DNA of 64,000 bases from Capillimicrobium parvum (GTDB taxonomy: Bacteria > Actinomycetota > Thermoleophilia > Solirubrobacterales > Solirubrobacteraceae), in NCBI RefSeq assembly GCF_021172045.1, contig NZ_CP087164.1, forward strand, positions 5,704,001 through 5,768,000. Direction: 5' to 3'. The notes beneath the pieces were generated by a model. That model ran no database searches. It saw nothing but the letters and a program-made list of their open reading frames with translations, and was not told the origin of the DNA. Shown here piece after piece: positions 1-64,000 of the stretch. Each line of letters starts with the position of its first letter. The first letter of the stretch is position 1. The translations under genes were made by a program, and so were the position numbers.

Positions 1-1
1 C

Positions 2-196
2 CAGGGCGTCGGCACGCTCGGCGCCGGCCTGCACGCCGCCGCGCACGCGCCCGACGGGCTCGTGGAGGCGCTCGAGCACGCCGACGAGCCGCTGCTCGGC
101 GTGCAGTGGCATCCGGAGTACCACCCGATGCCGGACCCGGCCTTCCGGTGGCTCGTGGCGGCGGCCGCGGAGCGCGCGTGGACGACGTCGAGCTGA
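2..196 (+). CDS. C-terminal end of class I glutamine amidotransferase-like hydrolase (PuuD-like), cut by window edge
   Basis: Only the last 64 residues are inside the window; the reading frame begins at base 2 and ends in TGA. The fragment carries the closing motif GVQWHPEYH, which supplies the His and Glu of the Cys-His-Glu triad of class I amidotransferases. A WHPE motif followed by a short helical tail is typical of gamma-glutamyl-GABA hydrolase (PuuD), which releases GABA from its gamma-glutamyl form in putrescine catabolism. The next gene is an aldehyde dehydrogenase starting inside this one, which suits a putrescine/GABA-type module. The nucleophilic Cys is upstream of the window, so the assignment rests on the tail and the neighbour only. 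Confidence 0.6.
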   Translation, partial: QGVGTLGAGLHAAAHAPDGLVEALEHADEPLLGVQWHPEYHPMPDPAFRWLVAAAAERAWTTSS

Positions 197-1599
197 CCGA
201 GCTGGTCGCGGGCCGGCTCGGCGCGCCGTCGGTGGCGCTTCTCGAGCAGCTCGAGGACCCCAACGACGGGCGGCCGCTCGGGCCGGCGCGAGGGAGCGAT
301 CCGGCCCGCGTCGAGGGGGCGCTGGCCGGCGCCGCGGACTCAGGCTGGGCGCGGCTGGCCTTCGACGAGCGCGCCGGCGCCCTGGAGCGCCTCGCCGACG
401 CGCTCGACGCGCGCGCCGGCGCGGTCGCGCGGGCCGAGGCGATCGACACCGGCGTGCCGATCTCGGTCACGGAGGCGATCGCGGGATCGCTCGGCGACGT
501 CGTGCGCGGCGCGGTCGCCACCGCGCGCGAGGCGGGTGACGAGCGCACGCTGCCCGCCGGCGGGCGCCGCGTGGAGCTGCTGCGCCGGCCGTGGGGACCC
601 GCCGCGCTGCTGACCCCGTGGAACGCTCCCGCCCCGGTGGCGGTGTCGAAGGTCGCCCACGCGCTCGCCGCCGGCTGCCCGGCGATCCTCAAGCCCTCCG
701 AGCACGCACCGCAGGCGGCGGGCCACATCGCGCGCGCGGCGGCCGAGGCGGACCTGCCGGCCGGGGCGCTGGCCGTCGTCCACGGGGGGCCGGACGTGGC
801 GCTCGCGCTGGCGGGCGACGCGCGCATCGCGGTCGTCTCGCTCACCGGCGGCCTCGCGGCGGGGCGCGCGGTGGCCGCGGCGGCGATGCCGCGGATGGCC
901 GCGCTGCAGCTCGAGCTCGGGGCGTCGAACCCGGCGATCGTGTGCGCCGACGCGGACGTGGCGCAGGCCGCGGCGGCGCTGGCCGCCGGCGCGACGAAGC
1001 TCAACGGCCAGTGGTGCGAGGCGCCGCGCCGCGTGTTCGTCGCGGTCGCGCGCCACGACGACCTCCTCGATGCGCTGCGGGCGGCGCTCGTGCAGGTTCG
1101 CGTGGGTGGCTCGCTGGACCCTTCGAGCGCGATGGGCCCGCTCGCCCGCCGGGCGCACCGCGACCACGTGCTCGCCCAGGTCCGCGCGCTGGGCGGCGAC
1201 GCGCTCGCCACGGCGCCCGTGCCGGACGGCGGCGCGTTCCTCTCGCCGACGATCGTCGCGTTCGCCGACCGCACCGTGCGCGAGGAGATCTTCGGGCCGG
1301 TCCTGACGCTGCACGCGGTCGGTGGCGACGAGGCGGCGCTCGCGGCCGCCAACGCAACCGGCGACGGCCTCGCCGCCTACGTGTTCAGCGCCGACGCCGA
1401 CCGCGCGTTCGCGCTCGGGCGCGAGCTGCGCGCCGGCGAGGTCCGCATCGGCGGCACGCACCTGCTGGACCTCGCGCCTGCCGCGGCGCAGTCGTTCTGG
1501 GGGACGAGCGGCATCGGCGGGCACGGCGCCCGCGAGGCGCTCGAGGCCTACCGGGGGACGCGCGTGGTCGGCGTGGACGACCCGGGTCTGCCGATCTGA
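178..1599 (+). CDS. NAD(P)-dependent aldehyde dehydrogenase
   Basis: A 473-residue ALDH-superfamily enzyme that oxidises an aldehyde to the acid. The catalytic set is visible: TPWNAP with the oxyanion Asn, LELGASNP with the general base Glu246, and NGQWCEAP with nucleophile Cys280; EEIFGPVL follows near the C terminus. The GTG at 178 is preferred because GGAG lies 5-6 nt upstream and the protein then begins at a normal ALDH N terminus; a longer frame back to 106 would run deep inside the upstream gene. It overlaps that amidotransferase gene by 19 bp, so the two are probably co-translated. A role like PuuC (gamma-glutamyl-aminobutyraldehyde oxidation) is inferred from that pairing. The substrate cannot be read from sequence. 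Confidence 0.8.
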   Translation: MDDVELTELVAGRLGAPSVALLEQLEDPNDGRPLGPARGSDPARVEGALAGAADSGWARLAFDERAGALERLADALDARAGAVARAEAIDTGVPISVTEAIAGSLGDVVRGAVATAREAGDERTLPAGGRRVELLRRPWGPAALLTPWNAPAPVAVSKVAHALAAGCPAILKPSEHAPQAAGHIARAAAEADLPAGALAVVHGGPDVALALAGDARIAVVSLTGGLAAGRAVAAAAMPRMAALQLELGASNPAIVCADADVAQAAAALAAGATKLNGQWCEAPRRVFVAVARHDDLLDALRAALVQVRVGGSLDPSSAMGPLARRAHRDHVLAQVRALGGDALATAPVPDGGAFLSPTIVAFADRTVREEIFGPVLTLHAVGGDEAALAAANATGDGLAAYVFSADADRAFALGRELRAGEVRIGGTHLLDLAPAAAQSFWGTSGIGGHGAREALEAYRGTRVVGVDDPGLPI

Positions 1600-1605
1600 G
1601 CCAAC

Positions 1606-1765
1606 CCGGGGGGCTCGGCGCGGGCTCGGGGCTCGGCGCGGGGCGGGCGGGCTCGGCGCGGGCTCGGGGCGGGCGGGCGCGGCGCGGGGCGGGCGGCGCG
1701 GGGCGGGCGGCGCGGCGCGGCGCGGGGCGGCTCGGCGCGGGGCGGGGCGGGCGGGCTCGGCGGCC
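1606..1765. repeat. GC-only low-complexity repeat tract
   Basis: About 160 bp downstream of the aldehyde dehydrogenase consist of irregular reiterations of GGGCTCGGCGCGGG and GGGCGGGCGGCGC with almost no A. Open frames across it encode only Arg/Gly/Ala-rich runs on several frames and are not taken as genes. No promoter or terminator is recognisable inside. It resembles slippage-prone intergenic filler, like the tract near 59.1 kb. Confidence 0.7.
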
Positions 1766-1812
1766 CCGGTCCTGTCGCGTTCAAGGCGCCTGACGCCGGA
1801 AACGCGCCGGCC
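1766..1812. repeat. Degenerate copy of an interspersed inverted-repeat element
   Basis: The left arm CCGGTCCTGTCGCGTT is identical to the left arm of two hairpin elements at 59329 and 59533. The right half is degraded here (AAACGCGCCGG remains), so only a weak hairpin can form. The shared 16-mer in unrelated intergenic DNA 58 kb away marks a dispersed family. Confidence 0.55.
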
Positions 1813-1839
1813 GCCCCACGCGTTCGCCGGCAGCGGCGC

Positions 1840-1868
1840 TTGACGCCAGCTCGTTAGGGTCCTAACGT
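1840..1868 (+). promoter_or_regulatory. Promoter with palindromic MarR-type operator
   Basis: TTGACG (-35, 1840-1845), a 17-bp spacer and TAACGT (-10, 1863-1868) form a good promoter. The perfect 7-bp inverted repeat CGTTAGG-GT-CCTAACG (1852-1867) covers the spacer and the -10. Transcription would begin about 1875, which excludes the TTG at 1871 as start of the next gene. A bound repressor would block RNA polymerase, so autoregulation by the adjacent MarR protein is likely (inference). Confidence 0.7.
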
Positions 1869-1879
1869 TCTTGCTCGAC

Positions 1880-2401
1880 ATGGCACCCGAGCCCGCCACC
1901 GCGCCGCTGTTCGTCCCGGAGGAGGCCGACGTCCTGGCCCGCGTCGCCGGGATGGACATCGACCACGCCGCGATGGCGGCCGCCTCGAACATCTGGCGCG
2001 CCGCCCAGACGATGCGCACGCACCTCGAGCGGCAGGTCCTGCGCGACGACGACCTCTCGTGGACCGGCTTCTCGTTGCTGTTCAACCTCTGGGTGTGGGG
2101 CGCGATGGAGACCCGGGCGCTCGCGGCCTCGATGGGCGTCACCCGCGCGACGGTCAGCGGCGTCTGCGACACGCTCGAGCGCCGCGGGCTCGTCGAGCGC
2201 ACGGGCCACGACCGCGACCGCCGGCTCGTGCGGCTCGAGCTGACCCCCGCCGGCCGCGAGCTGATCGAGGGCGTGTTCCCGCGCTTCAACGCCGGCGAGT
2301 CCGCGCTCTGCGCCGGCCTTTCCCGCGCGGAGCAGGAGACCCTCGCGGACCTGCTGCGGCGCGTCGTGCTGACCGTCAAGGAGGCAGAGGCCGATGACTG
2401 A
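1880..2401 (+). CDS. MarR-family transcriptional regulator of the meta-cleavage operon
   Basis: A 173-residue MarR-type protein. The winged helix is clear around TRALAASMGVTRATVSGVCD, followed by the wing LVERTGHDRDRRLVRLELT and dimerisation helices at both ends. ATG 1880 is chosen over TTG 1871 because the -10 box ends at 1868. The gene overlaps the following dehydrogenase by 8 bp and is therefore in an operon with it and the extradiol dioxygenase. MarR proteins in aromatic-acid operons (HpaR type) are usually released from DNA by the substrate; a similar role here is inferred. Its probable operator is the palindrome in its own promoter. Confidence 0.85.
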   Translation: MAPEPATAPLFVPEEADVLARVAGMDIDHAAMAAASNIWRAAQTMRTHLERQVLRDDDLSWTGFSLLFNLWVWGAMETRALAASMGVTRATVSGVCDTLERRGLVERTGHDRDRRLVRLELTPAGRELIEGVFPRFNAGESALCAGLSRAEQETLADLLRRVVLTVKEAEADD

Positions 2402-3866
2402 GGTCGAGGGCGTCGAGGTCCCCACCGAGCACTACATCGACGGCCACCGGGTGGCGTCCGCGGACACGTTCGAGGTCCGCAGCCCGATCGACTGGGCCGA
2501 CTGGAAGCTGGCCGACGTCGCCCGCGGCGGCGCCGCCGAGGTCGATGCCGCCGTCGCCGCCGCGCGCCGTGCGTTCCCCGCCTGGGCCGCCCTCGGCCCC
2601 GGCGGCCGCCACGCCGCGCTCTCCCGGCTGGCCGACGCGATCGACGCCGCGGTGCCGCGCCTCGCCGCGGTCGAGTGCGTCGACAACGGCTCGATCCACG
2701 AGGCGATGGAGCAGCGCGTGCTGCCCCGCGCCGCGAACAACGTCCGCTTCTTCGCCGACTACGCCGCCGAGCGCCTGGCCGAGCCGCCGCGCACCCTGCA
2801 CGGCGGCGAGCGCAACCGCGTCCGCCACGACCCGGCGGGCGTCGTGGCGGTGTCGACGCCCTGGAACGCGCCGTTCATGCTCGCCACCTGGCGCGTCGGC
2901 CCCGCGCTCGCCGCGGGCAACACGGTGGTGCTCAAGCCGCCGGAGTGGGCGCCGCTGACGTGCTCGCTGCTCGGCGACCTCGCCGACGAGGCCGGCCTGC
3001 CGCCCGGCGTGCTCAACGTCGTGCACGGCACCGGCGCCGAGGCGGGCGCGCCGCTGACCGGCCACCCCGGCGTGGACCGCGTGGCGTTCACCGGCTCGCC
3101 GGCGACCGCCCACGTCGTGTACCGCGACGCCGCCGCCCAGCTCACGCCCGTGTCCTTCGAGCTCGGAGGCAAGTCGCCGTTCATCGTCTTCGAGGACGCC
3201 GACCTGGACGCCGCCGTGCGGACCGCCGCGTACCAGTTCGACAACTCCGGCCAGGTCTGCCTCGCGGGCACCCGGCTGCTCGTCCAGCGCTCGATCCTCG
3301 ATGAGTTCCTCGAGCGCCTGCGCGCCGCGGCGGACGAGATCGCGGTCGGCGACCCGCGCGAGGCAGGCACGACGTACGGGCCGCTCATCCACCCGGTCGC
3401 CCTCGGGCGCGTCACCGGTCACGTCGCCCGCGCACGCGAGCAGGGTGCGCGGCTCGTGTTCGGCGGCGAGTCCCTCGGCGGCCTCTACTACGCGCCGACG
3501 CTCTTCACCGACATCCCGGCGGACGCGGAGATCCTGCAGCGCGAGGTGTTCGGCCCCGTGCTGACGCTGCAGGCCTTCGCGGACGAGGCCGAGGCGGTCG
3601 CGCTGGCCAACGGCACCGACTACGGCCTGGCCGCGACGATCTACACCGGCGACGCCGCGCGCGCCGACCGCGTGAGCGGCGCCGTCGTGGCGGGCACGGT
3701 GTGGGTCAACTGCTTCTACGTGCGCGACCTCGAGACGCCGTTCGGCGGCGCGCGCGACTCCGGCATCGGCCGCGAGGGCGGCCATCACTCGTTCGACTTC
3801 TACTGCGACGTCAAGACCGTCTGCGAGCGCACGGCGCTCTATGCCGGCGAGGGAGGGACGCCATGA
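2394..3866 (+). CDS. Aldehyde dehydrogenase, probable ring-cleavage semialdehyde dehydrogenase (HpaE-like)
   Basis: A 490-residue ALDH with all catalytic residues: Asn158 in TPWNAP, Glu256 in FELGGKSP and Cys289 in SGQVCLAG. It sits between a MarR regulator (8-bp overlap) and an extradiol ring-cleaving dioxygenase (4-bp ATGA overlap). In homoprotocatechuate and catechol meta-cleavage pathways the dehydrogenase next to the dioxygenase oxidises the ring-fission semialdehyde (HpaE, XylG types). Length and motifs fit HpaE-like enzymes, but ALDH subfamily calls from motifs alone are weak, so the specific substrate is inferred from the neighbour. Confidence 0.8.
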   Translation: MTEVEGVEVPTEHYIDGHRVASADTFEVRSPIDWADWKLADVARGGAAEVDAAVAAARRAFPAWAALGPGGRHAALSRLADAIDAAVPRLAAVECVDNGSIHEAMEQRVLPRAANNVRFFADYAAERLAEPPRTLHGGERNRVRHDPAGVVAVSTPWNAPFMLATWRVGPALAAGNTVVLKPPEWAPLTCSLLGDLADEAGLPPGVLNVVHGTGAEAGAPLTGHPGVDRVAFTGSPATAHVVYRDAAAQLTPVSFELGGKSPFIVFEDADLDAAVRTAAYQFDNSGQVCLAGTRLLVQRSILDEFLERLRAAADEIAVGDPREAGTTYGPLIHPVALGRVTGHVARAREQGARLVFGGESLGGLYYAPTLFTDIPADAEILQREVFGPVLTLQAFADEAEAVALANGTDYGLAATIYTGDAARADRVSGAVVAGTVWVNCFYVRDLETPFGGARDSGIGREGGHHSFDFYCDVKTVCERTALYAGEGGTP

Positions 3867-4792
3867 TCGGCTGGATCCACCACGTCACCCTGCGCGTGGC
3901 CGACGTCGACGAGGCACGTGAGCGCTGGAGCCTGCTGCACGGGCTCAGCGGCGAGGGCGGCCTGCTGCGCTGCGGCTATGAGGACTTCTGCCTCGAGCTC
4001 GTGCCCGCCGGCTCCGCCGCGCCCGGGATCGAGCACGTTGCGTACGAGCTGCGGCCCGGCATCACCCTCGGCGAGGCGCGCGAACGGCTCGAGGCGGCCG
4101 GCGTGAAGCCGCGCGAGGTCGACGTGCCGGTGCGCGGCCGCGGTCTGCGCCTGGAGGACTGCGACGGCAACGGCGTGCTCGTCATCGAGCGCCGCGTGCC
4201 CGAGCGCTCCGAGGACCGCTGGCCGCCCGTCGCCCGCCGCACCGGCACGCTGCTCGCCCACCGGCCGCGCAAGCTCGGCCACGTCAACTACCTCACCGCC
4301 GACACGCCGCGCATCGCCGGCTGGTACGAGCGCGTGCTCGGCTTCGCGATCACCGACTGGATCGGCGACGACGCCGTCTGGCTGCACGTCAACGGCGACC
4401 ACCACGTGCTCGCGTTCCTCGACAAGGGCTACTGCCACCTGCACCACGTCGCGTTCGAGCTCGTCGACTTCGGCGAGATGCGGGTCGCGCTCGACCACCT
4501 CGCCCAGCACGGGCGGTGGATCACCTGGGGCCCCGGCCGCCACTCGATGGCGCAGAACCTCTTCGCCTACGTGCGCATGCCCGAGGAGGAGCTGTTCGTC
4601 GAGCTCTACAGCGACATGGAGCAGCTGCAGGCCGACCACGAGCCGCGCCGGTTCCCCGATGACCCGCACGCCTCGAACGCGTGGGGCCAGCTGCCGCCGC
4701 GCTCGTACTTCCGCTTCGACGAGGAGGCGATCCGCTCGGAGGCCGAGCAGCGCGAGGCGCTCGCCGCGGCGGCGGGCAGCGCCGTGTCGTAG
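3863..4792 (+). CDS. Type I extradiol ring-cleaving dioxygenase (VOC fold), HpaD/catechol 2,3-dioxygenase-like
   Basis: A 309-residue two-domain vicinal-oxygen-chelate protein. The N-terminal half begins WIHHVTLRVADVDEARE, the usual non-catalytic VOC domain. The C-terminal half keeps a 2-His-1-Glu metal site: His140 in LGHVNYL, His194/195 in HLHHVAFEL and Glu247 in LFVELYSD. Such enzymes use Fe(II) or Mn(II) to open a catechol next to its hydroxyls. It is translationally coupled to the dehydrogenase upstream. The length and the WITWGPGRHSMAQNLFAYV region resemble 3,4-dihydroxyphenylacetate 2,3-dioxygenases. Later pathway genes (isomerase, hydratase, aldolase) are absent, so the module is incomplete here. 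Confidence 0.85.
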   Translation: MIGWIHHVTLRVADVDEARERWSLLHGLSGEGGLLRCGYEDFCLELVPAGSAAPGIEHVAYELRPGITLGEARERLEAAGVKPREVDVPVRGRGLRLEDCDGNGVLVIERRVPERSEDRWPPVARRTGTLLAHRPRKLGHVNYLTADTPRIAGWYERVLGFAITDWIGDDAVWLHVNGDHHVLAFLDKGYCHLHHVAFELVDFGEMRVALDHLAQHGRWITWGPGRHSMAQNLFAYVRMPEEELFVELYSDMEQLQADHEPRRFPDDPHASNAWGQLPPRSYFRFDEEAIRSEAEQREALAAAAGSAVS

Positions 4793-4822
4793 CGCTCGGC
4801 ACCGGTCGCGGGTCCCGCCGGG

Positions 4823-5992
4823 TCAGACGGGATCACGAGCGTCGCGGTGTCCGACGACGCTCGTCGCGTCCGGCGCGCGCCTGCGGTCGAGCGTCAACCG
4901 CGAGGTCGCGTACCGGTGGGCGGCCGCTTCGTGGACGTTCTCCGTCGCGCCGGGCGTGTAGACGCGCACGTCGCCTCGCACGGCGAGTCCGACGATCGCC
5001 CCCACGGACGGCAGGTCGGCGCCGAGAACCCGCGCGGCGACCGGTGTCGCCGAGCCCAGGACCTCCAGCTGCACCGCTGCCTCATGGCCGAAGTAGTCGA
5101 TCCGCACGACGCGTGCGGCGACGCCGGCCGCGTCGTCGTCGCGCAGCTCGATCTGCTCGGGCCGGATGAGGACCTCACCCTCGACGACGTCCGCATCGCA
5201 GCCGGTCCGCTCGGTGGTGAGCGTGCCCAGCGCGCAGGCCGCGGTGCCGGCGGCGATCGTGGCCGGGAGGACGACGGCACCACCGACGAACGCGGCGACG
5301 GCGGTGTCGGCGGGAGCGCGGTACACGCGGTCGGGGGTGTCGGCCTGGACGATGCGGCCATCGCGCATCACCGCGACCTGGGTCGCGAGCGACAGCGCCT
5401 CGGACTGGTCGTGGGTGACGAGCACGGCGGTGGCACCGGCGGCGGCGAGGGCGTCCGCGACCGCGCGGCCGGTGGCGTGGCGCAGGCCCGCGTCCAGCGA
5501 CGCGAAGGGCTCGTCGAGCAGCACGATCGACGGTCGGGGCGCGAGGGCCCGCGCGAGCGCGACACGCTGCTGCTGGCCGCCCGAGAGCTCGTGGGGGAAG
5601 CGGCCGCGGTGGGCGGGGTCCAGGCCGACGAGCTCGATCATCTCGTCCACGCGCGGCGCCCGACGCCGGCTGCGGCGGGGCAGGCCGAACGCGATGTTGG
5701 CGGCGACGTCGAGGTGGGGAAACAGGGCGCCCTCCTGCGGGACGTATCCGATCCGGCGGCGCTGGGCCGGCACGTGGCGCGTGGGAGCGGAGACCGTCTC
5801 GCCGGCCACCGTGATCGTCCCGGCGTCGAGATGGCTGAAGCCGGCGATGAGGCGCAACAGCGTCGTCTTGCCGCAGCCGGAGGGGCCCAGCACCGCGGTG
5901 AGCGCCGACTCCGGCACGTCGAGGCACACTCCGTCGAGCACGGGTGTCGCGCCGAAGCGCTTGGAGACGTCGCGGACCTCGACCCGGCTCAT
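4823..5992 (-). CDS. Ferric iron ABC transporter, ATP-binding protein (FbpC-like)
   Basis: A 389-residue ABC ATPase. Walker [10 protein letters not shown] lies at residues 36-44, the signature LSGGQ at 136-140, Walker B IVLLDEP near 156-162 and the switch His at about 194 (LVTHDQ). About 150 C-terminal residues form a TOBE-like regulatory region ([11 protein letters not shown]), as in FbpC/PotA-type ATPases. It overlaps the permease stop by 4 bp (ATGA) and ends the operon. It would drive import of iron delivered by the lipoprotein upstream. A short GC-rich palindrome (4808-4818) separates it from the convergent dioxygenase gene and might help termination. Confidence 0.85.
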
Positions 5993-7521
5993 GGGTTCGT
6001 GGTGCGGGTCATCGCGCGGGTGAGCAGGAGGGTGGCGGGGGCGGAGATGAGGATCATCATGGCGGCATACGGCGCGGCCGCGCCGTAGGCGATGCTGCTG
6101 GACTTGCTCCAGAACTGCGTGGCGAGGGTCTCGGTGCCGATCGGAGCGAGCAGCAGGGTCGACGTGAGCTCGGTGACGACCGCGAGGAAGACGAGGGCCG
6201 CGCCGGCGCCCAGGCCCGGGGCCAGCAGCGGGAGCGTGACGCGCCTCAGCTTCGACAGTCGGCCGGCGCCGAGCGACTGGGCGACGTCGTCGAAGATGGC
6301 CGGCGCCTGCGCGATCGCCGCGCGCTGGCTGATCATCGCGCGCGGGACGAACAGGATCACGTAGGCGGCGATGAGCATCGCCGTGGTCTGGTAGAGCGGC
6401 GTCGCCCAGCGGATGGTGACCGTGATGAAGGCGAGCGCGACGACGATGCCCGGCAGGCCGCTGCCGAAGTACGTGCAGCGCTCGAGGACGGTGGTCAGTC
6501 GCCCGCGATGGCGCTCGCACAGCCACGCCACCGGGAGCGCGAGGGCCGTGGTCACCAAGGCGGCCACCAGGCCGAGTCCGACGGACGTCGCGGTCGTCGA
6601 GATCAGCGTGTGCACGGGAAACGCGGTCGAGGAGCCGACGAGCAGCCAGTGGATCAGGCTGCCGATGGGCACCCCGATGGCCAGTGCGACCACGGCCCAC
6701 ACGGCCAGCAGGACCGGTGGGGCGGCCCAGCCGAGGCGCACGCGATGGGGGACGCGAACGGCTCCACCGCCGACGCGCGCGTAGCGGCGCGACCCCCGCA
6801 GCCGCAGCTCCGCGAGCAGCAGCAGCAGGCAGCCGACGACGAGGACGGTGGCCAGCGCCGAGGCGGCGGGCCCGTTGAACGTCGACTTGTACTGGTCGTA
6901 GATCGCGGTCGTGAACGTCGGATAGCGCAGCATCTGCAGCGCGCCGAACTCCGCGAGCAGATGCAGCCCGACGAGCAGGCAGCCGCCCAGGAGCGCGATG
7001 CGCAGCTGCGGCAGCACGACCCGCAGGAACGTGCTCACGGACCCGTGGCCCAGGCTCTTGGACGTCTCCTCGAGCGCTGGGTTCAGCCCGTGCAGCGCGG
7101 CGGCCACGGGCAGGTAGACCAGCGGGTAGTACGACAGCGTCACGATCAGCAGCGCGCCGTCGAAGCCCGCCGCCTTCGGCGTCAGCGAGATCCAGCCGTA
7201 GCTGTTGACGAACGCCGGGATCGCCAGCGGCGCCGCCAGCAGGACGTGCAGCACCCGCCGGCCGGGCAGGTCGGTGCGCTCCACCACCCAAGCGGCGGCG
7301 GTGCCGATCACGGCGCTGAGCGCGACGCACGCCGCGGTCAGCTTGACCGTGTTGGCCAGGAGCACACCGGTCCGCGGACGGTCGATCAGCGCCCAGAGCT
7401 CGGAGAGCCCGATCCGGATCGCGTAGTCGACGACGAACCCGAGCGGGATCAGCGTCAGCGCGACGACGGGTACGGCGAGGACCAGAAGCCCGACCGGGTG
7501 GCGCGGCCGCAGCCGCGCCAC
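5989..7521 (-). CDS. Ferric iron ABC transporter, fused-domain permease (FbpB-like)
   Basis: About 510 residues with two homologous sets of membrane segments, each carrying an EAA-type loop: [22 protein letters not shown] in the first half (only key part quoted) and [21 protein letters not shown] in the second (trimmed). A double-length single permease is characteristic of FbpB/ThiP-type systems. The start is uncertain: GTG 7521 is the only ordinary start codon close to the upstream stop (23-nt gap), but it lacks a clear ribosome site. The gene lies between the binding lipoprotein and the ATPase in one operon. Confidence 0.8.
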
Positions 7522-7544
7522 CCCGATGGTCGAGGGCAGGACGC

Positions 7545-8609
7545 TCAGAGGATCCCCGCGTCCTGCATCATCGTCAGGACCGTCTCGCTGTTGAGCTTGG
7601 ACGGATCGATCACCGGCGCCTGCAGGGAGTCGAGCGGCTCGAGGACCTGGTTGGCCGGCACATCGCTGGCGACCGTGTACTCCAGCGCCGTGCTGTCGGC
7701 GAGCACCCGCTGTCCGCCCTCGGCGGTCAGGAACTCGACGAGCTGCTGCGCTTCGGCGGGGTGCTTGCTGGAGGCCAGCACGCCCGCGCCCGAGACGCTC
7801 GTGAACGCGCCGGGGTCCTCGTTGCGCAGGAAGTGCAGCTTGACCTTGTTGCTGTTGTCGCCCGCCTCGGCCTGGTCCTGATACCAGTAGTAGTGGTAGA
7901 TGACCCCGAGGGGGACCTCGCCGTCGTTGACGGCCTTCATCACCGTGCTGTTGCCTTCGTATGCCACGCCGTTGGCCTTCAGGCCCTCGATCCAGCGTCT
8001 GCCCTCGGCCTCGCCCTCCAGCGCGACGACCGCACTGGCGATCGCCTGGAAGTCCGCGCCGGTCGGCGAGTAGCCGAACTTGCCCTTCCACTTCGGGTCG
8101 GCCAGGTCCATGATCGACGCCGGCAGCTCATCCGGGGCGAGCATGTCGGTGTTGTAGGCGAGGACGGTCGCGCGGGCGGCGAAGCCGACCCAGTCGTTGT
8201 CGGCGGGCCGGTACCGGGCGGGCACCTGCGCGATGGTCTTCTCGCCGATCTTGGCGAAGCCGCCGTTGTTGGCGACGAGCGTCATCGCGGGGGAGTTCTC
8301 GGTCACGAACACGTCGGCGGGCGACCCGTCGCCCTCCTGCACGATCTGGTTGGCCATCTCCAGGTCGCTGCCGTTGCGGACCTCGACCTCGATGCCCGTC
8401 TGGTCGGTGAACGCGCCCACCATCTCCGCCATCAGGTCCTCGTGCTGCGCGTTGTAGAGCGTGAGCGTCGGCTTGTCGTCCGCGCCCGTGCTCGTCGCTC
8501 CGGAGCTTGCCGCGGTCGACGTCGAGTCGTCGCCGCCACATGCCGCCACGAGCACGACAACCGCGATGGACAAAGCAAATGTGACCGCGTGGCGGATCGT
8601 CCTGCGCAT
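7545..8609 (-). CDS. Iron(III) ABC transporter substrate-binding lipoprotein (FbpA/FutA-like)
   Basis: A 354-residue family-1 solute-binding protein. It has a signal peptide with lipobox VAAC (Cys about residue 24), then an acidic/Ser/Thr linker. The mature region begins LTLYNAQHEDLMAEMV and continues with ADVFVTENSPA, both typical of FbpA/FutA ferric-binding proteins. AGGAG lies 8 nt before the ATG. It is the first gene of a three-gene transporter operon. Two DtxR/IdeR-like iron boxes lie just upstream, which independently supports iron as the ligand and predicts repression in iron-replete cells. Confidence 0.85.
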   Translation of the reverse strand: MRRTIRHAVTFALSIAVVVLVAACGGDDSTSTAASSGATSTGADDKPTLTLYNAQHEDLMAEMVGAFTDQTGIEVEVRNGSDLEMANQIVQEGDGSPADVFVTENSPAMTLVANNGGFAKIGEKTIAQVPARYRPADNDWVGFAARATVLAYNTDMLAPDELPASIMDLADPKWKGKFGYSPTGADFQAIASAVVALEGEAEGRRWIEGLKANGVAYEGNSTVMKAVNDGEVPLGVIYHYYWYQDQAEAGDNSNKVKLHFLRNEDPGAFTSVSGAGVLASSKHPAEAQQLVEFLTAEGGQRVLADSTALEYTVASDVPANQVLEPLDSLQAPVIDPSKLNSETVLTMMQDAGIL

Positions 8610-8632
8610 ACGTACTTCTCCTGACCGATCTA

Positions 8633-8672
8633 TTAGGCTGCCCTTACGGCACAGGATGTTAGGGAAGCCTAA
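8633..8672 (-). promoter_or_regulatory. Two DtxR/IdeR-like iron boxes upstream of the iron transporter
   Basis: Reading leftward, TTAGGCTTCCCTAA (8672-8659) is followed by TAAGGGCAGCCTAA (8646-8633). Aligned by eye to the textbook 19-bp DtxR/IdeR consensus, the two sites match 13 and 12 positions. They lie 24-63 bp before the lipoprotein start, overlapping the region where a promoter must be (TAATAG at 8635-8630 could be the -10). Iron-dependent repression is inferred. Confidence 0.65.
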
Positions 8673-8743
8673 GCGCGCACGTCGCGCCGGCTCCCCGGCG
8701 TCGGCCGGAGCGCGCCGAGCGCGGCCGGTGCGTCAGAGGCGGA

Positions 8744-9379
8744 CTACGCCGAGTAGCCGGTCCAGGAGGCGAGCTTGGCCAGCTCGTCGCCGGAGACGTC
8801 CTCGGCGGCGAGCACGCACGTCTGGCCGCGCGCGCGCCACGTCGCGACGGTCGCGCCCTCGTGGCGCAGCAGCGTCACGTCGGTGCCGGCGACGGTGCGG
8901 CGGCGGCCGTCGGGGACGGCGATCGGGGGGCCGGAGACGACCGTGTAGCCGATGCGGCGACCGGCGTCGTTCTCGTAGAACACGGTCTTGGCCTCGCGCC
9001 CGTCGACCTGACCCGTACGCTGGCCCACCGCGCGCCAGCCGTGGCTGGCCGACCAGTCGGGGAACGCCACGTCGTCGACGACGGCCTTCAGGCGGTTCGT
9101 GCCGGCCATCGGGGCGGGCGGCGCGCCGGCCGGCTCGGAGAGCGCGAGCTCGGCCGCCTGGTCGACGGGTGCGGTGCCGCCGCCGGGCAGGGTGAGCACG
9201 AGCGCGACGATGAGCGCCGCGGCCACCGCGCCGGCCGAGGCGAACAGCCCGAAGCGACGCCGGTGCCGCACGCGGCCCCGATCCTGGTCTGCGACCACGC
9301 GTTCCCGCAGCGTCGCGGGAGCACTGACCGTGGCCGCCGCCGCGCGGATCGCGGCGCCGATGTCGTCGGTCTCCTGCAT
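8744..9379 (-). CDS. Putative anti-sigma factor, single-pass membrane protein
   Basis: A 211-residue protein with a short cytoplasmic N terminus (about 45 residues, ATLRERVVADQDRGRVRHRR), one membrane segment (LFASAGAVAAALIVALVLTL, about 50-69) and an extracytoplasmic domain. The domain holds two Cys-free stretches and one Cys near the end (RGQTCVLAAED). It starts 23 nt after the ECF sigma gene with AGGAG 4 nt before ATG, so the two are co-transcribed. That order and topology suggest an anti-sigma factor. The HxxxCxxC zinc motif of classic ZAS anti-sigmas is missing, so the call is positional. Confidence 0.6.
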   Translation of the reverse strand: MQETDDIGAAIRAAAATVSAPATLRERVVADQDRGRVRHRRRFGLFASAGAVAAALIVALVLTLPGGGTAPVDQAAELALSEPAGAPPAPMAGTNRLKAVVDDVAFPDWSASHGWRAVGQRTGQVDGREAKTVFYENDAGRRIGYTVVSGPPIAVPDGRRRTVAGTDVTLLRHEGATVATWRARGQTCVLAAEDVSGDELAKLASWTGYSA

Positions 9380-9402
9380 CGTCTCCTGACCTGGAGGACG
9401 CC

Positions 9403-9957
9403 TCACCGTCCCGGATCCTTCCGGCCGGGCGCGGAGGACGGCGCGGCGGCCGGCGCGACGTCCTGGGCGGACAGCATGTCGGCCACCCTGCGGCGGGCGC
9501 GGTGCAGCCTCGTCGTGATGGTCGCCTCGGGCACGCCGAGCGCGCGCCCGGCCTCGCCGTAGGACAGGCCGGCGACGTCGACGGCGACGAGCGTGTCGCG
9601 GAAGTCGCCGGGCAGCTCGGAGATCGCGGCGAACAGCGCGGAGACGTCGAGCGCCGCCTGGGGATCCCAGGACGTCCGCACGTCGGCCGGCTCGAGATCC
9701 TCGGGCCACGGCGCCGAGACGGGCCGGCGCGCCGAGGCCCGCAGGCGCGTGATGTGCGTGTTGCGCAGCACCTGCAGCAGGTACCCCAGATCGTCGTCGC
9801 GGCGCAGCAGCCGCGGGCGCGCGAGCACCCGGGCGTAGGTGTCCTGCACGAGGTCCTCCGCGTCCTCGCGGCGGCCGCACATCGCCCACGCGGCGCGGAA
9901 GAGCCGGTCGAGATGATCGCCCAGATGCTCCGGGTCGAGCCTGCGGACGCTTCCCAC
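9403..9957 (-). CDS. ECF-type RNA polymerase sigma factor
   Basis: About 184 residues. Sigma region 2 is visible as HLDRLFRAAWAMCG followed by REDAEDLVQDTYARVL, and region 4 as SELPGDFRDTLVAVDVAG with LSYGEAGRALGVPEATITT as the helix-turn-helix. The frame stays open to 10047, but GTG 9957 is preferred: TACATT lies exactly 7 nt upstream, the layout of a leaderless actinobacterial transcript, and the longer version would run into the divergent MarR gene. It forms an operon with the putative anti-sigma gene downstream. Its target promoters are unknown. Confidence 0.8.
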   Translation of the reverse strand: MGSVRRLDPEHLGDHLDRLFRAAWAMCGRREDAEDLVQDTYARVLARPRLLRRDDDLGYLLQVLRNTHITRLRASARRPVSAPWPEDLEPADVRTSWDPQAALDVSALFAAISELPGDFRDTLVAVDVAGLSYGEAGRALGVPEATITTRLHRARRRVADMLSAQDVAPAAAPSSAPGRKDPGR

Positions 9958-9964
9958 GCTGTGC

Positions 9965-10034
9965 AATGTACGCCGACCGGCGGGAAGCCGATGGATTCTT
10001 GCGGTGGTCAACCGTGGGAACCAACAAGTATCAT
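9965..10034. promoter_or_regulatory. Divergent leaderless promoters for the sigma factor and MarR genes
   Basis: Leftward, TACATT (9970-9965) lies 7 nt before GTG 9957. Rightward, TGGTCA (10005-10010), an 18-bp spacer and TATCAT (10029-10034) lie 6 nt before ATG 10041. Neither gene has a Shine-Dalgarno sequence at that start, so both mRNAs probably begin at or within a base or two of the start codon. Confidence 0.6.
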
Positions 10035-10040
10035 CGGTCC

Positions 10041-10475
10041 ATGTCACCGACAGCCACGGCGCGGCCGACAGCGGCCAGCGAAGCGTGGGTCCTCCTGCAC
10101 GAGCTCGTCGCGTCGCAGCGCAGCCGCGTGATGTGCATCTCGTCCGAGTTCGATCTCGCGCCCGGCCAGATGATGGCGCTCAAGTGGCTCGACCCGGCAT
10201 CGCCCGTCCCCATGCGCCAGCTCGCGCACGCGCTGTCATGCGACAACTCGAACGTCACCGGCATCATCGACCGCCTCGAGGACCGCGGCCTGGTGGAGCG
10301 CCGGGCGGCCCCGCACGACCGCCGGGTGAAGATGCTCGTCGTCACGCCGGAGGGCGCGGAGCTGCGCCGGCGCATCAAGGAGCGCCTCGAGCAACCGCCG
10401 GAGGCGCTGCTGCGACTCGGTCCCGAGGAGCAGCGCGTGCTGCGCGACCTGCTGCGCAAGGCGCTCGAGCGCTGA
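10041..10475 (+). CDS. MarR-family transcriptional regulator
   Basis: A 144-residue MarR protein with helix-turn-helix MRQLAHALSCDNSNVTGIID and wing LVERRAAPHDRRVKMLVVTP (about residues 60-105), flanked by dimerisation helices. The ATG at 10041 is fixed by the -10 box 6 nt upstream; there is no ribosome binding site. It is divergent from the sigma/anti-sigma pair and 49 bp before an F420-type oxidoreductase with the same orientation. The palindrome ATGTCGGACAT lies between it and that oxidoreductase and could be its target, but the same motif occurs far away, so the pairing is open. Confidence 0.85.
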   Translation: MSPTATARPTAASEAWVLLHELVASQRSRVMCISSEFDLAPGQMMALKWLDPASPVPMRQLAHALSCDNSNVTGIIDRLEDRGLVERRAAPHDRRVKMLVVTPEGAELRRRIKERLEQPPEALLRLGPEEQRVLRDLLRKALER

Positions 10476-10496
10476 CGTCCCGCCGCCGAAGGGCGG

Positions 10497-10517
10497 ATGT
10501 CGGACATTCGCCATACT
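10497..10517 (+). promoter_or_regulatory. Palindromic box ATGTCGGACAT and leaderless -10 of the LLM oxidoreductase
   Basis: The 11-bp palindrome ATGTCGGACAT (10497-10507) is followed by CATACT (10512-10517), 7 nt before GTG 10525. The box would lie between -35 and -10, a repressor-type position. It is one of several AWGTCSGACWT sites in the window. Confidence 0.55.
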
Positions 10518-10524
10518 CCCGGCC

Positions 10525-11541
10525 GTGACGACCTCCGGCCGCCCTCCGGCGCTCGACGCCACGATGCGTGCGATCCCGATCGCCGACAGCGCGACGTGGG
10601 CGCGGCACGCCGAGGAGCTGGGGTTCGACGGCGTCGTCGTCACCGAGACGAACAACGACCCGTTCCTGCCGCTCGCCCTGGCCGCCACGACGACCGGCCG
10701 CGTGAGCCTCGGTACCGGGATCGCGCTCGCCTTCCCGCGCACCCCGATGGAGGTCGCCTACACGGCCTGGAACCTCCAGGACCTGACCGGGGGGCGCTTC
10801 GTCCTCGGGCTCGGCACGCAGGTCCGCGCCCACGTCGAGCGCCGCTTCGGCGTCCCCTGGTCGCACCCCGCCCGGCGGATGCGCGAGTACGTCCTCGCGC
10901 TGCGGGCGATCTGGCGGTCCTGGGAGACCGGCGAGCCCCTCGACTTCCGCGGTGAGTTCACCTCCCACACGCTGATGCCGCCGGCCTTCCGCCCGCGGCC
11001 CCAGCCGCACGGCGCGCCGCCTGTGTACCTGGCCGCCGTGCGCGAGCGGATGATCGAGGTCGCCGGCGAGGTCGCGGACGGGCTGCTCGTGCATCCGCTA
11101 CAGAGCCCGCGCTTCGTCGACGAGGTCGTGCGCCCCGCGCTGGATCGGGGCGTGGAGCGAGCCGGGCGCACCGGTGCGGACGTGGCGATCTCCGTCGCCC
11201 AGTTCGCCGCGACGACGCCCGACGAGCTCGAGGCGATCCGCCGCCGCATCGCGTTCTACGGGTCGACCCCCGGCTACCGCCAGGTGCTCGACCTGCACGG
11301 GTGGAGCGGCCTGTTCGAGGAGCTGCACGCGCTGTCGCGCAGCGACGGCTGGGGGCGCATGCCCGGGCTCGTCACCGACGAGCAGCTCACGACCTTCGCC
11401 GCCTACGGCGAGACCCCGCAGGCACTCGCCGAGGACCTGGGCCCGCGCACCCGCGGCGTCGACCGCGTCGCCCTGACGGCCGGCGAGGGCGCCGACCTCG
11501 AGTCCTGGGCGCCGCTGGTCGCGCGCTGGCGAGCCGGCTGA
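10525..11541 (+). CDS. LLM-class (probably F420-dependent) oxidoreductase
   Basis: A 338-residue luciferase-like monooxygenase-family protein. Its TIM-barrel markers are HAEELGFDGVVVTE near the start, AATTTGRVSLGTGIALAF, LTGGRFVLGLGTQV and PPVYLAAVRERMIEVAGEVADG (trimmed), all typical of actinobacterial F420-dependent LLM enzymes. Coenzyme choice (F420 versus FMN) cannot be fixed from motifs. It starts at a GTG without ribosome site, 7 nt behind a -10 box. A GC-rich hairpin separates it from the convergent hydantoinase B gene. Substrate unknown. Confidence 0.8.
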   Translation: MTTSGRPPALDATMRAIPIADSATWARHAEELGFDGVVVTETNNDPFLPLALAATTTGRVSLGTGIALAFPRTPMEVAYTAWNLQDLTGGRFVLGLGTQVRAHVERRFGVPWSHPARRMREYVLALRAIWRSWETGEPLDFRGEFTSHTLMPPAFRPRPQPHGAPPVYLAAVRERMIEVAGEVADGLLVHPLQSPRFVDEVVRPALDRGVERAGRTGADVAISVAQFAATTPDELEAIRRRIAFYGSTPGYRQVLDLHGWSGLFEELHALSRSDGWGRMPGLVTDEQLTTFAAYGETPQALAEDLGPRTRGVDRVALTAGEGADLESWAPLVARWRAG

Positions 11542-11547
11542 GCGCGC

Positions 11548-11573
11548 CCGCGCTCGCCGGCCGGCGCGCGCGG
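11548..11573. terminator. GC-rich hairpin between convergent genes
   Basis: CCGCGC and GCGCGG (11548-11553 and 11568-11573) pair around a CGCCGGCCGGCG core that is itself palindromic. It fills the 38-bp gap between two converging genes. There is no T-tract, so a bidirectional termination or polymerase-pausing role is plausible but not canonical. Confidence 0.45.
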
Positions 11574-11579
11574 CAGCAG

Positions 11580-13475
11580 TCAGCCCAGGTCGGTCTCGCG
11601 CGCCAGGGCGGCCTCGAACTCGCGGCGCTCGTCGGCGATCTGGCGCCGCAGCTCGTCGACGGCCGGCAGCGGGCCGAAGTCGAAGTCCGGGCGCGGCTCG
11701 CGGGTGTCGCGGATCTCGTCGCGGGCCGCCGCCGTCGCGTCCGCGTCGAGCGCCCCGGCGGCGCTGACGACGACGCCGTAGTCGCCGCGCGCGGCCTCGA
11801 CCGTGACCAGGCCGGAGCGCACGTCGGTGGCCACGCGCTCGGGCTCGCGGTCGAGCGGGTCGCCGAGGCCGCCGGCGCCGGCCGTCGAGAAGATCAGCCG
11901 GTCGCCCTTGCGGACCGGCACGTTCTCGACCTTCGACGGCAGCTTCCATTCGCGGCCGTCCGACCGGATCAGCAGCTTCTCGGAGCTCTGCCCGTACATC
12001 CCGCCGTTGACGCCCCACGGGTGGGTCTGGGCGCGATCGTCCTGGAAGGTGATCAGCCCGTCCTCCAGGAAGGTGTACTCCTTGGCGACGCCGTGGCCGC
12101 CGCGGTGGTACCCGGCGCCGCCGGAGTCCGTGCGCACCGTGTAGGAGTCGACGCGCAGCGGATAGTACTTCTCGAGGTACTCCGTCGGGACCGCCTTGAA
12201 CAGCGGCCACCACGAGTGCCCGTCGAGGCCGTCGCCCGCCGGCCGGGCCGGGATGCCGCCGTAGAGGATCTCGAGGATCTGGTAGTTCTCGCCCCTGGAG
12301 TCCGTGCCCGAGTAGACGAAGTTCGGGCTCGTCCCGTAGGAGCCCGACACCGCGAACTCGAGGCCGAGCATCTTCGAGAACACCGCGCCGAACACGTCGA
12401 AGTGGCGCGCCATGAGCGTGAGCCGGTTGCCGAGCGGCGCCGGGAACTCGGGCTTGAGCACCGAGCCGTCCGGGATGTGGACGTTGATGATGTCCGAGTA
12501 GCCGTCGTTGAAGACGACGTCGGGCGCGAACGCCATGATCAGGAAGACCCCGACGAACATCTTGAACATCTCGGGGTTGAGGTAGAAGTTCACCGACCCC
12601 GGAACCTGCCCGTCGGTGCCCTCCCACGACACGTTGAGCGTGTCGCCCTCGCGCCACATCGTCATCTTCAGCTTGATCGGGCCGGTGCCGAGGCCGTCGT
12701 CGTCGGCGAAGTCCTCGAACGAGAACTTCTTGCCGTCCGGCAGGTAGGTCCGGATCAGCTCGATGACCGCCGAACGCGTGCGGTTGAGGATCGCGTCGCA
12801 CGCCTCGAGGTACGTGCGCTTGCCGTAGCGCTCGCACAGATCGAGCACGCGCGCGGCGCCCGCGGCCGTGCCGGCGGCGATCGCCTTGATGTCGGCCTCG
12901 ACCTCCTTCGGCGCCCGCGTGTTGTGCGCGAACAGCCGCAGCGCCTCCTCGTTGAGCCGGCCCTGGTCGTAGAGCTTGATCGGGGGCATCCGCACGCCCT
13001 CGTGGTAGATGCTGCGCGCGCTGATCGGCATGCTGCCGGCCGCAGTGCCGCCCACGTCGATGAGGTTGCCCCACTGCGACGAGTAGCCGACGAGGTCGCC
13101 CTCGAAGAAGATCGGCCGCAGCAGCAGGAAGTCCGGCGTGTGCGAGACCGAGCCCTCGCACATGTACGGGTCGTTGAGCGCGATGACGTCGCCGTCGCGC
13201 AGGTCGGAGACCGCGTAGGGCGAGTGCTCGAGGATCGTCGGGATCGCGCTGCCGAACTGGCCGATCACCATCCGCGCGTGACGGTCGGCGATCAGCGGGA
13301 ACTGGTCGGACTGCTCGCGGATGACGGGGCTGACCGCCGTCGTCTCCAGCACCCTGTCCATCTCGTAGCGGGCGTTGCTCAGCGTGTTCTCGATGATGTC
13401 GAGCGTGACCTGGTCGATGTCGTGCTCGCGGACGAAGTCCGGCAGTGCGGAAGCCCGGTCGTCGGTGACGCTCAT
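11580..13475 (-). CDS. Hydantoinase B/oxoprolinase-family subunit (HyuB), set 1
   Basis: A 631-residue HyuB-family protein, the catalytic partner of HyuA in ATP-dependent opening of five-membered cyclic amides or, in relatives, carboxylation of ketones. Family marks are GDVIALNDPYMCEGSVSHTPD, SSQWGNLIDVGGTAAGSMP and NSxNFVYSGTDSRG; the C terminus carries GAGGLGDPLDREPERV. It differs from the other HyuB proteins here: the DIGGxFPGI motif reads DVGGTAAGS, and the usual EVNEGSYGGR segment is absent. A different reaction, possibly carboxylase-like, is therefore possible. It overlaps hyuA by 4 bp and ends a five-gene operon with an ABC transporter. Confidence 0.8.
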   Translation of the reverse strand: MSVTDDRASALPDFVREHDIDQVTLDIIENTLSNARYEMDRVLETTAVSPVIREQSDQFPLIADRHARMVIGQFGSAIPTILEHSPYAVSDLRDGDVIALNDPYMCEGSVSHTPDFLLLRPIFFEGDLVGYSSQWGNLIDVGGTAAGSMPISARSIYHEGVRMPPIKLYDQGRLNEEALRLFAHNTRAPKEVEADIKAIAAGTAAGAARVLDLCERYGKRTYLEACDAILNRTRSAVIELIRTYLPDGKKFSFEDFADDDGLGTGPIKLKMTMWREGDTLNVSWEGTDGQVPGSVNFYLNPEMFKMFVGVFLIMAFAPDVVFNDGYSDIINVHIPDGSVLKPEFPAPLGNRLTLMARHFDVFGAVFSKMLGLEFAVSGSYGTSPNFVYSGTDSRGENYQILEILYGGIPARPAGDGLDGHSWWPLFKAVPTEYLEKYYPLRVDSYTVRTDSGGAGYHRGGHGVAKEYTFLEDGLITFQDDRAQTHPWGVNGGMYGQSSEKLLIRSDGREWKLPSKVENVPVRKGDRLIFSTAGAGGLGDPLDREPERVATDVRSGLVTVEAARGDYGVVVSAAGALDADATAAARDEIRDTREPRPDFDFGPLPAVDELRRQIADERREFEAALARETDLG

Positions 13476-15523
13476 CGGTTGCCCTCCCGGATGATGATGT
13501 TGCCCGCATCGTCGACGGTGCCGGCGTAGCCCGGTTCGATGACGGTGGTCGAATCCTCCTGCTCGACGATCGCCGGCCCGGAGATCCGGTGGCCGGCGCG
13601 CAGCTCCGCGCGCTCGTAGATCGGCGCCTCGTGCCAGGTCCCGTCGAAGTGCACCTGCTCGGTGCGGTCGACGGGCGCGTCGGTGTCGGCCGTGCCGGTG
13701 CCGAGCTCGAGCTCGATGTCGCGCGTGACGCCCCGACCCACCACGCGCAGGGTGGCGATCTCCACCGGCGCGTCGAGCTCGAAGCCGTAGCGGCGCGAGT
13801 GCTCCGTCTCGAAGGCCGCGCGCAGGACCGCGGCGTAGCCGTTCGTCAGCCCCTCGATCTCCAGCGAGCACGGGATCTGGATGTCCTGCCGGTAATAGCG
13901 GCAGTCCGCATAGACCTCGAACGCGTGGTCGTCGGCGTGGACCTCCTCGTCGTGCAGCCACGCGGCGGCCTCCGAGACGAGCTCGTCGACGGCTCCGCGC
14001 ACGTGCTCGCCAGGGGTGTCCTCGGCCATGCGCAGGTACGTGCGCGCGAACTCGTTCTGCACGTCGGCGGCCAGGAAGCCGAACGCGCTCAGCACGCCCG
14101 GCGTGGTCGGCACGATCAGCGGGTCCGCGCCGATGAGCCGGGCCAGCGCGTTGGCGTGCAGCGGCCCGGCGCCGCCGAAGGCGACGAGGCCGAAGTCGCG
14201 CGGGTCGTAGCCGCGCTCGACGCTCACGACGCGCAGGGCGGCGTGCATGTTCTCGTTGGCGATGTCGATGATCGCCTGCGCCGCGGCGACCTCGTCGATG
14301 CCGAGACCCTCGGCGACCTTGGCGACCGCCCGGCGGGCGGCGTCGACGTCGAGAGCGAGCCGGCCGCCGAGCTTCGAGCCGCCCGGCAGGCGCCCGAGGA
14401 CGACGTTGGCGTCGGTGACCGTCGGCTCCTCCCCGCCCCGGCCGTAGCAGGCCGGGCCCGGGTCGGCGCCCGCGCTGCGCGGCCCCACCTTCAACGCCCC
14501 GGCGAGGTTCAGGTAGGCGATCGAGCCGCCCCCCGCGCCGACGCTGTGGATGTCGGCCCCGCGCGCCTGGAACTGGTAGTAGCCGAGCTGGGCCTCGCGC
14601 TTGATCGCGACCTCGCCGCCGCGGCACAGCGCGACGTCGGTCGACGTGCCGCCCATGTCGAAGGTCAGCACGTTCGGCACGCCCGCGCGCCGCGCCAGGT
14701 AGGCCGCGCCGACGGCGCCGCCGGAGGGGCCGGAGAACGCGATGTCGACCGGGCGCTCCTTCGTGGACCGCGCGCTCATCGTGCCGCCGTCGGAGCGGAC
14801 GATGTTCAGGCGGCCGGCGAACCCGCCGTCCTGCAGCAGCGACTCCAGGCCGTCGACGTACTTGATGACCTGCGGCTGCGTATAGGAGTTGAGCACCGCG
14901 GTCAGCGTGCGCTCGTACTCGCGGTACTCCGACACGAGGTCGGAGGAGATCGACACGGGCAGGCCGGGCCGCACCTCGAGCGCGATCTCGCGCGCCCGCC
15001 GCTCGTGCGCCGGGTTCACGTACGCGTTGAGGAACGCGATCGTCAGCGACTCGGTGCCGGCGTCGAGCAGGTCCTGCACGGCGGCGCGCACGCCGTCCTC
15101 GTCGAGCTCGGCGACGACCGCGCCGGCCGCGTCGGTGCGCTGCGCCACGCCGCGGGTGAGCCACAGCGGCACGAGCGGGCTCGGCTTGATCATGCCCATC
15201 CACCCGTACAGCGGCCCAGGCGTCCACGCCCGCGCCAGGTGGAGGATCTGCTCGTGGCCCGCGGTGGTGACGAGGCCTCCGACCGCGCCCTTCTCCTCCA
15301 AAATCATGTTCGTCACGACCGTCGACCCGTGGAGGATGAGGTCGAGCTCCCCGAGCGACACGCCGTGCGTGTCGCAGGCCTGCCGGATGCCTGCGAGCAC
15401 GCCCTCCGACTGGTCCCCGGGCGTCGAGAGCACCTTGGCGATCGTCAGCTGCCCCGTCTCCTCCGAGACGAGCAGCACGTCCGTGAACGTCCCTCCGACG
15501 TCGACTCCGAGCTTCAGGCTCAT
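13472..15523 (-). CDS. Hydantoinase A/oxoprolinase-family subunit (HyuA), set 1
   Basis: A 683-residue HyuA protein with an actin-like ATPase fold. Visible motifs in order are GVDVGGTFTDVLLV (phosphate loop 1, residues 6-19), LHGSTVVTNMIL, FDMGGTSTDVAL (phosphate loop 2, about 290), VGAGGGSIAYL and SAGADPGPACYGRGG. The segment ARAWTPGPLYGWMGM replaces the R-H-K/Q-R-P-F/Y motif of the other HyuA proteins in this window, again marking set 1 as divergent. AGGAGGAG lies before the ATG. It follows the ABC permease gene by only 31 bp, so the transporter probably imports the substrate of this enzyme. Confidence 0.85.
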   Translation of the reverse strand: MSLKLGVDVGGTFTDVLLVSEETGQLTIAKVLSTPGDQSEGVLAGIRQACDTHGVSLGELDLILHGSTVVTNMILEEKGAVGGLVTTAGHEQILHLARAWTPGPLYGWMGMIKPSPLVPLWLTRGVAQRTDAAGAVVAELDEDGVRAAVQDLLDAGTESLTIAFLNAYVNPAHERRAREIALEVRPGLPVSISSDLVSEYREYERTLTAVLNSYTQPQVIKYVDGLESLLQDGGFAGRLNIVRSDGGTMSARSTKERPVDIAFSGPSGGAVGAAYLARRAGVPNVLTFDMGGTSTDVALCRGGEVAIKREAQLGYYQFQARGADIHSVGAGGGSIAYLNLAGALKVGPRSAGADPGPACYGRGGEEPTVTDANVVLGRLPGGSKLGGRLALDVDAARRAVAKVAEGLGIDEVAAAQAIIDIANENMHAALRVVSVERGYDPRDFGLVAFGGAGPLHANALARLIGADPLIVPTTPGVLSAFGFLAADVQNEFARTYLRMAEDTPGEHVRGAVDELVSEAAAWLHDEEVHADDHAFEVYADCRYYRQDIQIPCSLEIEGLTNGYAAVLRAAFETEHSRRYGFELDAPVEIATLRVVGRGVTRDIELELGTGTADTDAPVDRTEQVHFDGTWHEAPIYERAELRAGHRISGPAIVEQEDSTTVIEPGYAGTVDDAGNIIIREGNR

Positions 15524-15554
15524 CGCGACTCCTCCTCCTTCCGGTTGCCGCGGG

Positions 15555-16613
15555 TCATGCCTGTGCGGCAGCGGCGTCGTCCTTGATGTCCTTGCGCCGC
15601 ACGAGCTGCGACAGGGCAACGGCGAGGATCAGCGCGCCGCCGTAGAACAGCTGCTGCACGAAGCTCTGCGCGCCGAGCAGCTGCAGGCCGGTGATGCCGC
15701 TGACGAGGAAGAACACGGCGATGAACGTGCCGATCGGGTTGAAGCGCCCCGGCGTGATCGCCGTGGCGCCCAGGAACGCCGCTGCGAAGGCCGGCAGCAG
15801 GAACGACAGGCCCGACGTCGGGTCCGCGCCGCCGAGTGAGCCGGTGTAGAAGACGCCGGCCAGCGCGGCGATGGTCGCCGATGCCACGAGCGCGCCCCAG
15901 CGGACACGGCCCACGTTGATGCCGCTCAGCCGCGACACGTTGCGCCCGCGGCCGACGAACAGCAGGCGCCGGCCGAGCGCCGTGTAGGTGAAGGTGTACG
16001 CGAGGAACACGGTCAGCGCCACGCCGTACCAGAAGACGAGCGAGACCCCGAGGAACCGGTTCGTGATCGTCCAGTCGATCAGCGTGTTGCTGACGCCGCT
16101 GACCGTGTTCGACCCGCTGATCCACAGGACGATGCCCTGGATCACGGTCGCCGAGCCGAGCGTGACGATGAACGAATCTATCCCGAGCAGGACCACCAGA
16201 CCGCCGTTCAGGAAGCCGACGAAGACGCCGAGCAGCAGCACCACGACGATCGCCGGGATGAGCGGCCAGCCGTGACGTACCTGCAGGATCGCCAGCACCA
16301 TCGACGAGAGCGTGAGCATCGCCGCGATCGACAGATCGAAGTCGCCGGTGGTCAGCGGCAGGATCAGCCCGAGCGCGAGGATCAGCAGCACCGCCTGCGA
16401 GCCGAAGATCGTCTGGAAGTTCGCCGACGTCGCATAGGTGTCGGGCTTGAGCAGGCAGAAGACCAGCACGACGATGCCCCAGGCCAGCAGCAGCGCGTAG
16501 CGCTGGAAGAGGTCGGCCGGCCGAAGCTTCGCGCTGCGGCCCCGCGCGCCGCGCCGCTCATCCGCCGGCGGCGGCGCATCGCCCGCCGTGGTCGTGGACG
16601 TGTTGGACTCCAT
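15555..16613 (-). CDS. Sugar-type ABC transporter permease (RbsC/BPD_transp_2 family)
   Basis: A 352-residue permease with 8-10 hydrophobic segments. Family marks are LALGLILPLTTGDFDLSIAA (the LTGGIDLS-type motif of ribose/xylose permeases), LGIDSFIVTLGSATVIQGI and NVGRVRWGALVASATIAALA. The N terminus is a 45-residue polar tail rich in Ala, Pro and charged residues. It lies 14 nt after the ATPase gene and 31 nt before hyuA. Carbohydrate-uptake-2 transporters also carry non-sugar ligands such as autoinducer-2 and nucleosides, so the operon context outweighs the family name. Confidence 0.85.
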   Translation of the reverse strand: MESNTSTTTAGDAPPPADERRGARGRSAKLRPADLFQRYALLLAWGIVVLVFCLLKPDTYATSANFQTIFGSQAVLLILALGLILPLTTGDFDLSIAAMLTLSSMVLAILQVRHGWPLIPAIVVVLLLGVFVGFLNGGLVVLLGIDSFIVTLGSATVIQGIVLWISGSNTVSGVSNTLIDWTITNRFLGVSLVFWYGVALTVFLAYTFTYTALGRRLLFVGRGRNVSRLSGINVGRVRWGALVASATIAALAGVFYTGSLGGADPTSGLSFLLPAFAAAFLGATAITPGRFNPIGTFIAVFFLVSGITGLQLLGAQSFVQQLFYGGALILAVALSQLVRRKDIKDDAAAAQA

Positions 16614-16627
16614 GGTCTTGTCCTCCC

Positions 16628-18265
16628 TCACCGGACTCGCTCCGCCTCGGCGAGCGTGACGCTGTTGTACACCTGCTCGGCAATGCGTTCCTTGGTGACC
16701 TCGCCGCCGGACAGCTCGCGGACGATCCGGCCGGCGCCGAGCACCAGGACGCGGTCGCACACGGCGGAGAGCTGCTCGTAGTCCGAACTGGCGCAGACGA
16801 TCGCCATGCCCCGCTCCGCTGACGCCGACAGGGTGCGGAAGATCTGCTCCCGCGCGCCGACGTCGACTCCCTGGGTCGGCTCATGGAGCAGCAGCAGCGG
16901 CGGCTCCGTCTGCAGCCACTTCGCCAGCAGCGCCTTCTGCTGGTTGCCGCCGCTGAGCGACTGGTACGCGAGCCCCGGATCCGGGGGCCGCACGTCGTAC
17001 TCGTTGAGGAGCTCCTGGCTCTTGCGGCGCATGCGCCGCAACTGGAGCTGCGCGGGCTGGTAGTCGCCGAGGACCTGGAGCATCATGTTGTCGCCGATCG
17101 GCAGCGAGCCGACGCTGCCGTCGCGCTGGCGGTCGGCGGGGATGAGCGCCAGACCCGCGCGCAGTGCGCGCTTCGGCGTCATCGACCGCAGCGCGAACGT
17201 CGCGTCGCCGACGCGCATCTCGCCCGCGGCGCACGGCCGCGCCCCGAAGAGCAGGTACGGCACCTGGTCGAAGCCGGAGCCGATCAGGCCGGTGAGCCCC
17301 AGCACCTCGCCCTCGTGGACCTCGAAGGACAGCTCGCGCACGCCGGGTCCGCGCAGGCCGTCGACCGTCGCGGCGATGCGGCGGCCCGACGCGTCGGGCC
17401 GCGCGAGCTCGAGCTGCGCGAGGCGGCGGCCGATGATCATCTCGACCAGCTGACCCTCCGTGGCCTCCGCGGTGACGACCGTGCCGTGCACCCGGCCGTC
17501 GCGCAGCACCGTGACGCGGTCGGTGATCTGCCGGACCTCGTCGAGGTCGTGCGAGACGAACAGCACGCTCGCGTGGTTGGCGACGATGTCGCGTACGATC
17601 GCGAAGAGCCGCTCCGTGCCCTCCCGCGGCAGGAACACCGTCGGCTCGTCGAGGACGAGCAGGCCGCGGCGGTCCTCGCCGGTGGCGGCCTTGATGCCCT
17701 CGGTGGCGCGAACGATCGCGAGCAGCGCGCGGTCGGTCTCGCTGATGTCGTTGACGAGGGCGTGGGGGTCCAGCGAGACCCCGTAGTCGTCGAAGAGCTG
17801 ATACGCGCGCCGCCGCTCGGCGCGCCAGTCGATCCGCCAGGACCCCGACTGCGCCAGGTCGACCATGCGCAGGTTCTCGATGACGGTCAGATCCCGGAGC
17901 AGTCCGAGGTCCTGGTGGACGAAGCTGAGCCCCAGGTCCCCGAAGCTGCCCGCCGGCAGCGGCAGCTTCACCGGCTCCCCGTTGATCTTGAGGTCGACCG
18001 CGTCGGGGGTGTGGTAGCCCGCGAGGACCTTGATCAGGGTCGACTTGCCCGATCCGTTCTCCCCGAGGAGGCCGTGGACCTCCCCCGGCAGGACGGTGAG
18101 ATCGACGTCATCGAGCGCCTTCGCCCCGCCGAAGGTCTTGGTGAGGCCGCGGAGCTCGATCACCGGGACCGCGGTCGCGGCACCGGCCGGCGCGGGCGCC
18201 CCCGAGGGGACGCCCGGCTCCGTGCCGGTGGACCGTGGGCCGCTGGTTGGGGCCTGGTCCGTCAT
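16628..18265 (-). CDS. Sugar-type ABC transporter ATPase with two nucleotide-binding domains (RbsA-like)
   Basis: A 545-residue tandem ABC ATPase. Domain 1 has Walker A GENGSGKST and Walker B LLVLDEPT, but its signature region reads ISETDRALLAIVRA in place of a clear LSxGQ. Domain 2 has the degenerate Walker A GLIGSGFDQV and a canonical LSGGNQQKALLAKWL, the asymmetric arrangement usual for this transporter class. A 35-residue Pro/Ala-rich N-terminal extension precedes domain 1. It starts 4 nt after the binding-protein stop. It energises the permease that precedes hyuA. Confidence 0.85.
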   Translation of the reverse strand: MTDQAPTSGPRSTGTEPGVPSGAPAPAGAATAVPVIELRGLTKTFGGAKALDDVDLTVLPGEVHGLLGENGSGKSTLIKVLAGYHTPDAVDLKINGEPVKLPLPAGSFGDLGLSFVHQDLGLLRDLTVIENLRMVDLAQSGSWRIDWRAERRRAYQLFDDYGVSLDPHALVNDISETDRALLAIVRATEGIKAATGEDRRGLLVLDEPTVFLPREGTERLFAIVRDIVANHASVLFVSHDLDEVRQITDRVTVLRDGRVHGTVVTAEATEGQLVEMIIGRRLAQLELARPDASGRRIAATVDGLRGPGVRELSFEVHEGEVLGLTGLIGSGFDQVPYLLFGARPCAAGEMRVGDATFALRSMTPKRALRAGLALIPADRQRDGSVGSLPIGDNMMLQVLGDYQPAQLQLRRMRRKSQELLNEYDVRPPDPGLAYQSLSGGNQQKALLAKWLQTEPPLLLLHEPTQGVDVGAREQIFRTLSASAERGMAIVCASSDYEQLSAVCDRVLVLGAGRIVRELSGGEVTKERIAEQVYNSVTLAEAERVR

Positions 18266-18269
18266 GGTG

Positions 18270-19514
18270 CTAGCCGATCCCCCAGAGCTTGTTGTAGCCC
18301 GTGACGTAGGCGTCGCCGTAGCCCTTGTCGGGTGTCGGAGGCGTGCCGGTCTCGTCGACGTTGGAGTCGTCGAACACCCGCAGAGGCGTGTCCTCGAGAC
18401 CATCCTTGATGATCGGGCCGCCGGCGAGGATCCGGAAGGCCTGATCCATGTTGGCGTAGCCCAGCCAGCCGATGTTCTCGCCCATGTCAGCGGCCATGAT
18501 GTCGCCGTCCTGGATGAGCTTCAACACGTCAGGCGTGCCGTTGTACGACGCGATCCTGACCTGACCCGTGCCCTTGCCCGCCGCGCGGATGGCGGCGGAG
18601 GCCGGAATGGACATCGAGTCGTAGATCGGCAGAACCCACTTGATGTTCGGGTTCGAGCTGACCGCGGACTGCACCTGCGGCGCGATCTTCGTGCCCCAGT
18701 CGACGACCGGGACGTTGAGGACCTGGGCCTTGGCGTCGGGGCACCGCTCCGCCAGGCGGTCCTGCATCGCCTTGACGATGCCGTTGCTCGGCGGCACTTC
18801 CTCCGCCGTGATGATCAGCGTCTGCTTGACGCCGTCACACCCGTCCTGGGAGATCGCGTAGTCGACCGACAGCTGCCCGGACTCGTGGAACGGGACGGTG
18901 ACGTACCCGGCGATGAGGTCGGCGACGTTCGCCGGCGGCGACTCGCCGTTCTGGTAGAGGTGCGACACCAGCACCGGGATGCCGGCCGCCTTGGCCCGCT
19001 TCAGCTGCGGGATGACCAGCTGCGGGTCGTTGCCCGCCTGCAGGACGATGAGGTCGACCTTCTGGTTGATCGCCTGGTTGATGCCGGCGGCCCACTGCGT
19101 CGGGTTGCCCTCGTTCTCGAACTGCACGAACTTGACGCCGTTGGCCTGGGCGACCTTCTTCATCTGGGCGTCGACGGCGGCCACGTAGGGGATGGTGCTG
19201 GCGACCGGGATGTTGAACAGCGTCTTGCCCTTGGCCTTGCTGATGTCCACCGGCTCGGCCTGGAGCTTGAACTGGGGGATCTTCGAGTTCGCCTCGATGT
19301 TCGCCTTCGCGGCAGCCTGGGCATCGCCACCGCCCGTGGTGGTCGAGCCGCCTCCAGTGGTCGCCGCCGACGTGGACGCGGCGGTCGAGCCGGTCGAGCC
19401 GCTGTTGTCGTTGCTCCCACACGCCCCGACGACCACGGCCACCATCACGGCGGCCAGGACGGCGAGCAGCGCAAGGGTCCTTCCCCGATGGAATGCGTTC
19501 CTCTCCTGCAACAC
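18270..19514 (-). CDS. Sugar-type ABC transporter substrate-binding lipoprotein
   Basis: A 414-residue periplasmic-binding-protein type I lipoprotein. A signal peptide ends in VVGAC, followed by a Ser/Thr/Gly linker of about 35 residues. The ligand fold shows AAGINQAINQKVDLIVLQAG and AKAAGIPVLVSHLYQNGES, as in ribose/xylose-type binding proteins (Peripla_BP_4). The GTG at 19514 is fixed by AGGAGGAG 5 nt upstream; the next codon is TTG. It is the first gene of the transporter-hyuA-hyuB operon. The ligand is probably the cyclic compound processed by HyuAB set 1 (inference). Confidence 0.85.
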   Translation of the reverse strand: MLQERNAFHRGRTLALLAVLAAVMVAVVVGACGSNDNSGSTGSTAASTSAATTGGGSTTTGGGDAQAAAKANIEANSKIPQFKLQAEPVDISKAKGKTLFNIPVASTIPYVAAVDAQMKKVAQANGVKFVQFENEGNPTQWAAGINQAINQKVDLIVLQAGNDPQLVIPQLKRAKAAGIPVLVSHLYQNGESPPANVADLIAGYVTVPFHESGQLSVDYAISQDGCDGVKQTLIITAEEVPPSNGIVKAMQDRLAERCPDAKAQVLNVPVVDWGTKIAPQVQSAVSSNPNIKWVLPIYDSMSIPASAAIRAAGKGTGQVRIASYNGTPDVLKLIQDGDIMAADMGENIGWLGYANMDQAFRILAGGPIIKDGLEDTPLRVFDDSNVDETGTPPTPDKGYGDAYVTGYNKLWGIG

Positions 19515-19559
19515 CAGCTCCTCCTATCCGCGGCCGGCCCTTGAGTCCGGCCTAAGTCG

Positions 19560-19637
19560 GTATACCGTCGTATACGAGCGCAAGGCTATGCCCCAGAAAT
19601 CAAAGGTGTCAAGTAAACGTTGGACTTACGACCCTTC
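19560..19637 (-). promoter_or_regulatory. Promoter of the ABC-hyu operon with two operator-like motifs
   Basis: Reading leftward: GAAGGGTCGTAAGTCC begins at 19637, a consensus -35 TTGACA lies at 19612-19607, a weak -10 TAGCCT at 19588-19583, and the inverted repeat GTATAC-CGTC-GTATAC at 19575-19560, just past the expected start point. AAGTCCAACGT (19627-19617) is a weak copy of the AWGTCSGACWT box. GTATAC-N4-GTATAC has the same spacing as two GntR-type operators at 40.06 and 42.76 kb. Confidence 0.6.
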
Positions 19638-19665
19638 ATCTGAATCGGCTCGACGCACAGGCGGC

Positions 19666-20694
19666 TCATGGGGCCAGCAGAACCTTGCCGAACTGCCGGC
19701 GATCCTCCATCAACCGGTGGGCGTCGGCCGCCTGCTCCAGCGGCAGGATCTCCGACACCACCGGGGTCAGCTCGCCCCGCCCGACGAGCTCGATGACGTG
19801 GCGCAGCTCGGCCTCCGACGCGCGGGCGCAGCCGATGACCGACCACTCGTGGCGGAACAGCTCGATGAGGTCCAGCGCCACCACCTCGCCCGCGTGCCCG
19901 CCGCACACGACCACCCGCCCGCCGTCGGCGACGGCGGCCAGGCTGCGCTCGAACACGTCGCCACCGACGTGCTCGAGCACGACGTCGACGCCGCGGCCGC
20001 CGGTCGCCTCCCGCACCCGCGCGGTGAGGTCCTCCTCGACGTAGTCGATCGTGACGTCGGCCCCCAGCTCGCGGGCGCGCTGCAGCTTCTCCGCGCTGCC
20101 CGCCGAGGTGATCACGCGCGCCCCGGCGCGCTTGGCCACCTGGATGCCCGACGAGCCCACGCCGCTGCCGGCGGCCGAGATCAGGACGGTCTCCCCGGGG
20201 CGCAGCTTGGCGCGGGTCACGAGGCAGTGCCACGCCGTCGCGAAGGTCGTCTGCGTCGAGGCCGCCTGCTCGTAGGTCATCGCGTCCGGCATGCGCACGA
20301 CCGCGTCGGCGGGCGCCAGCACGTACTCCGCGTAGGCCCCCGCGCGCTGCACGCCGAGCATCTCCAGCCGCTCGCAGAACTGCTGTCGGCCGGCGAGGCA
20401 GGGCTCGCAGTGCCGGCACGCCACCTGGTAGAGCGGGGTCACGCGGTCGCCGACCGCGAGCTCCTCGACGCCGGGCCCGACCGCGGCCACGTCGCCGCCG
20501 CACTCGAAGCCCAGCGTGTGCGGCAGGGCCAGGGGCAGCCGCGACGTGCCGTTGCGCATGTCGACGTCGACGTGGTTGAGGCCCACGGCCCGCACCCGCA
20601 CGACGACCTCGCCGGGCCCCGGCTCGGGGTCGGCGACGTCCTCGTGGCGCAGGACCGACGCGTCGCCGTACTCGTGAAAGCGAACGGCCTTCAT
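19666..20694 (-). CDS. Zinc-binding-type MDR alcohol dehydrogenase/quinone-reductase-like enzyme
   Basis: A 342-residue medium-chain dehydrogenase. GFECGGDVAAVGPGVEELAVGDRV gives the GroES-like domain (trimmed), and CRHCEPCLAGRQQFC supplies four Cys for a structural zinc. AAGSGVGSSGIQVAKRAGA is the Rossmann nucleotide motif near residues 165-185. It overlaps the deacetylase gene by 4 bp and is the last gene of the long leftward array. A paralogue of identical length lies at 40.9-42.0 kb. It may reduce or oxidise a carbonyl intermediate; substrate unknown. Confidence 0.8.
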   Translation of the reverse strand: MKAVRFHEYGDASVLRHEDVADPEPGPGEVVVRVRAVGLNHVDVDMRNGTSRLPLALPHTLGFECGGDVAAVGPGVEELAVGDRVTPLYQVACRHCEPCLAGRQQFCERLEMLGVQRAGAYAEYVLAPADAVVRMPDAMTYEQAASTQTTFATAWHCLVTRAKLRPGETVLISAAGSGVGSSGIQVAKRAGARVITSAGSAEKLQRARELGADVTIDYVEEDLTARVREATGGRGVDVVLEHVGGDVFERSLAAVADGGRVVVCGGHAGEVVALDLIELFRHEWSVIGCARASEAELRHVIELVGRGELTPVVSEILPLEQAADAHRLMEDRRQFGKVLLAP

Positions 20695-21632
20695 CCGCGG
20701 CCGGCCTCGAACTCCTCGTGGTGCTCGTTCCACCAGTTGGCGATGTCCAGGCGCCGCGTGAACCACACGTCGCCCTTCTCGAGCGCGTATTCGATGAAGT
20801 CGCGCAGGCCGCTCGTGCGCCCGGCCTGCCCGGCCCAGCGCGAGTGCAGGCCGATCGACATCATCCGGGGGTGGGTGGCGCCCTCCTCCCACAGGTAGTC
20901 GAAGCCGCGCCGGCACTGGTCGAAGAACGACGACGGGTCCGAGAAGCCCTGGGGCAGCACGTAGCGGCCGTCGTTGTAGGTGAAGCTGTAGGGCACGATC
21001 AGGTGCCGCGTGCCGGCGACCTCTGTGTAGTACGGCAGGTCGTCGTTGTAGGCGTCGGAGTCGTAGACGAAGCCGCCCTCCTCGACGAGCAGCTCGCGGG
21101 TGTTGACGGACGGGCCGTAGCGGCAGTACCAGCCGCGCGGGCGCTCGCCGCAGGTGCGTTCGATCGAGCGGATCGCCTCGAGCATGTGCTCGCGCTCCTC
21201 CTCGCGCGACAGCGTCCAGACCTCCTCCCAGCGCCAGCCATGGCAGCACGGCTCGTGGCCGGCCTCCTTCAGCCACGCGGCGACCTCGGGGTTGCGCTCG
21301 AACGCGACCGCCGCCCCGAAGAACGTGATCGGGATGCCGAACTGCTCGAAGAGCCGCTGCAGGCGCCACACGCCCGCGCGCGCGCCGTACTCGTAGACGG
21401 ACTCGGCGGCGAGGTCGCGGTACTCGGGGTCCATCGTGTACGGGATCTCGGCGAGGCCCTCGTTGCGCCCGTCGCCCGCGATCTTGGAGTACTCCGAGCC
21501 CTCCTCCCAGTTGAGCGCGATGTTCACGGCGACGCGCGCACCGCCCGGCCAGGTCACCTTGGGCACGTGGCGGCCGTAGCCGACGACGTCGCGCCGCGGG
21601 CCCGGCCCGTCCTGCTCGCTGAATCGGGGCAT
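20691..21632 (-). CDS. Polysaccharide deacetylase-family hydrolase, PuuE/allantoinase-like
   Basis: A 313-residue NodB-fold protein. Marks include VNIALNWEEGSEYS, a strand-helix IPITFFGAAVAFERNPEVA, GHEPCCHGWRWEE (metal-site region) and YDSDAYNDDLPYY. This variant, with WxxGxEYS at the start and HGWRWEE, is the PuuE-like allantoinase group that hydrolyses cyclic ureides rather than sugars. ATG 21632 has GGAG 8-10 nt upstream; the frame stays open further but without a ribosome site. In a cluster with a fused HyuAB and a carbamoyl-type cysteine hydrolase, a role in C-N ring hydrolysis is reasonable, though unproven. Confidence 0.75.
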   Translation of the reverse strand: MPRFSEQDGPGPRRDVVGYGRHVPKVTWPGGARVAVNIALNWEEGSEYSKIAGDGRNEGLAEIPYTMDPEYRDLAAESVYEYGARAGVWRLQRLFEQFGIPITFFGAAVAFERNPEVAAWLKEAGHEPCCHGWRWEEVWTLSREEEREHMLEAIRSIERTCGERPRGWYCRYGPSVNTRELLVEEGGFVYDSDAYNDDLPYYTEVAGTRHLIVPYSFTYNDGRYVLPQGFSDPSSFFDQCRRGFDYLWEEGATHPRMMSIGLHSRWAGQAGRTSGLRDFIEYALEKGDVWFTRRLDIANWWNEHHEEFEAGRG

Positions 21633-21651
21633 CTGTCTCCTCTCTCCGGGG

Positions 21652-22863
21652 TCAGGGTGCCTGCGCGATGACGCCGCGCGCGGCCAGGTCCGCGAGCTCG
21701 GCATCGGAGTATCCGAGCTCGCCGCCCAGCACGTCGCGGTTGCTCGAGCCGAGGTCGGGTCCGCACCAGCGGATCTCGCCGGGCGTCATCGTCAGCCGCG
21801 GGATGACGTTCTGCATCTTCAGCGGCCCGAGGACCGGATGCTCGACGGTCGTGATCGTCTCGCGCGCCTGGAACTGCGGGTCCTCGAAGATCTCCTTGAT
21901 CGAGAGCACGGGTGCGATCGCGGCGTGGACCTCCTCGAACGCGAGGAGCACCTCGTCCGCGTCGCGCTCGGCGATCCAGGCGGCGATGGGCTCGTCGAGC
22001 TCGTCCTGGTGCTCGAGGCGGCCGGCGTGGTCCGAGAACCACGGCTGCTCGGCGAGGTCGGCCCGGCCGACGAGCTTCATCACGCGCTCCGCGATGGACT
22101 GCGCGCTGGCGGACATGCCGAGCCAGACGCCGTCCTTCGACAGGTAGGCGTTGCGCGGCGAGGTGAACGGCGCGCGGTTGCCGGTGCGGTTCTGCACGAT
22201 CCCGAGCTGGTCGTAGACCGAGGCCTGGGGCCCGAGGATCCAGAACAGCGGCTCGTAGATCGACAGGTCGATGACCTGGCCGGTGCCGCCGCGATCGCGC
22301 CACCAGAGCGCCATCATCGCGGCGAAGGCGCCGGTCATCGCGGCGACGCCGTCGCCCAGCGCGAACGGCGGCAGCGTGGGCGGGCCGTCCGGGAAGCCGT
22401 TGATGTGGGCGTAGCCGGACATCGACTCCGCGAGCGTGCCGAAACCGGGGCGGGTCGCGTACGGGCCGGTCTGCCCGAACCCTGTGGTTCTCACCATGAC
22501 GAGGTTCGGGTTGATCTCCTTCAGGACGTCCCAGCCGAGGCCCCAGCGCTCGAGCGTGCCGGTGCGGAAGTTCTCGACGTAGATGTCGGCGGTCGCCAGG
22601 AGCTTCTTCATCGCCTCGGCGCCGTCCGGGTCCGACAGCTTGAGCGTCACGGAGCGCTTGTTGCGGCCGATGACCGCCCACCACAGCGAGACGCCGTCCT
22701 TCTCCCAGCCGAGCTTGCGCAGGTTGTCGCCCTCGGGATGCTCGACCTTGATGACGTCGGCGCCGTAGTCGCCGAGCATCGTGGCGATGACCGGCCCGGC
22801 GAACAGCGACGCCGAGTCCACCACCCGGATGCCCTTGAGGGGCAGCTCGCCGGTCGGGTTCAT
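21652..22863 (-). CDS. Family III CoA-transferase (CaiB/BaiF/Frc type)
   Basis: A 403-residue CoA-transferase. It begins LKGIRVVDSASLFAGPVIATML with VIKVEHPEGDNLRKLG, then RNKRSVTLKLSDPDGAEAMK, the diagnostic family III N terminus. The Asp expected to form the acyl anhydride is in ALGDGVAAMTGA. It moves CoA between carboxylic acids, so it would activate an acid made upstream in the pathway. It overlaps the CitE-like lyase gene by 4 bp, which suggests that the CoA ester made here is cleaved by that lyase. The deacetylase follows 19 bp later. Confidence 0.85.
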   Translation of the reverse strand: MNPTGELPLKGIRVVDSASLFAGPVIATMLGDYGADVIKVEHPEGDNLRKLGWEKDGVSLWWAVIGRNKRSVTLKLSDPDGAEAMKKLLATADIYVENFRTGTLERWGLGWDVLKEINPNLVMVRTTGFGQTGPYATRPGFGTLAESMSGYAHINGFPDGPPTLPPFALGDGVAAMTGAFAAMMALWWRDRGGTGQVIDLSIYEPLFWILGPQASVYDQLGIVQNRTGNRAPFTSPRNAYLSKDGVWLGMSASAQSIAERVMKLVGRADLAEQPWFSDHAGRLEHQDELDEPIAAWIAERDADEVLLAFEEVHAAIAPVLSIKEIFEDPQFQARETITTVEHPVLGPLKMQNVIPRLTMTPGEIRWCGPDLGSSNRDVLGGELGYSDAELADLAARGVIAQAP

Positions 22864-23771
22864 GCGGTTGCCTCCGTCGTGGTCGCCAGCCAGGCGTCGT
22901 AGCGGCGGATGCGGTCGCGCGCGAGGCGGTAGATCGGGTAGTCGACGAACAGGCCGTCGACGCGCAGGGACGCAACGCCCTGGGCCTCGGCCTCCTCGAA
23001 GGCCTCGACGATGCGGCGGTTGCGGGCCGCGTCCTCGTCGCTGAGCGCCGAGTAGCCGCGCTGGACCGGATCGACCTGCGGCGGGTAGACGGTGACGCGG
23101 CCCTGGAAGCCGAGCCCGCGCGAGCGCACGCAGTCGGCCTCGAGGCCCTCCATGTCCTGCAGGCGCAGCCAGGGGCCGTCGACGGGCGCCGCGAGCCCGG
23201 CCGCGCGCGCGGCCACGACGAGGCGCGACCGCGCGTAGAGGATCTCCGTGGCGTCGGCGGTGAGATCCACGCCGAGCTCGGTCGTGAAGTCGCCGGCGCC
23301 GAACACCGCGGTGTGCACGCGCTCCGGCGCGGCGGCGAGGATCTCCTCGCAGCGGGTGAGGCCGAGCGGCGTCTCGATGAGCGCGAGGACGCGGACGGCG
23401 CCCGCGTCGAGGCCGGCCGCCGCCTCCGCCTTCGCCAGCGCGGCGTCGGCGACGCGCAGCGACTCGGTGTCCTCGATCTTCGGCACCATGATCGCGTCGA
23501 GCCCCTCGGCGACGACCGCGGCGATGTCCTCCTCGAGCGTGCCGAACTGGAGCGAGTTGACGCGGACGACGACGGCCTGGCCCGCGCCGTAGGTGGGGAC
23601 GGCGGCGCGGGTGATGGCCCGGGCCTCGACCTTGCGGTCGTCGGCGACGGCGTCCTCGAGGTCGATGACGATCGCGTCGGCGCCGAACGTCCCCACCTTC
23701 TTGAGCTTGCGCTCGTCGCTGCCGGGGACGAACAGCAGGGAGCGCAGAAGTTGGTCGTTCCAGTCGGTCAC
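22860..23771 (-). CDS. HpcH/HpaI-aldolase/CitE-family lyase
   Basis: A 303-residue CitE-like protein. LLFVPGSDERKLKKVGTFG opens the barrel, DLEDAVADDRK follows, ALIETPLGL carries the metal-binding Glu, and GAGDFTTELG the metal-binding Asp. Relatives cleave malyl-, citramalyl- or beta-methylmalyl-CoA to glyoxylate or pyruvate plus an acyl-CoA. Start is GTG with GGAGG 5 nt upstream. It is translationally coupled to the CoA-transferase, so CoA activation followed by C-C cleavage is the likely pair reaction. Confidence 0.8.
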   Translation of the reverse strand: MTDWNDQLLRSLLFVPGSDERKLKKVGTFGADAIVIDLEDAVADDRKVEARAITRAAVPTYGAGQAVVVRVNSLQFGTLEEDIAAVVAEGLDAIMVPKIEDTESLRVADAALAKAEAAAGLDAGAVRVLALIETPLGLTRCEEILAAAPERVHTAVFGAGDFTTELGVDLTADATEILYARSRLVVAARAAGLAAPVDGPWLRLQDMEGLEADCVRSRGLGFQGRVTVYPPQVDPVQRGYSALSDEDAARNRRIVEAFEEAEAQGVASLRVDGLFVDYPIYRLARDRIRRYDAWLATTTEATA

Positions 23772-23787
23772 TCGGCCTCCGTCGTCT

Positions 23788-23813
23788 CGTCGAAAATCAA
23801 ATTAAATATTAAC
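23788..23813 (-). promoter_or_regulatory. AT-rich patch with small palindrome, possible internal promoter
   Basis: This 26-bp stretch is about 85 percent A+T in otherwise GC-rich DNA; leftward it reads TTAATATTTAATTTGATTTT. It lies in the 42-bp gap between the cyclodeaminase-like gene and the lyase gene. TAATAT could be a -10, giving the downstream four genes their own start, and TTAA-TAT-TTAA is a small palindrome. Evidence is compositional only. Confidence 0.35.
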
Positions 23814-24764
23814 TCATCTCGGCAGGGTGATGAACGCCTCCTCGCGATCGGCCGCGCGGAGGGCGTGGCTGGCGAAGGCGGCGTCGAGCGCGCCGACGCC
23901 GAGGTTGCAGCAGACGACGCTCGTGCCGCCGCGCCCGTCGCGCAGGGCCTCGCCCGTGCTCAGGTCCGGCGCCGGCCAGTCGCGGAAGTGGCCCCGGTCG
24001 CGGTAGTACTCGAACTGCGTCACGTCGTCGACGACCAGCAGGTCGGCCGCCCGCACGAGCGCCGCACCGATGCTCGCGTCGAAGTCGATCGGCAGCAGCA
24101 GCCGCGGCGCGCCGCTCCCGGCGGACGTCAGGGTGGCCTGCGCCTCCTCCACGATGGGCGCGCAGGTGACGACCACGTCGGCGCCGTCGACGGCCGCGTG
24201 CGGATCGCCGGCCGCTTCCACGGGACCCGGCATCGCGGCGACCCGGCTCGCGTCGGGATCCCAGGCCGCGATGCGGACCTCGGGGTTCAGGGCCCGCAGC
24301 AGCTTCGCGTGGTAGCGCCCCTGCTCGCCGCACCCCAGGATCGCGGCGCGGCGCCAGCCGGGCGGCGCCCAGCGGCGGATGCAGACGCCGCTGGCCGCCG
24401 CGGTCCGCGCCGCGGTGATCTCCACCGCGTCCATGATCGCCAGGGGGACGCCGGTCGCCGGGTCGTTGACGATCACGAGGCCGGAGATGTAGGGCAGCCC
24501 GCGGCTGCGGTTCTCCGGGTACCCGGAGACCCACTTCATCGCCGCGACGTCCTCGTCGGCCAGGTAGACCGGCATCGCGTGGATGAACGCGTCCGGCCGC
24601 GGGTGGATCCCCGGCTTCGGCGGCTGCTCGACCCGGCCCTCGGCCATCGCGAGGTACGTCTGCTCGACGATATCGAGCTGCTCCAGCGTCCCGGGCAGGA
24701 CCGACGCGACGTCCTGCCGGCACAGGTAGCGCAGGTCACCGGGCGCCGTCGGCGGGCCGCTCAC
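23814..24764 (-). CDS. Ornithine cyclodeaminase/mu-crystallin-family protein
   Basis: A 316-residue protein. MKWVSGYPENRSRGLPYISG contains the conserved Lys and Arg, DAVEITAARTAAASGV is the family helix, and AAILGCGEQGRYHAKLL is the Rossmann motif. The family includes ornithine cyclodeaminases, alanine dehydrogenases and imine (ketimine) reductases, all handling amino/imino acids with NAD(P). In this array it lies between a carbamoyl-type cysteine hydrolase and the CoA steps, so it could remove or reduce nitrogen from the ring-opened product. Start is GTG. The 115-bp gap upstream is the largest inside the array and shows no clear signal. Confidence 0.8.
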   Translation of the reverse strand: MSGPPTAPGDLRYLCRQDVASVLPGTLEQLDIVEQTYLAMAEGRVEQPPKPGIHPRPDAFIHAMPVYLADEDVAAMKWVSGYPENRSRGLPYISGLVIVNDPATGVPLAIMDAVEITAARTAAASGVCIRRWAPPGWRRAAILGCGEQGRYHAKLLRALNPEVRIAAWDPDASRVAAMPGPVEAAGDPHAAVDGADVVVTCAPIVEEAQATLTSAGSGAPRLLLPIDFDASIGAALVRAADLLVVDDVTQFEYYRDRGHFRDWPAPDLSTGEALRDGRGGTSVVCCNLGVGALDAAFASHALRAADREEAFITLPR

Positions 24765-24879
24765 GATGCGGCCCGTCCGCGACCAGCCGCGCAGGTCGCC
24801 CAGGCCGGCGGTCGCGGTCGCGGTCGCGCAGCCACCTCGCGGAGGGTCGACGCCGTCCGGTGCGAGAACCGACAGGGTC

Positions 24880-25581
24880 TCATCGCGGCCCGCGGTCGAC
24901 CTTGAGGTTCTCGAGGTACCCGACGACCGTGTCGAGCGGCTCGACGTCGCCGAACTTCGCGTCGATGTCGAACAGGTTCCACTCGACCACCCCCGGAACG
25001 CGGTCGCCGACCGCCTCGCGGACGACGATGGGCGCGAAGCCCTCGGCGATCCCGTCCTCGGCCGTGTGGCGCACGCAGCCCGCCATGGTCACGCCCGTCA
25101 CGATGATCGTGTCGACCCGATGCGCCGTCAGGTAGGACGACAGGTTCGTGCCGTGGAAGGCGCTCGCCCGCTTCTTCGTGATGACGAGCTCTCCCTCCAG
25201 CGGCGCGATGCGGTCGTCGATCTGCACGCCCTCCGTGCCGACCTTCAGCTCCTCGAGCGGGATCTTGCGGTTCCAGATCCCCATGTCGGAGTTGGGCCCC
25301 TCCGTGACCTCGAACGCCGTCGTCGTGTAGACGATCGGGATCCCCTTGGGGCGTGCCGCCTCGTTGAGCCGCTGGACGGCCGGGATGATCTGGTCGTCCA
25401 TGTCGTCGCAGCTGAAGGCGTGGCCGGGACGGGTCCACGCGTTCGCGAGGTCGATGTGGACGAGCGCCGGCCGCTGCCCGAACCCGACGCGGCGCTGGAA
25501 CCCGCGTCCCTGGTACAGCTGGGAGTCGGCGGCGAACACCTCGTCCAGCATCGCCTGGAGGTTGCTCTCGGTCGTTGCCAT
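24880..25581 (-). CDS. Isochorismatase-family cysteine hydrolase, N-carbamoyl amidase-like
   Basis: A 233-residue cysteine hydrolase with the full triad: Asp44 in VHIDLANAW, Lys136/137 in ITKKRASAFHGT and Cys169 in GVTMAGCVRHTA. The N terminus (TESNLQAMLDEVF) and the HIDLANAWT motif resemble N-carbamoylsarcosine amidase-type enzymes. It starts 26 bp after the fused HyuAB gene. HyuAB plus a carbamoyl hydrolase is the known logic of ATP-dependent N-methylhydantoin breakdown, where the ring is opened and CO2 and ammonia are then released. That parallel is inference; the true substrate is unknown. Confidence 0.8.
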   Translation of the reverse strand: MATTESNLQAMLDEVFAADSQLYQGRGFQRRVGFGQRPALVHIDLANAWTRPGHAFSCDDMDDQIIPAVQRLNEAARPKGIPIVYTTTAFEVTEGPNSDMGIWNRKIPLEELKVGTEGVQIDDRIAPLEGELVITKKRASAFHGTNLSSYLTAHRVDTIIVTGVTMAGCVRHTAEDGIAEGFAPIVVREAVGDRVPGVVEWNLFDIDAKFGDVEPLDTVVGYLENLKVDRGPR

Positions 25582-25607
25582 GCTCGTCTCCTTCGGGTCT
25601 GCGGTGG

Positions 25608-28600
25608 TCACGATGGCGTGGCGGCGGCCGCCACGCTCCGGCGCTCGGCGGTTGCCTGCTCGTCGACGGCGAGCGCATCGGGGTCGATGACGACGCCGTA
25701 GTCGCGCTCGGCGAGCTCGATCGTCGTCAGGCCGTCGAGGACGTCCTCCAGGACGCGCGACGGATCGCGCAGCAGCGGATCGCCGAAGCCGCCGGAGCTC
25801 GGCGTGCTGATCTCGATGGCGTCGCCGGCGGCGAGCTCGTAGCCGGTGATCTTCGCCGGCCACGCCTCCTCGCCCGCCGTCCCGGGGTTCTTGACGACCG
25901 ACGCGTTCTTGCCGTCGTGGCCCCCGAGGATGCCCCAGGGCGGATCGGACTCGTGGCGCTCGCCCTCGCAGCTGACCACCGTGTCGACCAGGAAGCGGTT
26001 GACGCGGACGACGCCGATGCCGCCGCGCCACTCGCCGGCGGCCGCCTCGTGGTCGCGCAGCTCGTAGCGCTCGGTCCGCATCGGGAAGCGCCACTCGAGC
26101 TCCTCGATGGGGTTGTTGCGCGTGTTCGCGATCAGCGAGTCCACCGAGTCGAGGCCGTCGCGGTGGTGGCGCCCGCCGTAGGAGCCCTCGTTGACCTCCA
26201 GGTAGACCCAGTACTCGCCGGTGTCCTCCGCGAACCCCGAGTACGACAGGAAGTGCAGGTGCGCCGAGTTGCCCGCCGTGACGCGCTCCGGTGCGACCGG
26301 CGCCAGCGCCCGCAGCACGAGGTCGACCGCGCGCTGGACCTGGCAGAAGCGCGCGAAGCACGCATGCGGGAAGTCCGGGTTGAAGATCGACCCGTGCGGC
26401 GCGACCACCTCGACCGGGCGCAGCATGCCCTCGTTCTGCGGGACGAAGACGGGATAGGCCTCCTCGTCGAGGAAGATCATCCGCGCGATGAACGACATCG
26501 CCGACAGCGTCGTACCCTCGAACGGGCAGTTGAACCCGGTCGGCACCGCCTTCGAGGATCCGGTGAGGTCGAACGTCAGCGTGTCGCCCTCGACGATCAC
26601 CTTGACCTTGACGGGGAGCTTCACGCCGCGGTTGCGGCCGTCGTCGTCGAGCCAGCCGGTCTCGGTCTCGTAGACGCCGTCGGGGAGCTTGGCGATCTCC
26701 TGGCGCAGCATCCGCTCCGAGTAGTCCAGCCACGCCTCCGCCGCGTCGAGGACCGTGTCCGCCCCGTGCTTGGCGAGCAGCTCGAGGAAGCGGCGCCTGG
26801 CGAGCTCGCACGCCGCGATCATCGCCTCGAGGTCGCCCTTGTTCTGCGTGGGCGTGCGCATGTTGGCCAGCATGTGGCGCCACAGGCTCTCCTGCCGGAC
26901 GCCCTTCTCCGAGAGCTTGACCGCCTGGAAGATGCTGCCCTCCGACCAGCGGTCGACCAGGTCGACCGCGATGCCCGGGAAGGCGCCGCCGATGTCGAGC
27001 AGATGCGCGGACGCCCCCGAGAACCCGACGAGCCGGCCCTCGAAGAAGATCGGGACGACGATCGCCAGGTCCGGCGAGTGCGTGGCGCCCCCGTACGGGT
27101 CGTTGTGGACGATGACGTCGCCCTCGTGGATGTCGTCGCCGAGGAGGCCGATGACGTTCTTGACGATCTTCGGCATCGCGCCCATGAACATCGGGGTCGA
27201 GTCCGACTCGGCGAGCACGTTGCCGTCCGCGTCGAACAGGCCGGCGCCGAGGTCCTCCGACTCGCGGATGATCGACGAGTACGACATCCGGAACAGGACG
27301 CCGGCCATCTCCTTGGCGATCGACGACAGCGCTCCGCCGATGACGCGCATGAGGATCGGCGTCGACAGGGCCGACGCGGCATCGGCGGAGCCGGCCTGCG
27401 CCTCCGCCGCGACGGGCGTGGCTATCACGATGTTGCCGCAGCCGTCGATCCGCGCCGCGAACCCGGGTGGGACGATCGTCGTGGAGTCGTACTGCTCGAT
27501 GACGGCGGGGCCGGAGATCGCGTCGCCGGCGCGCAGCAGGTCGCGGTCGAAGAACGGCGTCAGCACGCGCTGCGGGGCGCCCTCCACGTCGAACACCACC
27601 TCGCGCTCGAGCGTCCGCGCCCGCGCGGGGTCGCCGTCGCCGACCTCGATCTGCGGCCATGCGAGCTCGTCGATCCGGCCGATCCCCACCGCGTGGAGGT
27701 TGATGATCTCGATCGGCGCGTCGAACCGGTGGCCGTACTCGGCCTCGTGCGCCGCGTGGAACGTCGTGCGCATGCCGTCGGCCCAGGCCGCGTCGACCGC
27801 GCCGCTCGGAGCGTCGCACCGGACCTCGTAGCCCTGGCCGGCGTAGCGGCACTCCACGAACAGCCGGACGAGGCGCCGGTCCTCCGGCACGCCGTCGTCG
27901 ATCAGCTGCTGCGCCGCCTGCCCGGAGATCTCGTCGATGCGAGCCTGGAGCCGCGCATGGTCGAGGTCGTCGAGCGCGTGTCGGTCGGTCGCGACGAACT
28001 CGTGCTGGAGGTCGGTGGTCAGCAGGCCGGTCGCCGAGGTGATGCCCGGGTGCGGCGGGACGAGGACCGTGGGGATCTCGAGCTCGCGCGCGATCTCGCA
28101 CGAGAACAGCGCTCCCGCGCCGCCGGCGGCGACCAGGGCGAAGTCGCGCGGGTCGTATCCGCGGCGCACGGAGTTCAGCTCGATGGCCTGCGTCATGCCG
28201 AAGCGCTGGATCTGCAGGGCGCCGAGCGCCGCCTCCTCCACCGACATGCCGAGCTCGCGCGCGAGCGGTTCGAACGCCTCGCGCGCCCGGCCGGCGTCGA
28301 GGTGCATGTCGCCGCCCAGCAGTCCGCGCTCGGGCCGCAGCCGGCCGAGCAGCAGCTGCGCGTCCGTCGACGTCGGAGCGGTTCCGCCCCGCCCGTAGCA
28401 GGCGGGACCGGGATCGGCACCCGCCGACTGCGGCCCGACGCGGAACACCCCGCCGTCGTCGACGTACGCGATCGACCCGCCGCCGGCGCCGATCGTGTCG
28501 ATGTCGACCATCGGCACCATCGCCTGGTAGTCGCCGACCTTCGTGTCGAGCAGATGGCGCATGCGCAGCTCGCCGCCGGCCGCCACGCCGATGTCGGCCG

Positions 28601-29483
28601 ACGTCCCGCCCATGTCGAGCGTCACCACGTTCGCATGGCCGGCCATGCGCCCCACCCAGATGCCGCCGAGGAGCCCGGCGACGACCCCGGACATGAGCAG
28701 CGTGACGGGCCGCTGGGCGGCGCGGTCGACGGTCGTCAGGCCGCCGGAGGACTGCATCAGCCGGACGCCGTGGGCGAAGCCGGCGTCCTCCAGCACGTCG
28801 TCCAGGCGGGACACGTAGCGCCCGACCCTGGGCCCGACGTAGGCGTTGAGGCTCACGGTCGAGAAGCGCTCGAACTCCCGGTAGAGCGGGAGGACCTCGT
28901 GCGAGACCGAGAGGTACGCCTCCGGGTGCTCCTCGAGCACGATCTCCTTGATCCGGCGCTCGTGGTCCGGGTTGAGGTAGGAGTGCAGCAGGCAGACGGC
29001 GATCGACTCGACGCCCGCGTCGCGCAGGGCGCGCACCTGGCGCCGCGCCTCGTCCTCGTCGAGCGGCGTGATGACCTCGCCGCGCGGCGCCGTGACCCGC
29101 TCGGCGACCGTGAGGCGATGACGGCGCTTCACCAGAGGCCGGGACTGCCACGGCAGCTCCTGCTGGAGCGAGAAGTTGTACGGCCGCTTGTGGCGGGCGA
29201 TGTGGATGATGTCGCGGAAGCCCTCCGTCGTGATCATCCCGGTCTCCGCGCCCGTGTTGGTGAGGACGATGTTCGTCGCCACCGTGGTGCCGTGCAGGAA
29301 GCCGTCGATCTCCGGCAGCGGGACGCCGGCCCGCTCGCACAGCCGGTTCACGCCCTCGACCACCGCGCGCGACGGGTCATCGGGCGTCGACGCGATCTTG
29401 TCGACGGTGATCCGCCCCGCCTCCTCGTCGACGAGGATCAGATCGGTGAACGTGCCCCCGACGTCGACCCCGATGCGCTTCAT
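25608..29483 (-). CDS. Fused HyuA-HyuB protein, 5-oxoprolinase-like ATP-dependent cyclic-amide hydrolase, set 2
   Basis: A single uninterrupted 1291-residue frame. Residues 1 to about 700 are HyuA: GVDVGGTFTDLILV, HGTTVATNIVL, ARHKRPYNFSLQQ, LDMGGTSADIGV, AGADPGPACYGRGG. Residues from about 708 are HyuB: RVIGGALSSIAKEMAGVLFR, GDVIVHNDPYGGATHSPD, LDIGGAFPGI, EVNEGSYGGR, SSGGFGDPLLRDPSRV. Size and order match eukaryotic-type 5-oxoprolinase (about 1290 residues), which hydrolyses 5-oxoproline with ATP; other relatives act on hydantoins and lactams. It heads the leftward seven-gene array and faces an XRE-cupin regulator across a 119-bp promoter region. Confidence 0.85.
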   Translation of the reverse strand: MKRIGVDVGGTFTDLILVDEEAGRITVDKIASTPDDPSRAVVEGVNRLCERAGVPLPEIDGFLHGTTVATNIVLTNTGAETGMITTEGFRDIIHIARHKRPYNFSLQQELPWQSRPLVKRRHRLTVAERVTAPRGEVITPLDEDEARRQVRALRDAGVESIAVCLLHSYLNPDHERRIKEIVLEEHPEAYLSVSHEVLPLYREFERFSTVSLNAYVGPRVGRYVSRLDDVLEDAGFAHGVRLMQSSGGLTTVDRAAQRPVTLLMSGVVAGLLGGIWVGRMAGHANVVTLDMGGTSADIGVAAGGELRMRHLLDTKVGDYQAMVPMVDIDTIGAGGGSIAYVDDGGVFRVGPQSAGADPGPACYGRGGTAPTSTDAQLLLGRLRPERGLLGGDMHLDAGRAREAFEPLARELGMSVEEAALGALQIQRFGMTQAIELNSVRRGYDPRDFALVAAGGAGALFSCEIARELEIPTVLVPPHPGITSATGLLTTDLQHEFVATDRHALDDLDHARLQARIDEISGQAAQQLIDDGVPEDRRLVRLFVECRYAGQGYEVRCDAPSGAVDAAWADGMRTTFHAAHEAEYGHRFDAPIEIINLHAVGIGRIDELAWPQIEVGDGDPARARTLEREVVFDVEGAPQRVLTPFFDRDLLRAGDAISGPAVIEQYDSTTIVPPGFAARIDGCGNIVIATPVAAEAQAGSADAASALSTPILMRVIGGALSSIAKEMAGVLFRMSYSSIIRESEDLGAGLFDADGNVLAESDSTPMFMGAMPKIVKNVIGLLGDDIHEGDVIVHNDPYGGATHSPDLAIVVPIFFEGRLVGFSGASAHLLDIGGAFPGIAVDLVDRWSEGSIFQAVKLSEKGVRQESLWRHMLANMRTPTQNKGDLEAMIAACELARRRFLELLAKHGADTVLDAAEAWLDYSERMLRQEIAKLPDGVYETETGWLDDDGRNRGVKLPVKVKVIVEGDTLTFDLTGSSKAVPTGFNCPFEGTTLSAMSFIARMIFLDEEAYPVFVPQNEGMLRPVEVVAPHGSIFNPDFPHACFARFCQVQRAVDLVLRALAPVAPERVTAGNSAHLHFLSYSGFAEDTGEYWVYLEVNEGSYGGRHHRDGLDSVDSLIANTRNNPIEELEWRFPMRTERYELRDHEAAAGEWRGGIGVVRVNRFLVDTVVSCEGERHESDPPWGILGGHDGKNASVVKNPGTAGEEAWPAKITGYELAAGDAIEISTPSSGGFGDPLLRDPSRVLEDVLDGLTTIELAERDYGVVIDPDALAVDEQATAERRSVAAAATPS

Positions 29484-29507
29484 GCCGGCACCTCCGCCAT
29501 CATCCTG

Positions 29508-29545
29508 CTTGCAGAATTGTGTGGCTCTCCCCTATATTTCGCAAG
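29508..29545 (+). promoter_or_regulatory. Promoter of the XRE-cupin regulator with flanking inverted repeat
   Basis: TTGCAG (-35, 29509-29514), an 18-bp spacer and TATATT (-10, 29533-29538) form a promoter reading right. CTTGCAGAA (29508-29516) and TTTCGCAAG (29537-29545) are an inverted repeat matching at 7 of 9 positions; one arm covers the -35 and the other the -10/start point. It would suit autoregulation by the encoded regulator and could also control the divergent hyuAB gene (inference). Confidence 0.55.
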
Positions 29546-29602
29546 GTAGGGCCCGCGAGGGCCACTGTCAACTCCGAGCTCGCGGGAGGTCGGCACACCG
29601 CC

Positions 29603-30205
29603 ATGGCGACGGAGGATGAGGCAGTGCAGGAGCCGGAGGCCGTCGCGCCCAACGGCGCGGTCGTCGACGTCGGCGCCATCGTCGGCCTGCTGCGGCGCAA
29701 GCGCGGGATGAGCCTCGACGAGCTCGCGACGCGGTCCGACCTGTCGCCGTCGTTCATCAGCGCCGTCGAGCGCGGCAAGTCCGACATCGCCCTGGGCCGG
29801 CTCGCGCGCATCGCCGCGGTCTTCGGGCTCGACGTCGCGTCGCTGCTGACCTACTCGTCGAACACGTCCCGGCCGCGGTTCCTCAGCAGCGACGATCGCA
29901 CGCCCGTCGACCGCGGGGAGGGCGTCGACTACCGCCGCCTGCGCCTTCCCGGCGTCGACTTCGAGCTCATCACGGTGACCTTCGAGCCGCGCACCGCGTT
30001 TCGCGACGCGCTCGCGCACGACGGCATCGACATCGTCTACGTGCCCGTCGGCAGCGTGGTCCTGGACTTCGACGGCGTCGACTACGTGATGAACGCGGGC
30101 GACAGCGGCGTGTGGTCCGGCCGCACCCCGCATGCCTTCCGCAACGACACGGATTCGCCCGCCCAGCTCGTCGCCGTGGTCACCGACACGGTCTGGGACC
30201 TCTGA
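29603..30205 (+). CDS. XRE-family regulator with C-terminal cupin domain
   Basis: A 200-residue protein. An HTH_3 domain lies at about residues 26-82 (LLRRKRGMSLDELATRSDLS, then PSFISAVERGKSDIALGRLA). A small cupin barrel follows at about 120-195 (VYVPVGSVVLDFDGVDYVMN, then SGVWSGRTPHAFRND). Such HTH-cupin proteins sense a small metabolite and often control the neighbouring catabolic operon. ATG 29603 fits the promoter ending near 29545; GGGAGG is a distant ribosome site. It is divergent from the fused HyuAB operon and 41 bp before a racemase-like gene. Confidence 0.85.
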   Translation: MATEDEAVQEPEAVAPNGAVVDVGAIVGLLRRKRGMSLDELATRSDLSPSFISAVERGKSDIALGRLARIAAVFGLDVASLLTYSSNTSRPRFLSSDDRTPVDRGEGVDYRRLRLPGVDFELITVTFEPRTAFRDALAHDGIDIVYVPVGSVVLDFDGVDYVMNAGDSGVWSGRTPHAFRNDTDSPAQLVAVVTDTVWDL

Positions 30206-30246
30206 CATGGCCCTCGTCCCACCAGCCCACCACCAAGGAGCGGCGT

Positions 30247-31023
30247 ATGCCCCGCGTGTGTGTCCTCGTCCCCTTCCCCTTCGATGAGACGGGCCTCGTC
30301 AACCGGCGCACGCAGCAGGAGTCGGTCGTGCTCGGGCCGGACATGGAGGTCACGTACAAGCCGCTGAAGGCGGGACCGGCCCTCTACGACAGCTATCACG
30401 ACTACGTGCTCGCCGACCTCGGGATGCTCGAGGCCGGCGTCGAGGCGGCCGAGGAGGGCTTCGACGCGATCTGCATCGACACGATGAGCGACTCGGGCGC
30501 CAACGCGCTGCGCTCCGTGCTCGACATCCCGGTGATCGCCCCCGGCAAGGCGTCGTTCCTCACCGCCCTGATGCTCGGGCACAAGTTCTCCGTCCTGACG
30601 CAGTGGGACGGCTGGCTGGCCCTCTACAAGAAGGGCCTGCAGGAGTACGGGCTCACCCATCTGTGCGCGTCGATGCGCTCGATCAACGTGCCCCCGGACG
30701 TGGAGAACCTGCTCGGCGGCAAGGAGGAGGACGTCTTCCCCAAGCTCGTCGAGGCCGGCCTGCGCTGCGTCGAGGACGGCGCCGACGTCATCTGCCTCGG
30801 ATCCACGACCATGCATCAGGCGCATGCGCACCTCGTGGCGAACCTGCCGGTGCCGGTCATCAACCCCGGGCCGCTCACCTACAAGCTCGCCGAGGCGCTG
30901 ATCGGCCTGGGCCTGACGCAGAGCCGCACGGCCTACCCCCGTCCGAACGTCGAGAAGCTCGCCGTCGTGCGGGCGATGGTGGCCGCCGCCGCGGAGGCGC
31001 AGGACGCCGGTACGGCGTACTGA
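30247..31023 (+). CDS. Asp/Glu/hydantoin racemase-superfamily protein lacking both canonical cysteines (paralogue 1)
   Basis: A 258-residue protein related to hydantoin racemases by its overall pattern: a VLVPFPFDETGLVNRR start, a central strand-loop, and VPVPVINPGPLTYKLAEALI near the end. Known hydantoin racemases use Cys in ACFGDPG and GCAGM; here those loops read IDTMSDSG and LGSTTM, so neither catalytic Cys is in place. A second copy at 34.4-35.1 kb has the same replacements. AAGGAG lies 6 nt before ATG. It is co-oriented with the XRE-cupin regulator upstream. The replacement Ser/Thr pattern suggests a conserved but different function such as a lyase or isomerase. Confidence 0.75.
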   Translation: MPRVCVLVPFPFDETGLVNRRTQQESVVLGPDMEVTYKPLKAGPALYDSYHDYVLADLGMLEAGVEAAEEGFDAICIDTMSDSGANALRSVLDIPVIAPGKASFLTALMLGHKFSVLTQWDGWLALYKKGLQEYGLTHLCASMRSINVPPDVENLLGGKEEDVFPKLVEAGLRCVEDGADVICLGSTTMHQAHAHLVANLPVPVINPGPLTYKLAEALIGLGLTQSRTAYPRPNVEKLAVVRAMVAAAAEAQDAGTAY

Positions 31024-31090
31024 GCGATCCGCGCCCGCGGCCGGGCGGGCGGCGCCGCGCTTGTATCGTCGTCCGCCAGAGCCCCTCGAG

Positions 31091-31768
31091 ATGGTGTCCG
31101 CCCACCGATCAGTCACCAAGACCGAAGTCGCCTTCCGCACGCTGCGCCAGGAGATCGAGAACGGGCGCTATCACCCGGGCGAGCACCTGCGGGTGGCCGA
31201 GCTCATGACCGAGCTCGGGATGAGCCCCACCCCGATCCGCGAGGCGCTGCGGCTGCTGCAGGCCGAGGGGCTCGTCATCCATCACCCCCACCGCGGGATG
31301 GCCGTCGCCGAGTACTCGCCCGAGGACGCCGAGGAGGTCTACCGGCTGCGGGTCCTGCTCGAGCCGCTGGCCACCGAGCAGGCCGTCCGGCAGGCGAGCG
31401 ACGAGCAGATCGCCGAGATGCGCCGCCTGCACGACGAGCTGGCCGCCGCCCTCGCCGACGACTCGCGCACCGATGCCGCCGAGCTCAACGCGGCCTGGCA
31501 CCGCGCGATCTGGACCGCGAGCGACTCGCGCTATCTCCAGGAGTTCATCGCGCGCCTCTGGCAGGCGATCCCCATGCGCGCGGTGTGGCTGACCGGCCGT
31601 GCCGGCCTGTCGTTCGCGCAGCACGAGCGGGTCATGACCGCCATCGAGCGCCGCGACGCCGCCGCGGCGGCCGCCTGCATGCGCGAGCACATCGAGATCG
31701 GGGCGCTGTCGACGGTCGAGCACCTGCGCACGCTGGGACGCGCGAGCGGCGGCGGCGGGCCCGCGTGA
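31091..31768 (+). CDS. GntR-family regulator, FCD subgroup
   Basis: A 225-residue FadR/FCD-type regulator. The winged helix is at about residues 10-75 (LRVAELMTELGMSPTPIREA, then LVIHHPHRGMAVAE). The C-terminal all-helical FCD domain shows AAWHRAIWTASDSRYLQ, AQHERVMTAI and MREHIEIG, whose His residues usually bind a metal near the effector. ATG 31091 lacks a strong ribosome site; a TTG 30 nt upstream is possible. It overlaps the amidase gene by 4 bp (GTGA), so it probably regulates the amidase, responding to a small acid (inference). Confidence 0.85.
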   Translation: MVSAHRSVTKTEVAFRTLRQEIENGRYHPGEHLRVAELMTELGMSPTPIREALRLLQAEGLVIHHPHRGMAVAEYSPEDAEEVYRLRVLLEPLATEQAVRQASDEQIAEMRRLHDELAAALADDSRTDAAELNAAWHRAIWTASDSRYLQEFIARLWQAIPMRAVWLTGRAGLSFAQHERVMTAIERRDAAAAAACMREHIEIGALSTVEHLRTLGRASGGGGPA

Positions 31769-33162
31769 CGCTGTCGCCGCAGGACCTGCGCCGGCTCGTC
31801 GACGAGCCGGCGAGCCGGGCCGGGGTCTCCGCGGTGGAGCTGACCGACGCCGTGCTCGCCCGCATCGACGCGCTGCAGCCGGTCACGAACGCCTACATCA
31901 CCGTGACGAGCGAGCTGGCGCGCGCGGACGCCCGCCTTGTCGACGAGCGCCGCGCGCAGGGCGAGCCGCTCGGCCGCCTCGCCGGGATGCCGGTCGCGCT
32001 GAAGGACAACATCGACGTGGCCGGCGTGCCGGGCACCCGGGGCTCGGACTGGTTCCGCGGCCGGGTGCCGGACGCCGACGCCGAGGTCGCGCGGCGGCTG
32101 CGCGCCGCGGGCGCCGTGATCGTCGGCAAGACGACCCTGCACGAGTTCGCCTACGGCGCGACGACGAACAACCCGCACTACGGGGCCTGCCGCAACCCCT
32201 GGGATCCCGAGCGCGTGCCCGGCGGCTCGAGCGGCGGCTCGGGCGCGGCGCTGGGCGCCGACCAGTGCCTGGCCGCGCTCGGCACGGACACGGGCGGCTC
32301 CGTGCGGATCCCGGCGGCGCTGAACAACGTCAGCGCCCTCCGGCCGACCTACGGGCTCGTCAGCAACCGCGGCACGTTCCCGATCAGCGCCTCGCTGGAC
32401 ACGGTCGGCCCGATGGCGCGCGCGATCGAGGACGTCGCCCACGTGTTCGCCGCCATCGCCGGCTACGACCGCGACGACCCGTGGGCGATCGAGCACGCCT
32501 ACGAGGACCCGCTCGCGTGGCTCGACTACGGCTCGCCCACCCTCGCCGGGGTGCGCATCGGGCTCCCGACGACGTTCTTCTTCGACGACGTCGAGCCCGC
32601 CATCGCGCGCAACGCGCGGGCCGCCGGCGACGTGCTGGCCGGCCTCGGCGCCGAGCTGCGCGAGATCGACGTGCCCGGGGCCGACCATGCCGTCGACGCG
32701 GCGACGCAGCTCATCCGCGCCGAGGCGCTCGCCCTGCATCGCGAGCGCCTCGACGCCGACCCCGGGCGGTTCGGCGAGGACGTGCGCCGCCGGCTGGAGC
32801 TCGGGCACGCCATCTCCGGCGCGGACGTCGCGGAGGCGATCGTGCGCATGCGCGAGTGGCGGGTGCGGATGCTGCGCGTCTTCGACGACGTGGACATCCT
32901 GCTGACGCCGACCACGAACGCCACGGCGCCGCGCATCGACGACGCGGAGATGATCGCGACGACCGCCCAGCTGACCCGGTTCACCTACGCGTGGAGCCTG
33001 GCCTGGATGCCGGCGGTCTCGGTGCCGAGCGGCCTCGACTGCAGCGGCCTGCCGACCGGGGTTCAGCTCGCCGCGGCGCCGTACCGCGACGCCGTCGCGC
33101 TGCGCTGCGGACACGCGCTGCAGCAGGTCACCGACTGGCACCGGGCGCGCCCGCCGGTGTGA
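31765..33162 (+). CDS. Amidase-signature hydrolase
   Basis: A 465-residue amidase-signature enzyme with the Ser-cisSer-Lys triad: Lys80 in PVALKDNIDV, cis-Ser155 in GGSSGGSG and nucleophile Ser179 in GTDTGGSVRIPA. It hydrolyses a C-N amide bond. The start is a GTG overlapping the GntR stop. Its last 35 bp overlap the convergent MFS gene. A second amidase of the same family is at 59.9-61.3 kb, next to another Hyu set. Substrate unknown; an open-chain amide from ring opening would fit the surroundings. Confidence 0.85.
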   Translation: MTLSPQDLRRLVDEPASRAGVSAVELTDAVLARIDALQPVTNAYITVTSELARADARLVDERRAQGEPLGRLAGMPVALKDNIDVAGVPGTRGSDWFRGRVPDADAEVARRLRAAGAVIVGKTTLHEFAYGATTNNPHYGACRNPWDPERVPGGSSGGSGAALGADQCLAALGTDTGGSVRIPAALNNVSALRPTYGLVSNRGTFPISASLDTVGPMARAIEDVAHVFAAIAGYDRDDPWAIEHAYEDPLAWLDYGSPTLAGVRIGLPTTFFFDDVEPAIARNARAAGDVLAGLGAELREIDVPGADHAVDAATQLIRAEALALHRERLDADPGRFGEDVRRRLELGHAISGADVAEAIVRMREWRVRMLRVFDDVDILLTPTTNATAPRIDDAEMIATTAQLTRFTYAWSLAWMPAVSVPSGLDCSGLPTGVQLAAAPYRDAVALRCGHALQQVTDWHRARPPV

Positions 33163-34357
33163 CGGCCGCGCCGCCCGCGGCTCGCCGCGGGGCGCCGATC
33201 ATGACCGCGCACACGCCGGCGACCGCCGCGCACCCGACGGTCCAGGTCAGCGGCCACGAGTCGGTCACGTCGTGCAGGAGCCCGAGCAGCGGCGGCACGC
33301 ACACCACGCCGGCGTACAGCGACATCAGCATCCGCCCGGTCGCCCGGCCCAGCTCGCCCACCCGGCTCGCGTCGGCCACGAGCGCCAGGTAGACGCCGTT
33401 CCAGCCGATCGTGCAGAACCCGACGAGCGCGAGGGTCGGCCACAGGATCCAGCCGCTCGCGCCCGCCGCGACGATCGCCAGGCCGAGCGCGCCGCCGCCC
33501 GCGGCGAGGCCCAGCGCGGTGGCGCGGCTGGCGAACCAGCGGTCCGACGCGATGCCCCACGCGATCCGGCCGATCGTGCCGGCGGTGAAGCCGACGGCCA
33601 GGGCCGCGCCCGCCTTCTCGGGCGAGAAGCCCTGGCGGTCGACGAGGTAGACGGCCAGGTAGCCCACGAACGCCAGCTGCACGCCGGCCATGACGAACCC
33701 GAACAGCGCGGTCGGCGCCGGTCCCGGCACCGCCGGCGCCCTGCGCGGCCGGCCCGCGCCGGCCTCGCGCCCATGCTCGTCGAGCCAGCTCGTGCGCCGG
33801 TGTGACCCGAGCCAGATCGCACCGGCGGTTGTCATCAGCAGCGTCGTGAGCGGCAGCAGGAGCGCGACGCGCCAACTCGTCGCGCCCGCGACCGAGGGGA
33901 GGATCGCCCCGGCCGCCAGCCCGCCGAGCGTCACCCCGGTCTGCTTGACGCTCATGATGAGACCGCGATGACGGGCCGGCACCGAGAAGGTGACGAGCAC
34001 GTTCGTGCCCGGGTTCACCCCGCCGTAGGCGAGCCCGGCGACCGCCACGCCGATGAGGAAGATCCACGCCGCCGGCGCCGCCGCGGCGATCACGATGCCG
34101 CACGCCAGCAGCACCTGGGACCCCGCGAGGGTGCGCGCGGCGCCGGCGCGGTCGGTCAGGCGCCCCGCCGGGTTCGACGCGGCGAGGGCGCCGAGGAACA
34201 CGAGCGCCGTCAGGCTGCCGACGGCGAACGTCGACAGCCCGAACTCGTCGCGCTCCAGCGGGGCCAGCGCCGCGAAGCCGAGCGTGCCGAACGTGCTGGC
34301 CGACATCGCCCCGACCGACAGCGCGAGCCCCGCGGTGACGCGGCGGTCCACTCGCAC
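33128..34357 (-). CDS. Major facilitator superfamily transporter
   Basis: A 409-residue MFS protein with about 12 hydrophobic segments. GRLTDRAGAARTLAGSQVLL is the loop 2-3 motif, GVNPGTNVLVTFSVPARHRG the cytoplasmic loop before segment 5, and IAWGIASDRWFASRATAL the repeated motif in the second half. A Pro/Arg-rich cytoplasmic loop separates the halves. Start is GTG, 10 nt after the racemase-like gene, so it closes the HyuA-HyuB-lyase-racemase operon and may import its substrate or export a product. The 3' end overlaps the convergent amidase gene by 35 bp. Confidence 0.85.
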   Translation of the reverse strand: MRVDRRVTAGLALSVGAMSASTFGTLGFAALAPLERDEFGLSTFAVGSLTALVFLGALAASNPAGRLTDRAGAARTLAGSQVLLACGIVIAAAAPAAWIFLIGVAVAGLAYGGVNPGTNVLVTFSVPARHRGLIMSVKQTGVTLGGLAAGAILPSVAGATSWRVALLLPLTTLLMTTAGAIWLGSHRRTSWLDEHGREAGAGRPRRAPAVPGPAPTALFGFVMAGVQLAFVGYLAVYLVDRQGFSPEKAGAALAVGFTAGTIGRIAWGIASDRWFASRATALGLAAGGGALGLAIVAAGASGWILWPTLALVGFCTIGWNGVYLALVADASRVGELGRATGRMLMSLYAGVVCVPPLLGLLHDVTDSWPLTWTVGCAAVAGVCAVMIGAPRRAAGGAAVTPAGAPGASR

Positions 34358-34367
34358 GGCGCGGCGA

Positions 34368-35120
34368 TCAGCCCGTCGCGGCGGCCATCAGCGAGTGCAG
34401 CTTCTCGTCCTGGACGACCTCGGGGGACATGAACGCCTGCTTGGAGTGCGTGAGCCCGAGCGTGACGAAGATCTCCGCCATCTTGATGGCCAGCGGCCCC
34501 GGGTTGATGACCGGCACGCCGAGCGTCCTGCGCAGGTGCTCGACCGACTGGTGCATCGTCGTCGAGCCGATCAGCAGCACGTCGGCGTGGTCGTCCTCGA
34601 TCGCCGCCCGGCCCTCGCGCTCGAGCGCGGCGAAGACGACCTCCTCCTTGCCGGCCAGCAGCTGCTCCTGGTCGGGCCGCACCCCGATCGAGCGGATGGA
34701 GGCGCAGTAGTGGCGCGTGCCGTAGTCGGTCATCGTCTTCTCGTACAGCGGGCGCCAGCGCTCCCACATCGTCAGGATCGAGAACTTCCTGCCGAGCATC
34801 GCGGCGACGTGCTGCTGCACGAGGCCCGGCCCGAGGACCGGGATGGTCAGCCGCGACCGCAGCGCGGCGAGCCCGGAGTCCGACACGGTGTCCATGACGA
34901 CCGCGTCGTAGCCCTCCTCCTCGCTGCTCAGCCCGGCCTCGGCGATGTAGGCGTCGAGGATCAGCAGCTCGTATGCGCTGTCGGCGTTGTGGCAGGAGTT
35001 GCGCACCGGGACGAACTCGTATTCGACGCCCGGCGTGCGCAGCTCGTCCGGGAGCTGGGCGGCGCGATTGGCCAGGCCGACCTCGTCGAACGGGAACGGC
35101 ACGATGTACTTGATCCGCAT
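34368..35120 (-). CDS. Asp/Glu/hydantoin racemase-superfamily protein lacking both canonical cysteines (paralogue 2)
   Basis: A 250-residue paralogue of the protein at 30.2 kb. It shares the PFPFDEVGLANRA start, MDTVSDSGLAAL in place of the first Cys loop, IGSTTMHQSVEHL in place of the second Cys loop, and VPVINPGPLAIKMAEIFV near the end. Both copies replace the Cys residues in the same way, so this is a lineage feature rather than decay. AGGAG lies 8 nt before ATG. It follows the HMG-CoA-lyase-like gene by 35 bp and precedes the MFS carrier by 10 bp. A racemase name would be misleading without the cysteines; isomerase or lyase activity is possible. Confidence 0.75.
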   Translation of the reverse strand: MRIKYIVPFPFDEVGLANRAAQLPDELRTPGVEYEFVPVRNSCHNADSAYELLILDAYIAEAGLSSEEEGYDAVVMDTVSDSGLAALRSRLTIPVLGPGLVQQHVAAMLGRKFSILTMWERWRPLYEKTMTDYGTRHYCASIRSIGVRPDQEQLLAGKEEVVFAALEREGRAAIEDDHADVLLIGSTTMHQSVEHLRRTLGVPVINPGPLAIKMAEIFVTLGLTHSKQAFMSPEVVQDEKLHSLMAAATG

Positions 35121-35155
35121 GCGGTCTCCTTCGGAGATGGTGGTGGCCGCGGGCG

Positions 35156-36133
35156 TCAGCGCCGCACTGGCTTGGCGCCGCGTCGGCGCACCGGCAGCGC
35201 CCCGTCGCGGGCGAGCAGGTCGTCCTTCGTGCCGGCGCGCAGGAACCGCCCGCGCGGCTCGATGTCGAGCAGCTCGGCGATCTCCCAGCCGACGTGGTGC
35301 AGCACGCTGACGTCGACGCCGGTGTGGATGCCCATCGCCTCGAGCATCGAGACGAGGTCCTCTGACGCGACGTTGCCGATCTCGAGCATGCTCGCCGGCA
35401 TCGCGATGCCGCCGCCGATCCCGCAGATCGAGCCCTCAAGCCAGCGCACGCCGGCGTCCATGGCGGCGAGCGCGTTGGCGAGCGCCATGCCGTTCGTGTC
35501 GTGCAGGTGCAGCCCGAGCGAGAGCCGCGGGTGGCGGTCGAGGATGGCCGAGCAGAGCCGGTGGACATGCGCCGGGTCGGCCATGCCCATGCTCGCCGCG
35601 ACGTAGAGGCGGTCGATGCCGTTGGCCACGAGCTGGTCGGCGATCGCCAGCGGGCGGTGCAGGGGCGTCTCGCCCTCGTACGGGCAGAAGAACGCGAGCG
35701 CGATGCCCGCGGTGAACCCGATGTCGTGCGTGACGCAGATGTCGTGCGCGGCGCGGATCTCCTCGAGGCTGCGCTGCACCGACATCCCCTGGTTGCGCAG
35801 GCTGTACGCCTCGCTGCAGGAGACGAGCCCCAGCACCTGGTCGAGCCCGCTGCCGACGGCCCGCTCGGCGCCGCGGCGGTTGGCGACGAGGGCGCGGTAG
35901 GTGAGGCCGTCGCGGCGCGGCAGCCGCGCGAGCAGCTTGTCGGCGTCGGCGAGCTGCGGCACGACGTCGGGCCGCACGAGCGCGGTGACCTCGATCGTGC
36001 GGAAGCCGGCATCGGCGATCAGCTCGATCATGCGCAGCTTGTCGGCGGTCGGAACGACGCGCGGGAGGCTCTGCAGGCCGTCGCGCGGACCGACCTCGAC
36101 GACCTCGATCGACTCGGGATACCGCAAGCTCAT
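35156..36133 (-). CDS. HMG-CoA-lyase-like aldolase (DRE-TIM metallolyase) with altered active-site loop
   Basis: A 325-residue DRE-TIM protein. VEVGPRDGLQSLP has the catalytic Arg and metal-binding Asp (residue 18), and LHLHDTNGMALANALAAMD has the two metal-binding His. The loop that in HMG-CoA lyases reads GLGGCPxAxGASGN is GIGGGIAMPASMLEIGN here: the active-site Cys is Gly and the loop is two residues longer. It therefore probably cleaves a different hydroxyacyl substrate. It overlaps hyuB by 4 bp, so C-C cleavage of the ring-opened product is a natural guess. Start ATG is fixed by that overlap. Confidence 0.8.
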   Translation of the reverse strand: MSLRYPESIEVVEVGPRDGLQSLPRVVPTADKLRMIELIADAGFRTIEVTALVRPDVVPQLADADKLLARLPRRDGLTYRALVANRRGAERAVGSGLDQVLGLVSCSEAYSLRNQGMSVQRSLEEIRAAHDICVTHDIGFTAGIALAFFCPYEGETPLHRPLAIADQLVANGIDRLYVAASMGMADPAHVHRLCSAILDRHPRLSLGLHLHDTNGMALANALAAMDAGVRWLEGSICGIGGGIAMPASMLEIGNVASEDLVSMLEAMGIHTGVDVSVLHHVGWEIAELLDIEPRGRFLRAGTKDDLLARDGALPVRRRGAKPVRR

Positions 36134-37914
36134 CGGTTGCCTCCTCGCTGCGCCCGCAGGCGCTCCGTGGCGGCGGCGTCCACCGCCTCCGCCGTCTCGT
36201 CGATCACCACGCCGTAGCCCTCGCGCGCTCCGTCGGCGCTGATGAACTCGTCGAGGTAGTCGCGCAGGACCGCCTCGGGGTCGCGCCGCAGCGGATCGCC
36301 GTAGCCGCCGCCGCAGGCCTGCTCCCACACGAGCGTGGAGCCGGCGTCCATCGAGTAGTTCGTCTGCTTGGACTCGAGCGGGTGCTCGGCGCCCTCGGGG
36401 TCGATGCGGTACAGGCGCAGCGTGTGCCCGGTCCCGCCGCCGAACAGCCCGGGCGGCGGCTCGTAGGCGCGGTCGGTCTCCGACGTGAACGCCCCGCCCT
36501 CGACGAACGTGTTCGAGCGGATGATCCCGATGCCGCCCCGCCACTGCCCGGGCGCCGGCTCCACGTCGCGCAGCTCGTAGCGCTCGGTGCGCAGCGGGAA
36601 CAGCCAGTCGGTCTCCTCGATCGGCGTGTTGCGCGAGTTGACCGTGAGCACGTCGATCGCGTCGATGCCGTCCTTGCCGCAGCGCCCGCCGTAGGAGCCC
36701 TCGTTGATCTCGACGTGGACCCAGTACTCGGACTTCTCGGGGATGTAGCCGGTGTAGACCCCGACGCCGATGGAGCTCGACCCCGCCGCCACGCGGTCGG
36801 GCACGACCTCCGCCAGCGCCTGGATCGCGGCGTCGGACGCGCGCAGGATCGGGCACACGCGCGACAGCGCGGAGCGCGGGAACTCGGGGTTGAAGATGCT
36901 GCCCTCGCGCGCGATGACCTTGATGGGCCGGAAGATCCCGTCGTTCTGCGGGATGAAGTCCGTGAACGTGGCCTCGTCGAGGAACACGGACCGGATCACC
37001 GTGTAGATGCCGGGCAGCACGCTGCCGCCGAACGGCACGTTGAAGCCGGTCGGCACGTTGTCGCAGGACTTCGAGAGGTCGACGGTGATGTCGGAGCCCT
37101 CGATCGTGATCTTCGTGTGGACGTAGAGCGGCTCGCCGCGGTTGCGGCCGTCGTCGTCGAGCCAGCCCTCGGCCTCCCACGTGCCGTCGGGGACCGCCTC
37201 GATCTGGGCGCGCATCATGCGCTCGCAGTAGTCGAGGAACTCCTCGACCGCGTCCATGACCGTCTCGCGCCCGTAGCGCTCGAGCAGGCCGAGGAAGCGC
37301 TTCTCGCCGAGCTTGCCCGCCGCGATCATCGCCTCGGTATCGCCGATCACGTAGCTCGGCGTGCGCGTGTTGTCGATGAAGAACTGCCAGAGCTGCTCGT
37401 TGCGCACGCCGTTCTCGTAGAGCTTGAGCGAGTCGTAGATCTTCGACTCGGCCCACACGTCGTGGACGTCGATGGCGATCCCGGGGAACACGCCGCCGGT
37501 GTCGGAGAGGTGGATGGTGGACGCCGACCAGGCCAGCAGCTCGTTGGGGTGGGCGGGATCGAATATCGGGATCGCGACGCAGAGGTCCGGCGAGTGCGAG
37601 GCCCCGTGGTACGGGTTGTTGTGGATGATGATGTCGCCCGGGTTCACGTTGCCCTCGAGGCGGCGCATGAAGCCCTGGATGTAGGCGGGGATCGAGCCGA
37701 TGTGCATCGGCGTCGTGTCCGACTCGCAGATCTCGCGGCCGTCGGCCGTGAACAGGCCGCCGCCGAGGTCCTCGACCTGCTGGGCCGCCGGCGAGTAGGC
37801 CATGCGCTTCAGGGCGTGGCCCATCTCGAGGCCGATGGCCTGGAAGGCGCCGCCGAGGACGCCGAGCGTGATCGGGTCGATGCGGGTCTCGCCGCTCGTC
37901 GCGTGCTCGGTCAT
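36130..37914 (-). CDS. Hydantoinase B/oxoprolinase-family subunit (HyuB), set 3
   Basis: A 594-residue HyuB. Motifs in order: ITLGVLGGAFQAIGLEMGHA, GDIIIHNNPYHGASHSPD, LSDTGGVFPGI, GWLDDDGRNRGEPL, VEINEGSYGGRCGKDG, GQWRGGIGIIRSN and ACGGGYGDPLRRDPEAV. It pairs with HyuA through a 4-bp overlap at its start and overlaps the HMG-CoA-lyase-like gene by 4 bp at its end. Length equals that of the set 4 HyuB. It would carry the substrate site for ATP-dependent ring opening; the lyase and racemase-like partners are unlike those of the other sets, so the substrate likely differs. Confidence 0.85.
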   Translation of the reverse strand: MTEHATSGETRIDPITLGVLGGAFQAIGLEMGHALKRMAYSPAAQQVEDLGGGLFTADGREICESDTTPMHIGSIPAYIQGFMRRLEGNVNPGDIIIHNNPYHGASHSPDLCVAIPIFDPAHPNELLAWSASTIHLSDTGGVFPGIAIDVHDVWAESKIYDSLKLYENGVRNEQLWQFFIDNTRTPSYVIGDTEAMIAAGKLGEKRFLGLLERYGRETVMDAVEEFLDYCERMMRAQIEAVPDGTWEAEGWLDDDGRNRGEPLYVHTKITIEGSDITVDLSKSCDNVPTGFNVPFGGSVLPGIYTVIRSVFLDEATFTDFIPQNDGIFRPIKVIAREGSIFNPEFPRSALSRVCPILRASDAAIQALAEVVPDRVAAGSSSIGVGVYTGYIPEKSEYWVHVEINEGSYGGRCGKDGIDAIDVLTVNSRNTPIEETDWLFPLRTERYELRDVEPAPGQWRGGIGIIRSNTFVEGGAFTSETDRAYEPPPGLFGGGTGHTLRLYRIDPEGAEHPLESKQTNYSMDAGSTLVWEQACGGGYGDPLRRDPEAVLRDYLDEFISADGAREGYGVVIDETAEAVDAAATERLRAQRGGNR

Positions 37915-40001
37915 GCGCGGGGCTCCTCGGGCAGGCAGTCGATGACGATGGCCCCGTCGGGCAGCACGCGCGCGTCCATGCCCGGCGGGATGACGGTGGT
38001 CGAGTCGAGCTGCTCGACGATCGCCGGACCGTGCAGCACGTTGCCGGCGAGCAGCCGCTCGCGGTCGTAGAACGGCGTGTCGTGCTCGCCGGTCGCGCCG
38101 CCGGCGAAGAACACGACCGGGCGCCGGTCGACGACCGCGACGTCCGGCGGCTCGGGGCCGCCCTCGGCGATCGGCGTGAACTCGACGGACGGCATGAGCC
38201 CGATCGCGTAGGAGCGCAGGTGGACGATCTGCACCGGCTTCTCGGGGAAGCGGTAGAAGTACTCGCGCTCGTGGGTCTGCTCGAACTCCTCGGCCAGGCG
38301 CGTGATCGCCTCGGCGTCGAGCGGACCCGGCGGGACCGGGACGAGCAGCTCGTAGGCCTGCCCGACGTAGCGGCAGTCGGCCCAGCGCTGGAAGAGGCGG
38401 TCCTCGTGGGCGACGTCGTCTGCGTCGAGCGCGGCGCGGCCTTCGGCCTCGAGCTCCGTGAAGACCTGCTCGAGCGCGGCCGGGTCGGCGTCCGGGGAGT
38501 CGACCATCACCGTGCGCTGGGACTCGTACTTCAGGTCGGAGTCCAGGAGGCCCATGGCCGACGTGATGCCGGGGTGCAGCGGGACGATGACCCGCGGCAC
38601 CGACAGCTCGCGCGCGATGTCGGCGCCGTAGAGCGGCCCACCGCCGCCGAACGCGACGAGGCTGAAGTCCCGCGGGTCGAAGCCCTTCTGCACGCTGTTG
38701 ACGCTGATCGCGTTGACCATGTTCTGCGTGAGGATCTGGGTGATGCCCATCGCCGTCTCGGTCGGGTCCAGGCCCAGCCCCGCGCCCAGGCGCGCGATCG
38801 CCGCGCGCGCCGCGTCGGTCTGCAGCTCCAGCCCGCCGGCCAGCCTGGCCTCCGGCCGCATGCGCCCGAGCGCGACCTGGGCGTCGGTCGCCGCCGGCTC
38901 GGTGCCGCCGCGGCCGTAGCAGACGGGGCCCGGGTCGGCGCCCGCGCTCTGCGGGCCGACCCGCAGCAGGCCGCCGGCGTCGACACGGGCCAGGGAGCCG
39001 CCCCCGGCGCCGATCGTGTCGAGGTCGACCATCGGCACCATCACCTCGTAGCCGCCGAGGTTCGTGTCGTACAGGTGCTTCATGCGGACGTTCGCGTCCG
39101 GCGCGACGCCGATGTCGGCCGACGTCCCGCCGACGTCGAGCGTGATGACGCTGTCGTAGCCGGCCGAGCGCGCGGCGGCGATGCCGCCGACGATGCCCGC
39201 GACCGGTCCGGACATGAGCAGCTGCGCCGGCCGCGACGCGGCGCCGTCGACGGTCAGCGTGCCGCCGTTGGACGCCATCAGGTGGAAGTCCGTGTCGGGC
39301 GCGAGGTCGCGCAGCGCGTCGTGCATGTTGTGCAGGTAGCGGCTGGTCTTCGGCCCGATGTAGGCGTTCAGCGCGGTGGTCGAGAAGCGCTCGTACTCGC
39401 GGTGCTGAGGGACGACCTCGTGGCTGATCGAGAGGTGCACGCCGGGCAGCTCGTCCTCGAGGATCTCCTTGACGCGCCGCTCGTGGGCCGGGTTGAGGAA
39501 CGAGAAGAGGAAGCAGACGGCGACGGCCTCGACGTTCGCCTCGCGCAGCTTGTGCGCCGCCTCGCGGACCTCGTCCTCGTCGAGCGGGACGCGGACGTCG
39601 CCGGGCGGCACGATGCGCTCGGTGACGGGCAGGCGGTGGCGGCGGTCGACGAGCGTCGGCTCGCGCCACGGCAGGTCCTGGTAGATCGAGAACGTCTTGG
39701 GGCGGCGGTGGCGACCGATGTAGATGATGTCGCGGAAGCCCCGCGTGGTGATCATCCCGGTCTTCGAGCCGTTGCGCTCGAGGACGATGTTCGTCGCCAC
39801 CGTCGTGCCGTGCAGCAGCTGGTCGAGGTCGCCCGGCCGGGCTCCGCCGAACTCGCAGAGCTCGGCCAGGCCGGTCATGGTCGCGCGCGAGGGGTCGGCC
39901 GGGGTGCTGGGCACCTTGTGGACCGTCACGCGTCCGTCGTCGTCGTCGACCAGCATCAGGTCCGTGAAGGTGCCGCCGACGTCGATCCCAACTCTCAGCA
40001 T
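37911..40001 (-). CDS. Hydantoinase A/oxoprolinase-family subunit (HyuA), set 3
   Basis: A 696-residue HyuA with GIDVGGTFTDLMLV at residues 5-18, LHGTTVATNIVLERNGSKTG, IGRHRRPKTFSIYQ, LDVGGTSADIGV, IGAGGGSLARV and SAGADPGPVCYGRGG. These are the ATP-binding and Hyu-specific motifs of the ATPase subunit. GAGAGGAAG lies upstream of ATG 40001. It is the first gene of a five-gene leftward operon (hyuA, hyuB, lyase-like, racemase-like, MFS). A GntR-type operator lies about 60 bp upstream, overlapping the likely -10. Confidence 0.85.
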   Translation of the reverse strand: MLRVGIDVGGTFTDLMLVDDDDGRVTVHKVPSTPADPSRATMTGLAELCEFGGARPGDLDQLLHGTTVATNIVLERNGSKTGMITTRGFRDIIYIGRHRRPKTFSIYQDLPWREPTLVDRRHRLPVTERIVPPGDVRVPLDEDEVREAAHKLREANVEAVAVCFLFSFLNPAHERRVKEILEDELPGVHLSISHEVVPQHREYERFSTTALNAYIGPKTSRYLHNMHDALRDLAPDTDFHLMASNGGTLTVDGAASRPAQLLMSGPVAGIVGGIAAARSAGYDSVITLDVGGTSADIGVAPDANVRMKHLYDTNLGGYEVMVPMVDLDTIGAGGGSLARVDAGGLLRVGPQSAGADPGPVCYGRGGTEPAATDAQVALGRMRPEARLAGGLELQTDAARAAIARLGAGLGLDPTETAMGITQILTQNMVNAISVNSVQKGFDPRDFSLVAFGGGGPLYGADIARELSVPRVIVPLHPGITSAMGLLDSDLKYESQRTVMVDSPDADPAALEQVFTELEAEGRAALDADDVAHEDRLFQRWADCRYVGQAYELLVPVPPGPLDAEAITRLAEEFEQTHEREYFYRFPEKPVQIVHLRSYAIGLMPSVEFTPIAEGGPEPPDVAVVDRRPVVFFAGGATGEHDTPFYDRERLLAGNVLHGPAIVEQLDSTTVIPPGMDARVLPDGAIVIDCLPEEPRA

Positions 40002-40061
40002 CCCGTCTTCCTCTCGCCCTGCACGGCGCGGATCGAGGCGCTGACCTGGCGCCCTCCGGCC

Positions 40062-40090
40062 TTTGTATACGGTTGCATGCAGTCGTATAT
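40062..40090 (-). promoter_or_regulatory. GntR-type operator/promoter upstream of hyuA set 3
   Basis: TTTGTATAC-GGTT-GCATGCAGT (40062-40083) aligns column by column with the perfect operator at 42762. A further half-site GTATAT follows at 40085-40090. Leftward it reads GCAACCGTATACAAAGGCC, so TATACA could be the -10 of hyuA; a bound repressor would cover it. Control by the GntR protein 2.7 kb away is inferred. Confidence 0.6.
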
Positions 40091-40142
40091 TCGTAGCGCA
40101 TCGGCGCGGCCCCTTCCAGTGGCGCGGGCGGCTCCGCTCCAC

Positions 40143-40183
40143 GCGCGGACGTGTGGCCGCTCGTGCCCGCTCAGCGGGCACGG
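40143..40183. repeat. Interspersed hairpin repeat
   Basis: GCGCGGACGTGTGGCCGC leads into the inverted repeat GTGCCCGCT-C-AGCGGGCAC (40163-40181), with perfect 9-bp arms. The same unit (GCGCRGACGTTTGG followed by GTGCCCGCTGAGCGGGCA) occurs three times at 59.4-59.6 kb. It lies in the 248-bp noncoding stretch between hyuA and the next operon's last gene, where it might also act as a terminator for the cysteine hydrolase transcript on the left side of it or simply be a REP-like element. Confidence 0.6.
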
Positions 40184-40249
40184 ACAGCCGGACGTCGCCC
40201 GGTGAACGACCGGGGCGCTGCGTCCCGGCGGCGCGTTCCGGCGCCGCGC

Positions 40250-40939
40250 TCAGCCGGTCGGCGCGAGCGCGCCCTCGAGGCGCGCGAGCACGTCGTCGGT
40301 CTGCATCACGTGGCCGTAGAGGCGCTGCAGGACCACGCACGCCGCCTCGTGGTACTCGGGCGCGTCGGCGCCCGAGGCGTCGTCGACCAGGACGCAGCCG
40401 AAGCCGCGGTCCGCCGCGTCGCGCATCGTGCCCTCGACGCACATGTTCGTCGAGACGCCCGTGAAGACCAGGTCCTCGACGCCGTAGGTGCGCATGATGA
40501 GCTCGATCGGGCTCGACGTGAACGCGCTCGGGGTGATCTTGTTGATGACGCGCTCGGTCGGCTGCGGCGCGAGCTCGTCGAGCAGCTCGTGCTCGCGCAG
40601 GCCCTTGCGGTTGCGGGTGTTCTTGCAGATGCCGAGCATCTGCGGCCCGAGGTCGCTGTAGTCCTCGACCTCGGAGCCGTAGGTGAGGAACACGCGGCGC
40701 ATGTCGTTGGCGCGCGCCCACTCGAGCAGCCGCAGCGTGTTGGGCACGACGAGCTGCTGGATGCGCTCGAAGCGATAGCGGGCCTCCTCGAAGCGGCCCT
40801 GCTCGCGCAGGAGCCGGCCGAGCCCGTAGTCCGGGTGGCCCGTCGCGTACATCAGGTCCACGACGACCAGGCAGGTCGTGCGCGGGTCGAGGCTGACGTC
40901 GCGCGTGTAGCGCGACACGTAGTCGTCCGGGCTTCTCAC
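40250..40939 (-). CDS. Isochorismatase-family cysteine hydrolase
   Basis: A 229-residue cysteine hydrolase with Asp28 in LVVVDLMYAT, Lys134 in VINKITPSAFTSS and Cys167 in TGVSTNMCVEGTMRDAADRG, the complete catalytic set. The TNMCVEGTMRDAAD loop is common in the ureidoacrylate/nicotinamidase-like branch. Start is GTG overlapping the MDR stop by 4 bp (GTGA). It is the last gene of a GntR-MDR-hydrolase operon. It probably hydrolyses an amide or carbamate; the nearby purine/pyrimidine-type permease hints at a ring-cleavage amide as substrate (inference). Confidence 0.8.
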   Translation of the reverse strand: MRSPDDYVSRYTRDVSLDPRTTCLVVVDLMYATGHPDYGLGRLLREQGRFEEARYRFERIQQLVVPNTLRLLEWARANDMRRVFLTYGSEVEDYSDLGPQMLGICKNTRNRKGLREHELLDELAPQPTERVINKITPSAFTSSPIELIMRTYGVEDLVFTGVSTNMCVEGTMRDAADRGFGCVLVDDASGADAPEYHEAACVVLQRLYGHVMQTDDVLARLEGALAPTG

Positions 40940-41964
40940 GGGACCAGCACCACCTTTCCGGTCTGCTCGCGGCGCTCGATGATCCGGTGCGCCTCCGGCG
41001 CCTCGGCCAGCGGGATCGCCGCGTGGATCGCCGGGGTCAGCTTGCCCTCGCCCATGAGCCGCATCGTGAGCTGCATCTCGGCGGGGGTCCCGATGCGCGA
41101 GCCGATCACCCGGTACTCGTTGCGGAAGAGCTCGATGATGTCGATCGGCGGCGTCTCCCCGGCGTGGCCGCCGCACGTGACCAGCGCGCCGTCCTTGCGC
41201 AGGGCCTTCAGGCTGTCCATGAACAGGTCGCCGCCGACGTGCTCGATGAAGAGGTCCGCGCCCTCGCCGTCGGTCATGTCGAGCACCCGCTCGGTGATCG
41301 ACTCCTCGTTGTAGTTGATCGTCTCGTCGGCGCCGAGCTCGCGCGCGCGGTCGAGCTTGTGGCCGGCGCCCGCGGTGGCGATGACGTGCGCACCCGCGAG
41401 CGCGGCGATCTGGACGGCCGCGTGGCCGATGCCGCTGCCCGCGGCCTGGACGACGACGGTCTGGCCGGGCTCGAGCCGGCCGCGGTTGATGAGCATGTGC
41501 CAGGCGGTCGTGAAGACCACCTGGCCCGCGGCCGCCGCCTCGTAGGAGAGGCCGTCGGGCAGCTTGTGCGTCGCGTGCGCGGGCGCGACGACGTACTCGG
41601 CGTAGCCCCCGAGGTACTGGACGCTGAACATCTTCGCGTCGTCGCAGAGGTTCGGCCGGCCGGCGCGGCAGTGGCGGCACTGCCCGCACTCGACCTCGTG
41701 CTGAGGCCACACGCGGTCGCCGACGGCCAGGTGCTCGACGCCGGGGCCCACCGCGTCGACCTCGCCGGCGAACTCGACCCCGAGCTGGTGGGGCAGCGGC
41801 AGCGGCCAGCGCGAGATCCCGGCGCGCAGGTCGACGTCGAAGTGGTTGACCCCGCATGCGGCCATCCGCACGCGGACCTCTCCGGGCCCTGGTTCAGGGC
41901 GCTCGACCTCCTCGTAGCGCAGAACGTCCGCGCTGCCGTACTCGTGGTAGCGAACCGCCTTCAT
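40936..41964 (-). CDS. Zinc-binding-type MDR alcohol dehydrogenase/reductase
   Basis: A 342-residue medium-chain dehydrogenase, the same length as the MDR gene at 19.7 kb and clearly its paralogue (MKAVRYHEYGSADVLRYEEV against MKAVRFHEYGDASVLRHEDV). CGQCRHCRAGRPNLC gives the structural zinc Cys cluster; AAGSGIGHAAVQIAALAGA is the nucleotide motif. It starts 38 nt after the GntR gene and overlaps the cysteine hydrolase gene. Both MDR copies are the partner of a hydrolase in Hyu-containing surroundings. The substrate is not evident. Confidence 0.8.
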   Translation of the reverse strand: MKAVRYHEYGSADVLRYEEVERPEPGPGEVRVRMAACGVNHFDVDLRAGISRWPLPLPHQLGVEFAGEVDAVGPGVEHLAVGDRVWPQHEVECGQCRHCRAGRPNLCDDAKMFSVQYLGGYAEYVVAPAHATHKLPDGLSYEAAAAGQVVFTTAWHMLINRGRLEPGQTVVVQAAGSGIGHAAVQIAALAGAHVIATAGAGHKLDRARELGADETINYNEESITERVLDMTDGEGADLFIEHVGGDLFMDSLKALRKDGALVTCGGHAGETPPIDIIELFRNEYRVIGSRIGTPAEMQLTMRLMGEGKLTPAIHAAIPLAEAPEAHRIIERREQTGKVVLVP

Positions 41965-42002
41965 CGCATCTCCCGTCCGGTGTTCTCGCCTGATCGCGCC
42001 GG

Positions 42003-42698
42003 TCAGAAGCCGGCGTCTCCGCGCGCCTGCTGGGCCAGCAGGCGCTCGGCCAGGAAGTCCCGGCCGAACTCGATGTGGTTGCGCCAGCACTCCTCGGCAC
42101 CTTTCGCGTCCTGCGCGGCGAGCAGCTCGATGAGCCGCGCGTGCTCGTCGCCGGAGCGGTGCTTCTGGTCGGCGCCGTACCAGAGCCAGGCCTTGTAGAT
42201 CAGCGGGGTCTGGGCGACGCCCACGATCATGCGCTCGAGCGGCGCGCTGCGCGACGCCCGCACCACGAGCATGTGGAACTGCTGGTTCAGGCGCGCCGGC
42301 TGGCGCAGCCACTCGAGGTCGTCGGTCTCCTCGCGCGCGGCGACCTCGACGAGCTGGTCCTGCACCGCGCGCATCTCCGCGAGCTCGGCCGGCGTGGCGC
42401 GGCTGGCGGCGCGGCGGGCCGCGTAGCTCTCGAGGTGGGCGCGCAGGTCGTAGATGTCGAAGACCTCGTCGGCGGAGAACGTCTGGACCGCCATCCCGCG
42501 CCCGGAGCGGGCGACCAGGTTCTCGCGCTCGAGCTTGTGGAGCGCCTCGCGGACGGGTGTGCGACTGACCTCCAGCATCTGGGCGAGGCGCTGCTCGATG
42601 ATGCGCTCGCCGGGTCGCAGCGTCCCGTCGAGGATGGCGCGCCGGATGGCGTCGTAGGCCTCCTCGCTGCTCGATACCGAGGCTGGTGCGGCAAACAT
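42003..42698 (-). CDS. GntR-family regulator, FCD subgroup
   Basis: A 231-residue FCD-type GntR regulator. The winged helix (about 20-80) reads IIEQRLAQMLEVSRTPVREA with LVARSGRGMAVQTFS; the FCD domain shows RLNQQFHMLVVRASRSAPLE, DEHARLIELL and WRNHIEFG, with the metal-type His residues. ATG 42698 is preferred over ATG 42782, because the latter lies inside the palindromic operator at 42762-42783. The gene is first in an operon with an MDR and a cysteine hydrolase and is divergent from an NCS2-like permease, so it most likely represses both directions through that operator. Confidence 0.85.
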   Translation of the reverse strand: MFAAPASVSSSEEAYDAIRRAILDGTLRPGERIIEQRLAQMLEVSRTPVREALHKLERENLVARSGRGMAVQTFSADEVFDIYDLRAHLESYAARRAASRATPAELAEMRAVQDQLVEVAAREETDDLEWLRQPARLNQQFHMLVVRASRSAPLERMIVGVAQTPLIYKAWLWYGADQKHRSGDEHARLIELLAAQDAKGAEECWRNHIEFGRDFLAERLLAQQARGDAGF

Positions 42699-42761
42699 GT
42701 TGCCCGGTTCAATCAACCCTGTCTCCTGTTCCCTTCGGGCTCGATGGTGCCGCTCCGGCGC

Positions 42762-42783
42762 TTTGTATGCCTTTGCATACAAA
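42762..42783. promoter_or_regulatory. Perfect palindromic GntR-type operator between divergent operons
   Basis: TTTGTATGC-CTTT-GCATACAAA has perfect 9-bp arms around a 4-bp centre. It lies 64 bp before the GntR start and 113 bp before the permease start. Leftward, CATACA within it could be the -10 of the GntR operon. Core GTATGC-N4-GCATAC matches sites at 40065 and 19560 in sequence class and spacing. Binding by the adjacent GntR protein is the simplest reading. Confidence 0.7.
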
Positions 42784-42895
42784 CGCGATTATCGTATGGG
42801 CCGCAAGGGTGCTGTGGCAAGAGTCTCGCAGCGCATCGACACCATTGAGCGTCACCAGGGTCATCAGCGGCGCCGGGTCCGCGCGCCGGGGAAGG

Positions 42896-44167
42896 ATGCG
42901 TCCGTGGGCCCCCGCCCCGGGCCTCGGCGACGTGGTCGCGGCCGTCCTCTGGGTGGTCGCCGTCATCCCGTCGGCGTTCGGGTTCTGGCTGGTCGCCGGG
43001 GACCTCGCGAACGTCCCGGCGGCCGACACGCGGACGCTGGTGTTCTCCGCGATGTTCACCCTCGGCCTGGCCACGCTGGCGCAGGTCGCGGCCGGCTACC
43101 GCGGCCTCCTCTACGAGGGCCCGTCGGCGGCGTACCTCGCGGCGATCGTCGTCATCACCGCGGGCGGGCACGGCCTGGCCGGCGTGACCGGCGGGCTGAT
43201 CGTCGCGGGCGCGGCGATCGTCGCGCTGAGCCTGCTGCGCTTCGATCGCCTGCTGCGGCCGCTCATGACGCCGCTGACCGGCATGGTGTTCGTGCTCGTC
43301 GTGTGCGTGGCGGTGATCCCGGCGACGGCCGAGCGCGCGGTCGCGGCGAGCTCGGCCCATCCGCTCGGCACCGCGCCCGCGTGGGCCGCGGCCGCCGCCG
43401 TCGTCGTCACCGGCCTCGTCCTACAGGGCATTCCCGTGCTGCGCCAGTACGCGCTGTTCGGCGCGCTGCTCGCCGGCACCGCGGTGTCCTTCGCGATCTC
43501 CGGGATCCCGGACACCTCGCTGGCCGGTGGGCTGGCCACGCCGGACCTCATGCCGTGGGGGTCGCCCGACTTCGGCGCCGGGGTCATCGCGCCGTTCCTC
43601 ATCGCGGCGCTGCTCGTCGCGTTCAACGAGATCGCCGCCATCGAGGTCGCGGCCGACTCGTACGGGACCGTGCCCGCACCGGACGCCGGGCGCCGCGGCC
43701 TCGCCATCCACGGCGTCGCGCAGGTGGCGGGCGCGGCGGTCGGGAACGTGCTCGGCACGGTGGCGCGCCTGGACTCGGTGCCGATCGTGCGGCTGCTGGC
43801 CAACCGCCGGCGCGCCGCGCTCGCGCTGGCCGCGCTGATCGTGATGGGGCTGGCGTTCGTGGAGCCGTTCCTCGGCCTCGTGGCCGCGCTGCCGCTGACC
43901 GTCTCCGCCGCGCTGCTCGGCTTCATGATGGTGTCGCTCGTCGCCATCACCCTCGGCCGGGTGTGGGTCCTCGGGGGCCGCGCCCGCCTCGTCGCCGCGG
44001 TGGCCCTCGCGCCCTCGATCGCCTGGACACCGCTGCAGGACTCGCTGTCGGCCACCGCCCAGCTGATCGGCAACCCGATGCTGTGGGGCGTCGGCCTCGG
44101 CATCCTCCTCGAGCGCGGGCTGGCGCGCCGGGACCGAATCCGCGCAACCAGGCAAGGAGCCCCATGA
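42896..44167 (+). CDS. NCS2-like (xanthine/uracil/benzoate-type) membrane permease
   Basis: About 423 residues with 12 or more hydrophobic segments. YEGPSAAYLAAIVVITAGG and FNEIAAIEVAADSYGTVPAP followed by GVAQVAGAAVGNVLGTVARL match the pattern of nucleobase/ascorbate-type carriers (half-helix segments plus an acidic motif). The start is uncertain: ATG 42896 precedes a sensible N terminus, but the frame is open further upstream. It is the first gene of a two-gene operon with an EamA exporter and faces the GntR operon. It probably imports a purine-, pyrimidine- or hydantoin-like ring (inference). Confidence 0.7.
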   Translation: MRPWAPAPGLGDVVAAVLWVVAVIPSAFGFWLVAGDLANVPAADTRTLVFSAMFTLGLATLAQVAAGYRGLLYEGPSAAYLAAIVVITAGGHGLAGVTGGLIVAGAAIVALSLLRFDRLLRPLMTPLTGMVFVLVVCVAVIPATAERAVAASSAHPLGTAPAWAAAAAVVVTGLVLQGIPVLRQYALFGALLAGTAVSFAISGIPDTSLAGGLATPDLMPWGSPDFGAGVIAPFLIAALLVAFNEIAAIEVAADSYGTVPAPDAGRRGLAIHGVAQVAGAAVGNVLGTVARLDSVPIVRLLANRRRAALALAALIVMGLAFVEPFLGLVAALPLTVSAALLGFMMVSLVAITLGRVWVLGGRARLVAAVALAPSIAWTPLQDSLSATAQLIGNPMLWGVGLGILLERGLARRDRIRATRQGAP

Positions 44168-45177
44168 GCCGCCGTCCCGCTGCCGCCGTCCCCTACGTCC
44201 TGCTCGGCGTCACCGTCTTCTTCTGGGGCAGCGCGTTCCATGCCACGGCGGTCGGCACCGAGCACGCTTCGGCGGTGGTCTTCTCCACCCTGCGCGCCCT
44301 GCCGGCCGCGCTCGTGCTGCTCGCCGTCACGGCCCTGGTGCGGGGCAGCATCCCGCGCGGGCGAACGCTGGCGTGGGCGGCGCTCTCGGGCCTGCTGATG
44401 GTGACGCTCACGTTCGAGGGCATCGCCGAGGGCACCACGCTGGCCGGCGCCGGGAACGCGGCCGTGCTCGTCAACACCACCCCGTTCTTCGTGCTGCTGC
44501 TGGGGCGCGCGTTCCTCGGCGAGCGGATCGCCAACTGGGGCGTCATCGGGCTCGTCACGGCGTTCGTCGGCGTCGTGGTGATGGTCTCCTCCCAGCTCGG
44601 CGGCGACGCCAGCACGGGCGACCTCGCGCTCGGCATGGGCATCGCGCTGGCCTCTGGGGCCGGGTTCGGCGTCGGCACCCTGATCGTCAAGGCCACGGCC
44701 ACGCGCTATCCGGAGACCGACCTCAAGGGCTTCGCCGCCGTCCAGCACCTCGTGGGCGGGATCGCGCTCATCCCGCTGGCGCTCGCCTACGGCGACATCG
44801 GGGACACCGACTGGGGCTCCGCGGACCTGTGGGGCGCCATCGCCTGGGTCGCGATCGGCAGCTCGGCGATCGCGTCGCTGGCCTACTTCACGGCGCTGCG
44901 AGCCATCCCGGCGGCACGCGCGAGCGCGTGGCAGTTCCTCGCGCCGGTGGTCGCGGTCGTCGTCGAGGTCGCCTACGGCAACACGCCCGATGGGATCGTG
45001 CTCGCGGGCATGGGGCTGGTCATCGCCGGCGTCGCGGTGGTGAGCATCGCGCCGGCGCGCGCCGCGGCCCGCGCCGGGCGGGCGGCGCGCGACCGCCGGC
45101 TTGCCCTAGAGGTCGAGCCCGGGCTCGCCCGCCGTCCAGCCGCCGTCAACCGGCAGGAGGTGCCCGGTGATGAGTGA
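44164..45177 (+). CDS. EamA/DMT-family transporter
   Basis: A 337-residue drug/metabolite transporter with ten hydrophobic segments in two EamA repeats (FWGSAFHATAVGTEHASAVV and RALPAALVLLA in the first; LGMGIALASGAGFGVGTLIV and AYFTALRAIPAARASAWQFL in the second). AAGGAG lies before ATG, which overlaps the permease stop by 4 bp. EamA proteins often export amino acids or metabolites. Its last 72 bp run antisense into the convergent SDR gene, and the last 25 residues are Arg-rich and likely dispensable. Confidence 0.85.
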   Translation: MSRRPAAAVPYVLLGVTVFFWGSAFHATAVGTEHASAVVFSTLRALPAALVLLAVTALVRGSIPRGRTLAWAALSGLLMVTLTFEGIAEGTTLAGAGNAAVLVNTTPFFVLLLGRAFLGERIANWGVIGLVTAFVGVVVMVSSQLGGDASTGDLALGMGIALASGAGFGVGTLIVKATATRYPETDLKGFAAVQHLVGGIALIPLALAYGDIGDTDWGSADLWGAIAWVAIGSSAIASLAYFTALRAIPAARASAWQFLAPVVAVVVEVAYGNTPDGIVLAGMGLVIAGVAVVSIAPARAAARAGRAARDRRLALEVEPGLARRPAAVNRQEVPGDE

Positions 45178-45897
45178 CGCGGCGTCGGAGCAGAGGAAGA
45201 CCGCGGCCCCGGCGATGTCCTCGGGCTGACCGATGCGCCCGAGCGGGATCCGCTTGACCGACGCGTCGTGGACCTGCTGGATGCGCAGCATCGGCTCCGC
45301 CATCGGCGTCCACACGAACGTCGGGGCGATCGCGTTGACCCGGATGCCGTGCGGCGCCCAGTCGATCGCCTGACTGCGGGTCATCGCCGCGATCGCGCCC
45401 TTCGTGGCCGTGTAGACGACCTGGTGGGGCAGCGAGAGGATCGCCGCCTGCGAGGCGAGGTTCACGATGGAGCCGCTGCCGCGGGCGCGCATGTTCGGGA
45501 AGGCGGCCTGCGCGGTGAACAGGCTGCCCTTCACGTTGACGCGCCATAGGAGGTCGAGGTCCTCCTCGGACGCCTCCTCGGCCGGAACGTTCTCGCTGAT
45601 GACCGCCGCGCAGTTCACGACGCCGTCGACGCGCCCGAGCGTGCCCACGATCTGCTCGAACGCGGCCATGACCGCCGTGCGGTCGCCCACGTCGACGCCG
45701 AGGCTGAGGACGCGGCGCCCCGTCGCCTCGACGAGGCCCGCGGTGTCGGCCAGGCGCCCCTCGTCGAGGTCGATGAGCGCGATGTCGGCCCCGGCCTCCG
45801 CCGCCGCGGCGGCGACGCCCTGGCCGATGCCCTGCGCCGAGCCCGTGACCGCGACGACGCGCCCCGAAAGCCCGAAGTCGATCTTGAAGTCCGACAT
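45106..45897 (-). CDS. Short-chain dehydrogenase/reductase
   Basis: A 263-residue classical SDR: TGSAQGIGQG (residues 18-27) for the cofactor, DVGDR with NCAAV, and catalytic Ser149, Tyr162 and Lys166 (NLASQ, YTATK). An Asp after the second strand (LIDLDEG) favours NAD over NADP. The 3' end overlaps the EamA gene by 72 bp. The start codon ATG TCG GAC TT itself forms a copy of the AWGTCSGACWT motif (45887-45897). It is divergent from an aldehyde dehydrogenase operon that shares the control region; alcohol/ketone interconversion in the same pathway is likely. Confidence 0.85.
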   Translation of the reverse strand: MSDFKIDFGLSGRVVAVTGSAQGIGQGVAAAAAEAGADIALIDLDEGRLADTAGLVEATGRRVLSLGVDVGDRTAVMAAFEQIVGTLGRVDGVVNCAAVISENVPAEEASEEDLDLLWRVNVKGSLFTAQAAFPNMRARGSGSIVNLASQAAILSLPHQVVYTATKGAIAAMTRSQAIDWAPHGIRVNAIAPTFVWTPMAEPMLRIQQVHDASVKRIPLGRIGQPEDIAGAAVFLCSDAASLITGHLLPVDGGWTAGEPGLDL

Positions 45898-45970
45898 TCA
45901 CTCCACCTCTCGTCAGGTTGCGGCAATGGGCGCGCCCTGGGGCCGCGTGCGCGACTGGGCATGCGAGGTT

Positions 45971-46022
45971 TAAGTGTAAGTCGAACTTCGGTCTGATGCA
46001 GCGCGGCGGCGGGTGATAGAAC
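45971..46022. promoter_or_regulatory. Divergent control region with AAGTCGAACTT box and leaderless -10
   Basis: AAGTCGAACTT (45979-45989) is a near-perfect copy of the AWGTCSGACWT palindrome. Read leftward, CCGAAGTTCGACTTACACTT resembles CCGAAGTCCGACTTCCGCTT upstream of the CoA-transferase at 57.9 kb. Rightward, TAGAAC (46017-46022) lies 6 nt before ATG 46029 without a ribosome site, suggesting a leaderless mRNA. Confidence 0.55.
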
Positions 46023-46028
46023 CTGCCC

Positions 46029-47525
46029 ATGAGCGCCAGCGCCGTGACCGAGTACCAGATGGTGATCGGCGGGCAGTCCGTGCCCGCCTCGGGCGGCCGC
46101 ACCCTCGACAGCGTCGACCCGGCCACGGGCGACACGTGGGCGCGGATCCCGGATGCGACGCCCGAGGACGTCGACCGCGCCGTGGCCGCCGCCCGGTCCG
46201 CCTTGCGCGACCCGGCCTGGGCGGGTCTCACGGCGTCCGCCCGCGGGCGCCTGCTGACCGACCTCGCTGCCCTCGTCGAGGAGGAGGCCGACGCGCTGGC
46301 CCGCATCGAGACGCGCGACAACGGCAAGCTGCTGCGCGAGACCAGCGCGCAGGCCCACGCGCTCGGGCGCTGGTACCGCTACTTCGGCGGGCTGGCCGAC
46401 AAGATCGAGGGCAGCGTCCCGCCGATCGACTTCCCGAGCGTCATGAACTTCACCGTGCGCGAGCCCGTGGGCGTCGTCGCCGCGATCGCGCCGTGGAACT
46501 CGCCGCTGCTGCTCGCCACGTGGAAGCTCGCGCCCGCGCTCGCGGCCGGCAACGCGGTGGTGGCCAAGCCGAGCGAGTACACGTCCGCGTCGCTGATCGA
46601 GCTGGCGCAGCTGTTCGAGCGCGCGGGCTTCCCGCCCGGCGTGCTCAACGTGATCACGGGGACGGGGGCGGGCGCGGGCGCCGCGCTCACCGGCCACCCG
46701 GGCATCGACCACATCGCCTTCACCGGCGGACCCGAGAGCGCCCGGGCCATCGGCCACGCCGCGGCCGACCGGCTGACGCCCGCGACCTACGAGCTCGGCG
46801 GCAAGTCGGCCAACGTCGTCTTCGAGGACGCCCAGCTCGACGCGGCCGAGGCCGGCGTGCTCGCCGGGATCTTCGCCGCGTCCGGACAGACCTGCATCGC
46901 CGGCTCGCGCCTGCTCGTGCAGCGGACGATCGCCGAGGACTTCTCCGCGCGGATCGTGGCGCGCACCGAGGCGATCCGCCTCGGCGACCCGACCGCGCCC
47001 GACACGCAGATGGGCCCGGCGGCCACGGCCCCGCAGCGCGAGCGGATCGCCGGCGCGGTCGAGCGGGCGGTCGCCGGGGGCGCCACGCTGGCGGCGGGCG
47101 GCCGCATCCCCGACGACCCGGCGCTCGGCCGCGGGCTCTACTACGCGCCGACCGTCCTCACCGACGTCACCCCCGAGAGCGAGATCGCGCAGACCGAGGT
47201 CTTCGGGCCGGTGCTCGCCGTCATCCCGTTCGAGGACGAGGCCGACGCGGTGCGCATCGCCAACGCGACGCCGTACGCGCTGGCCGCGGGGGTCTGGACC
47301 CGCGACGTCAAGCGCGCGCACCGCATGGCGCGGGCGCTCGACGCCGGCACGATCTGGGTCAACACGTACCGCGCCGTCTCGCCGCTGTCGCCGTTCGGCG
47401 GCTCGGGCCTCAGCGGCTTCGGCCGCGAGAACGGGATGGAGGCGATCACCGCGTTCACGAAGACGAAGAGCGTGTGGATCGAGCTCTCCGAGGACGTCCA
47501 GGACCCGTTCGTCCTCCGGGTCTGA
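46029..47525 (+). CDS. Aldehyde dehydrogenase
   Basis: A 498-residue ALDH with Asn in IAPWNSP, Glu255 in YELGGKSA and nucleophile Cys289 in SGQTCIAG; the C terminus has GSGLSGFGRENGMEAITAFT as in betaine- and carboxymuconate-type ALDHs. The ATG follows a -10 box by 6 nt. It ends one nucleotide before the start of an LLM oxidoreductase, and an SDR follows, so three oxidoreductases are co-expressed. The divergent SDR shares its control region. Together they suggest stepwise oxidation of an alcohol or aldehyde side chain; the substrate is unknown. Confidence 0.85.
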   Translation: MSASAVTEYQMVIGGQSVPASGGRTLDSVDPATGDTWARIPDATPEDVDRAVAAARSALRDPAWAGLTASARGRLLTDLAALVEEEADALARIETRDNGKLLRETSAQAHALGRWYRYFGGLADKIEGSVPPIDFPSVMNFTVREPVGVVAAIAPWNSPLLLATWKLAPALAAGNAVVAKPSEYTSASLIELAQLFERAGFPPGVLNVITGTGAGAGAALTGHPGIDHIAFTGGPESARAIGHAAADRLTPATYELGGKSANVVFEDAQLDAAEAGVLAGIFAASGQTCIAGSRLLVQRTIAEDFSARIVARTEAIRLGDPTAPDTQMGPAATAPQRERIAGAVERAVAGGATLAAGGRIPDDPALGRGLYYAPTVLTDVTPESEIAQTEVFGPVLAVIPFEDEADAVRIANATPYALAAGVWTRDVKRAHRMARALDAGTIWVNTYRAVSPLSPFGGSGLSGFGRENGMEAITAFTKTKSVWIELSEDVQDPFVLRV

Positions 47526-47526
47526 G

Positions 47527-48573
47527 ATGGAGGGCACCGGCGCACGGATCCAGCTCGGCCTGTTCGTCTCCGGCCAGCACCCGCCCCAGCGCAACCCCGC
47601 CGAGGCGATCCGCGAGCACCTCGAGCAGGTCGAGCTGGCGCGCGAGCTGGGGTTCGCCTCCGTGTTCGCGGGCCAGCACTTCCTCTCCGACCCCTTCGCG
47701 ATGTTCCAGAGCATCCCGCTGCTGGCCCGGCTCGCCGCCTCGGCCGACGGGATGATCGTCGGGACCGGCATCGTGCTGCTGCCGCTGCTGAACCCGGTGG
47801 AGGTCGCGGAGAACGCGGCGACGCTGCATGCGATTTGCGGCGGGCGCCACGTCCTCGGCGTGGGCATCGGCTACCGCGCCGCCGAGAACGCGGCCTTCGG
47901 CCTCGGGCCCGGCCGCGCCGCCGTGCTGGAGGCCAAGCTCGACGTCGTGCGCCGGCTGCTGGCCGGCGAGTCCGTCACCGCTTCCGGCCCGGGGTACGCG
48001 CTCGAGGGCGCGCGCCTCGCGCTGGTGCCCGAGCGCCCGCCGCCGATCTGGATGGCCGCCAACGGCGACCGCGCCGTCGCGCGCGCCGCGCGGCTGTCCG
48101 ACGCGTGGATGGTCAACCCGCACACGCGGCTGGACGAGCTCGCACGCCAGATGCAGATCTTCCGCGCCGAGCGCGCCGCCGCGGGGCTGCCGCCCTCGGC
48201 CTGCACGCCGGTGATCAAGGAGGTCTGCGTCGCCGAGACGGACGCCGCGGCGATGGAGGCGGCGCGACCGTGGCTGAAGGGCAAGTACGACGCCTACGTG
48301 GACTGGGGCCAGAGCGAGGTGCTGCCGCCGGCCGACACGCTGCGGCGCGAGTTCGACGAGCTGACGGCGGGTGGGAGGTTCGTGCTCGGATCGCCGGAGA
48401 CGTGCACGGCCATCCTGGCCCAGCACGTCGACCGGCTCGGCGCGGACCACGTCATCTGCCGCGTGCAGTGGCCGGGGATGCCGCAGGAGCACGTGCTGCG
48501 CTCGCTGCGGCTGCTGGCGCGCGAGGTGCTCCCGGCCCTGCGCGGGAACGCGGCAGGAGGAGGGCGGCCATGA
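47527..48573 (+). CDS. LLM-class flavin/F420-dependent oxidoreductase
   Basis: A 348-residue luciferase-like protein: QLGLFVSGQHPPQRN at the start, LGFASVFAGQHFLSDPFAMF with the typical E/Q-H pair, GTGIVLLPLLNPVEVAENAA and GGRHVLGVGIGYRAAEN as barrel strands, and GSPETCTAILAQHVDRLGAD near the end. FMN-type monooxygenases and F420 enzymes share these motifs; the H-rich GQHFLSDPF loop is common in the monooxygenase-like branch. It is coupled to the ALDH before it (1-nt gap) and to the SDR after it (4-bp overlap). It might oxygenate the substrate whose products the neighbours oxidise. Confidence 0.8.
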   Translation: MEGTGARIQLGLFVSGQHPPQRNPAEAIREHLEQVELARELGFASVFAGQHFLSDPFAMFQSIPLLARLAASADGMIVGTGIVLLPLLNPVEVAENAATLHAICGGRHVLGVGIGYRAAENAAFGLGPGRAAVLEAKLDVVRRLLAGESVTASGPGYALEGARLALVPERPPPIWMAANGDRAVARAARLSDAWMVNPHTRLDELARQMQIFRAERAAAGLPPSACTPVIKEVCVAETDAAAMEAARPWLKGKYDAYVDWGQSEVLPPADTLRREFDELTAGGRFVLGSPETCTAILAQHVDRLGADHVICRVQWPGMPQEHVLRSLRLLAREVLPALRGNAAGGGRP

Positions 48574-49307
48574 GGCTCTCGGGCAAGCGGATCGTCGTGA
48601 CCGGCGCGGCGTCGGGAATCGGGCGCGAGGTCGTCGCGCGCTGCCGGGAGGAGGGCGCGCGCGTCGCGCCGGTCGACCGGGACGCGGGCGAGGTCGAGGG
48701 CCAGGGCGTCCACGTCGCCGACGTCACCGACGCGGCCGCGGTGCAGCGGGCGATCGAGGCGGCCGTCGCCGAGATGGGCGGCCTGGACGTCGTCGTCAAC
48801 AACGCGGGCATCCCGATGGTCGGCGCGGTCCACGAGCTCGCCGAGGACGACTGGGACCGCGCGCTCGCCGTGGACCTCAAGTCGGTGTTCCTCGTGTCGC
48901 GCGCGGCGTGGCCGCACCTGCGCGAGTCGGGCGGCGGCGCGATCGCCAACACCGCCTCCGTCGCCGGGCAGTGGGGGACGCCGGGCCAGGCCGCCTACGC
49001 GACGGCGAAGGCCGGCGTCGTGATGCTCACGAGGTGCATGGCGCTCGACGGCGCGAAGGACGGCATCCGGGTCAACGCCGTCGCCCCGGGCTTCGTGGCG
49101 ACCCCGATGCTCGAGCGCTACCTGGATGCGCAGGAGGCCCCGGCGGCCGCGCGCACCGGCGTCGAGGCGCTGCACCCGCTCGGCCGCCTCGGCGTCCCGC
49201 GCGACATCGCCGACGCGTTCGTGTACCTCGTCTCCGACGAGGCGCGCTGGGTGACCGGCGCGACGCTCGCGGTCGACGGCGGCTTCACGGCCGGCATCCA
49301 CGGCTGA
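48570..49307 (+). CDS. Short-chain dehydrogenase/reductase
   Basis: A 245-residue classical SDR with TGAASGIGRE (residues 11-20), NNAG (77-80), catalytic Ser130, Tyr143 and Lys147 (NTASV, YATAK) and a C-terminal TLAVDGGFTAGIHG. AGGAGGAG precedes the ATG, which overlaps the LLM gene by 4 bp. It completes an ALDH-LLM-SDR operon. The cofactor strand ends in PVDRDAG, consistent with NAD preference. Substrate unknown. Confidence 0.85.
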   Translation: MRLSGKRIVVTGAASGIGREVVARCREEGARVAPVDRDAGEVEGQGVHVADVTDAAAVQRAIEAAVAEMGGLDVVVNNAGIPMVGAVHELAEDDWDRALAVDLKSVFLVSRAAWPHLRESGGGAIANTASVAGQWGTPGQAAYATAKAGVVMLTRCMALDGAKDGIRVNAVAPGFVATPMLERYLDAQEAPAAARTGVEALHPLGRLGVPRDIADAFVYLVSDEARWVTGATLAVDGGFTAGIHG

Positions 49308-49342
49308 GCGCGGCGCGCCGGAGGACGCGGCCCGAGGCGCGA

Positions 49343-49372
49343 AAGTCGGACATCGCGTCCCCCGGGTAGGAT
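49343..49372 (+). promoter_or_regulatory. AAGTCGGACAT box and leaderless promoter
   Basis: AAGTCGGACAT (49343-49353) covers the -35 position. TAGGAT (49367-49372) lies 7 nt before GTG 49380, with no ribosome binding site. The arrangement mirrors that before the LLM gene at 10525. Confidence 0.6.
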
Positions 49373-49379
49373 CGCCGCC

Positions 49380-50459
49380 GTGCGCGAGCTCAACATCGCC
49401 GTCATCCCGGGCGACGGGATCGGCCCCGAGGTCATCCCCCAGGCGGTCGCGGCCCTCGAGGCCGCCGCCGCGTCGCACGGCGGTCTGCGGATCGCCGCCG
49501 AGAGCTTCCCGTGGGGCTCCGAGCACTACCTGGAGCACGGGCACGTGATGCCCGACGACGGCCCGGAGCGCCTTGCCGGGTTCGACGCGATCCTCGCCGG
49601 CCCGGTCGGCGACCCGCGAATCCCCGACACCGTGACGGTGTGGGGGCTCATCCTCGCGCTGCGCCAGGCGTTCGACCAATACGTGAACCTGCGCCCCGCG
49701 CAGCTGCTGACCGGCGTGCGCGGGCCGCTGGCCGACGTGCCGCCCGAGTCGGTCGACATGGTCTTCGTCCGCGAGAACACCGAGGGCGAGTACGGCGGCG
49801 CGGGCGGACGGGTGCACCGCGACCGGCCCGCCGAGGTGGCGGTCGAGACCTCGGTGTTCACGCGCTCGGGGATCGAGCGGATCGTGCGCTACGCCTTCGA
49901 GCACGCGCGCGCCGCGGGCCGGCGCCGGGTGACGAGCGCGACGAAGTCCAATGCGCTGCGCCACGCGATGCCGCTGTGGGACGAGGTCTTCGCCGAGGTG
50001 GCGGCCGACTACGCCGACATCGAGCACGACTCCTGCCTCATCGACGCGCTCGTGGCGCGGATGGTCAGCCGGCCGGACTCGCTGGACGTCGTCGTGGCGA
50101 GCAACCTGTTCGGCGACATCCTCACCGACCTCGGCGCGGCGATCGCCGGGAGCATGGGGCTCGCGCCGAGCGCGAACCTGGATCCGACGCGCCGCAGCCC
50201 GAGCCTCTTCCAGGCCATCCACGGCTCGGCGCCCGACATCGCCGGGCGCGGGATCGCCAACCCGATCGCGGAGATCTGGTCGGCCGCCATGCTGCTCGAG
50301 TTCGCCGGCGAGCAGGAGGCCGGCGCGGCGCTCATGGAGGCCGTGCGCGAGACGGTCGCCGACCCGGCGCGGCGCACGACCGACCTGGGCGGCAGCGCAT
50401 CCACGGCCGAGGTCGGCACGGCGGTGTGCGCGGCGGTCGCGGCCCGGGCGACCGCCTGA
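49380..50459 (+). CDS. Tartrate/D-malate/isopropylmalate-type dehydrogenase
   Basis: A 359-residue beta-decarboxylating dehydrogenase. NIAVIPGDGIGPEVIPQAV opens the fold, FVRENTEGEYGGAGGRVH is the substrate loop, and ASNLFGDILTDLGAAIAGSM carries the conserved metal-binding Asp residues and Gly-rich turn. Length and the WGSEHYLEHGHVMPDDG segment match tartrate/D-malate dehydrogenases (TtuC/DmlA) better than leucine-pathway LeuB, which usually sits in a leucine cluster. It oxidises a 2-hydroxy diacid to a keto acid with NAD. It is monocistronic, with its own leaderless GTG start. Confidence 0.8.
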   Translation: MRELNIAVIPGDGIGPEVIPQAVAALEAAAASHGGLRIAAESFPWGSEHYLEHGHVMPDDGPERLAGFDAILAGPVGDPRIPDTVTVWGLILALRQAFDQYVNLRPAQLLTGVRGPLADVPPESVDMVFVRENTEGEYGGAGGRVHRDRPAEVAVETSVFTRSGIERIVRYAFEHARAAGRRRVTSATKSNALRHAMPLWDEVFAEVAADYADIEHDSCLIDALVARMVSRPDSLDVVVASNLFGDILTDLGAAIAGSMGLAPSANLDPTRRSPSLFQAIHGSAPDIAGRGIANPIAEIWSAAMLLEFAGEQEAGAALMEAVRETVADPARRTTDLGGSASTAEVGTAVCAAVAARATA

Positions 50460-50465
50460 GCGGCG

Positions 50466-51569
50466 TCAGCCCTCGAACACGTCGAGCGGCAGCAGCGCCG
50501 AGACCATCCCGTTCGGGACGTTGACGGCCTGGCTGATGCGCAGGTCGGCGGCGACGCTCGCCAGCACGTAGGCCTGCTCGGCGCGCAGGCCCCGCTCGGC
50601 GACGAGCCACCCCACGAGCTCCTCGAGCGCGCGGCGGGCCGCGAGCCGGAGGTCCAGGCCGGCGTTCTCGCCGTCGTCGGTCAGCGGGATGCCGGTGGTG
50701 GCGAACCAGCGGCGCGGTCGCGGCGCGGGCTCCTCGGTGTGCTCGAAGGCGGGGAAGCGGGGCGTCCAGCCGCCCGAGCCCGGCGCGCGCAGGTCGACGC
50801 GCACGCGCGCGATGCCCGAGGCCTCGATCGCCGTCCCGCACGACTCGCCGTCGCCCTGCGCGACGTGGATGTCGCCCAGCGAGAGCAGCGCCCCGGGTAC
50901 GTGCACCGGGAGCAGCAGGAGGCTGCCCGCGGTCAGCTGGCGGATGTCGAGGTTGCCGCCGTTCTCGCGCGGCGGGATGGTGCGCAGCCCCTCGGCGCCG
51001 ATCGCGCCGCCCGGCACGGCGGCGTTCGGCTCGGGACCGAGCACCATCGCCCCGGTGCGCGCGAGCGCCGCCTCGCGCTCGCGCGCCTGGGCGAGCAGCG
51101 GCGCCGACGGGGCGACCGCGATCGCGCCGAGGAACGGGCGCGCACGGATGGCGATCCCCGGCAGGTCGTCGCTGCGCGCGACCCCGTCGGCGATCCGCCA
51201 GCGCACAAGGAAGGGCGCGTCGAAGTAGCCGGCGAGGAGGCCGAACCCGGGGATGACCGCGGTGGCCCCCTCGGGATCCGGCTGCACCTCGAGGATGTCG
51301 ACGGCGAGGACGTCGCCGGGCTGCGCGCCGCGCACGACCACCGGACCGGTGAGCGAGTGGTTGGCGTCGAGCCCGATGTGCGCGAGGGCGGCCGACGAGC
51401 CGGCGCGCAGCAGCTCGCCGTCCATGCCGTCGCGGCACTCGACCTCCAACTCGTCGCCCGGGTCGATCGTCAACACGGGCGGCACGCCGGGATGCAGCCG
51501 GTTGTGGGCGCCCTGCGGGTCGTCGAGGATCGACCGCGTGCGCTCCACGGCGAGCCGGTGCACCGTCAT
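50466..51569 (-). CDS. Acetamidase/formamidase-family protein (FmdA-like)
   Basis: A 367-residue protein of the FmdA/AmdA family. It starts VHRLAVERTRSILDDPQGAH; inside are DPGDELEVECRDGMDGEL, RGAQPGDVLAVDILEV, GGNLDIRQLTAGSLLLLPVH and LGDIHVAQGDGESCGTAIEA, all hallmarks of the family fold. These enzymes cleave small amides such as formamide to acid and ammonia, often to recover nitrogen. It overlaps the GAF gene by 4 bp and nearly abuts the convergent dehydrogenase (6 bp). It may release ammonia from the small amide left by ring breakdown (inference). Confidence 0.8.
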   Translation of the reverse strand: MTVHRLAVERTRSILDDPQGAHNRLHPGVPPVLTIDPGDELEVECRDGMDGELLRAGSSAALAHIGLDANHSLTGPVVVRGAQPGDVLAVDILEVQPDPEGATAVIPGFGLLAGYFDAPFLVRWRIADGVARSDDLPGIAIRARPFLGAIAVAPSAPLLAQAREREAALARTGAMVLGPEPNAAVPGGAIGAEGLRTIPPRENGGNLDIRQLTAGSLLLLPVHVPGALLSLGDIHVAQGDGESCGTAIEASGIARVRVDLRAPGSGGWTPRFPAFEHTEEPAPRPRRWFATTGIPLTDDGENAGLDLRLAARRALEELVGWLVAERGLRAEQAYVLASVAADLRISQAVNVPNGMVSALLPLDVFEG

Positions 51570-52045
51570 CGCGCCGCCTCCGCGAGGACGGCGCCGATCA
51601 GGCCGGCGCCGCGGGCCGCCGCCTCCGTCTCCGCGGCCGTCCACCGCCGCGCGGTGCCGAGCTGGTGCAGCGAGACGATGCCGCGCAGCTCGCCGTCGAC
51701 GCGCACGGCGGTGACGATCTGCGACGCCATGCCGCCGTAGACGCCGAGCATCCGCTGGAAGGCGGGATCGTCGGACGCCGTCGCGCAGTCGTCCTGGACG
51801 ACCTGCGGGACGCCCGCGAGCATGGCCTCGACCACCGGCTGGCCGGTCAGCACCACGGTGGTCTCGCCGATCAGCGTCCCCACCCCGGGGGCGCGCGACT
51901 CGTGGACGACGGGGAAGGTCTCGCCCGGGCGGTCGAGGCGCAGCGTGCACCGGCCGACGTCCAGCGCCTCGCGCAGGGCGCCGACCAGCGCGTCGAGCGC
52001 GGCGTCGCGCAGCGCGGCGGTCAGGGGCTGGGACTCAGTGGACAT
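51566..52045 (-). CDS. Small GAF-domain protein
   Basis: A 159-residue single-domain protein. A GAF fold is suggested by DALVGALREALDVGRCTLRL, the Gly-rich strand VGTLIGETTVVLTG and ASQIVTAVRVDGELRGIVSLHQLGT (trimmed), with RRWTAAETEAAARGAGLIG as the closing helix. It has no HTH or enzymatic domain, so it could be a ligand or redox sensor, or bind a small molecule for the formamidase-like protein to which it is coupled. ATG 52045 is 7 nt after a -10-like TTCGAT with TTGACA 17 bp upstream, indicating a leaderless mRNA. Confidence 0.65.
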   Translation of the reverse strand: MSTESQPLTAALRDAALDALVGALREALDVGRCTLRLDRPGETFPVVHESRAPGVGTLIGETTVVLTGQPVVEAMLAGVPQVVQDDCATASDDPAFQRMLGVYGGMASQIVTAVRVDGELRGIVSLHQLGTARRWTAAETEAAARGAGLIGAVLAEAAR

Positions 52046-52052
52046 GGAGCCC

Positions 52053-52095
52053 ATCGAACCGGGGTGAAGGTCTAATGTCAAACTTACGTCCCTTC
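52053..52095 (-). promoter_or_regulatory. Promoter of the GAF-formamidase operon with an upstream box
   Basis: Leftward: GAAGGGACGTAAGTTTGACA (52095-52076) contains the -35 TTGACA, followed by a 17-bp spacer and TTCGAT (52058-52053). GAAGGGACGTAAGT is nearly identical to GAAGGGTCGTAAGT upstream of the ABC-hyu operon at 19.6 kb. AAGTTTGACAT (52085-52075) is a weak AWGTCSGACWT copy. The divergent hyuA set 4 is 78 bp away. Confidence 0.6.
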
Positions 52096-52172
52096 GGTTT
52101 ATGATGCAGCCGCGGGCGCCGGGCGGCGGCGCGCGCGACCGGCCCGGTACGAGCCACCAAGGAGAGACCTGC

Positions 52173-54239
52173 GTGATCAGCCTCGGCGTCGACGTCGGCG
52201 GGACGAACACCGACATCATCCTCGGTGGCCTCGAATCGGGCGTCGTCGTCCACAAGCTTCCATCCACGAAGGACGACCCGGCCCGGGCCACCGTGCAGGG
52301 CACGCTCGAGATCTGCGAGCTCGCGGCGATCTCCCCGGGCGACATCGAGCTCGTCCTCCACGGCACCACGGTCGCCACGAACGCGCTGCTCGAGCACGAC
52401 GGCGGACGGACGGGGATGCTCACGACCGAGGGCTTCCGGGACATCATCCACATCGGCCGCCACCAGCGGCCACACAACTTCTCGCTCATGCAGGACATCC
52501 CGTATCAGCGCTGGCCGCTGGTCGAGCGCAAGCACCGCAAGGCGGTGCCGGAGCGGATCGTGCCGCCGGGCGAGGTCGCCATCCCGCTCGACGAGGAGCG
52601 CACCGTCGAGGCCATCCGCGAGCTGCGCGACTGGGGCGTCGAGTCGGTCTGCGTCTGCTTCCTGTTCTCGTTCCTCAACCCGTCGCACGAGCAGCGGGCG
52701 GGCGAGCTGATCGCCGAGCACTTCCCCGAGGCCGAGGTCTCGCTCTCGCACGAGGTCATCGCCCAGTTCCGCGAGTTCGAGCGCTTCACCACCACGGCGG
52801 TCAACGCGTACCTCAAGCCGCGCGTGCGCCGCTACCTCGAGCGCCTCGAGCGCGGCTGGCGCGACGCGGGCGTCCGCTGCCCGATCCACGTCATGCAGTC
52901 CAACGGCGGCGTCGCGGCGATCGCCGAGGCGGCGAGCCGCGCCGTGAACGTGCTGCTCTCCGGTCCCGCGGCCGGGGTCATCGCGGGCCGGCACGTCGGG
53001 CGCGCCAACGGCCACGAGCAGCTCATCACACTCGACATCGGCGGCACGTCGGCCGACATCTCCGTCATCCCCGGGCGGCTGCTCGAGCTCAACCCGCGCG
53101 ACAGCGCGATGGGCGGCTATCCGATCCTCTCGCCCAAGCTCGACGTGACGGCGATCGGCGCCGGCGGCGGGTCGATCGCCTGGCGCGACGTCGGCGGGGC
53201 GTTCAACGTCGGCCCGCGCAGCGCGGGCGCCGACCCCGGCCCCGCGTGCTACGGGCGCGGCGGCACCGAGCCGACCGTCACCGACGCGCACGTCGTGCTC
53301 GGCCGCATCGACCCGGCGAACTTCCTCGCGGGCCGCCTGCCGCTCGATGCCGGCGCGGCCCGGGCCGCCGTGGAGCGCATCGCCGGGGAGTTCGGGATGG
53401 GCGCCGAGGAGGCCGCGCTGGCGATCCTGGCGATCGTCAACGCGAACATGGTGCGGGAGGTCCGCGTGCACTCGATCCGTCGCGGCTACGACCCGCGCGA
53501 GTGCGCGCTCGTCGCGTTCGGCGGCGCGGGTCCGCTGCACGCCTGCGAGATCGCCGCCGAGCTCGAGATCCCGACGATCCTGCTGCCGCCCGCGCCCGGG
53601 ATCACGTCGGCCATGGGCCTGCTCGCCACCGACCTGAAGTACGACAACGTCCGCACCGTCGGGCGCATGCTCGACGAGGCCGACCGGGACGAGCTCGAGG
53701 CGAGCTTCGCGGCGATGGAGGACGAGCTGCGCGCCCGGCTCGAGGGCCATGCCGGCCTCACCCCGGTCCTGCGCCGCGAGGCGGCCTGCCGCTACGCCGG
53801 CCAGGGCTACGAGCTCGCCGCCTCCTGCGACGAGCTCGGCGACGACTGGCGCCGGCAGATCGCCGAGAGCTTCCACCGCCAGCACCACCACGAGTACGGC
53901 TTCGAGTTCCGCGGCGACCCCATCGAGATCATCAACCTGCGCGTCACGGCGACGGCGGAGATCTCCACGCGGCCGCACACCGCCGTGGCGGAGGGCGGGC
54001 TCGACGCCTCCGAGGCGCTCACCGGCATGACCGAGATGGTGTTCCCGGGCGCCGGCGGCCCGCGCCGCGAGTCGGTCGCCGCCTACGCGCGCGACCGCCT
54101 GCGCGCGGGAAACCGGCTCCCCGGCCCTGCCGTGGTGCACGAGATGGACTCGACGGTCGTGATCTCGCCCGGGTGGACCGGCGACGTCCGGCCCGACGGG
54201 ACCATCCGCCTGACGACGACCGAGGAGACGAGCCGATGA
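52173..54239 (+). CDS. Hydantoinase A/oxoprolinase-family subunit (HyuA), set 4
   Basis: A 688-residue HyuA. GVDVGGTNTDIILG (residues 5-18) has Asn where the others have Phe; LHGTTVATNALLEH, IGRHQRPHNFSLMQ, LDIGGTSADISV, IGAGGGSIAWR and SAGADPGPACYGRGG follow. GTG 52173 is chosen because AAGGAG lies 8 nt upstream; the frame is open to 52101 but without a ribosome site. It overlaps hyuB by 4 bp, and an alpha/beta hydrolase follows, giving a three-gene rightward operon. It is divergent from the GAF-formamidase operon. Confidence 0.85.
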   Translation: MISLGVDVGGTNTDIILGGLESGVVVHKLPSTKDDPARATVQGTLEICELAAISPGDIELVLHGTTVATNALLEHDGGRTGMLTTEGFRDIIHIGRHQRPHNFSLMQDIPYQRWPLVERKHRKAVPERIVPPGEVAIPLDEERTVEAIRELRDWGVESVCVCFLFSFLNPSHEQRAGELIAEHFPEAEVSLSHEVIAQFREFERFTTTAVNAYLKPRVRRYLERLERGWRDAGVRCPIHVMQSNGGVAAIAEAASRAVNVLLSGPAAGVIAGRHVGRANGHEQLITLDIGGTSADISVIPGRLLELNPRDSAMGGYPILSPKLDVTAIGAGGGSIAWRDVGGAFNVGPRSAGADPGPACYGRGGTEPTVTDAHVVLGRIDPANFLAGRLPLDAGAARAAVERIAGEFGMGAEEAALAILAIVNANMVREVRVHSIRRGYDPRECALVAFGGAGPLHACEIAAELEIPTILLPPAPGITSAMGLLATDLKYDNVRTVGRMLDEADRDELEASFAAMEDELRARLEGHAGLTPVLRREAACRYAGQGYELAASCDELGDDWRRQIAESFHRQHHHEYGFEFRGDPIEIINLRVTATAEISTRPHTAVAEGGLDASEALTGMTEMVFPGAGGPRRESVAAYARDRLRAGNRLPGPAVVHEMDSTVVISPGWTGDVRPDGTIRLTTTEETSR

Positions 54240-56020
54240 GCCGCGACGTCGACCCCGTCCTGCTGCAGATCATCGGCGGCGAGCTGGACTCGATCGCCAA
54301 GGAGATGGCCCACCAGCTGATCCGCAGCTCGTACTCCGTGCTGATCCGCGAGTCCGAGGACATGGGCTGCGCCCTGCTGAACACGCGCTGCGAGGAGATC
54401 GCCGAGTCCGACAACACGCCGTTTCACGTCGGCTCGCTCGTCGCCTACACGAAGGGCATGCTGCAGACGATCGAGGAGCGCGGCATCGAGCTGCGCCCCG
54501 GCGACGTGCTCGCCCACAACCACCCGTACCTCGGGGCCAGCCACTCGCTCGACATCGCGATCATCGCGCCGATCTTCGTCGACGGCGAGCTCGTGGCGTT
54601 CTCGGCGAACACCGCCCACCACCTCGACATCGGCGGCGCCCAGCCGGGCGGCACGATCGACCTGTTCGACATGTACGCCGAGGGCCGCATCTTCAACGCG
54701 ACGTTCCTCTACCGCGAGGGCGTGCGCGACGACAACATGTGGTTCTTCTTCACCGACAACACCCGCGCGCCGCGCGAGGTGATGGGGGACATCTCCTGCC
54801 AGGTCGCCGCGGCCCAGCACGGCGTCCGCCGCTTCAGCGAGCTGGTCGCCAAGCACGGCTGGGACACGGTGCAGTCGTACTCCGAGGAGCTCATCGACTA
54901 CTCCGAGCGGATGCTGCGGGCGGAGATCGCGAAGATCCCCGACGGGACGTACGCGGCCGAGGGCTGGCTCGACGACGACGGCATCCACCGCGACCAGCCC
55001 GAGCGCATCAACGTGAAGGTGATCGTGGAGGGCGACTCGGTGACCGTCGACCTGTCCGAGTCGCCGCCGCAGCGCCCCAACGCGCTCAACACGCCGTACG
55101 GCGGCTCGACGTGCGTCGGCGTCTACAGCCTGTTCCGCACGCTCCTGCTCGACACGTTCCTGTCGGAGAAGTACATCCCCGGCAACTCGGGCGGCTTCCG
55201 GCCGATCACCGTCATCGCCCCCGAGGGCACGATCTTCAACCCGAGGTTCCCGGCCGCGACGCAGATCCGCTTCAACCCGATCAACCGCGTCGCCGACCTG
55301 ATCCTGCAGGCCCTGGCGCCCGTCATGCCCGAGCGCACGACGGCGGGCAACTCGGCCCAGCTCAACGGCATGTACATGAGCGGCACGTATCCGGACGGCA
55401 GCTACTGGATCACGATCGAGGTCGACGAGGGCTCCTACGGCGGGCGGCCCGGCAAGGACGGCATGGACGCGGTCGACTGCCTGTCGGCCAACATCCGCAA
55501 CCAGCCGATCGAGGACCTCGAGATGCACCTGCCGTTCCGGTTTCACCGCTACGAGCTGATCGAGCGGGAGTTCGGGCACGGCAGGTGGCGCGGCGGCACG
55601 AGCGCCGTGCGCGACTACGCGTTCCTGACGCCGGCCCAGGTGACGACGGAGTCCGAGCGCCACGCGGACATCGACCCGCCGCCGGGCGTGTTCGGCGGCA
55701 CGCCCGGGCGGCCGGGCCGCTTCTGGCACGTCCGCAACGACGGCACGCAAGAGCGCCTGTACTCGAAGGTCAACGCCCACCGCTTCGCCGCGGGCGAGCG
55801 GCTGGTCATCGAGGGCGTCACGAGCGGCGGCTACGGCGACCCGCTGGACCGCGACCCGGCCCTCGTGCTCGACAACTGCCTCGACGAGCTCATCTCGATC
55901 GAGCAGGCCCGCGACGTCTACGGCGTGGTCATCGACGGCCGCGCGGTCGACGCGCCGGCCACCGATGCCCTGCGCGCGGAGCTGCGTGCGCGGTCAACCG
56001 AAGCGAAGGAGAACGCCTGA
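54236..56020 (+). CDS. Hydantoinase B/oxoprolinase-family subunit (HyuB), set 4
   Basis: A 594-residue HyuB: LLQIIGGELDSIAKEMAHQL, GDVLAHNHPYLGASHSLD, LDIGGAQPGGTIDLFD, GWLDDDGIHRDQPE, VDEGSYGGRPGKDG, GRWRGGTSAVRDYAFL and TSGGYGDPLDRDPALV. The loop AQPGG replaces the usual AFPGI, so the substrate pocket differs from sets 2, 3 and 5. It is coupled on both sides, to hyuA (4 bp) and to an alpha/beta hydrolase (1 bp). Confidence 0.85.
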   Translation: MSRDVDPVLLQIIGGELDSIAKEMAHQLIRSSYSVLIRESEDMGCALLNTRCEEIAESDNTPFHVGSLVAYTKGMLQTIEERGIELRPGDVLAHNHPYLGASHSLDIAIIAPIFVDGELVAFSANTAHHLDIGGAQPGGTIDLFDMYAEGRIFNATFLYREGVRDDNMWFFFTDNTRAPREVMGDISCQVAAAQHGVRRFSELVAKHGWDTVQSYSEELIDYSERMLRAEIAKIPDGTYAAEGWLDDDGIHRDQPERINVKVIVEGDSVTVDLSESPPQRPNALNTPYGGSTCVGVYSLFRTLLLDTFLSEKYIPGNSGGFRPITVIAPEGTIFNPRFPAATQIRFNPINRVADLILQALAPVMPERTTAGNSAQLNGMYMSGTYPDGSYWITIEVDEGSYGGRPGKDGMDAVDCLSANIRNQPIEDLEMHLPFRFHRYELIEREFGHGRWRGGTSAVRDYAFLTPAQVTTESERHADIDPPPGVFGGTPGRPGRFWHVRNDGTQERLYSKVNAHRFAAGERLVIEGVTSGGYGDPLDRDPALVLDNCLDELISIEQARDVYGVVIDGRAVDAPATDALRAELRARSTEAKENA

Positions 56021-56889
56021 TGCCGTTTGCGGACGTAGGCGACGTGCGGCTCTACTACGAGTTCACGGGCCCCGAGGACAAGCCGGTGATCCTGCAGTTC
56101 GGCGGGTCGCTGTTCGGCCGCCAGAACTTCGACATGGTCAACGACGGCATGCGCGAGAACTTCCGCCTGCTGAGCTTCGATGCGTCCGGCTACGGCCGCT
56201 CGACGCAGCCGCTGACGTCGTACTCGATCGAGAACTGGGCCGACGAGGGGGCCGGGCTGCTCGACGCGCTCGGCCTCGACCGCGTGCTGACCCACGGCAC
56301 GTCGATGGGCGGGATGATCGCGATCGCGTTCACCGCGAAATACCCGGAGCGCACGATCGCGTCGTGCGCGGACTGCGGGATGGCGCGCTGCGACACGTAC
56401 CGGCGCGTCATGTTCCGCAACTGGCGCCAGCAGTGCGAGGCGCTGCCGCTCGACGACTTCTGCGCGCTGCTGACGATCCAGGCGGTCGGCGCGGCGTTCA
56501 TCGAGGAGCACCCGGACGTCTTCGACAACGTCACGCGGATCGTGAGCGCGAACTCGCCCTACACCGTGCGCCAGGCGTGTCTGGCCATGGAGGCCATGGA
56601 CCTCGAGCCGCTCATCGGCGACATCCGCCGGCCGCTGCTGATGACGAACGGCTCGCGCGACATCATGACCCCGCCGGACCTGGCGCCGTCGGGCTACAGC
56701 GCGCGCCAGATCGCCGAGCGCGTGCCCGACTGGGCGCGGCTGCACGAGTTCCCCGACATCGGCCACGCCGACCTGCTCGAGGTGCCCGACGAGGCGGTCC
56801 GCGTCGTGACCGCGTTCTTTCAGGAGATCCTCCAGGGGGAGCCCGACGGCGCCGGGGTCTACAAGGACCTGCACGCGGCGGCCGCGTGA
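56020..56889 (+). CDS. Alpha/beta-fold hydrolase
   Basis: A 289-residue alpha/beta hydrolase with nucleophile Ser95 in HGTSMGGMI, acid Asp214 in NGSRDIMTPP and base His249 in DIGHADLLEV; FGGSLFG likely forms the oxyanion loop. AAGGAG precedes an ATG that shares one base with the hyuB stop. As third gene of the set 4 operon it may act on the ring-opened product, for example as esterase, lactonase or C-C hydrolase. Its convergent neighbour is a paralogue with the same HGTSMGGM motif. A strong hairpin follows the stop codon. Confidence 0.8.
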   Translation: MPFADVGDVRLYYEFTGPEDKPVILQFGGSLFGRQNFDMVNDGMRENFRLLSFDASGYGRSTQPLTSYSIENWADEGAGLLDALGLDRVLTHGTSMGGMIAIAFTAKYPERTIASCADCGMARCDTYRRVMFRNWRQQCEALPLDDFCALLTIQAVGAAFIEEHPDVFDNVTRIVSANSPYTVRQACLAMEAMDLEPLIGDIRRPLLMTNGSRDIMTPPDLAPSGYSARQIAERVPDWARLHEFPDIGHADLLEVPDEAVRVVTAFFQEILQGEPDGAGVYKDLHAAAA

Positions 56890-56898
56890 GCCGCCGCA

Positions 56899-56941
56899 CC
56901 GCTCGACGCGAGCGGCCGCGCGCGGGCTCTCGCGCGCGGCC
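56899..56941. terminator. Double hairpin between convergent hydrolase genes
   Basis: Hairpin one is CCGCTC-GACGC-GAGCGG (56899-56915). Hairpin two has perfect 11-bp arms GGCCGCGCGCG / CGCGCGCGGCC around GGCTCT (56914-56941). Both sit in the 65-bp gap between two converging genes. No U-tract follows, but the stability and position suit a bidirectional terminator in a GC-rich genome. Confidence 0.65.
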
Positions 56942-56954
56942 GCCCGCGTGACGC

Positions 56955-57791
56955 TCAGGCCGCGCCCGGGTGGCGGCGGAAGAAGTCCGTCACCGCCTGG
57001 GCGTGGTCCTCGGTGCTGTCGAAGATCGTCGAGTGGTTGCCGCCCTTGACGACGTACGTCTCCCCGTTGGGGAGGTTGTCGGCGATCCACTGCTGACCGG
57101 CGCCGTCGGGCCCCTGGTCCCACGGGGTCATGACGTCCTCGTCGCCGCCGATGACCAGCGCGGGCGAGGTGATCTTCTTGACCCAGTCGCGGTTGTCCAT
57201 CGCGTTCATCGCCTCGCAGGCCGCGATCATGACGCGGTCCTCGTTGGCGTCGCGGAGGATCTGCTGGATCACGTCGACGCCGGCCTGGCCCTCGGGCGTG
57301 GCCATGTAGCCGCGCGACAGGCACTGCCAGGAGATGAGCTCGGCGAGGATGCGGCTGCCGCAGCCCTCGAGCTTGATGAGGTCGATCCAGTTCTTGAACA
57401 CGAGCCGACCGGAGAAGCCGAGCTTGGCTGCCGCGCAGTTGATGACGACCGACTGGACGCGATCCGGGTACTTGCCGGCCATGATCGTCGCGACCATGCC
57501 GCCCATCGAGGTGCCGTGGATGTGCGCCTTCTCGATGCCGAGCGCGTCGAGCATCCCGGCGGCGTCGTCGGCCCAGACCTCGAGGTCGTAGTGCTGCTCC
57601 GGCTTCTCGGACGCCCCGTAGCCGCGCTGGTCGTAGTCGATGCAGCGGAAGTCCTTCGCCAGGATCGGCGTCATCGGCCCGAAGTTGAAGTGGCCGAAGC
57701 CCGAGCCGTGGATCTGCAGGACCGGCTCGCCCACGCCGGTGATCTCGTACCACAGCCTGGCACCGCGAACGTCGATGTGGTCGCCCGCCAT
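56955..57791 (-). CDS. Alpha/beta-fold hydrolase
   Basis: A 278-residue alpha/beta hydrolase with nucleophile Ser95 in HGTSMGGMV, acid Asp217/219 in GGDEDVMTP and base His253 in GGNHSTIF; IHGSGFGHFNF is the oxyanion loop. ATG 57791 is chosen over one 33 nt upstream because AGGAGG lies 5 nt before it. It is a paralogue of the convergent hydrolase of set 4: Ser95 is at the same residue number and the flanking motif is identical. It is divergent from a CoA-transferase gene, with two operator-like palindromes between them. Confidence 0.8.
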   Translation of the reverse strand: MAGDHIDVRGARLWYEITGVGEPVLQIHGSGFGHFNFGPMTPILAKDFRCIDYDQRGYGASEKPEQHYDLEVWADDAAGMLDALGIEKAHIHGTSMGGMVATIMAGKYPDRVQSVVINCAAAKLGFSGRLVFKNWIDLIKLEGCGSRILAELISWQCLSRGYMATPEGQAGVDVIQQILRDANEDRVMIAACEAMNAMDNRDWVKKITSPALVIGGDEDVMTPWDQGPDGAGQQWIADNLPNGETYVVKGGNHSTIFDSTEDHAQAVTDFFRRHPGAA

Positions 57792-57848
57792 CCGGTCCTC
57801 CTCTCGTGGTCCCGCCGGCCGCATGAACCGGCGCCGAGGACGTAGTAT

Positions 57849-57877
57849 ATGTCCGACATCAACCGAAGTCCGACTTC
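57849..57877. promoter_or_regulatory. Two adjacent AWGTCSGACWT palindromes between divergent genes
   Basis: ATGTCCGACAT (57849-57859) and GAAGTCCGACTTC (57865-57877) are perfect palindromes with centres 17 bp apart, in the 95-bp gap between the hydrolase and CoA-transferase genes. The second ends 9 nt before the CoA-transferase ATG. The double site is the strongest example of this motif in the window. Confidence 0.65.
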
Positions 57878-57886
57878 CGCTTACTC

Positions 57887-59083
57887 ATGACACTCCCCCT
57901 TGCCGACGTGCGCGTCATCGCGGTCGAGCAGTACGGCGCGGGCCCCTGGGGCACGCTGCAGCTCGCCGACCTGGGCGCCGAGATCATCAAGATCGAGGAC
58001 CCGGCCTCGCACGGCGACGTGGGGCGCTACGTCCCGCCGTACGCCGCGGACGAGGACTCGCTGTTCTTCGAGACGTTCAACCGCAACAAGAAGAGCGTCT
58101 CCCTCGATCTGCGCACGCCGCGCGGGCGTGAGGTGTTCGAGCGGCTCGTCGCCGGCGCGGATGCGGTCTACTCGAACCTCCGCGGCGATCAACCGGCCAA
58201 GCTGCGCCTGACCTACGACGACCTGCGCGACGTCAACCCGCGCATCGTGTGCTGCTCGCTGTCGGGCTTCGGGATGACGGGGCCGCGCGCGGGCGAGGCG
58301 GGCTACGACTACATCATGCAGGCGATGGCCGGCTGGATGAGCATGACCGGCGACCCCGACGGGCCGCCGACGAAGAGCGGCCTGTCGCTCGTCGACCTCT
58401 CCGGCGGGTACGTGTCGGCGATCGCGCTGCTCGCGGGACTCTGGCGCGCGCGCCGCGACGGCGTCGGCTGCGACTGCGACATCTCGCTCTTCGAGACCGC
58501 GCTGCACCAGCTCATGTACATCGGCACCTGGGCGGCGACCGAGGGCTACCGGCCGCGGCGCATGCCCGAGTCCGCGCACCCGTCGATCGTGCCCTTCCAG
58601 GCCTTCGCGACCGCCGACGGGTGGCTCACGGTGGCCTGCGCGAAGCAGAAGTTCTGGGAGATGCTCGCCCGCGCGCTCGACCACGAGGAGCTGCTCGACG
58701 ACCCGCGCTTCGCGGACTTCGCCGGCCGCAACGAGCACCGCGAGGAGCTGCTGCCGGTGCTGCGCGAGGCGTTCGCGCGCCGCACGACCGACGAGTGGCT
58801 GGAGGTCCTCGCCGCCGCGGGCGTGCCCCACGGGCCGATCTACGAGGTCGGTGAGGCGCTCGAGGACCCGCACGTCCACGCGCGCGACGACGTCGTCGAG
58901 ATCCCCCACCCGCGGTTCGGCACCGTCCGCCAGCTCGCCTCGCCGCTGCGGCTGAGCGGGGAGCCCAACCCGCTCGACCGCGCACCGTTCCGCGGCGAGC
59001 ACACCGACGAGGTGCTGCGGGAGCTGGCCGGCTACTCCGACGACGAGATCGCGGAGCTGCGCGCCGGCGGGACGTTCGGCTGA
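57887..59083 (+). CDS. Family III CoA-transferase (CaiB/BaiF type)
   Basis: A 398-residue CoA-transferase: LPLADVRVIAVEQYGAGPWG at the start, IIKIEDPASHGDVGRYV, FNRNKKSVSLDLRTPRGREV and a family-typical GFGMTGPRAGEAGYDYIMQA. The Asp expected to carry the acyl anhydride lies in LSLVDLSGGYVSA. It begins at ATG 57887 without a ribosome site, behind a palindromic box. It would activate a carboxylic acid as its CoA ester, perhaps one made by the divergent hydrolase. A paralogous family member is in the 19.7-29.5 kb array. Confidence 0.85.
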   Translation: MTLPLADVRVIAVEQYGAGPWGTLQLADLGAEIIKIEDPASHGDVGRYVPPYAADEDSLFFETFNRNKKSVSLDLRTPRGREVFERLVAGADAVYSNLRGDQPAKLRLTYDDLRDVNPRIVCCSLSGFGMTGPRAGEAGYDYIMQAMAGWMSMTGDPDGPPTKSGLSLVDLSGGYVSAIALLAGLWRARRDGVGCDCDISLFETALHQLMYIGTWAATEGYRPRRMPESAHPSIVPFQAFATADGWLTVACAKQKFWEMLARALDHEELLDDPRFADFAGRNEHREELLPVLREAFARRTTDEWLEVLAAAGVPHGPIYEVGEALEDPHVHARDDVVEIPHPRFGTVRQLASPLRLSGEPNPLDRAPFRGEHTDEVLRELAGYSDDEIAELRAGGTFG

Positions 59084-59095
59084 GGCAAGCGGCGC

Positions 59096-59220
59096 GGCGC
59101 GGTCCGCGCGGTCCGCGCGGCGCGGTCGGCGCGGTCGGCGCGGTCGGCGCGGTCGGCGCGGTCGGCGCGGTCGGCGCGGTCGGCGCGGTCGGCGCGGTCG
59201 GCGCGGTCGGCGCGGCGCGC
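59096..59220. repeat. Minisatellite of 9-bp GGTCGGCGC units
   Basis: After two GGTCCGCGC units, about eleven consecutive copies of GGTCGGCGC follow, then the array decays. It begins 12 bp after the CoA-transferase stop. The frames through it encode Arg-Ala-Asp or Thr-Ala-Pro repeats only because the unit is 9 bp; they are not taken as genes. Copy number is likely to vary between strains. Confidence 0.85.
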
Positions 59221-59276
59221 TCCGCCCAAGTCACTTCACGGGACCAACCGCGCTGAACGGCCTCATCGAAGGGGAA

Positions 59277-59640
59277 CGGAGCCGGGTCCGCGCCTGGGCC
59301 GCGCGGGTGCGGCCGGCGGTGGCGTGACCCGGTCCTGTCGCGTTGACGGCGTCATGTGACGTCGACGCGACACGACCGGCGTCGCGCGGGCGCGGGCGCA
59401 GACGTTTGGGCGGTTGTGCCCGCTGATTGGGCGCGGGCGCGGACGTTTGGGGTTGTGCCCGCTGAGCGGGTATAGATGCCCGGAGCCGGGTCCGCGCCGG
59501 GGCCGCGCGGGTGCGGCCGGCAGTGGCGTGACCCGGTCCTGTCGCGTTCACGGCGTCATGTGACGTCGACGCGACACGACCGGCGTCGCGCGGGCGCGGG
59601 CGCAGACGTTTGGGCGGTTGTGCCCGCTGAGCGGGCATAG
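59277..59640. repeat. Tandem duplication of a hairpin-containing unit (204-bp period)
   Basis: A unit starting CGGAGCCGGGTCCGCG occurs at 59277 and again at 59481. Each copy contains the near-perfect 20-bp-arm hairpin CCGGTCCTGTCGCGTT...CGCGACACGACCGG (59329-59379 and 59533-59583; 18 of 20 arm bases pair in the first copy) and the GCGCAGACGTTTGGGCGG / GTGCCCGCTGAGCGGGCA element (59395-59424, 59437-59471, 59600-59638). The same two elements occur singly at 1766 and 40143. Confidence 0.7.
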
Positions 59641-59655
59641 ACGCCCGAACCCCCG

Positions 59656-59668
59656 GAGCGGACCGCTC
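59656..59668. terminator. Small perfect hairpin in the repeat island
   Basis: GAGCGG-A-CCGCTC lies between the convergent CoA-transferase and amidase genes. It has no T-tract and is shorter than the hairpin at 56914, so a termination role is only possible. Apart from this, 59641-59786 shows no recognisable feature beyond the right arm of the inverted-repeat element. Confidence 0.3.
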
Positions 59669-59786
59669 ACGCCCCGCAGGACGGCACACGAGGGCGCGCG
59701 AATCGGGCCCGAACCCCGCCCCGTTCCCCTTCGATGAGCTCCGCCCACGCCCAGCCCGCCGGCAACGGGCCGCAAGAGCGCGGAGC

Positions 59787-59871
59787 CCCGGCGCGAACGC
59801 CCGACCCTCGCCCCGGCGCGAACGCCCGACCCTGGCCCCGGGGCGCGAACGCCCGACCCTCGCCCCGGCGC
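59787..59871. repeat. Three direct copies of a 25-27-bp GC-rich unit
   Basis: GCGCGAACGCCCGACCCTCG with a CCCCG link occurs three times in a row, ending 25 bp before the amidase stop codon. One copy differs by CTGG for CTCG and carries two extra G. It completes the 812-bp noncoding island that began after the CoA-transferase. Confidence 0.7.
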
Positions 59872-59895
59872 AGTCAGAACGACGACGGCGCGGCG

Positions 59896-61317
59896 CTACC
59901 GCGCCACGCCCGCCCACGCCGCCTCGTCCGGCCGGCGCAGATGCCAGTCCGTCGCCTGCTGGTAGCCGTGCGCGGCGCGCAGGACGGTGCCGTCCTCGAA
60001 CGGGCGGCCGAGGAGCTGCATCGCGACCGGCAGCCCGTCGACGAACCCGCACGGCACGACGAGCGCCGGCGTGCGTGAGCACACCCACATCCCGATGAAC
60101 CGCGCGAGCACGCCGGTCATCGCCAGCGGCTCGCTCTCCGCGGCCAGCGGCGCGGCGCGGCCGGCGCCCGGACACAGCAGCAGGTCGCGGCCCTCGAGCA
60201 CCTGCAGCACCCGCCGGCGCCACTCGCGCTGGACCTGGCGCCCGTAGCCGTACTTCGGCCCGGGCATCGCCGCCCCGCGGCGCAGCCGCTGCAGGACGTC
60301 CGGCGCGAAGACCTCCGGCGTGTCGCGCAGGCGGTCCTGGTGAAACCAGGCCGCCTCGCACAACAGCATCTCCGCGCTGAGCTCGAGCGCCTCCTTGCCG
60401 CCGGGCAGCTCGACGTCCTCGACGATCGCGCCGAGCCGCTCCAACTGCCCGACCGCCTCGTCGAGCAGCGCCGCGAACGCCGGGTCGAAGTCCGCGTCGT
60501 CCTCCCACCAGCCGCGCAGCACGCCGATGCGCATGCCGTCCACACCGCCGGCGAGCGCCGCCGCGGAGTCGTCGACCGCCACGTCGATCGTCACCGGGTC
60601 GTCCGGGTCGTAGCCGGAGATCGCATCCAGCATCGCCGCGACGTCCTCGGCCCGGCGGGCGAGCGGCCCGATCGTGTCGAACGTCCACGCCACCGGGATC
60701 GACCCGCGATTGCTCACGCGCCCCGAGGTGGGGCGCAGCCCGCAGCAGCCGCTCAGCGCCGCGGGCAGCCGGATCGAGCCGCCGGTGTCGGTGCCGAGCG
60801 TCGCGAGCGCGAGGTCCGACGAGATCGCCGCCCCCGAGCCGCCGCTGGAGCCGCCGCTCACGCGCGCGGGATCCCACGGGTTGTGCACGTCGCCCCAGTG
60901 GACGTTCTGGTTCGTCCCGCCGATCGCCCACTCCGACATGTGCAGCTTGCCGAGCAGCACCGCGCCGGCGCGGCGCAGCCCCTCGTACGCCGGCGCGTCC
61001 TGCGCGGGAGCGCGGTCGGCCGCCGGCAGGTGACGGGTGCCCGCGGTCATCGGAACGCCCGCGACCGCGATGTTGTCCTTCAGCGCGACCGGCACCCCGG
61101 CCAGGGGCCCGAGCGGGTCGCCGCGCCGCGCCGCCTCGTCGACCGCCGCCGCCTGCTCGAGCGCGAGGTCGGCGGTCACGGTGCGGTAGACGTTGAGCGC
61201 CTCGCCGTGGGCGGCGATCCGGTCGAGGTAGCCCTGCGCCAGATCGACCGCGGAGAGCTCCCCGGCGGCGATCGCCCGCCGAACCTCCGCGATGGAGACG
61301 TCGGGCGGCGTGCTCAA
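59896..61317 (-). CDS. Amidase-signature hydrolase
   Basis: A 473-residue amidase with Lys80 in PVALKDNIAV, cis-Ser157 in GGSSGGSG and nucleophile Ser181 in GTDTGGSIRLPA. The start is taken as TTG 61317, which overlaps the RidA stop by 4 bp (TTGA); the frame continues upstream but only through the RidA gene. It is related to the amidase at 31.8 kb (Lys80 at the same residue). It is last in a hyuA-hyuB-ridA-amidase operon, so it probably hydrolyses the open-chain amide released by HyuAB or a precursor. Confidence 0.8.
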   Translation of the reverse strand: MSTPPDVSIAEVRRAIAAGELSAVDLAQGYLDRIAAHGEALNVYRTVTADLALEQAAAVDEAARRGDPLGPLAGVPVALKDNIAVAGVPMTAGTRHLPAADRAPAQDAPAYEGLRRAGAVLLGKLHMSEWAIGGTNQNVHWGDVHNPWDPARVSGGSSGGSGAAISSDLALATLGTDTGGSIRLPAALSGCCGLRPTSGRVSNRGSIPVAWTFDTIGPLARRAEDVAAMLDAISGYDPDDPVTIDVAVDDSAAALAGGVDGMRIGVLRGWWEDDADFDPAFAALLDEAVGQLERLGAIVEDVELPGGKEALELSAEMLLCEAAWFHQDRLRDTPEVFAPDVLQRLRRGAAMPGPKYGYGRQVQREWRRRVLQVLEGRDLLLCPGAGRAAPLAAESEPLAMTGVLARFIGMWVCSRTPALVVPCGFVDGLPVAMQLLGRPFEDGTVLRAAHGYQQATDWHLRRPDEAAWAGVAR

Positions 61318-61706
61318 GCCTCGTCCACCGTGGCGACGGCCTCGATCTCCACGAGCAGCTCGGGCAGGCCGAGCGCCGCGACCTGCACGATCGTGTCCGA
61401 CGGCCACGGCGCCTTGAACCACCGCCGGCGCATGTCGACGATGTCCGGGAACCCGGCCATGTCGGTGACGTAGATCGTCACCTTGAACACGCGCTCGAGC
61501 GACGAACCCGCCGCCTCCAGCACGGCGGCGAGGTTCGTCATCGTCTGCTCGATCTGGGCGCGCAGGTCCCCCGCGCCGACCACGGTTCCGTCCGGCGCGA
61601 TCGCCGCCTGGCCCGAGGTGAACACGAGGTGTCCGACCCTGTGCGCCTGCGAGATGGCGTACTGCTCCTGCCAGTCGAACGGGGCTTCGACGACCTGGGC
61701 GTCCAT
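61314..61706 (-). CDS. RidA/YjgF-family protein (enamine/imine deaminase-like)
   Basis: A 130-residue RidA-family protein: AHRVGHLVFTSGQAAIAPDG, LRAQIEQTMTNLAAVLEAAG, VFKVTIYVTDM and LLVEIEAVATVDEA cover the chorismate-mutase-like fold. The Arg that binds the carboxylate of 2-imino acids in RidA proper (usually RAC or RVC near the end) is not obvious: VQVAALGLPELLVEIEAVA has Ala-Ala, suggesting another substrate. Its ATG shares one base with the hyuB stop. RidA relatives hydrolyse imines or carbamates, which fits a nitrogen-ring pathway. Confidence 0.8.
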   Translation of the reverse strand: MDAQVVEAPFDWQEQYAISQAHRVGHLVFTSGQAAIAPDGTVVGAGDLRAQIEQTMTNLAAVLEAAGSSLERVFKVTIYVTDMAGFPDIVDMRRRWFKAPWPSDTIVQVAALGLPELLVEIEAVATVDEA

Positions 61707-63631
61707 CAGACCATCCCGAACGCCTGGTTGCCCGCCTCCGACGAGGGGCTCTTCGACGGGATCAGCTTGCCCGCGTCGCGGTTGAACACGTCGTCGAGCG
61801 AGCCGCTCGGGCCCCCGTTGCGCGCCGCGCGGATCTCCGCGCGCCGGCTCTCGGTGGCCGAGGTGTCGATCTCGAGCGACCTCTCGTCGACGAAGATCAC
61901 GCCGTACGCGTCGCGCGCCAGCTCGATCGTCGTGAAGTCGTCGAGGACGTCCTCGCGCACCATGTTCGGGTCGCGCTCCAGCGGGTCGCCGTAGCCGCCC
62001 GCGTTGGGCTCGCGGAACTCGATGTACTCGCCGGCCTTGAACTCGATGCCGGTGACCTTCGCCTCCATGTACTCCTGCTGCGGCGTGCCCGGGTTCTTGT
62101 GCGTCGAGGCCACGAGCCCGTCCCAGCCGCCGAACACGCCGCGCGGCGGGTCCCACTGGCGGTCGCCCTCGCACGAGAACGTCCCGTCGACGAGGAAGCG
62201 GTTGCGCCGGATCACGCCGATGCCGCCGCGCCACTTGCCCGGCGCCGCCGGCTCCGGGCGCAGCTCGTACTGGTCGCAGCGCACGGGGAAGCGCAGGTCG
62301 AGCTCCTCGATCGGGTTGTTGCGCGTGTTGGCCATGAGGTTGTCGACGGAGTCCATGGCGTCCTTGCCGTACCGGCCGCCGTAGGAGCCCTCGTTGACCT
62401 CGAGGTACAGCCAGTACTCGCCGGTCTCCGGCACGAAGCCCGAGTACGAGCAGAAGTGGATCCCCGCCGAGTTGCCGGCGGTGACCTGCTGGGGCAGCTG
62501 GTCGGCGAGCGCGAGGATCGTGTTGTCGACCACCCGCTGCACCTGGCAGAAGCGCGAGAAGCACGCCCGCGGGAAGTTCGGGTTGAAGATCGTGCCCTTC
62601 GGCGCGACCACCTCCACCGGCCGGAAGACGCCGTCGTTCTGGGGCACGTGCTCGGGGAACGTCGTCTCGTCGAGCAGCAGCGTGCGGATCGCGTAGTACG
62701 CGCCGACGAGCAGCGACCCCTCGAACGGGACGTTGTAGCCCGTCGGCACCTCGGCCTGCGAGCCGGTCAGGTCGATCGTGATCGTGTCGCCCTCGACGAT
62801 CACCTTCGTCTCCACCCGCAGGCGCACGCCGCGGTTGCGGGCGTCGTCGTCGAGCCACGCCGTCGGCGCCTGGTACTCGCCGTCCGGGATCTTCGCGATC
62901 TGGTCGCGCAGCATCTTCTCCGAGTAGTCCATCCACCCGTACGCCGAGCTCATGACCGTCTCGGTGCCGTAGCGCTCGAAGAGCCGCAGCATGCGGTCGC
63001 GCCCGAGCTGGCACGCGGCCATCATCGCGTTCATGTCGCCGCGGTTCATCGTCTCGGTCCGCACGTTGTCGAAGATCATGCGGTCGACGTCGACGTTCAG
63101 CTCGCCCTCGCGGTACCAGCGCAGGCCGTTGTAGAGCTTGGACTCGGCGTAGACGTCGAACGCGTCGGCGTTGATGCCGGGGAACGAGCCGCCGACGTCG
63201 AGCACGTGGGCGGTCACGGCCGCCCAGCCGAGCAGCTCGCCCTCGTGGAAGATCGGCACGGCCACCGCGACGTCCGGGCTGTGCGACGCCCCGAGGTACG
63301 GATGGTTGTGGACGATGACGTCGCCCTCGCGGATGTCGCCGTCGAGGCGGTCGAGGAAGCCGCGGATGTACCAGGGCAGCGAGCCGATGTGCATCGGCGT
63401 CGAGTCCGACTCGCACAGCTCGCGGCCCTGTGCGTCGAAGATCCCGGCGCCGAGGTCCTCGGACTCGCGGATGATCGAGGAGTACGACATCCGGAACAGG
63501 ACGCCGGCCATCTCCTTGGCGATCGCGTGGAACGCGCCGCCGAGGACGCGCATGGTGATCGGGTCGACCTCGACGCGCTCGCGGGTGGGCGCACCGGGGG
63601 CGCGGCCGACCTCGTACGTGGCAACAGACAT
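61706..63631 (-). CDS. Hydantoinase B/oxoprolinase-family subunit (HyuB), set 5
   Basis: A 641-residue HyuB: MRVLGGAFHAIAKEMAGVLF, SSIIRESEDLGAGIFDAQG, GDVIVHNHPYLGASHSPD, LDVGGSFPGI, EVNEGSYGGRYGKDA, GKWRGGIGVIRRNRFLV and AGGYGDPLERDPNMV. It has a C-terminal tail of about 40 residues after the usual end (LDDVFNRDAGKLIPSKSPSS). It is most like the HyuB half of the fused set 2 protein (shared FRMSYSSIIRESEDLGAG and VNEGSYGGR). It lies 17 bp after hyuA and before ridA and the amidase in one operon. Confidence 0.85.
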   Translation of the reverse strand: MSVATYEVGRAPGAPTRERVEVDPITMRVLGGAFHAIAKEMAGVLFRMSYSSIIRESEDLGAGIFDAQGRELCESDSTPMHIGSLPWYIRGFLDRLDGDIREGDVIVHNHPYLGASHSPDVAVAVPIFHEGELLGWAAVTAHVLDVGGSFPGINADAFDVYAESKLYNGLRWYREGELNVDVDRMIFDNVRTETMNRGDMNAMMAACQLGRDRMLRLFERYGTETVMSSAYGWMDYSEKMLRDQIAKIPDGEYQAPTAWLDDDARNRGVRLRVETKVIVEGDTITIDLTGSQAEVPTGYNVPFEGSLLVGAYYAIRTLLLDETTFPEHVPQNDGVFRPVEVVAPKGTIFNPNFPRACFSRFCQVQRVVDNTILALADQLPQQVTAGNSAGIHFCSYSGFVPETGEYWLYLEVNEGSYGGRYGKDAMDSVDNLMANTRNNPIEELDLRFPVRCDQYELRPEPAAPGKWRGGIGVIRRNRFLVDGTFSCEGDRQWDPPRGVFGGWDGLVASTHKNPGTPQQEYMEAKVTGIEFKAGEYIEFREPNAGGYGDPLERDPNMVREDVLDDFTTIELARDAYGVIFVDERSLEIDTSATESRRAEIRAARNGGPSGSLDDVFNRDAGKLIPSKSPSSEAGNQAFGMV

Positions 63632-63648
63632 GGGTTCGGTACCTCTCT

Positions 63649-64000
63649 CTAGGCGCTCGCGACGGCGGACAGGCCGCCGAGGAGCCTCTCGCGGGCGGAC
63701 TGGTCGACCCAGATGACGATGTTGCCGTAGCGGTCGACCTCGGCGGTCAGCCCCGGCGGGATGATGGTCGTCGAGTCGTACTGGTTGACGACGGCCGGCC
63801 CCTCGATCTTGTTGCCGGCCCTCAGCGCGTCGCGCGCGTAGAACTTCGTCCGCATCTCGCGCAGCTCGCCGTCGACGTGGAACCACGCCTCGCGCTCGTG
63901 GCGCAGCGCGTCGTTCGCGGTCGTGCCGCCGGCATCCAGCTCGGGCAGCTTGAGCTCGGGCATGATGCCGATGCCGCGCACGCGGATGTTGGGGATCTCG
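63649..64000 (-). CDS. C-terminal part of a hydantoinase A/oxoprolinase-family subunit (HyuA), set 5, cut by window edge
   Basis: The last 116 complete residues of a HyuA. The fragment ends with the family C terminus: EIPNIRVRGIGIMPEL, REMRTKFYARDALRAGNKIE, GPAVVNQYDSTTIIPPGLTA and YGNIVIWVDQSARERLLGGL. The GPAVVxQYDSTTIIPPG motif is the most conserved end motif of HyuA proteins and is shared with the set 2 fusion. The ATPase motifs lie beyond the window. It is 17 bp upstream of the hyuB gene of the same operon. Confidence 0.8.
   Translation of the reverse strand, partial: EIPNIRVRGIGIMPELKLPELDAGGTTANDALRHEREAWFHVDGELREMRTKFYARDALRAGNKIEGPAVVNQYDSTTIIPPGLTAEVDRYGNIVIWVDQSARERLLGGLSAVASA

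What the first reader, a model, noticed from the sequence alone, without database searches (positions are those of the whole stretch)
59262..59738. MITE-like element with 18-bp perfect terminal inverted repeats
CTCATCGAAGGGGAACGG and its exact reverse complement bound 477 bp without a gene, placed between two convergent genes and filled with hairpins. The arms extend imperfectly to about 31 bp. No transposase gene is in the window.
Basis: partly seen in the sequence, partly recalled or inferred. Interest (0 to 1): 0.6.

Follow-up and report, generated by a model that had tools for sequence, protein, structure and literature searches.

The report
Palindrome repeats tied to homing-type nuclease
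The 477-base stretch is a real, gene-free mosaic of repeated DNA hairpins; the same hairpin type recurs at about 40 places in this bacterium and also brackets a nuclease gene related to homing endonucleases, an arrangement seen around many such genes in related bacteria that hints at an undescribed kind of selfish DNA.

Summary
In detail: an exact 18-bp inverted repeat bounds 477 non-coding bp between convergent genes (CoA-transferase III, amidase), unmatched in simulated sequence. The "MITE" label is only partly supported: one other full-length TIR pair exists in the genome, several loci carry one end, no target duplication is visible, and no element with the same ends was found. The inside is a tandem duplication, each half with a 37-nt palindrome. 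This palindrome recurs at 41 places in 24 loci, mostly between convergent genes; no RAYT exists. It also brackets one gene: an AbiEi-winged-helix/DUF559 nuclease. In related genomes 24 of 85 DUF559 genes carry a matching, gene-specific sequence at both ends (20 palindromic), against 5 of 304 control genes. The nuclease domain matches the EDxHD homing endonuclease I-Bth0305I. Congeners differ at one such locus in gene presence and palindrome type; the syntenic window site in a relative lacks the element but carries a degraded copy of that relative's own nuclease palindrome. Best reading: a decayed, non-autonomous REP-like composite of a nuclease-linked palindrome family. The association is shown; mobility and mechanism are inferred.

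The parts
59262..59279 (+). left terminal inverted repeat CTCATCGAAGGGGAACGG (imperfect extension to 59305)
59721..59738 (-). right terminal inverted repeat, exact reverse complement (imperfect extension from 59695)
59277..59480 (+). internal unit A of the tandem duplication (204-bp spacing)
59481..59652 (+). internal unit B; 59481-59636 is 97% identical to 59277-59432
59336..59372 (.). 37-nt palindrome 1, TGTCGCGTTGACGGCGTCATGTGACGTCGACGCGACA, member of the genome-wide family
   Evidence: (60.8 bits, E 1.3e-13)
59540..59576 (.). 37-nt palindrome 2, TGTCGCGTTCACGGCGTCATGTGACGTCGACGCGACA; best match (30/37) to the 3' palindrome of the nuclease gene at G000:C1:3530133-3531017
   Evidence: (62.3 bits, E 4.5e-14)
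59456..59472 (.). second palindromic motif TGCCCGCTGAGCGGGTA
59621..59637 (.). second palindromic motif TGCCCGCTGAGCGGGCA; similar core to the palindrome around a Tsukamurella DUF559 gene
59095..59215 (.). 9-bp tandem array (CGGCGCGGT)n between the left gene and the element
59785..59871 (.). ~25-bp tandem array between the element and the right gene
57887..59083 (+). flanking gene, CoA-transferase family III (context)
59896..61317 (-). flanking gene, amidase (context, convergent)

Best explanation
The 477-bp stretch is a non-coding, partly decayed composite of REP-like palindromes. Its core is a 37-nt palindrome whose family is the terminal palindrome of a small selfish-looking unit: palindrome - gene for an AbiEi-type winged-helix protein with a C-terminal DUF559/EDxHD (Vsr-like) nuclease domain - palindrome. 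Proposed working (inferred): the nuclease, probably as a dimer, binds its own palindrome and cuts or nicks there; repair by recombination copies the unit, or only a palindrome, into broken sites and keeps the palindromes of one family alike. Recombination between the two palindromes of a unit would leave a solo palindrome, much as a solo LTR arises. Insertions survive chiefly between convergent genes, where they harm nothing, and there they duplicate and form mosaics such as this one. Shown: the repeat family, its extragenic bias, its presence on both sides of the nuclease gene, the gene-specific matching of the two ends in many related units, intact catalytic residues, and presence/absence differences between congeners. 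Inferred: binding, cutting, and movement. The role of the outer 18-bp TIR is unexplained; it is a recurring boundary of several such composites.
For: Family: 41 places in 24 loci at E<=0.001 in the own genome, 37 nt with a 5-nt loop; 12 of 22 intergenic loci lie between convergent genes against 58 of 328 gene pairs (P 1e-4). Link to the nuclease: the same palindrome lies on both sides of G000:C1:3530133-3531017, an array upstream and one copy over the stop codon, and on both sides of its 45%-identical homologue in G071 of another genus, with the start codon in one palindrome loop and the stop codon in another palindrome. Generality: 24 of 85 DUF559 genes from 14 of 36 Solirubrobacteraceae genomes share a sequence between 5' and 3' flank with score >=20, against 5 of 304 genes of a 400-kb sample and 0 of 29 neighbour genes (Fisher 4e-13); 20 of the 24 shared segments are palindromic. 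For 17 of 17 genes tested the own 3' palindrome fits the 5' palindrome better than that of any other gene (median similarity 0.78 within, 0.15 between); palindrome likeness follows protein likeness (Mantel r 0.30, P 0.002). A DUF559 gene on a Tsukamurella plasmid shows the same (score 34.5). Nuclease: Pfam DUF559 and AbiEi, profile match to 3r3p 'mobile intron protein' (E 7e-8), which I take to be I-Bth0305I, and to 3hrl; E, D, ExD, H, D (almost) invariant in all 24 palindrome-flanked proteins. EDxHD enzymes dimerise on targets of nearly 60 bp (PMC3943268). Polymorphism: at one syntenic site G071 has the unit with TGTCGCG palindromes, G033 has the homologous gene (region 81% identical) with different palindromes matching at both ends, G013 has no gene but two copies of a third palindrome. 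At the window's site, relative G083 lacks the element but holds a 31/37 match to its own nuclease palindrome (shuffles at most 23).
Against: No movement, binding or cleavage was observed. 61 of 85 DUF559 genes show no matching ends. The gene in the own genome has ATA at the place where the G071 homologue has its ATG, so it may be inactive or truncated. The window palindromes differ from the unit's by 7 of 37 bases. The TIR is not explained by the nuclease. Flanks were judged with predicted starts and with a control set from one genome. An autoregulatory operator could explain the 5' palindrome.
Confidence: 0.55

Rival explanations
1. A true MITE: a deletion derivative of a DNA transposon, moved by a transposase that recognises the 18-bp TIR; the hairpins inside are passengers.
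For: Perfect 18-bp TIR, a second complete copy with the same ends, non-coding interior, element absent from the syntenic site in G083; arm matches cluster at hairpin loci.
Against: No target duplication at either complete copy; no element with these ends and a transposase in the genome at <=2 mismatches; only two complete copies against 41 palindromes; the two complete copies share only ends and palindromes.
Confidence: 0.15
2. Regulatory sites: the AbiEi-type winged helix is a repressor, the palindromes are its operators, and the dispersed copies are a regulon or nucleoid-structuring sites.
For: AbiEi-type N-terminal domain; the 5' palindrome often overlaps or lies just before the start codon; palindromes and protein co-vary.
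Against: Dispersed copies prefer convergent 3' ends, with only 2 of 22 between divergent genes; an operator does not explain a matching copy at the stop codon, nor catalytic residues kept in all 24 proteins.
Confidence: 0.15
3. Bidirectional transcription terminators or mRNA-stabilising hairpins that became repetitive.
For: Position between convergent genes and after stop codons; stable hairpins.
Against: No T tract, 0 terminator-like sites in the region; sequence conserved well beyond pairing, including in a second genome; two copies between divergent genes; identical palindromes in front of and behind the nuclease genes.
Confidence: 0.08
4. Intergenic decay: slippage and local duplication of GC-rich sequence, with chance likeness to other repeats.
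For: Tandem arrays on both sides and a tandem duplication inside.
Against: The palindrome scores E 1e-13 and recurs at 24 loci and in other genomes; TIR not seen in simulations.
Confidence: 0.05

Closest known systems
REP elements and BIMEs with RAYT (Y1, HUH) transposases, 'REPtrons' (PMC3733652, PMC2817692)
   Same: Short extragenic palindromes, many solo copies and clusters, mostly at 3' ends and between convergent genes; same palindrome on both sides of a nuclease-type gene; family differs from genome to genome.
   Different: No Y1/HUH protein in the genome; associated protein is an AbiEi-DUF559/EDxHD nuclease; palindromes are 37-57 nt with ~16-bp stems; no unpaired GTAG tag seen; start and stop codons of the gene can lie inside the palindromes.
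CGTC-tagged REPs (PMC3733652)
   Same: REP-like, extragenic, no dedicated transposase known.
   Different: CGTC stems are 8-9 bp with an unpaired CGTC end; here stems are ~16 bp and no such tag was seen.
EDxHD homing endonucleases (I-Bth0305I; PMC3943268)
   Same: Homologous nuclease domain (3r3p, E 7e-8) with conserved catalytic residues; long target expected for a dimer.
   Different: Free-standing intergenic gene with an AbiEi-type N-terminus, bracketed by its own palindromes and with many solo palindromes; no intron or intein seen.
MITEs and MITE-like repeats such as ERIC or Correia elements
   Same: Small, non-coding, TIR-bounded, intergenic.
   Different: No target duplication, two complete copies only, no cognate transposase found.

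Membership tests
MITE | terminal inverted repeats | tested here: met
   18 bp exact, second copy at 1237984-1238240
MITE | target-site duplication | tested here: not met
   no direct repeat flanks either complete copy by inspection
MITE | ends shared with an autonomous transposon | tested here: not met
   arm search of own genome at <=2 mismatches gave no such element; elsewhere not tested
MITE | several copies and insertion polymorphism | tested here: inconclusive
   two complete copies; syntenic site in G083 lacks the element, but no close strains were available
RAYT-linked REP | RAYT (Y1_Tnp) gene in the genome | tested here: not met
   PF01797 0 matches at E<=10
RAYT-linked REP | unpaired GTAG next to the stem | tested here: not met
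   aligned copies with flanks show GGTCC/GGACC, no GTAG
REP in the broad sense | short palindrome, many extragenic copies | tested here: met
   41 places in 24 loci, 22 of them intergenic
EDxHD homing endonuclease (for the linked gene) | homologous nuclease domain with conserved E, D, H, D | tested here: met
EDxHD homing endonuclease (for the linked gene) | cleaves a long site and drives copying of its own gene | not testable with these tools
   needs biochemistry; presence/absence at a syntenic site is compatible
AbiE toxin-antitoxin system | AbiEii toxin gene next to AbiEi | tested here: not met
   neighbours of the units in G071 and own genome are enoyl-CoA hydratase, an ABC ATPase with ABC_tran_Xtn, LuxR-type regulator, HypC
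intrinsic terminator | GC-rich stem followed by a T run | tested here: not met

The most novel reading that the evidence does not exclude
A so far undescribed class of selfish element in actinobacteria: a palindrome-bracketed EDxHD (DUF559) nuclease gene with an AbiEi-type DNA-binding domain, which spreads itself and solo palindromes (REP-like) by homing into its own palindrome. Palindromes and nuclease specificity evolve together, so each unit carries a private palindrome at both ends. The window element is a fossil composite made from such palindromes.
Probability: 0.45. Interest if true: 0.9.

Novelty: new variant of a known kind. Interest (0 to 1): 0.72.

Why it matters
REP-like palindromes without a RAYT, including the CGTC class, have no known agent. 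A non-HUH nuclease family bracketed by its own palindromes would supply one, give a function to a set of DUF559/AbiEi-like genes now annotated as of unknown function or as orphan antitoxins, and join two fields (homing endonucleases and REP elements). The claim is directly testable with purified protein and its predicted palindrome, because every unit predicts its own target site.

Tried and rejected
Rfam on the region: one chance hit below threshold. Plasmid and phage collections: no DNA match to the element; viral contigs: no exact hairpin. RAYT search: none. Base-pair covariation within the own-genome hairpins is no better than shuffles: the copies are alike by descent, so structure rests on the stem itself and on variants in other genomes (G002 TGTCGAG...CTCGACA). 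Looking for a protein-coding reading of the element: long minus-strand ORFs exist in this GC-rich DNA but have no coding signal. One DUF559 'positive' (L203) lies in a tandem-repeat region and is doubtful. The five control genes that passed the threshold look like coding duplications on inspection. Papers: nothing found on DUF559 genes with palindromes in the held library; subscription papers are not covered.

Full report
1. The observation. Extended without gaps they reach 44 nt at 82%. No other perfect inverted repeat of 18 bp or more with arms within 600 bp exists in the 64-kb window, and none of 60 simulated windows had one. The element has no coding signal and lies between the convergent genes for a CoA-transferase III and an amidase. 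It contains a 97% tandem duplication of 156 nt at 204-bp spacing, each half with a 37-nt palindrome and a shorter palindromic motif TGCCCGCTGAGCGGGCA. Simple tandem arrays flank it on both sides.

2. Copies in the genome. The window is part of a single 5.95-Mb contig, a member of a family in which an exact copy of the hairpin pattern was found in a MAG named Solirubrobacteraceae bacterium. Whole-element DNA search finds no second full copy; the matches are to its parts. The arm occurs as a complete pair once more, at 1237984-1238240, around two of the same hairpins and again between convergent genes. Ten of 88 arm matches (up to three mismatches) lie next to hairpin loci, 0.28 expected. So arm and hairpin belong to one repeat system, but most hairpin loci have no arm. 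No target duplication is visible and no transposon with these ends was found.

3. The palindrome family. A covariance model of the 37-nt palindrome (ggtccTGTCGCGTTCACGGCG-5 nt-CGCCGTNNACGCGACAggacc) finds 41 places in 24 loci at E<=0.001, singly or in arrays of two to five with about 72-82 bp spacing. Twelve of 22 intergenic loci are between convergent genes, against 58 of 328 gene pairs in a 400-kb sample (P 1e-4). In 146 genomes of the family it is patchy at E<=1e-5: the own genome, many copies in G071 of another genus, few in three others. A same-genus genome has a variant with compensating changes (TGTCGAG...CTCGACA). There is no RAYT.

4. The link to a nuclease. In the own genome an array of these palindromes stands before, and one copy covers the stop codon of, a gene at 3530133-3531017. 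In G071 a 45%-identical protein is bracketed by the same palindrome; one palindrome holds the start codon in its loop, another holds the stop codon. The proteins have an AbiEi-type N-terminal part and a DUF559 nuclease domain.

5. Is that general? For 85 DUF559 genes of 36 genomes of the family the 5' flank and 3' flank were compared. 24 share a segment with score >=20, against 5 of 304 control genes and 0 of 29 neighbouring genes (Fisher 4e-13). In 20 of the 24 the shared segment is palindromic. Each gene has its own palindrome: in 17 of 17 genes tested the own 3' copy matches the 5' copy better than any other gene's. Palindrome likeness rises with protein likeness (Mantel P 0.002). A DUF559 gene on a Tsukamurella plasmid, in another class of the phylum, is bracketed the same way. 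The catalytic positions E, D, ExD, H, D are kept in all or all but one of the 24 proteins, and the profile matches the solved 'mobile intron protein' 3r3p and the endonuclease-like 3hrl. I identify 3r3p as I-Bth0305I from my own knowledge; the review PMC3943268 describes that enzyme as the EDxHD type, dimeric on a target of nearly 60 bp, which would suit a 37-57-nt palindrome.

6. Presence and absence. One syntenic interval (enoyl-CoA hydratase / ABC ATPase) was compared in three congeners. G071 has the unit with TGTCGCG palindromes and one extra solo palindrome. G033 has the homologous gene without that extra palindrome, and its palindromes have a different sequence that again matches at both ends. 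G013 has no gene but two copies of a third palindrome. At the window's own site, G083 has the same two genes 126 bp apart; the 477-bp element is absent, and the interval holds a 31/37 match to the palindrome of G083's own nuclease gene (elsewhere in the same locus at most 20, shuffles at most 23). The same intergenic places are thus occupied by different palindrome families in different genomes.

7. Reading. Shown: a REP-like palindrome family, its extragenic bias, its place at both ends of a nuclease gene, the wide recurrence of this arrangement with private palindromes, and differences between relatives. Inferred: that the nuclease recognises its palindrome and that repair or recombination spreads it. 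The element in the window is then a non-autonomous, decayed composite of that family. The function of the 18-bp TIR stays open.

8. Limits. Starts were predicted with a codon-usage model trained on the own genome; the main control genes come from one genome; many DUF559 genes (61 of 85) show no such ends, either because they have lost them or because they never had them. The own nuclease gene carries ATA where the homologue has its ATG and may be inactive or begin further downstream. Literature was searched only in the held open library.

Noticed in passing
L278 1459-2328 (Tsukamurella tyrosinosolvens plasmid NZ_LR134454.1): DUF559 gene bracketed by an inverted pair of the palindrome TGCGGTGGATTCTCACCGCTCAGCGGGCAATATCCACCGCAC, outside the class of the window's organism; the core resembles the second palindromic motif of the window element.
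   Followed up: partly
L183/L254/L255 (G071, G033, G013 of one genus): Same intergenic site carries three different palindrome families; in G033 and G071 the two ends of a homologous gene have changed together.
   Followed up: yes
L095 3041-3460: Array of five palindromes at about 72-124 bp spacing in front of the own DUF559 gene; another array of five at L110 (3164636-3164986) far from any DUF559 gene.
   Followed up: partly
window 59095-59215: 9-bp tandem array CGGCGCGGT next to the element; an unrelated genome (G127:C32) has a near-identical array inside an ORF.
   Followed up: no
window 40164-40180: Another copy of the palindromic motif TGCCCGCTCAGCGGGCA elsewhere in the window.
   Followed up: no
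L115 (G000:C1:5481406): A solitary copy of the TIR arm (CATCGAAGGGGGACGG) between convergent genes without any hairpin or partner arm.
   Followed up: no
L102 (G000:C1:5043030-5043218): Three palindromes at 72-bp spacing that appear to lie inside a predicted gene.
   Followed up: no
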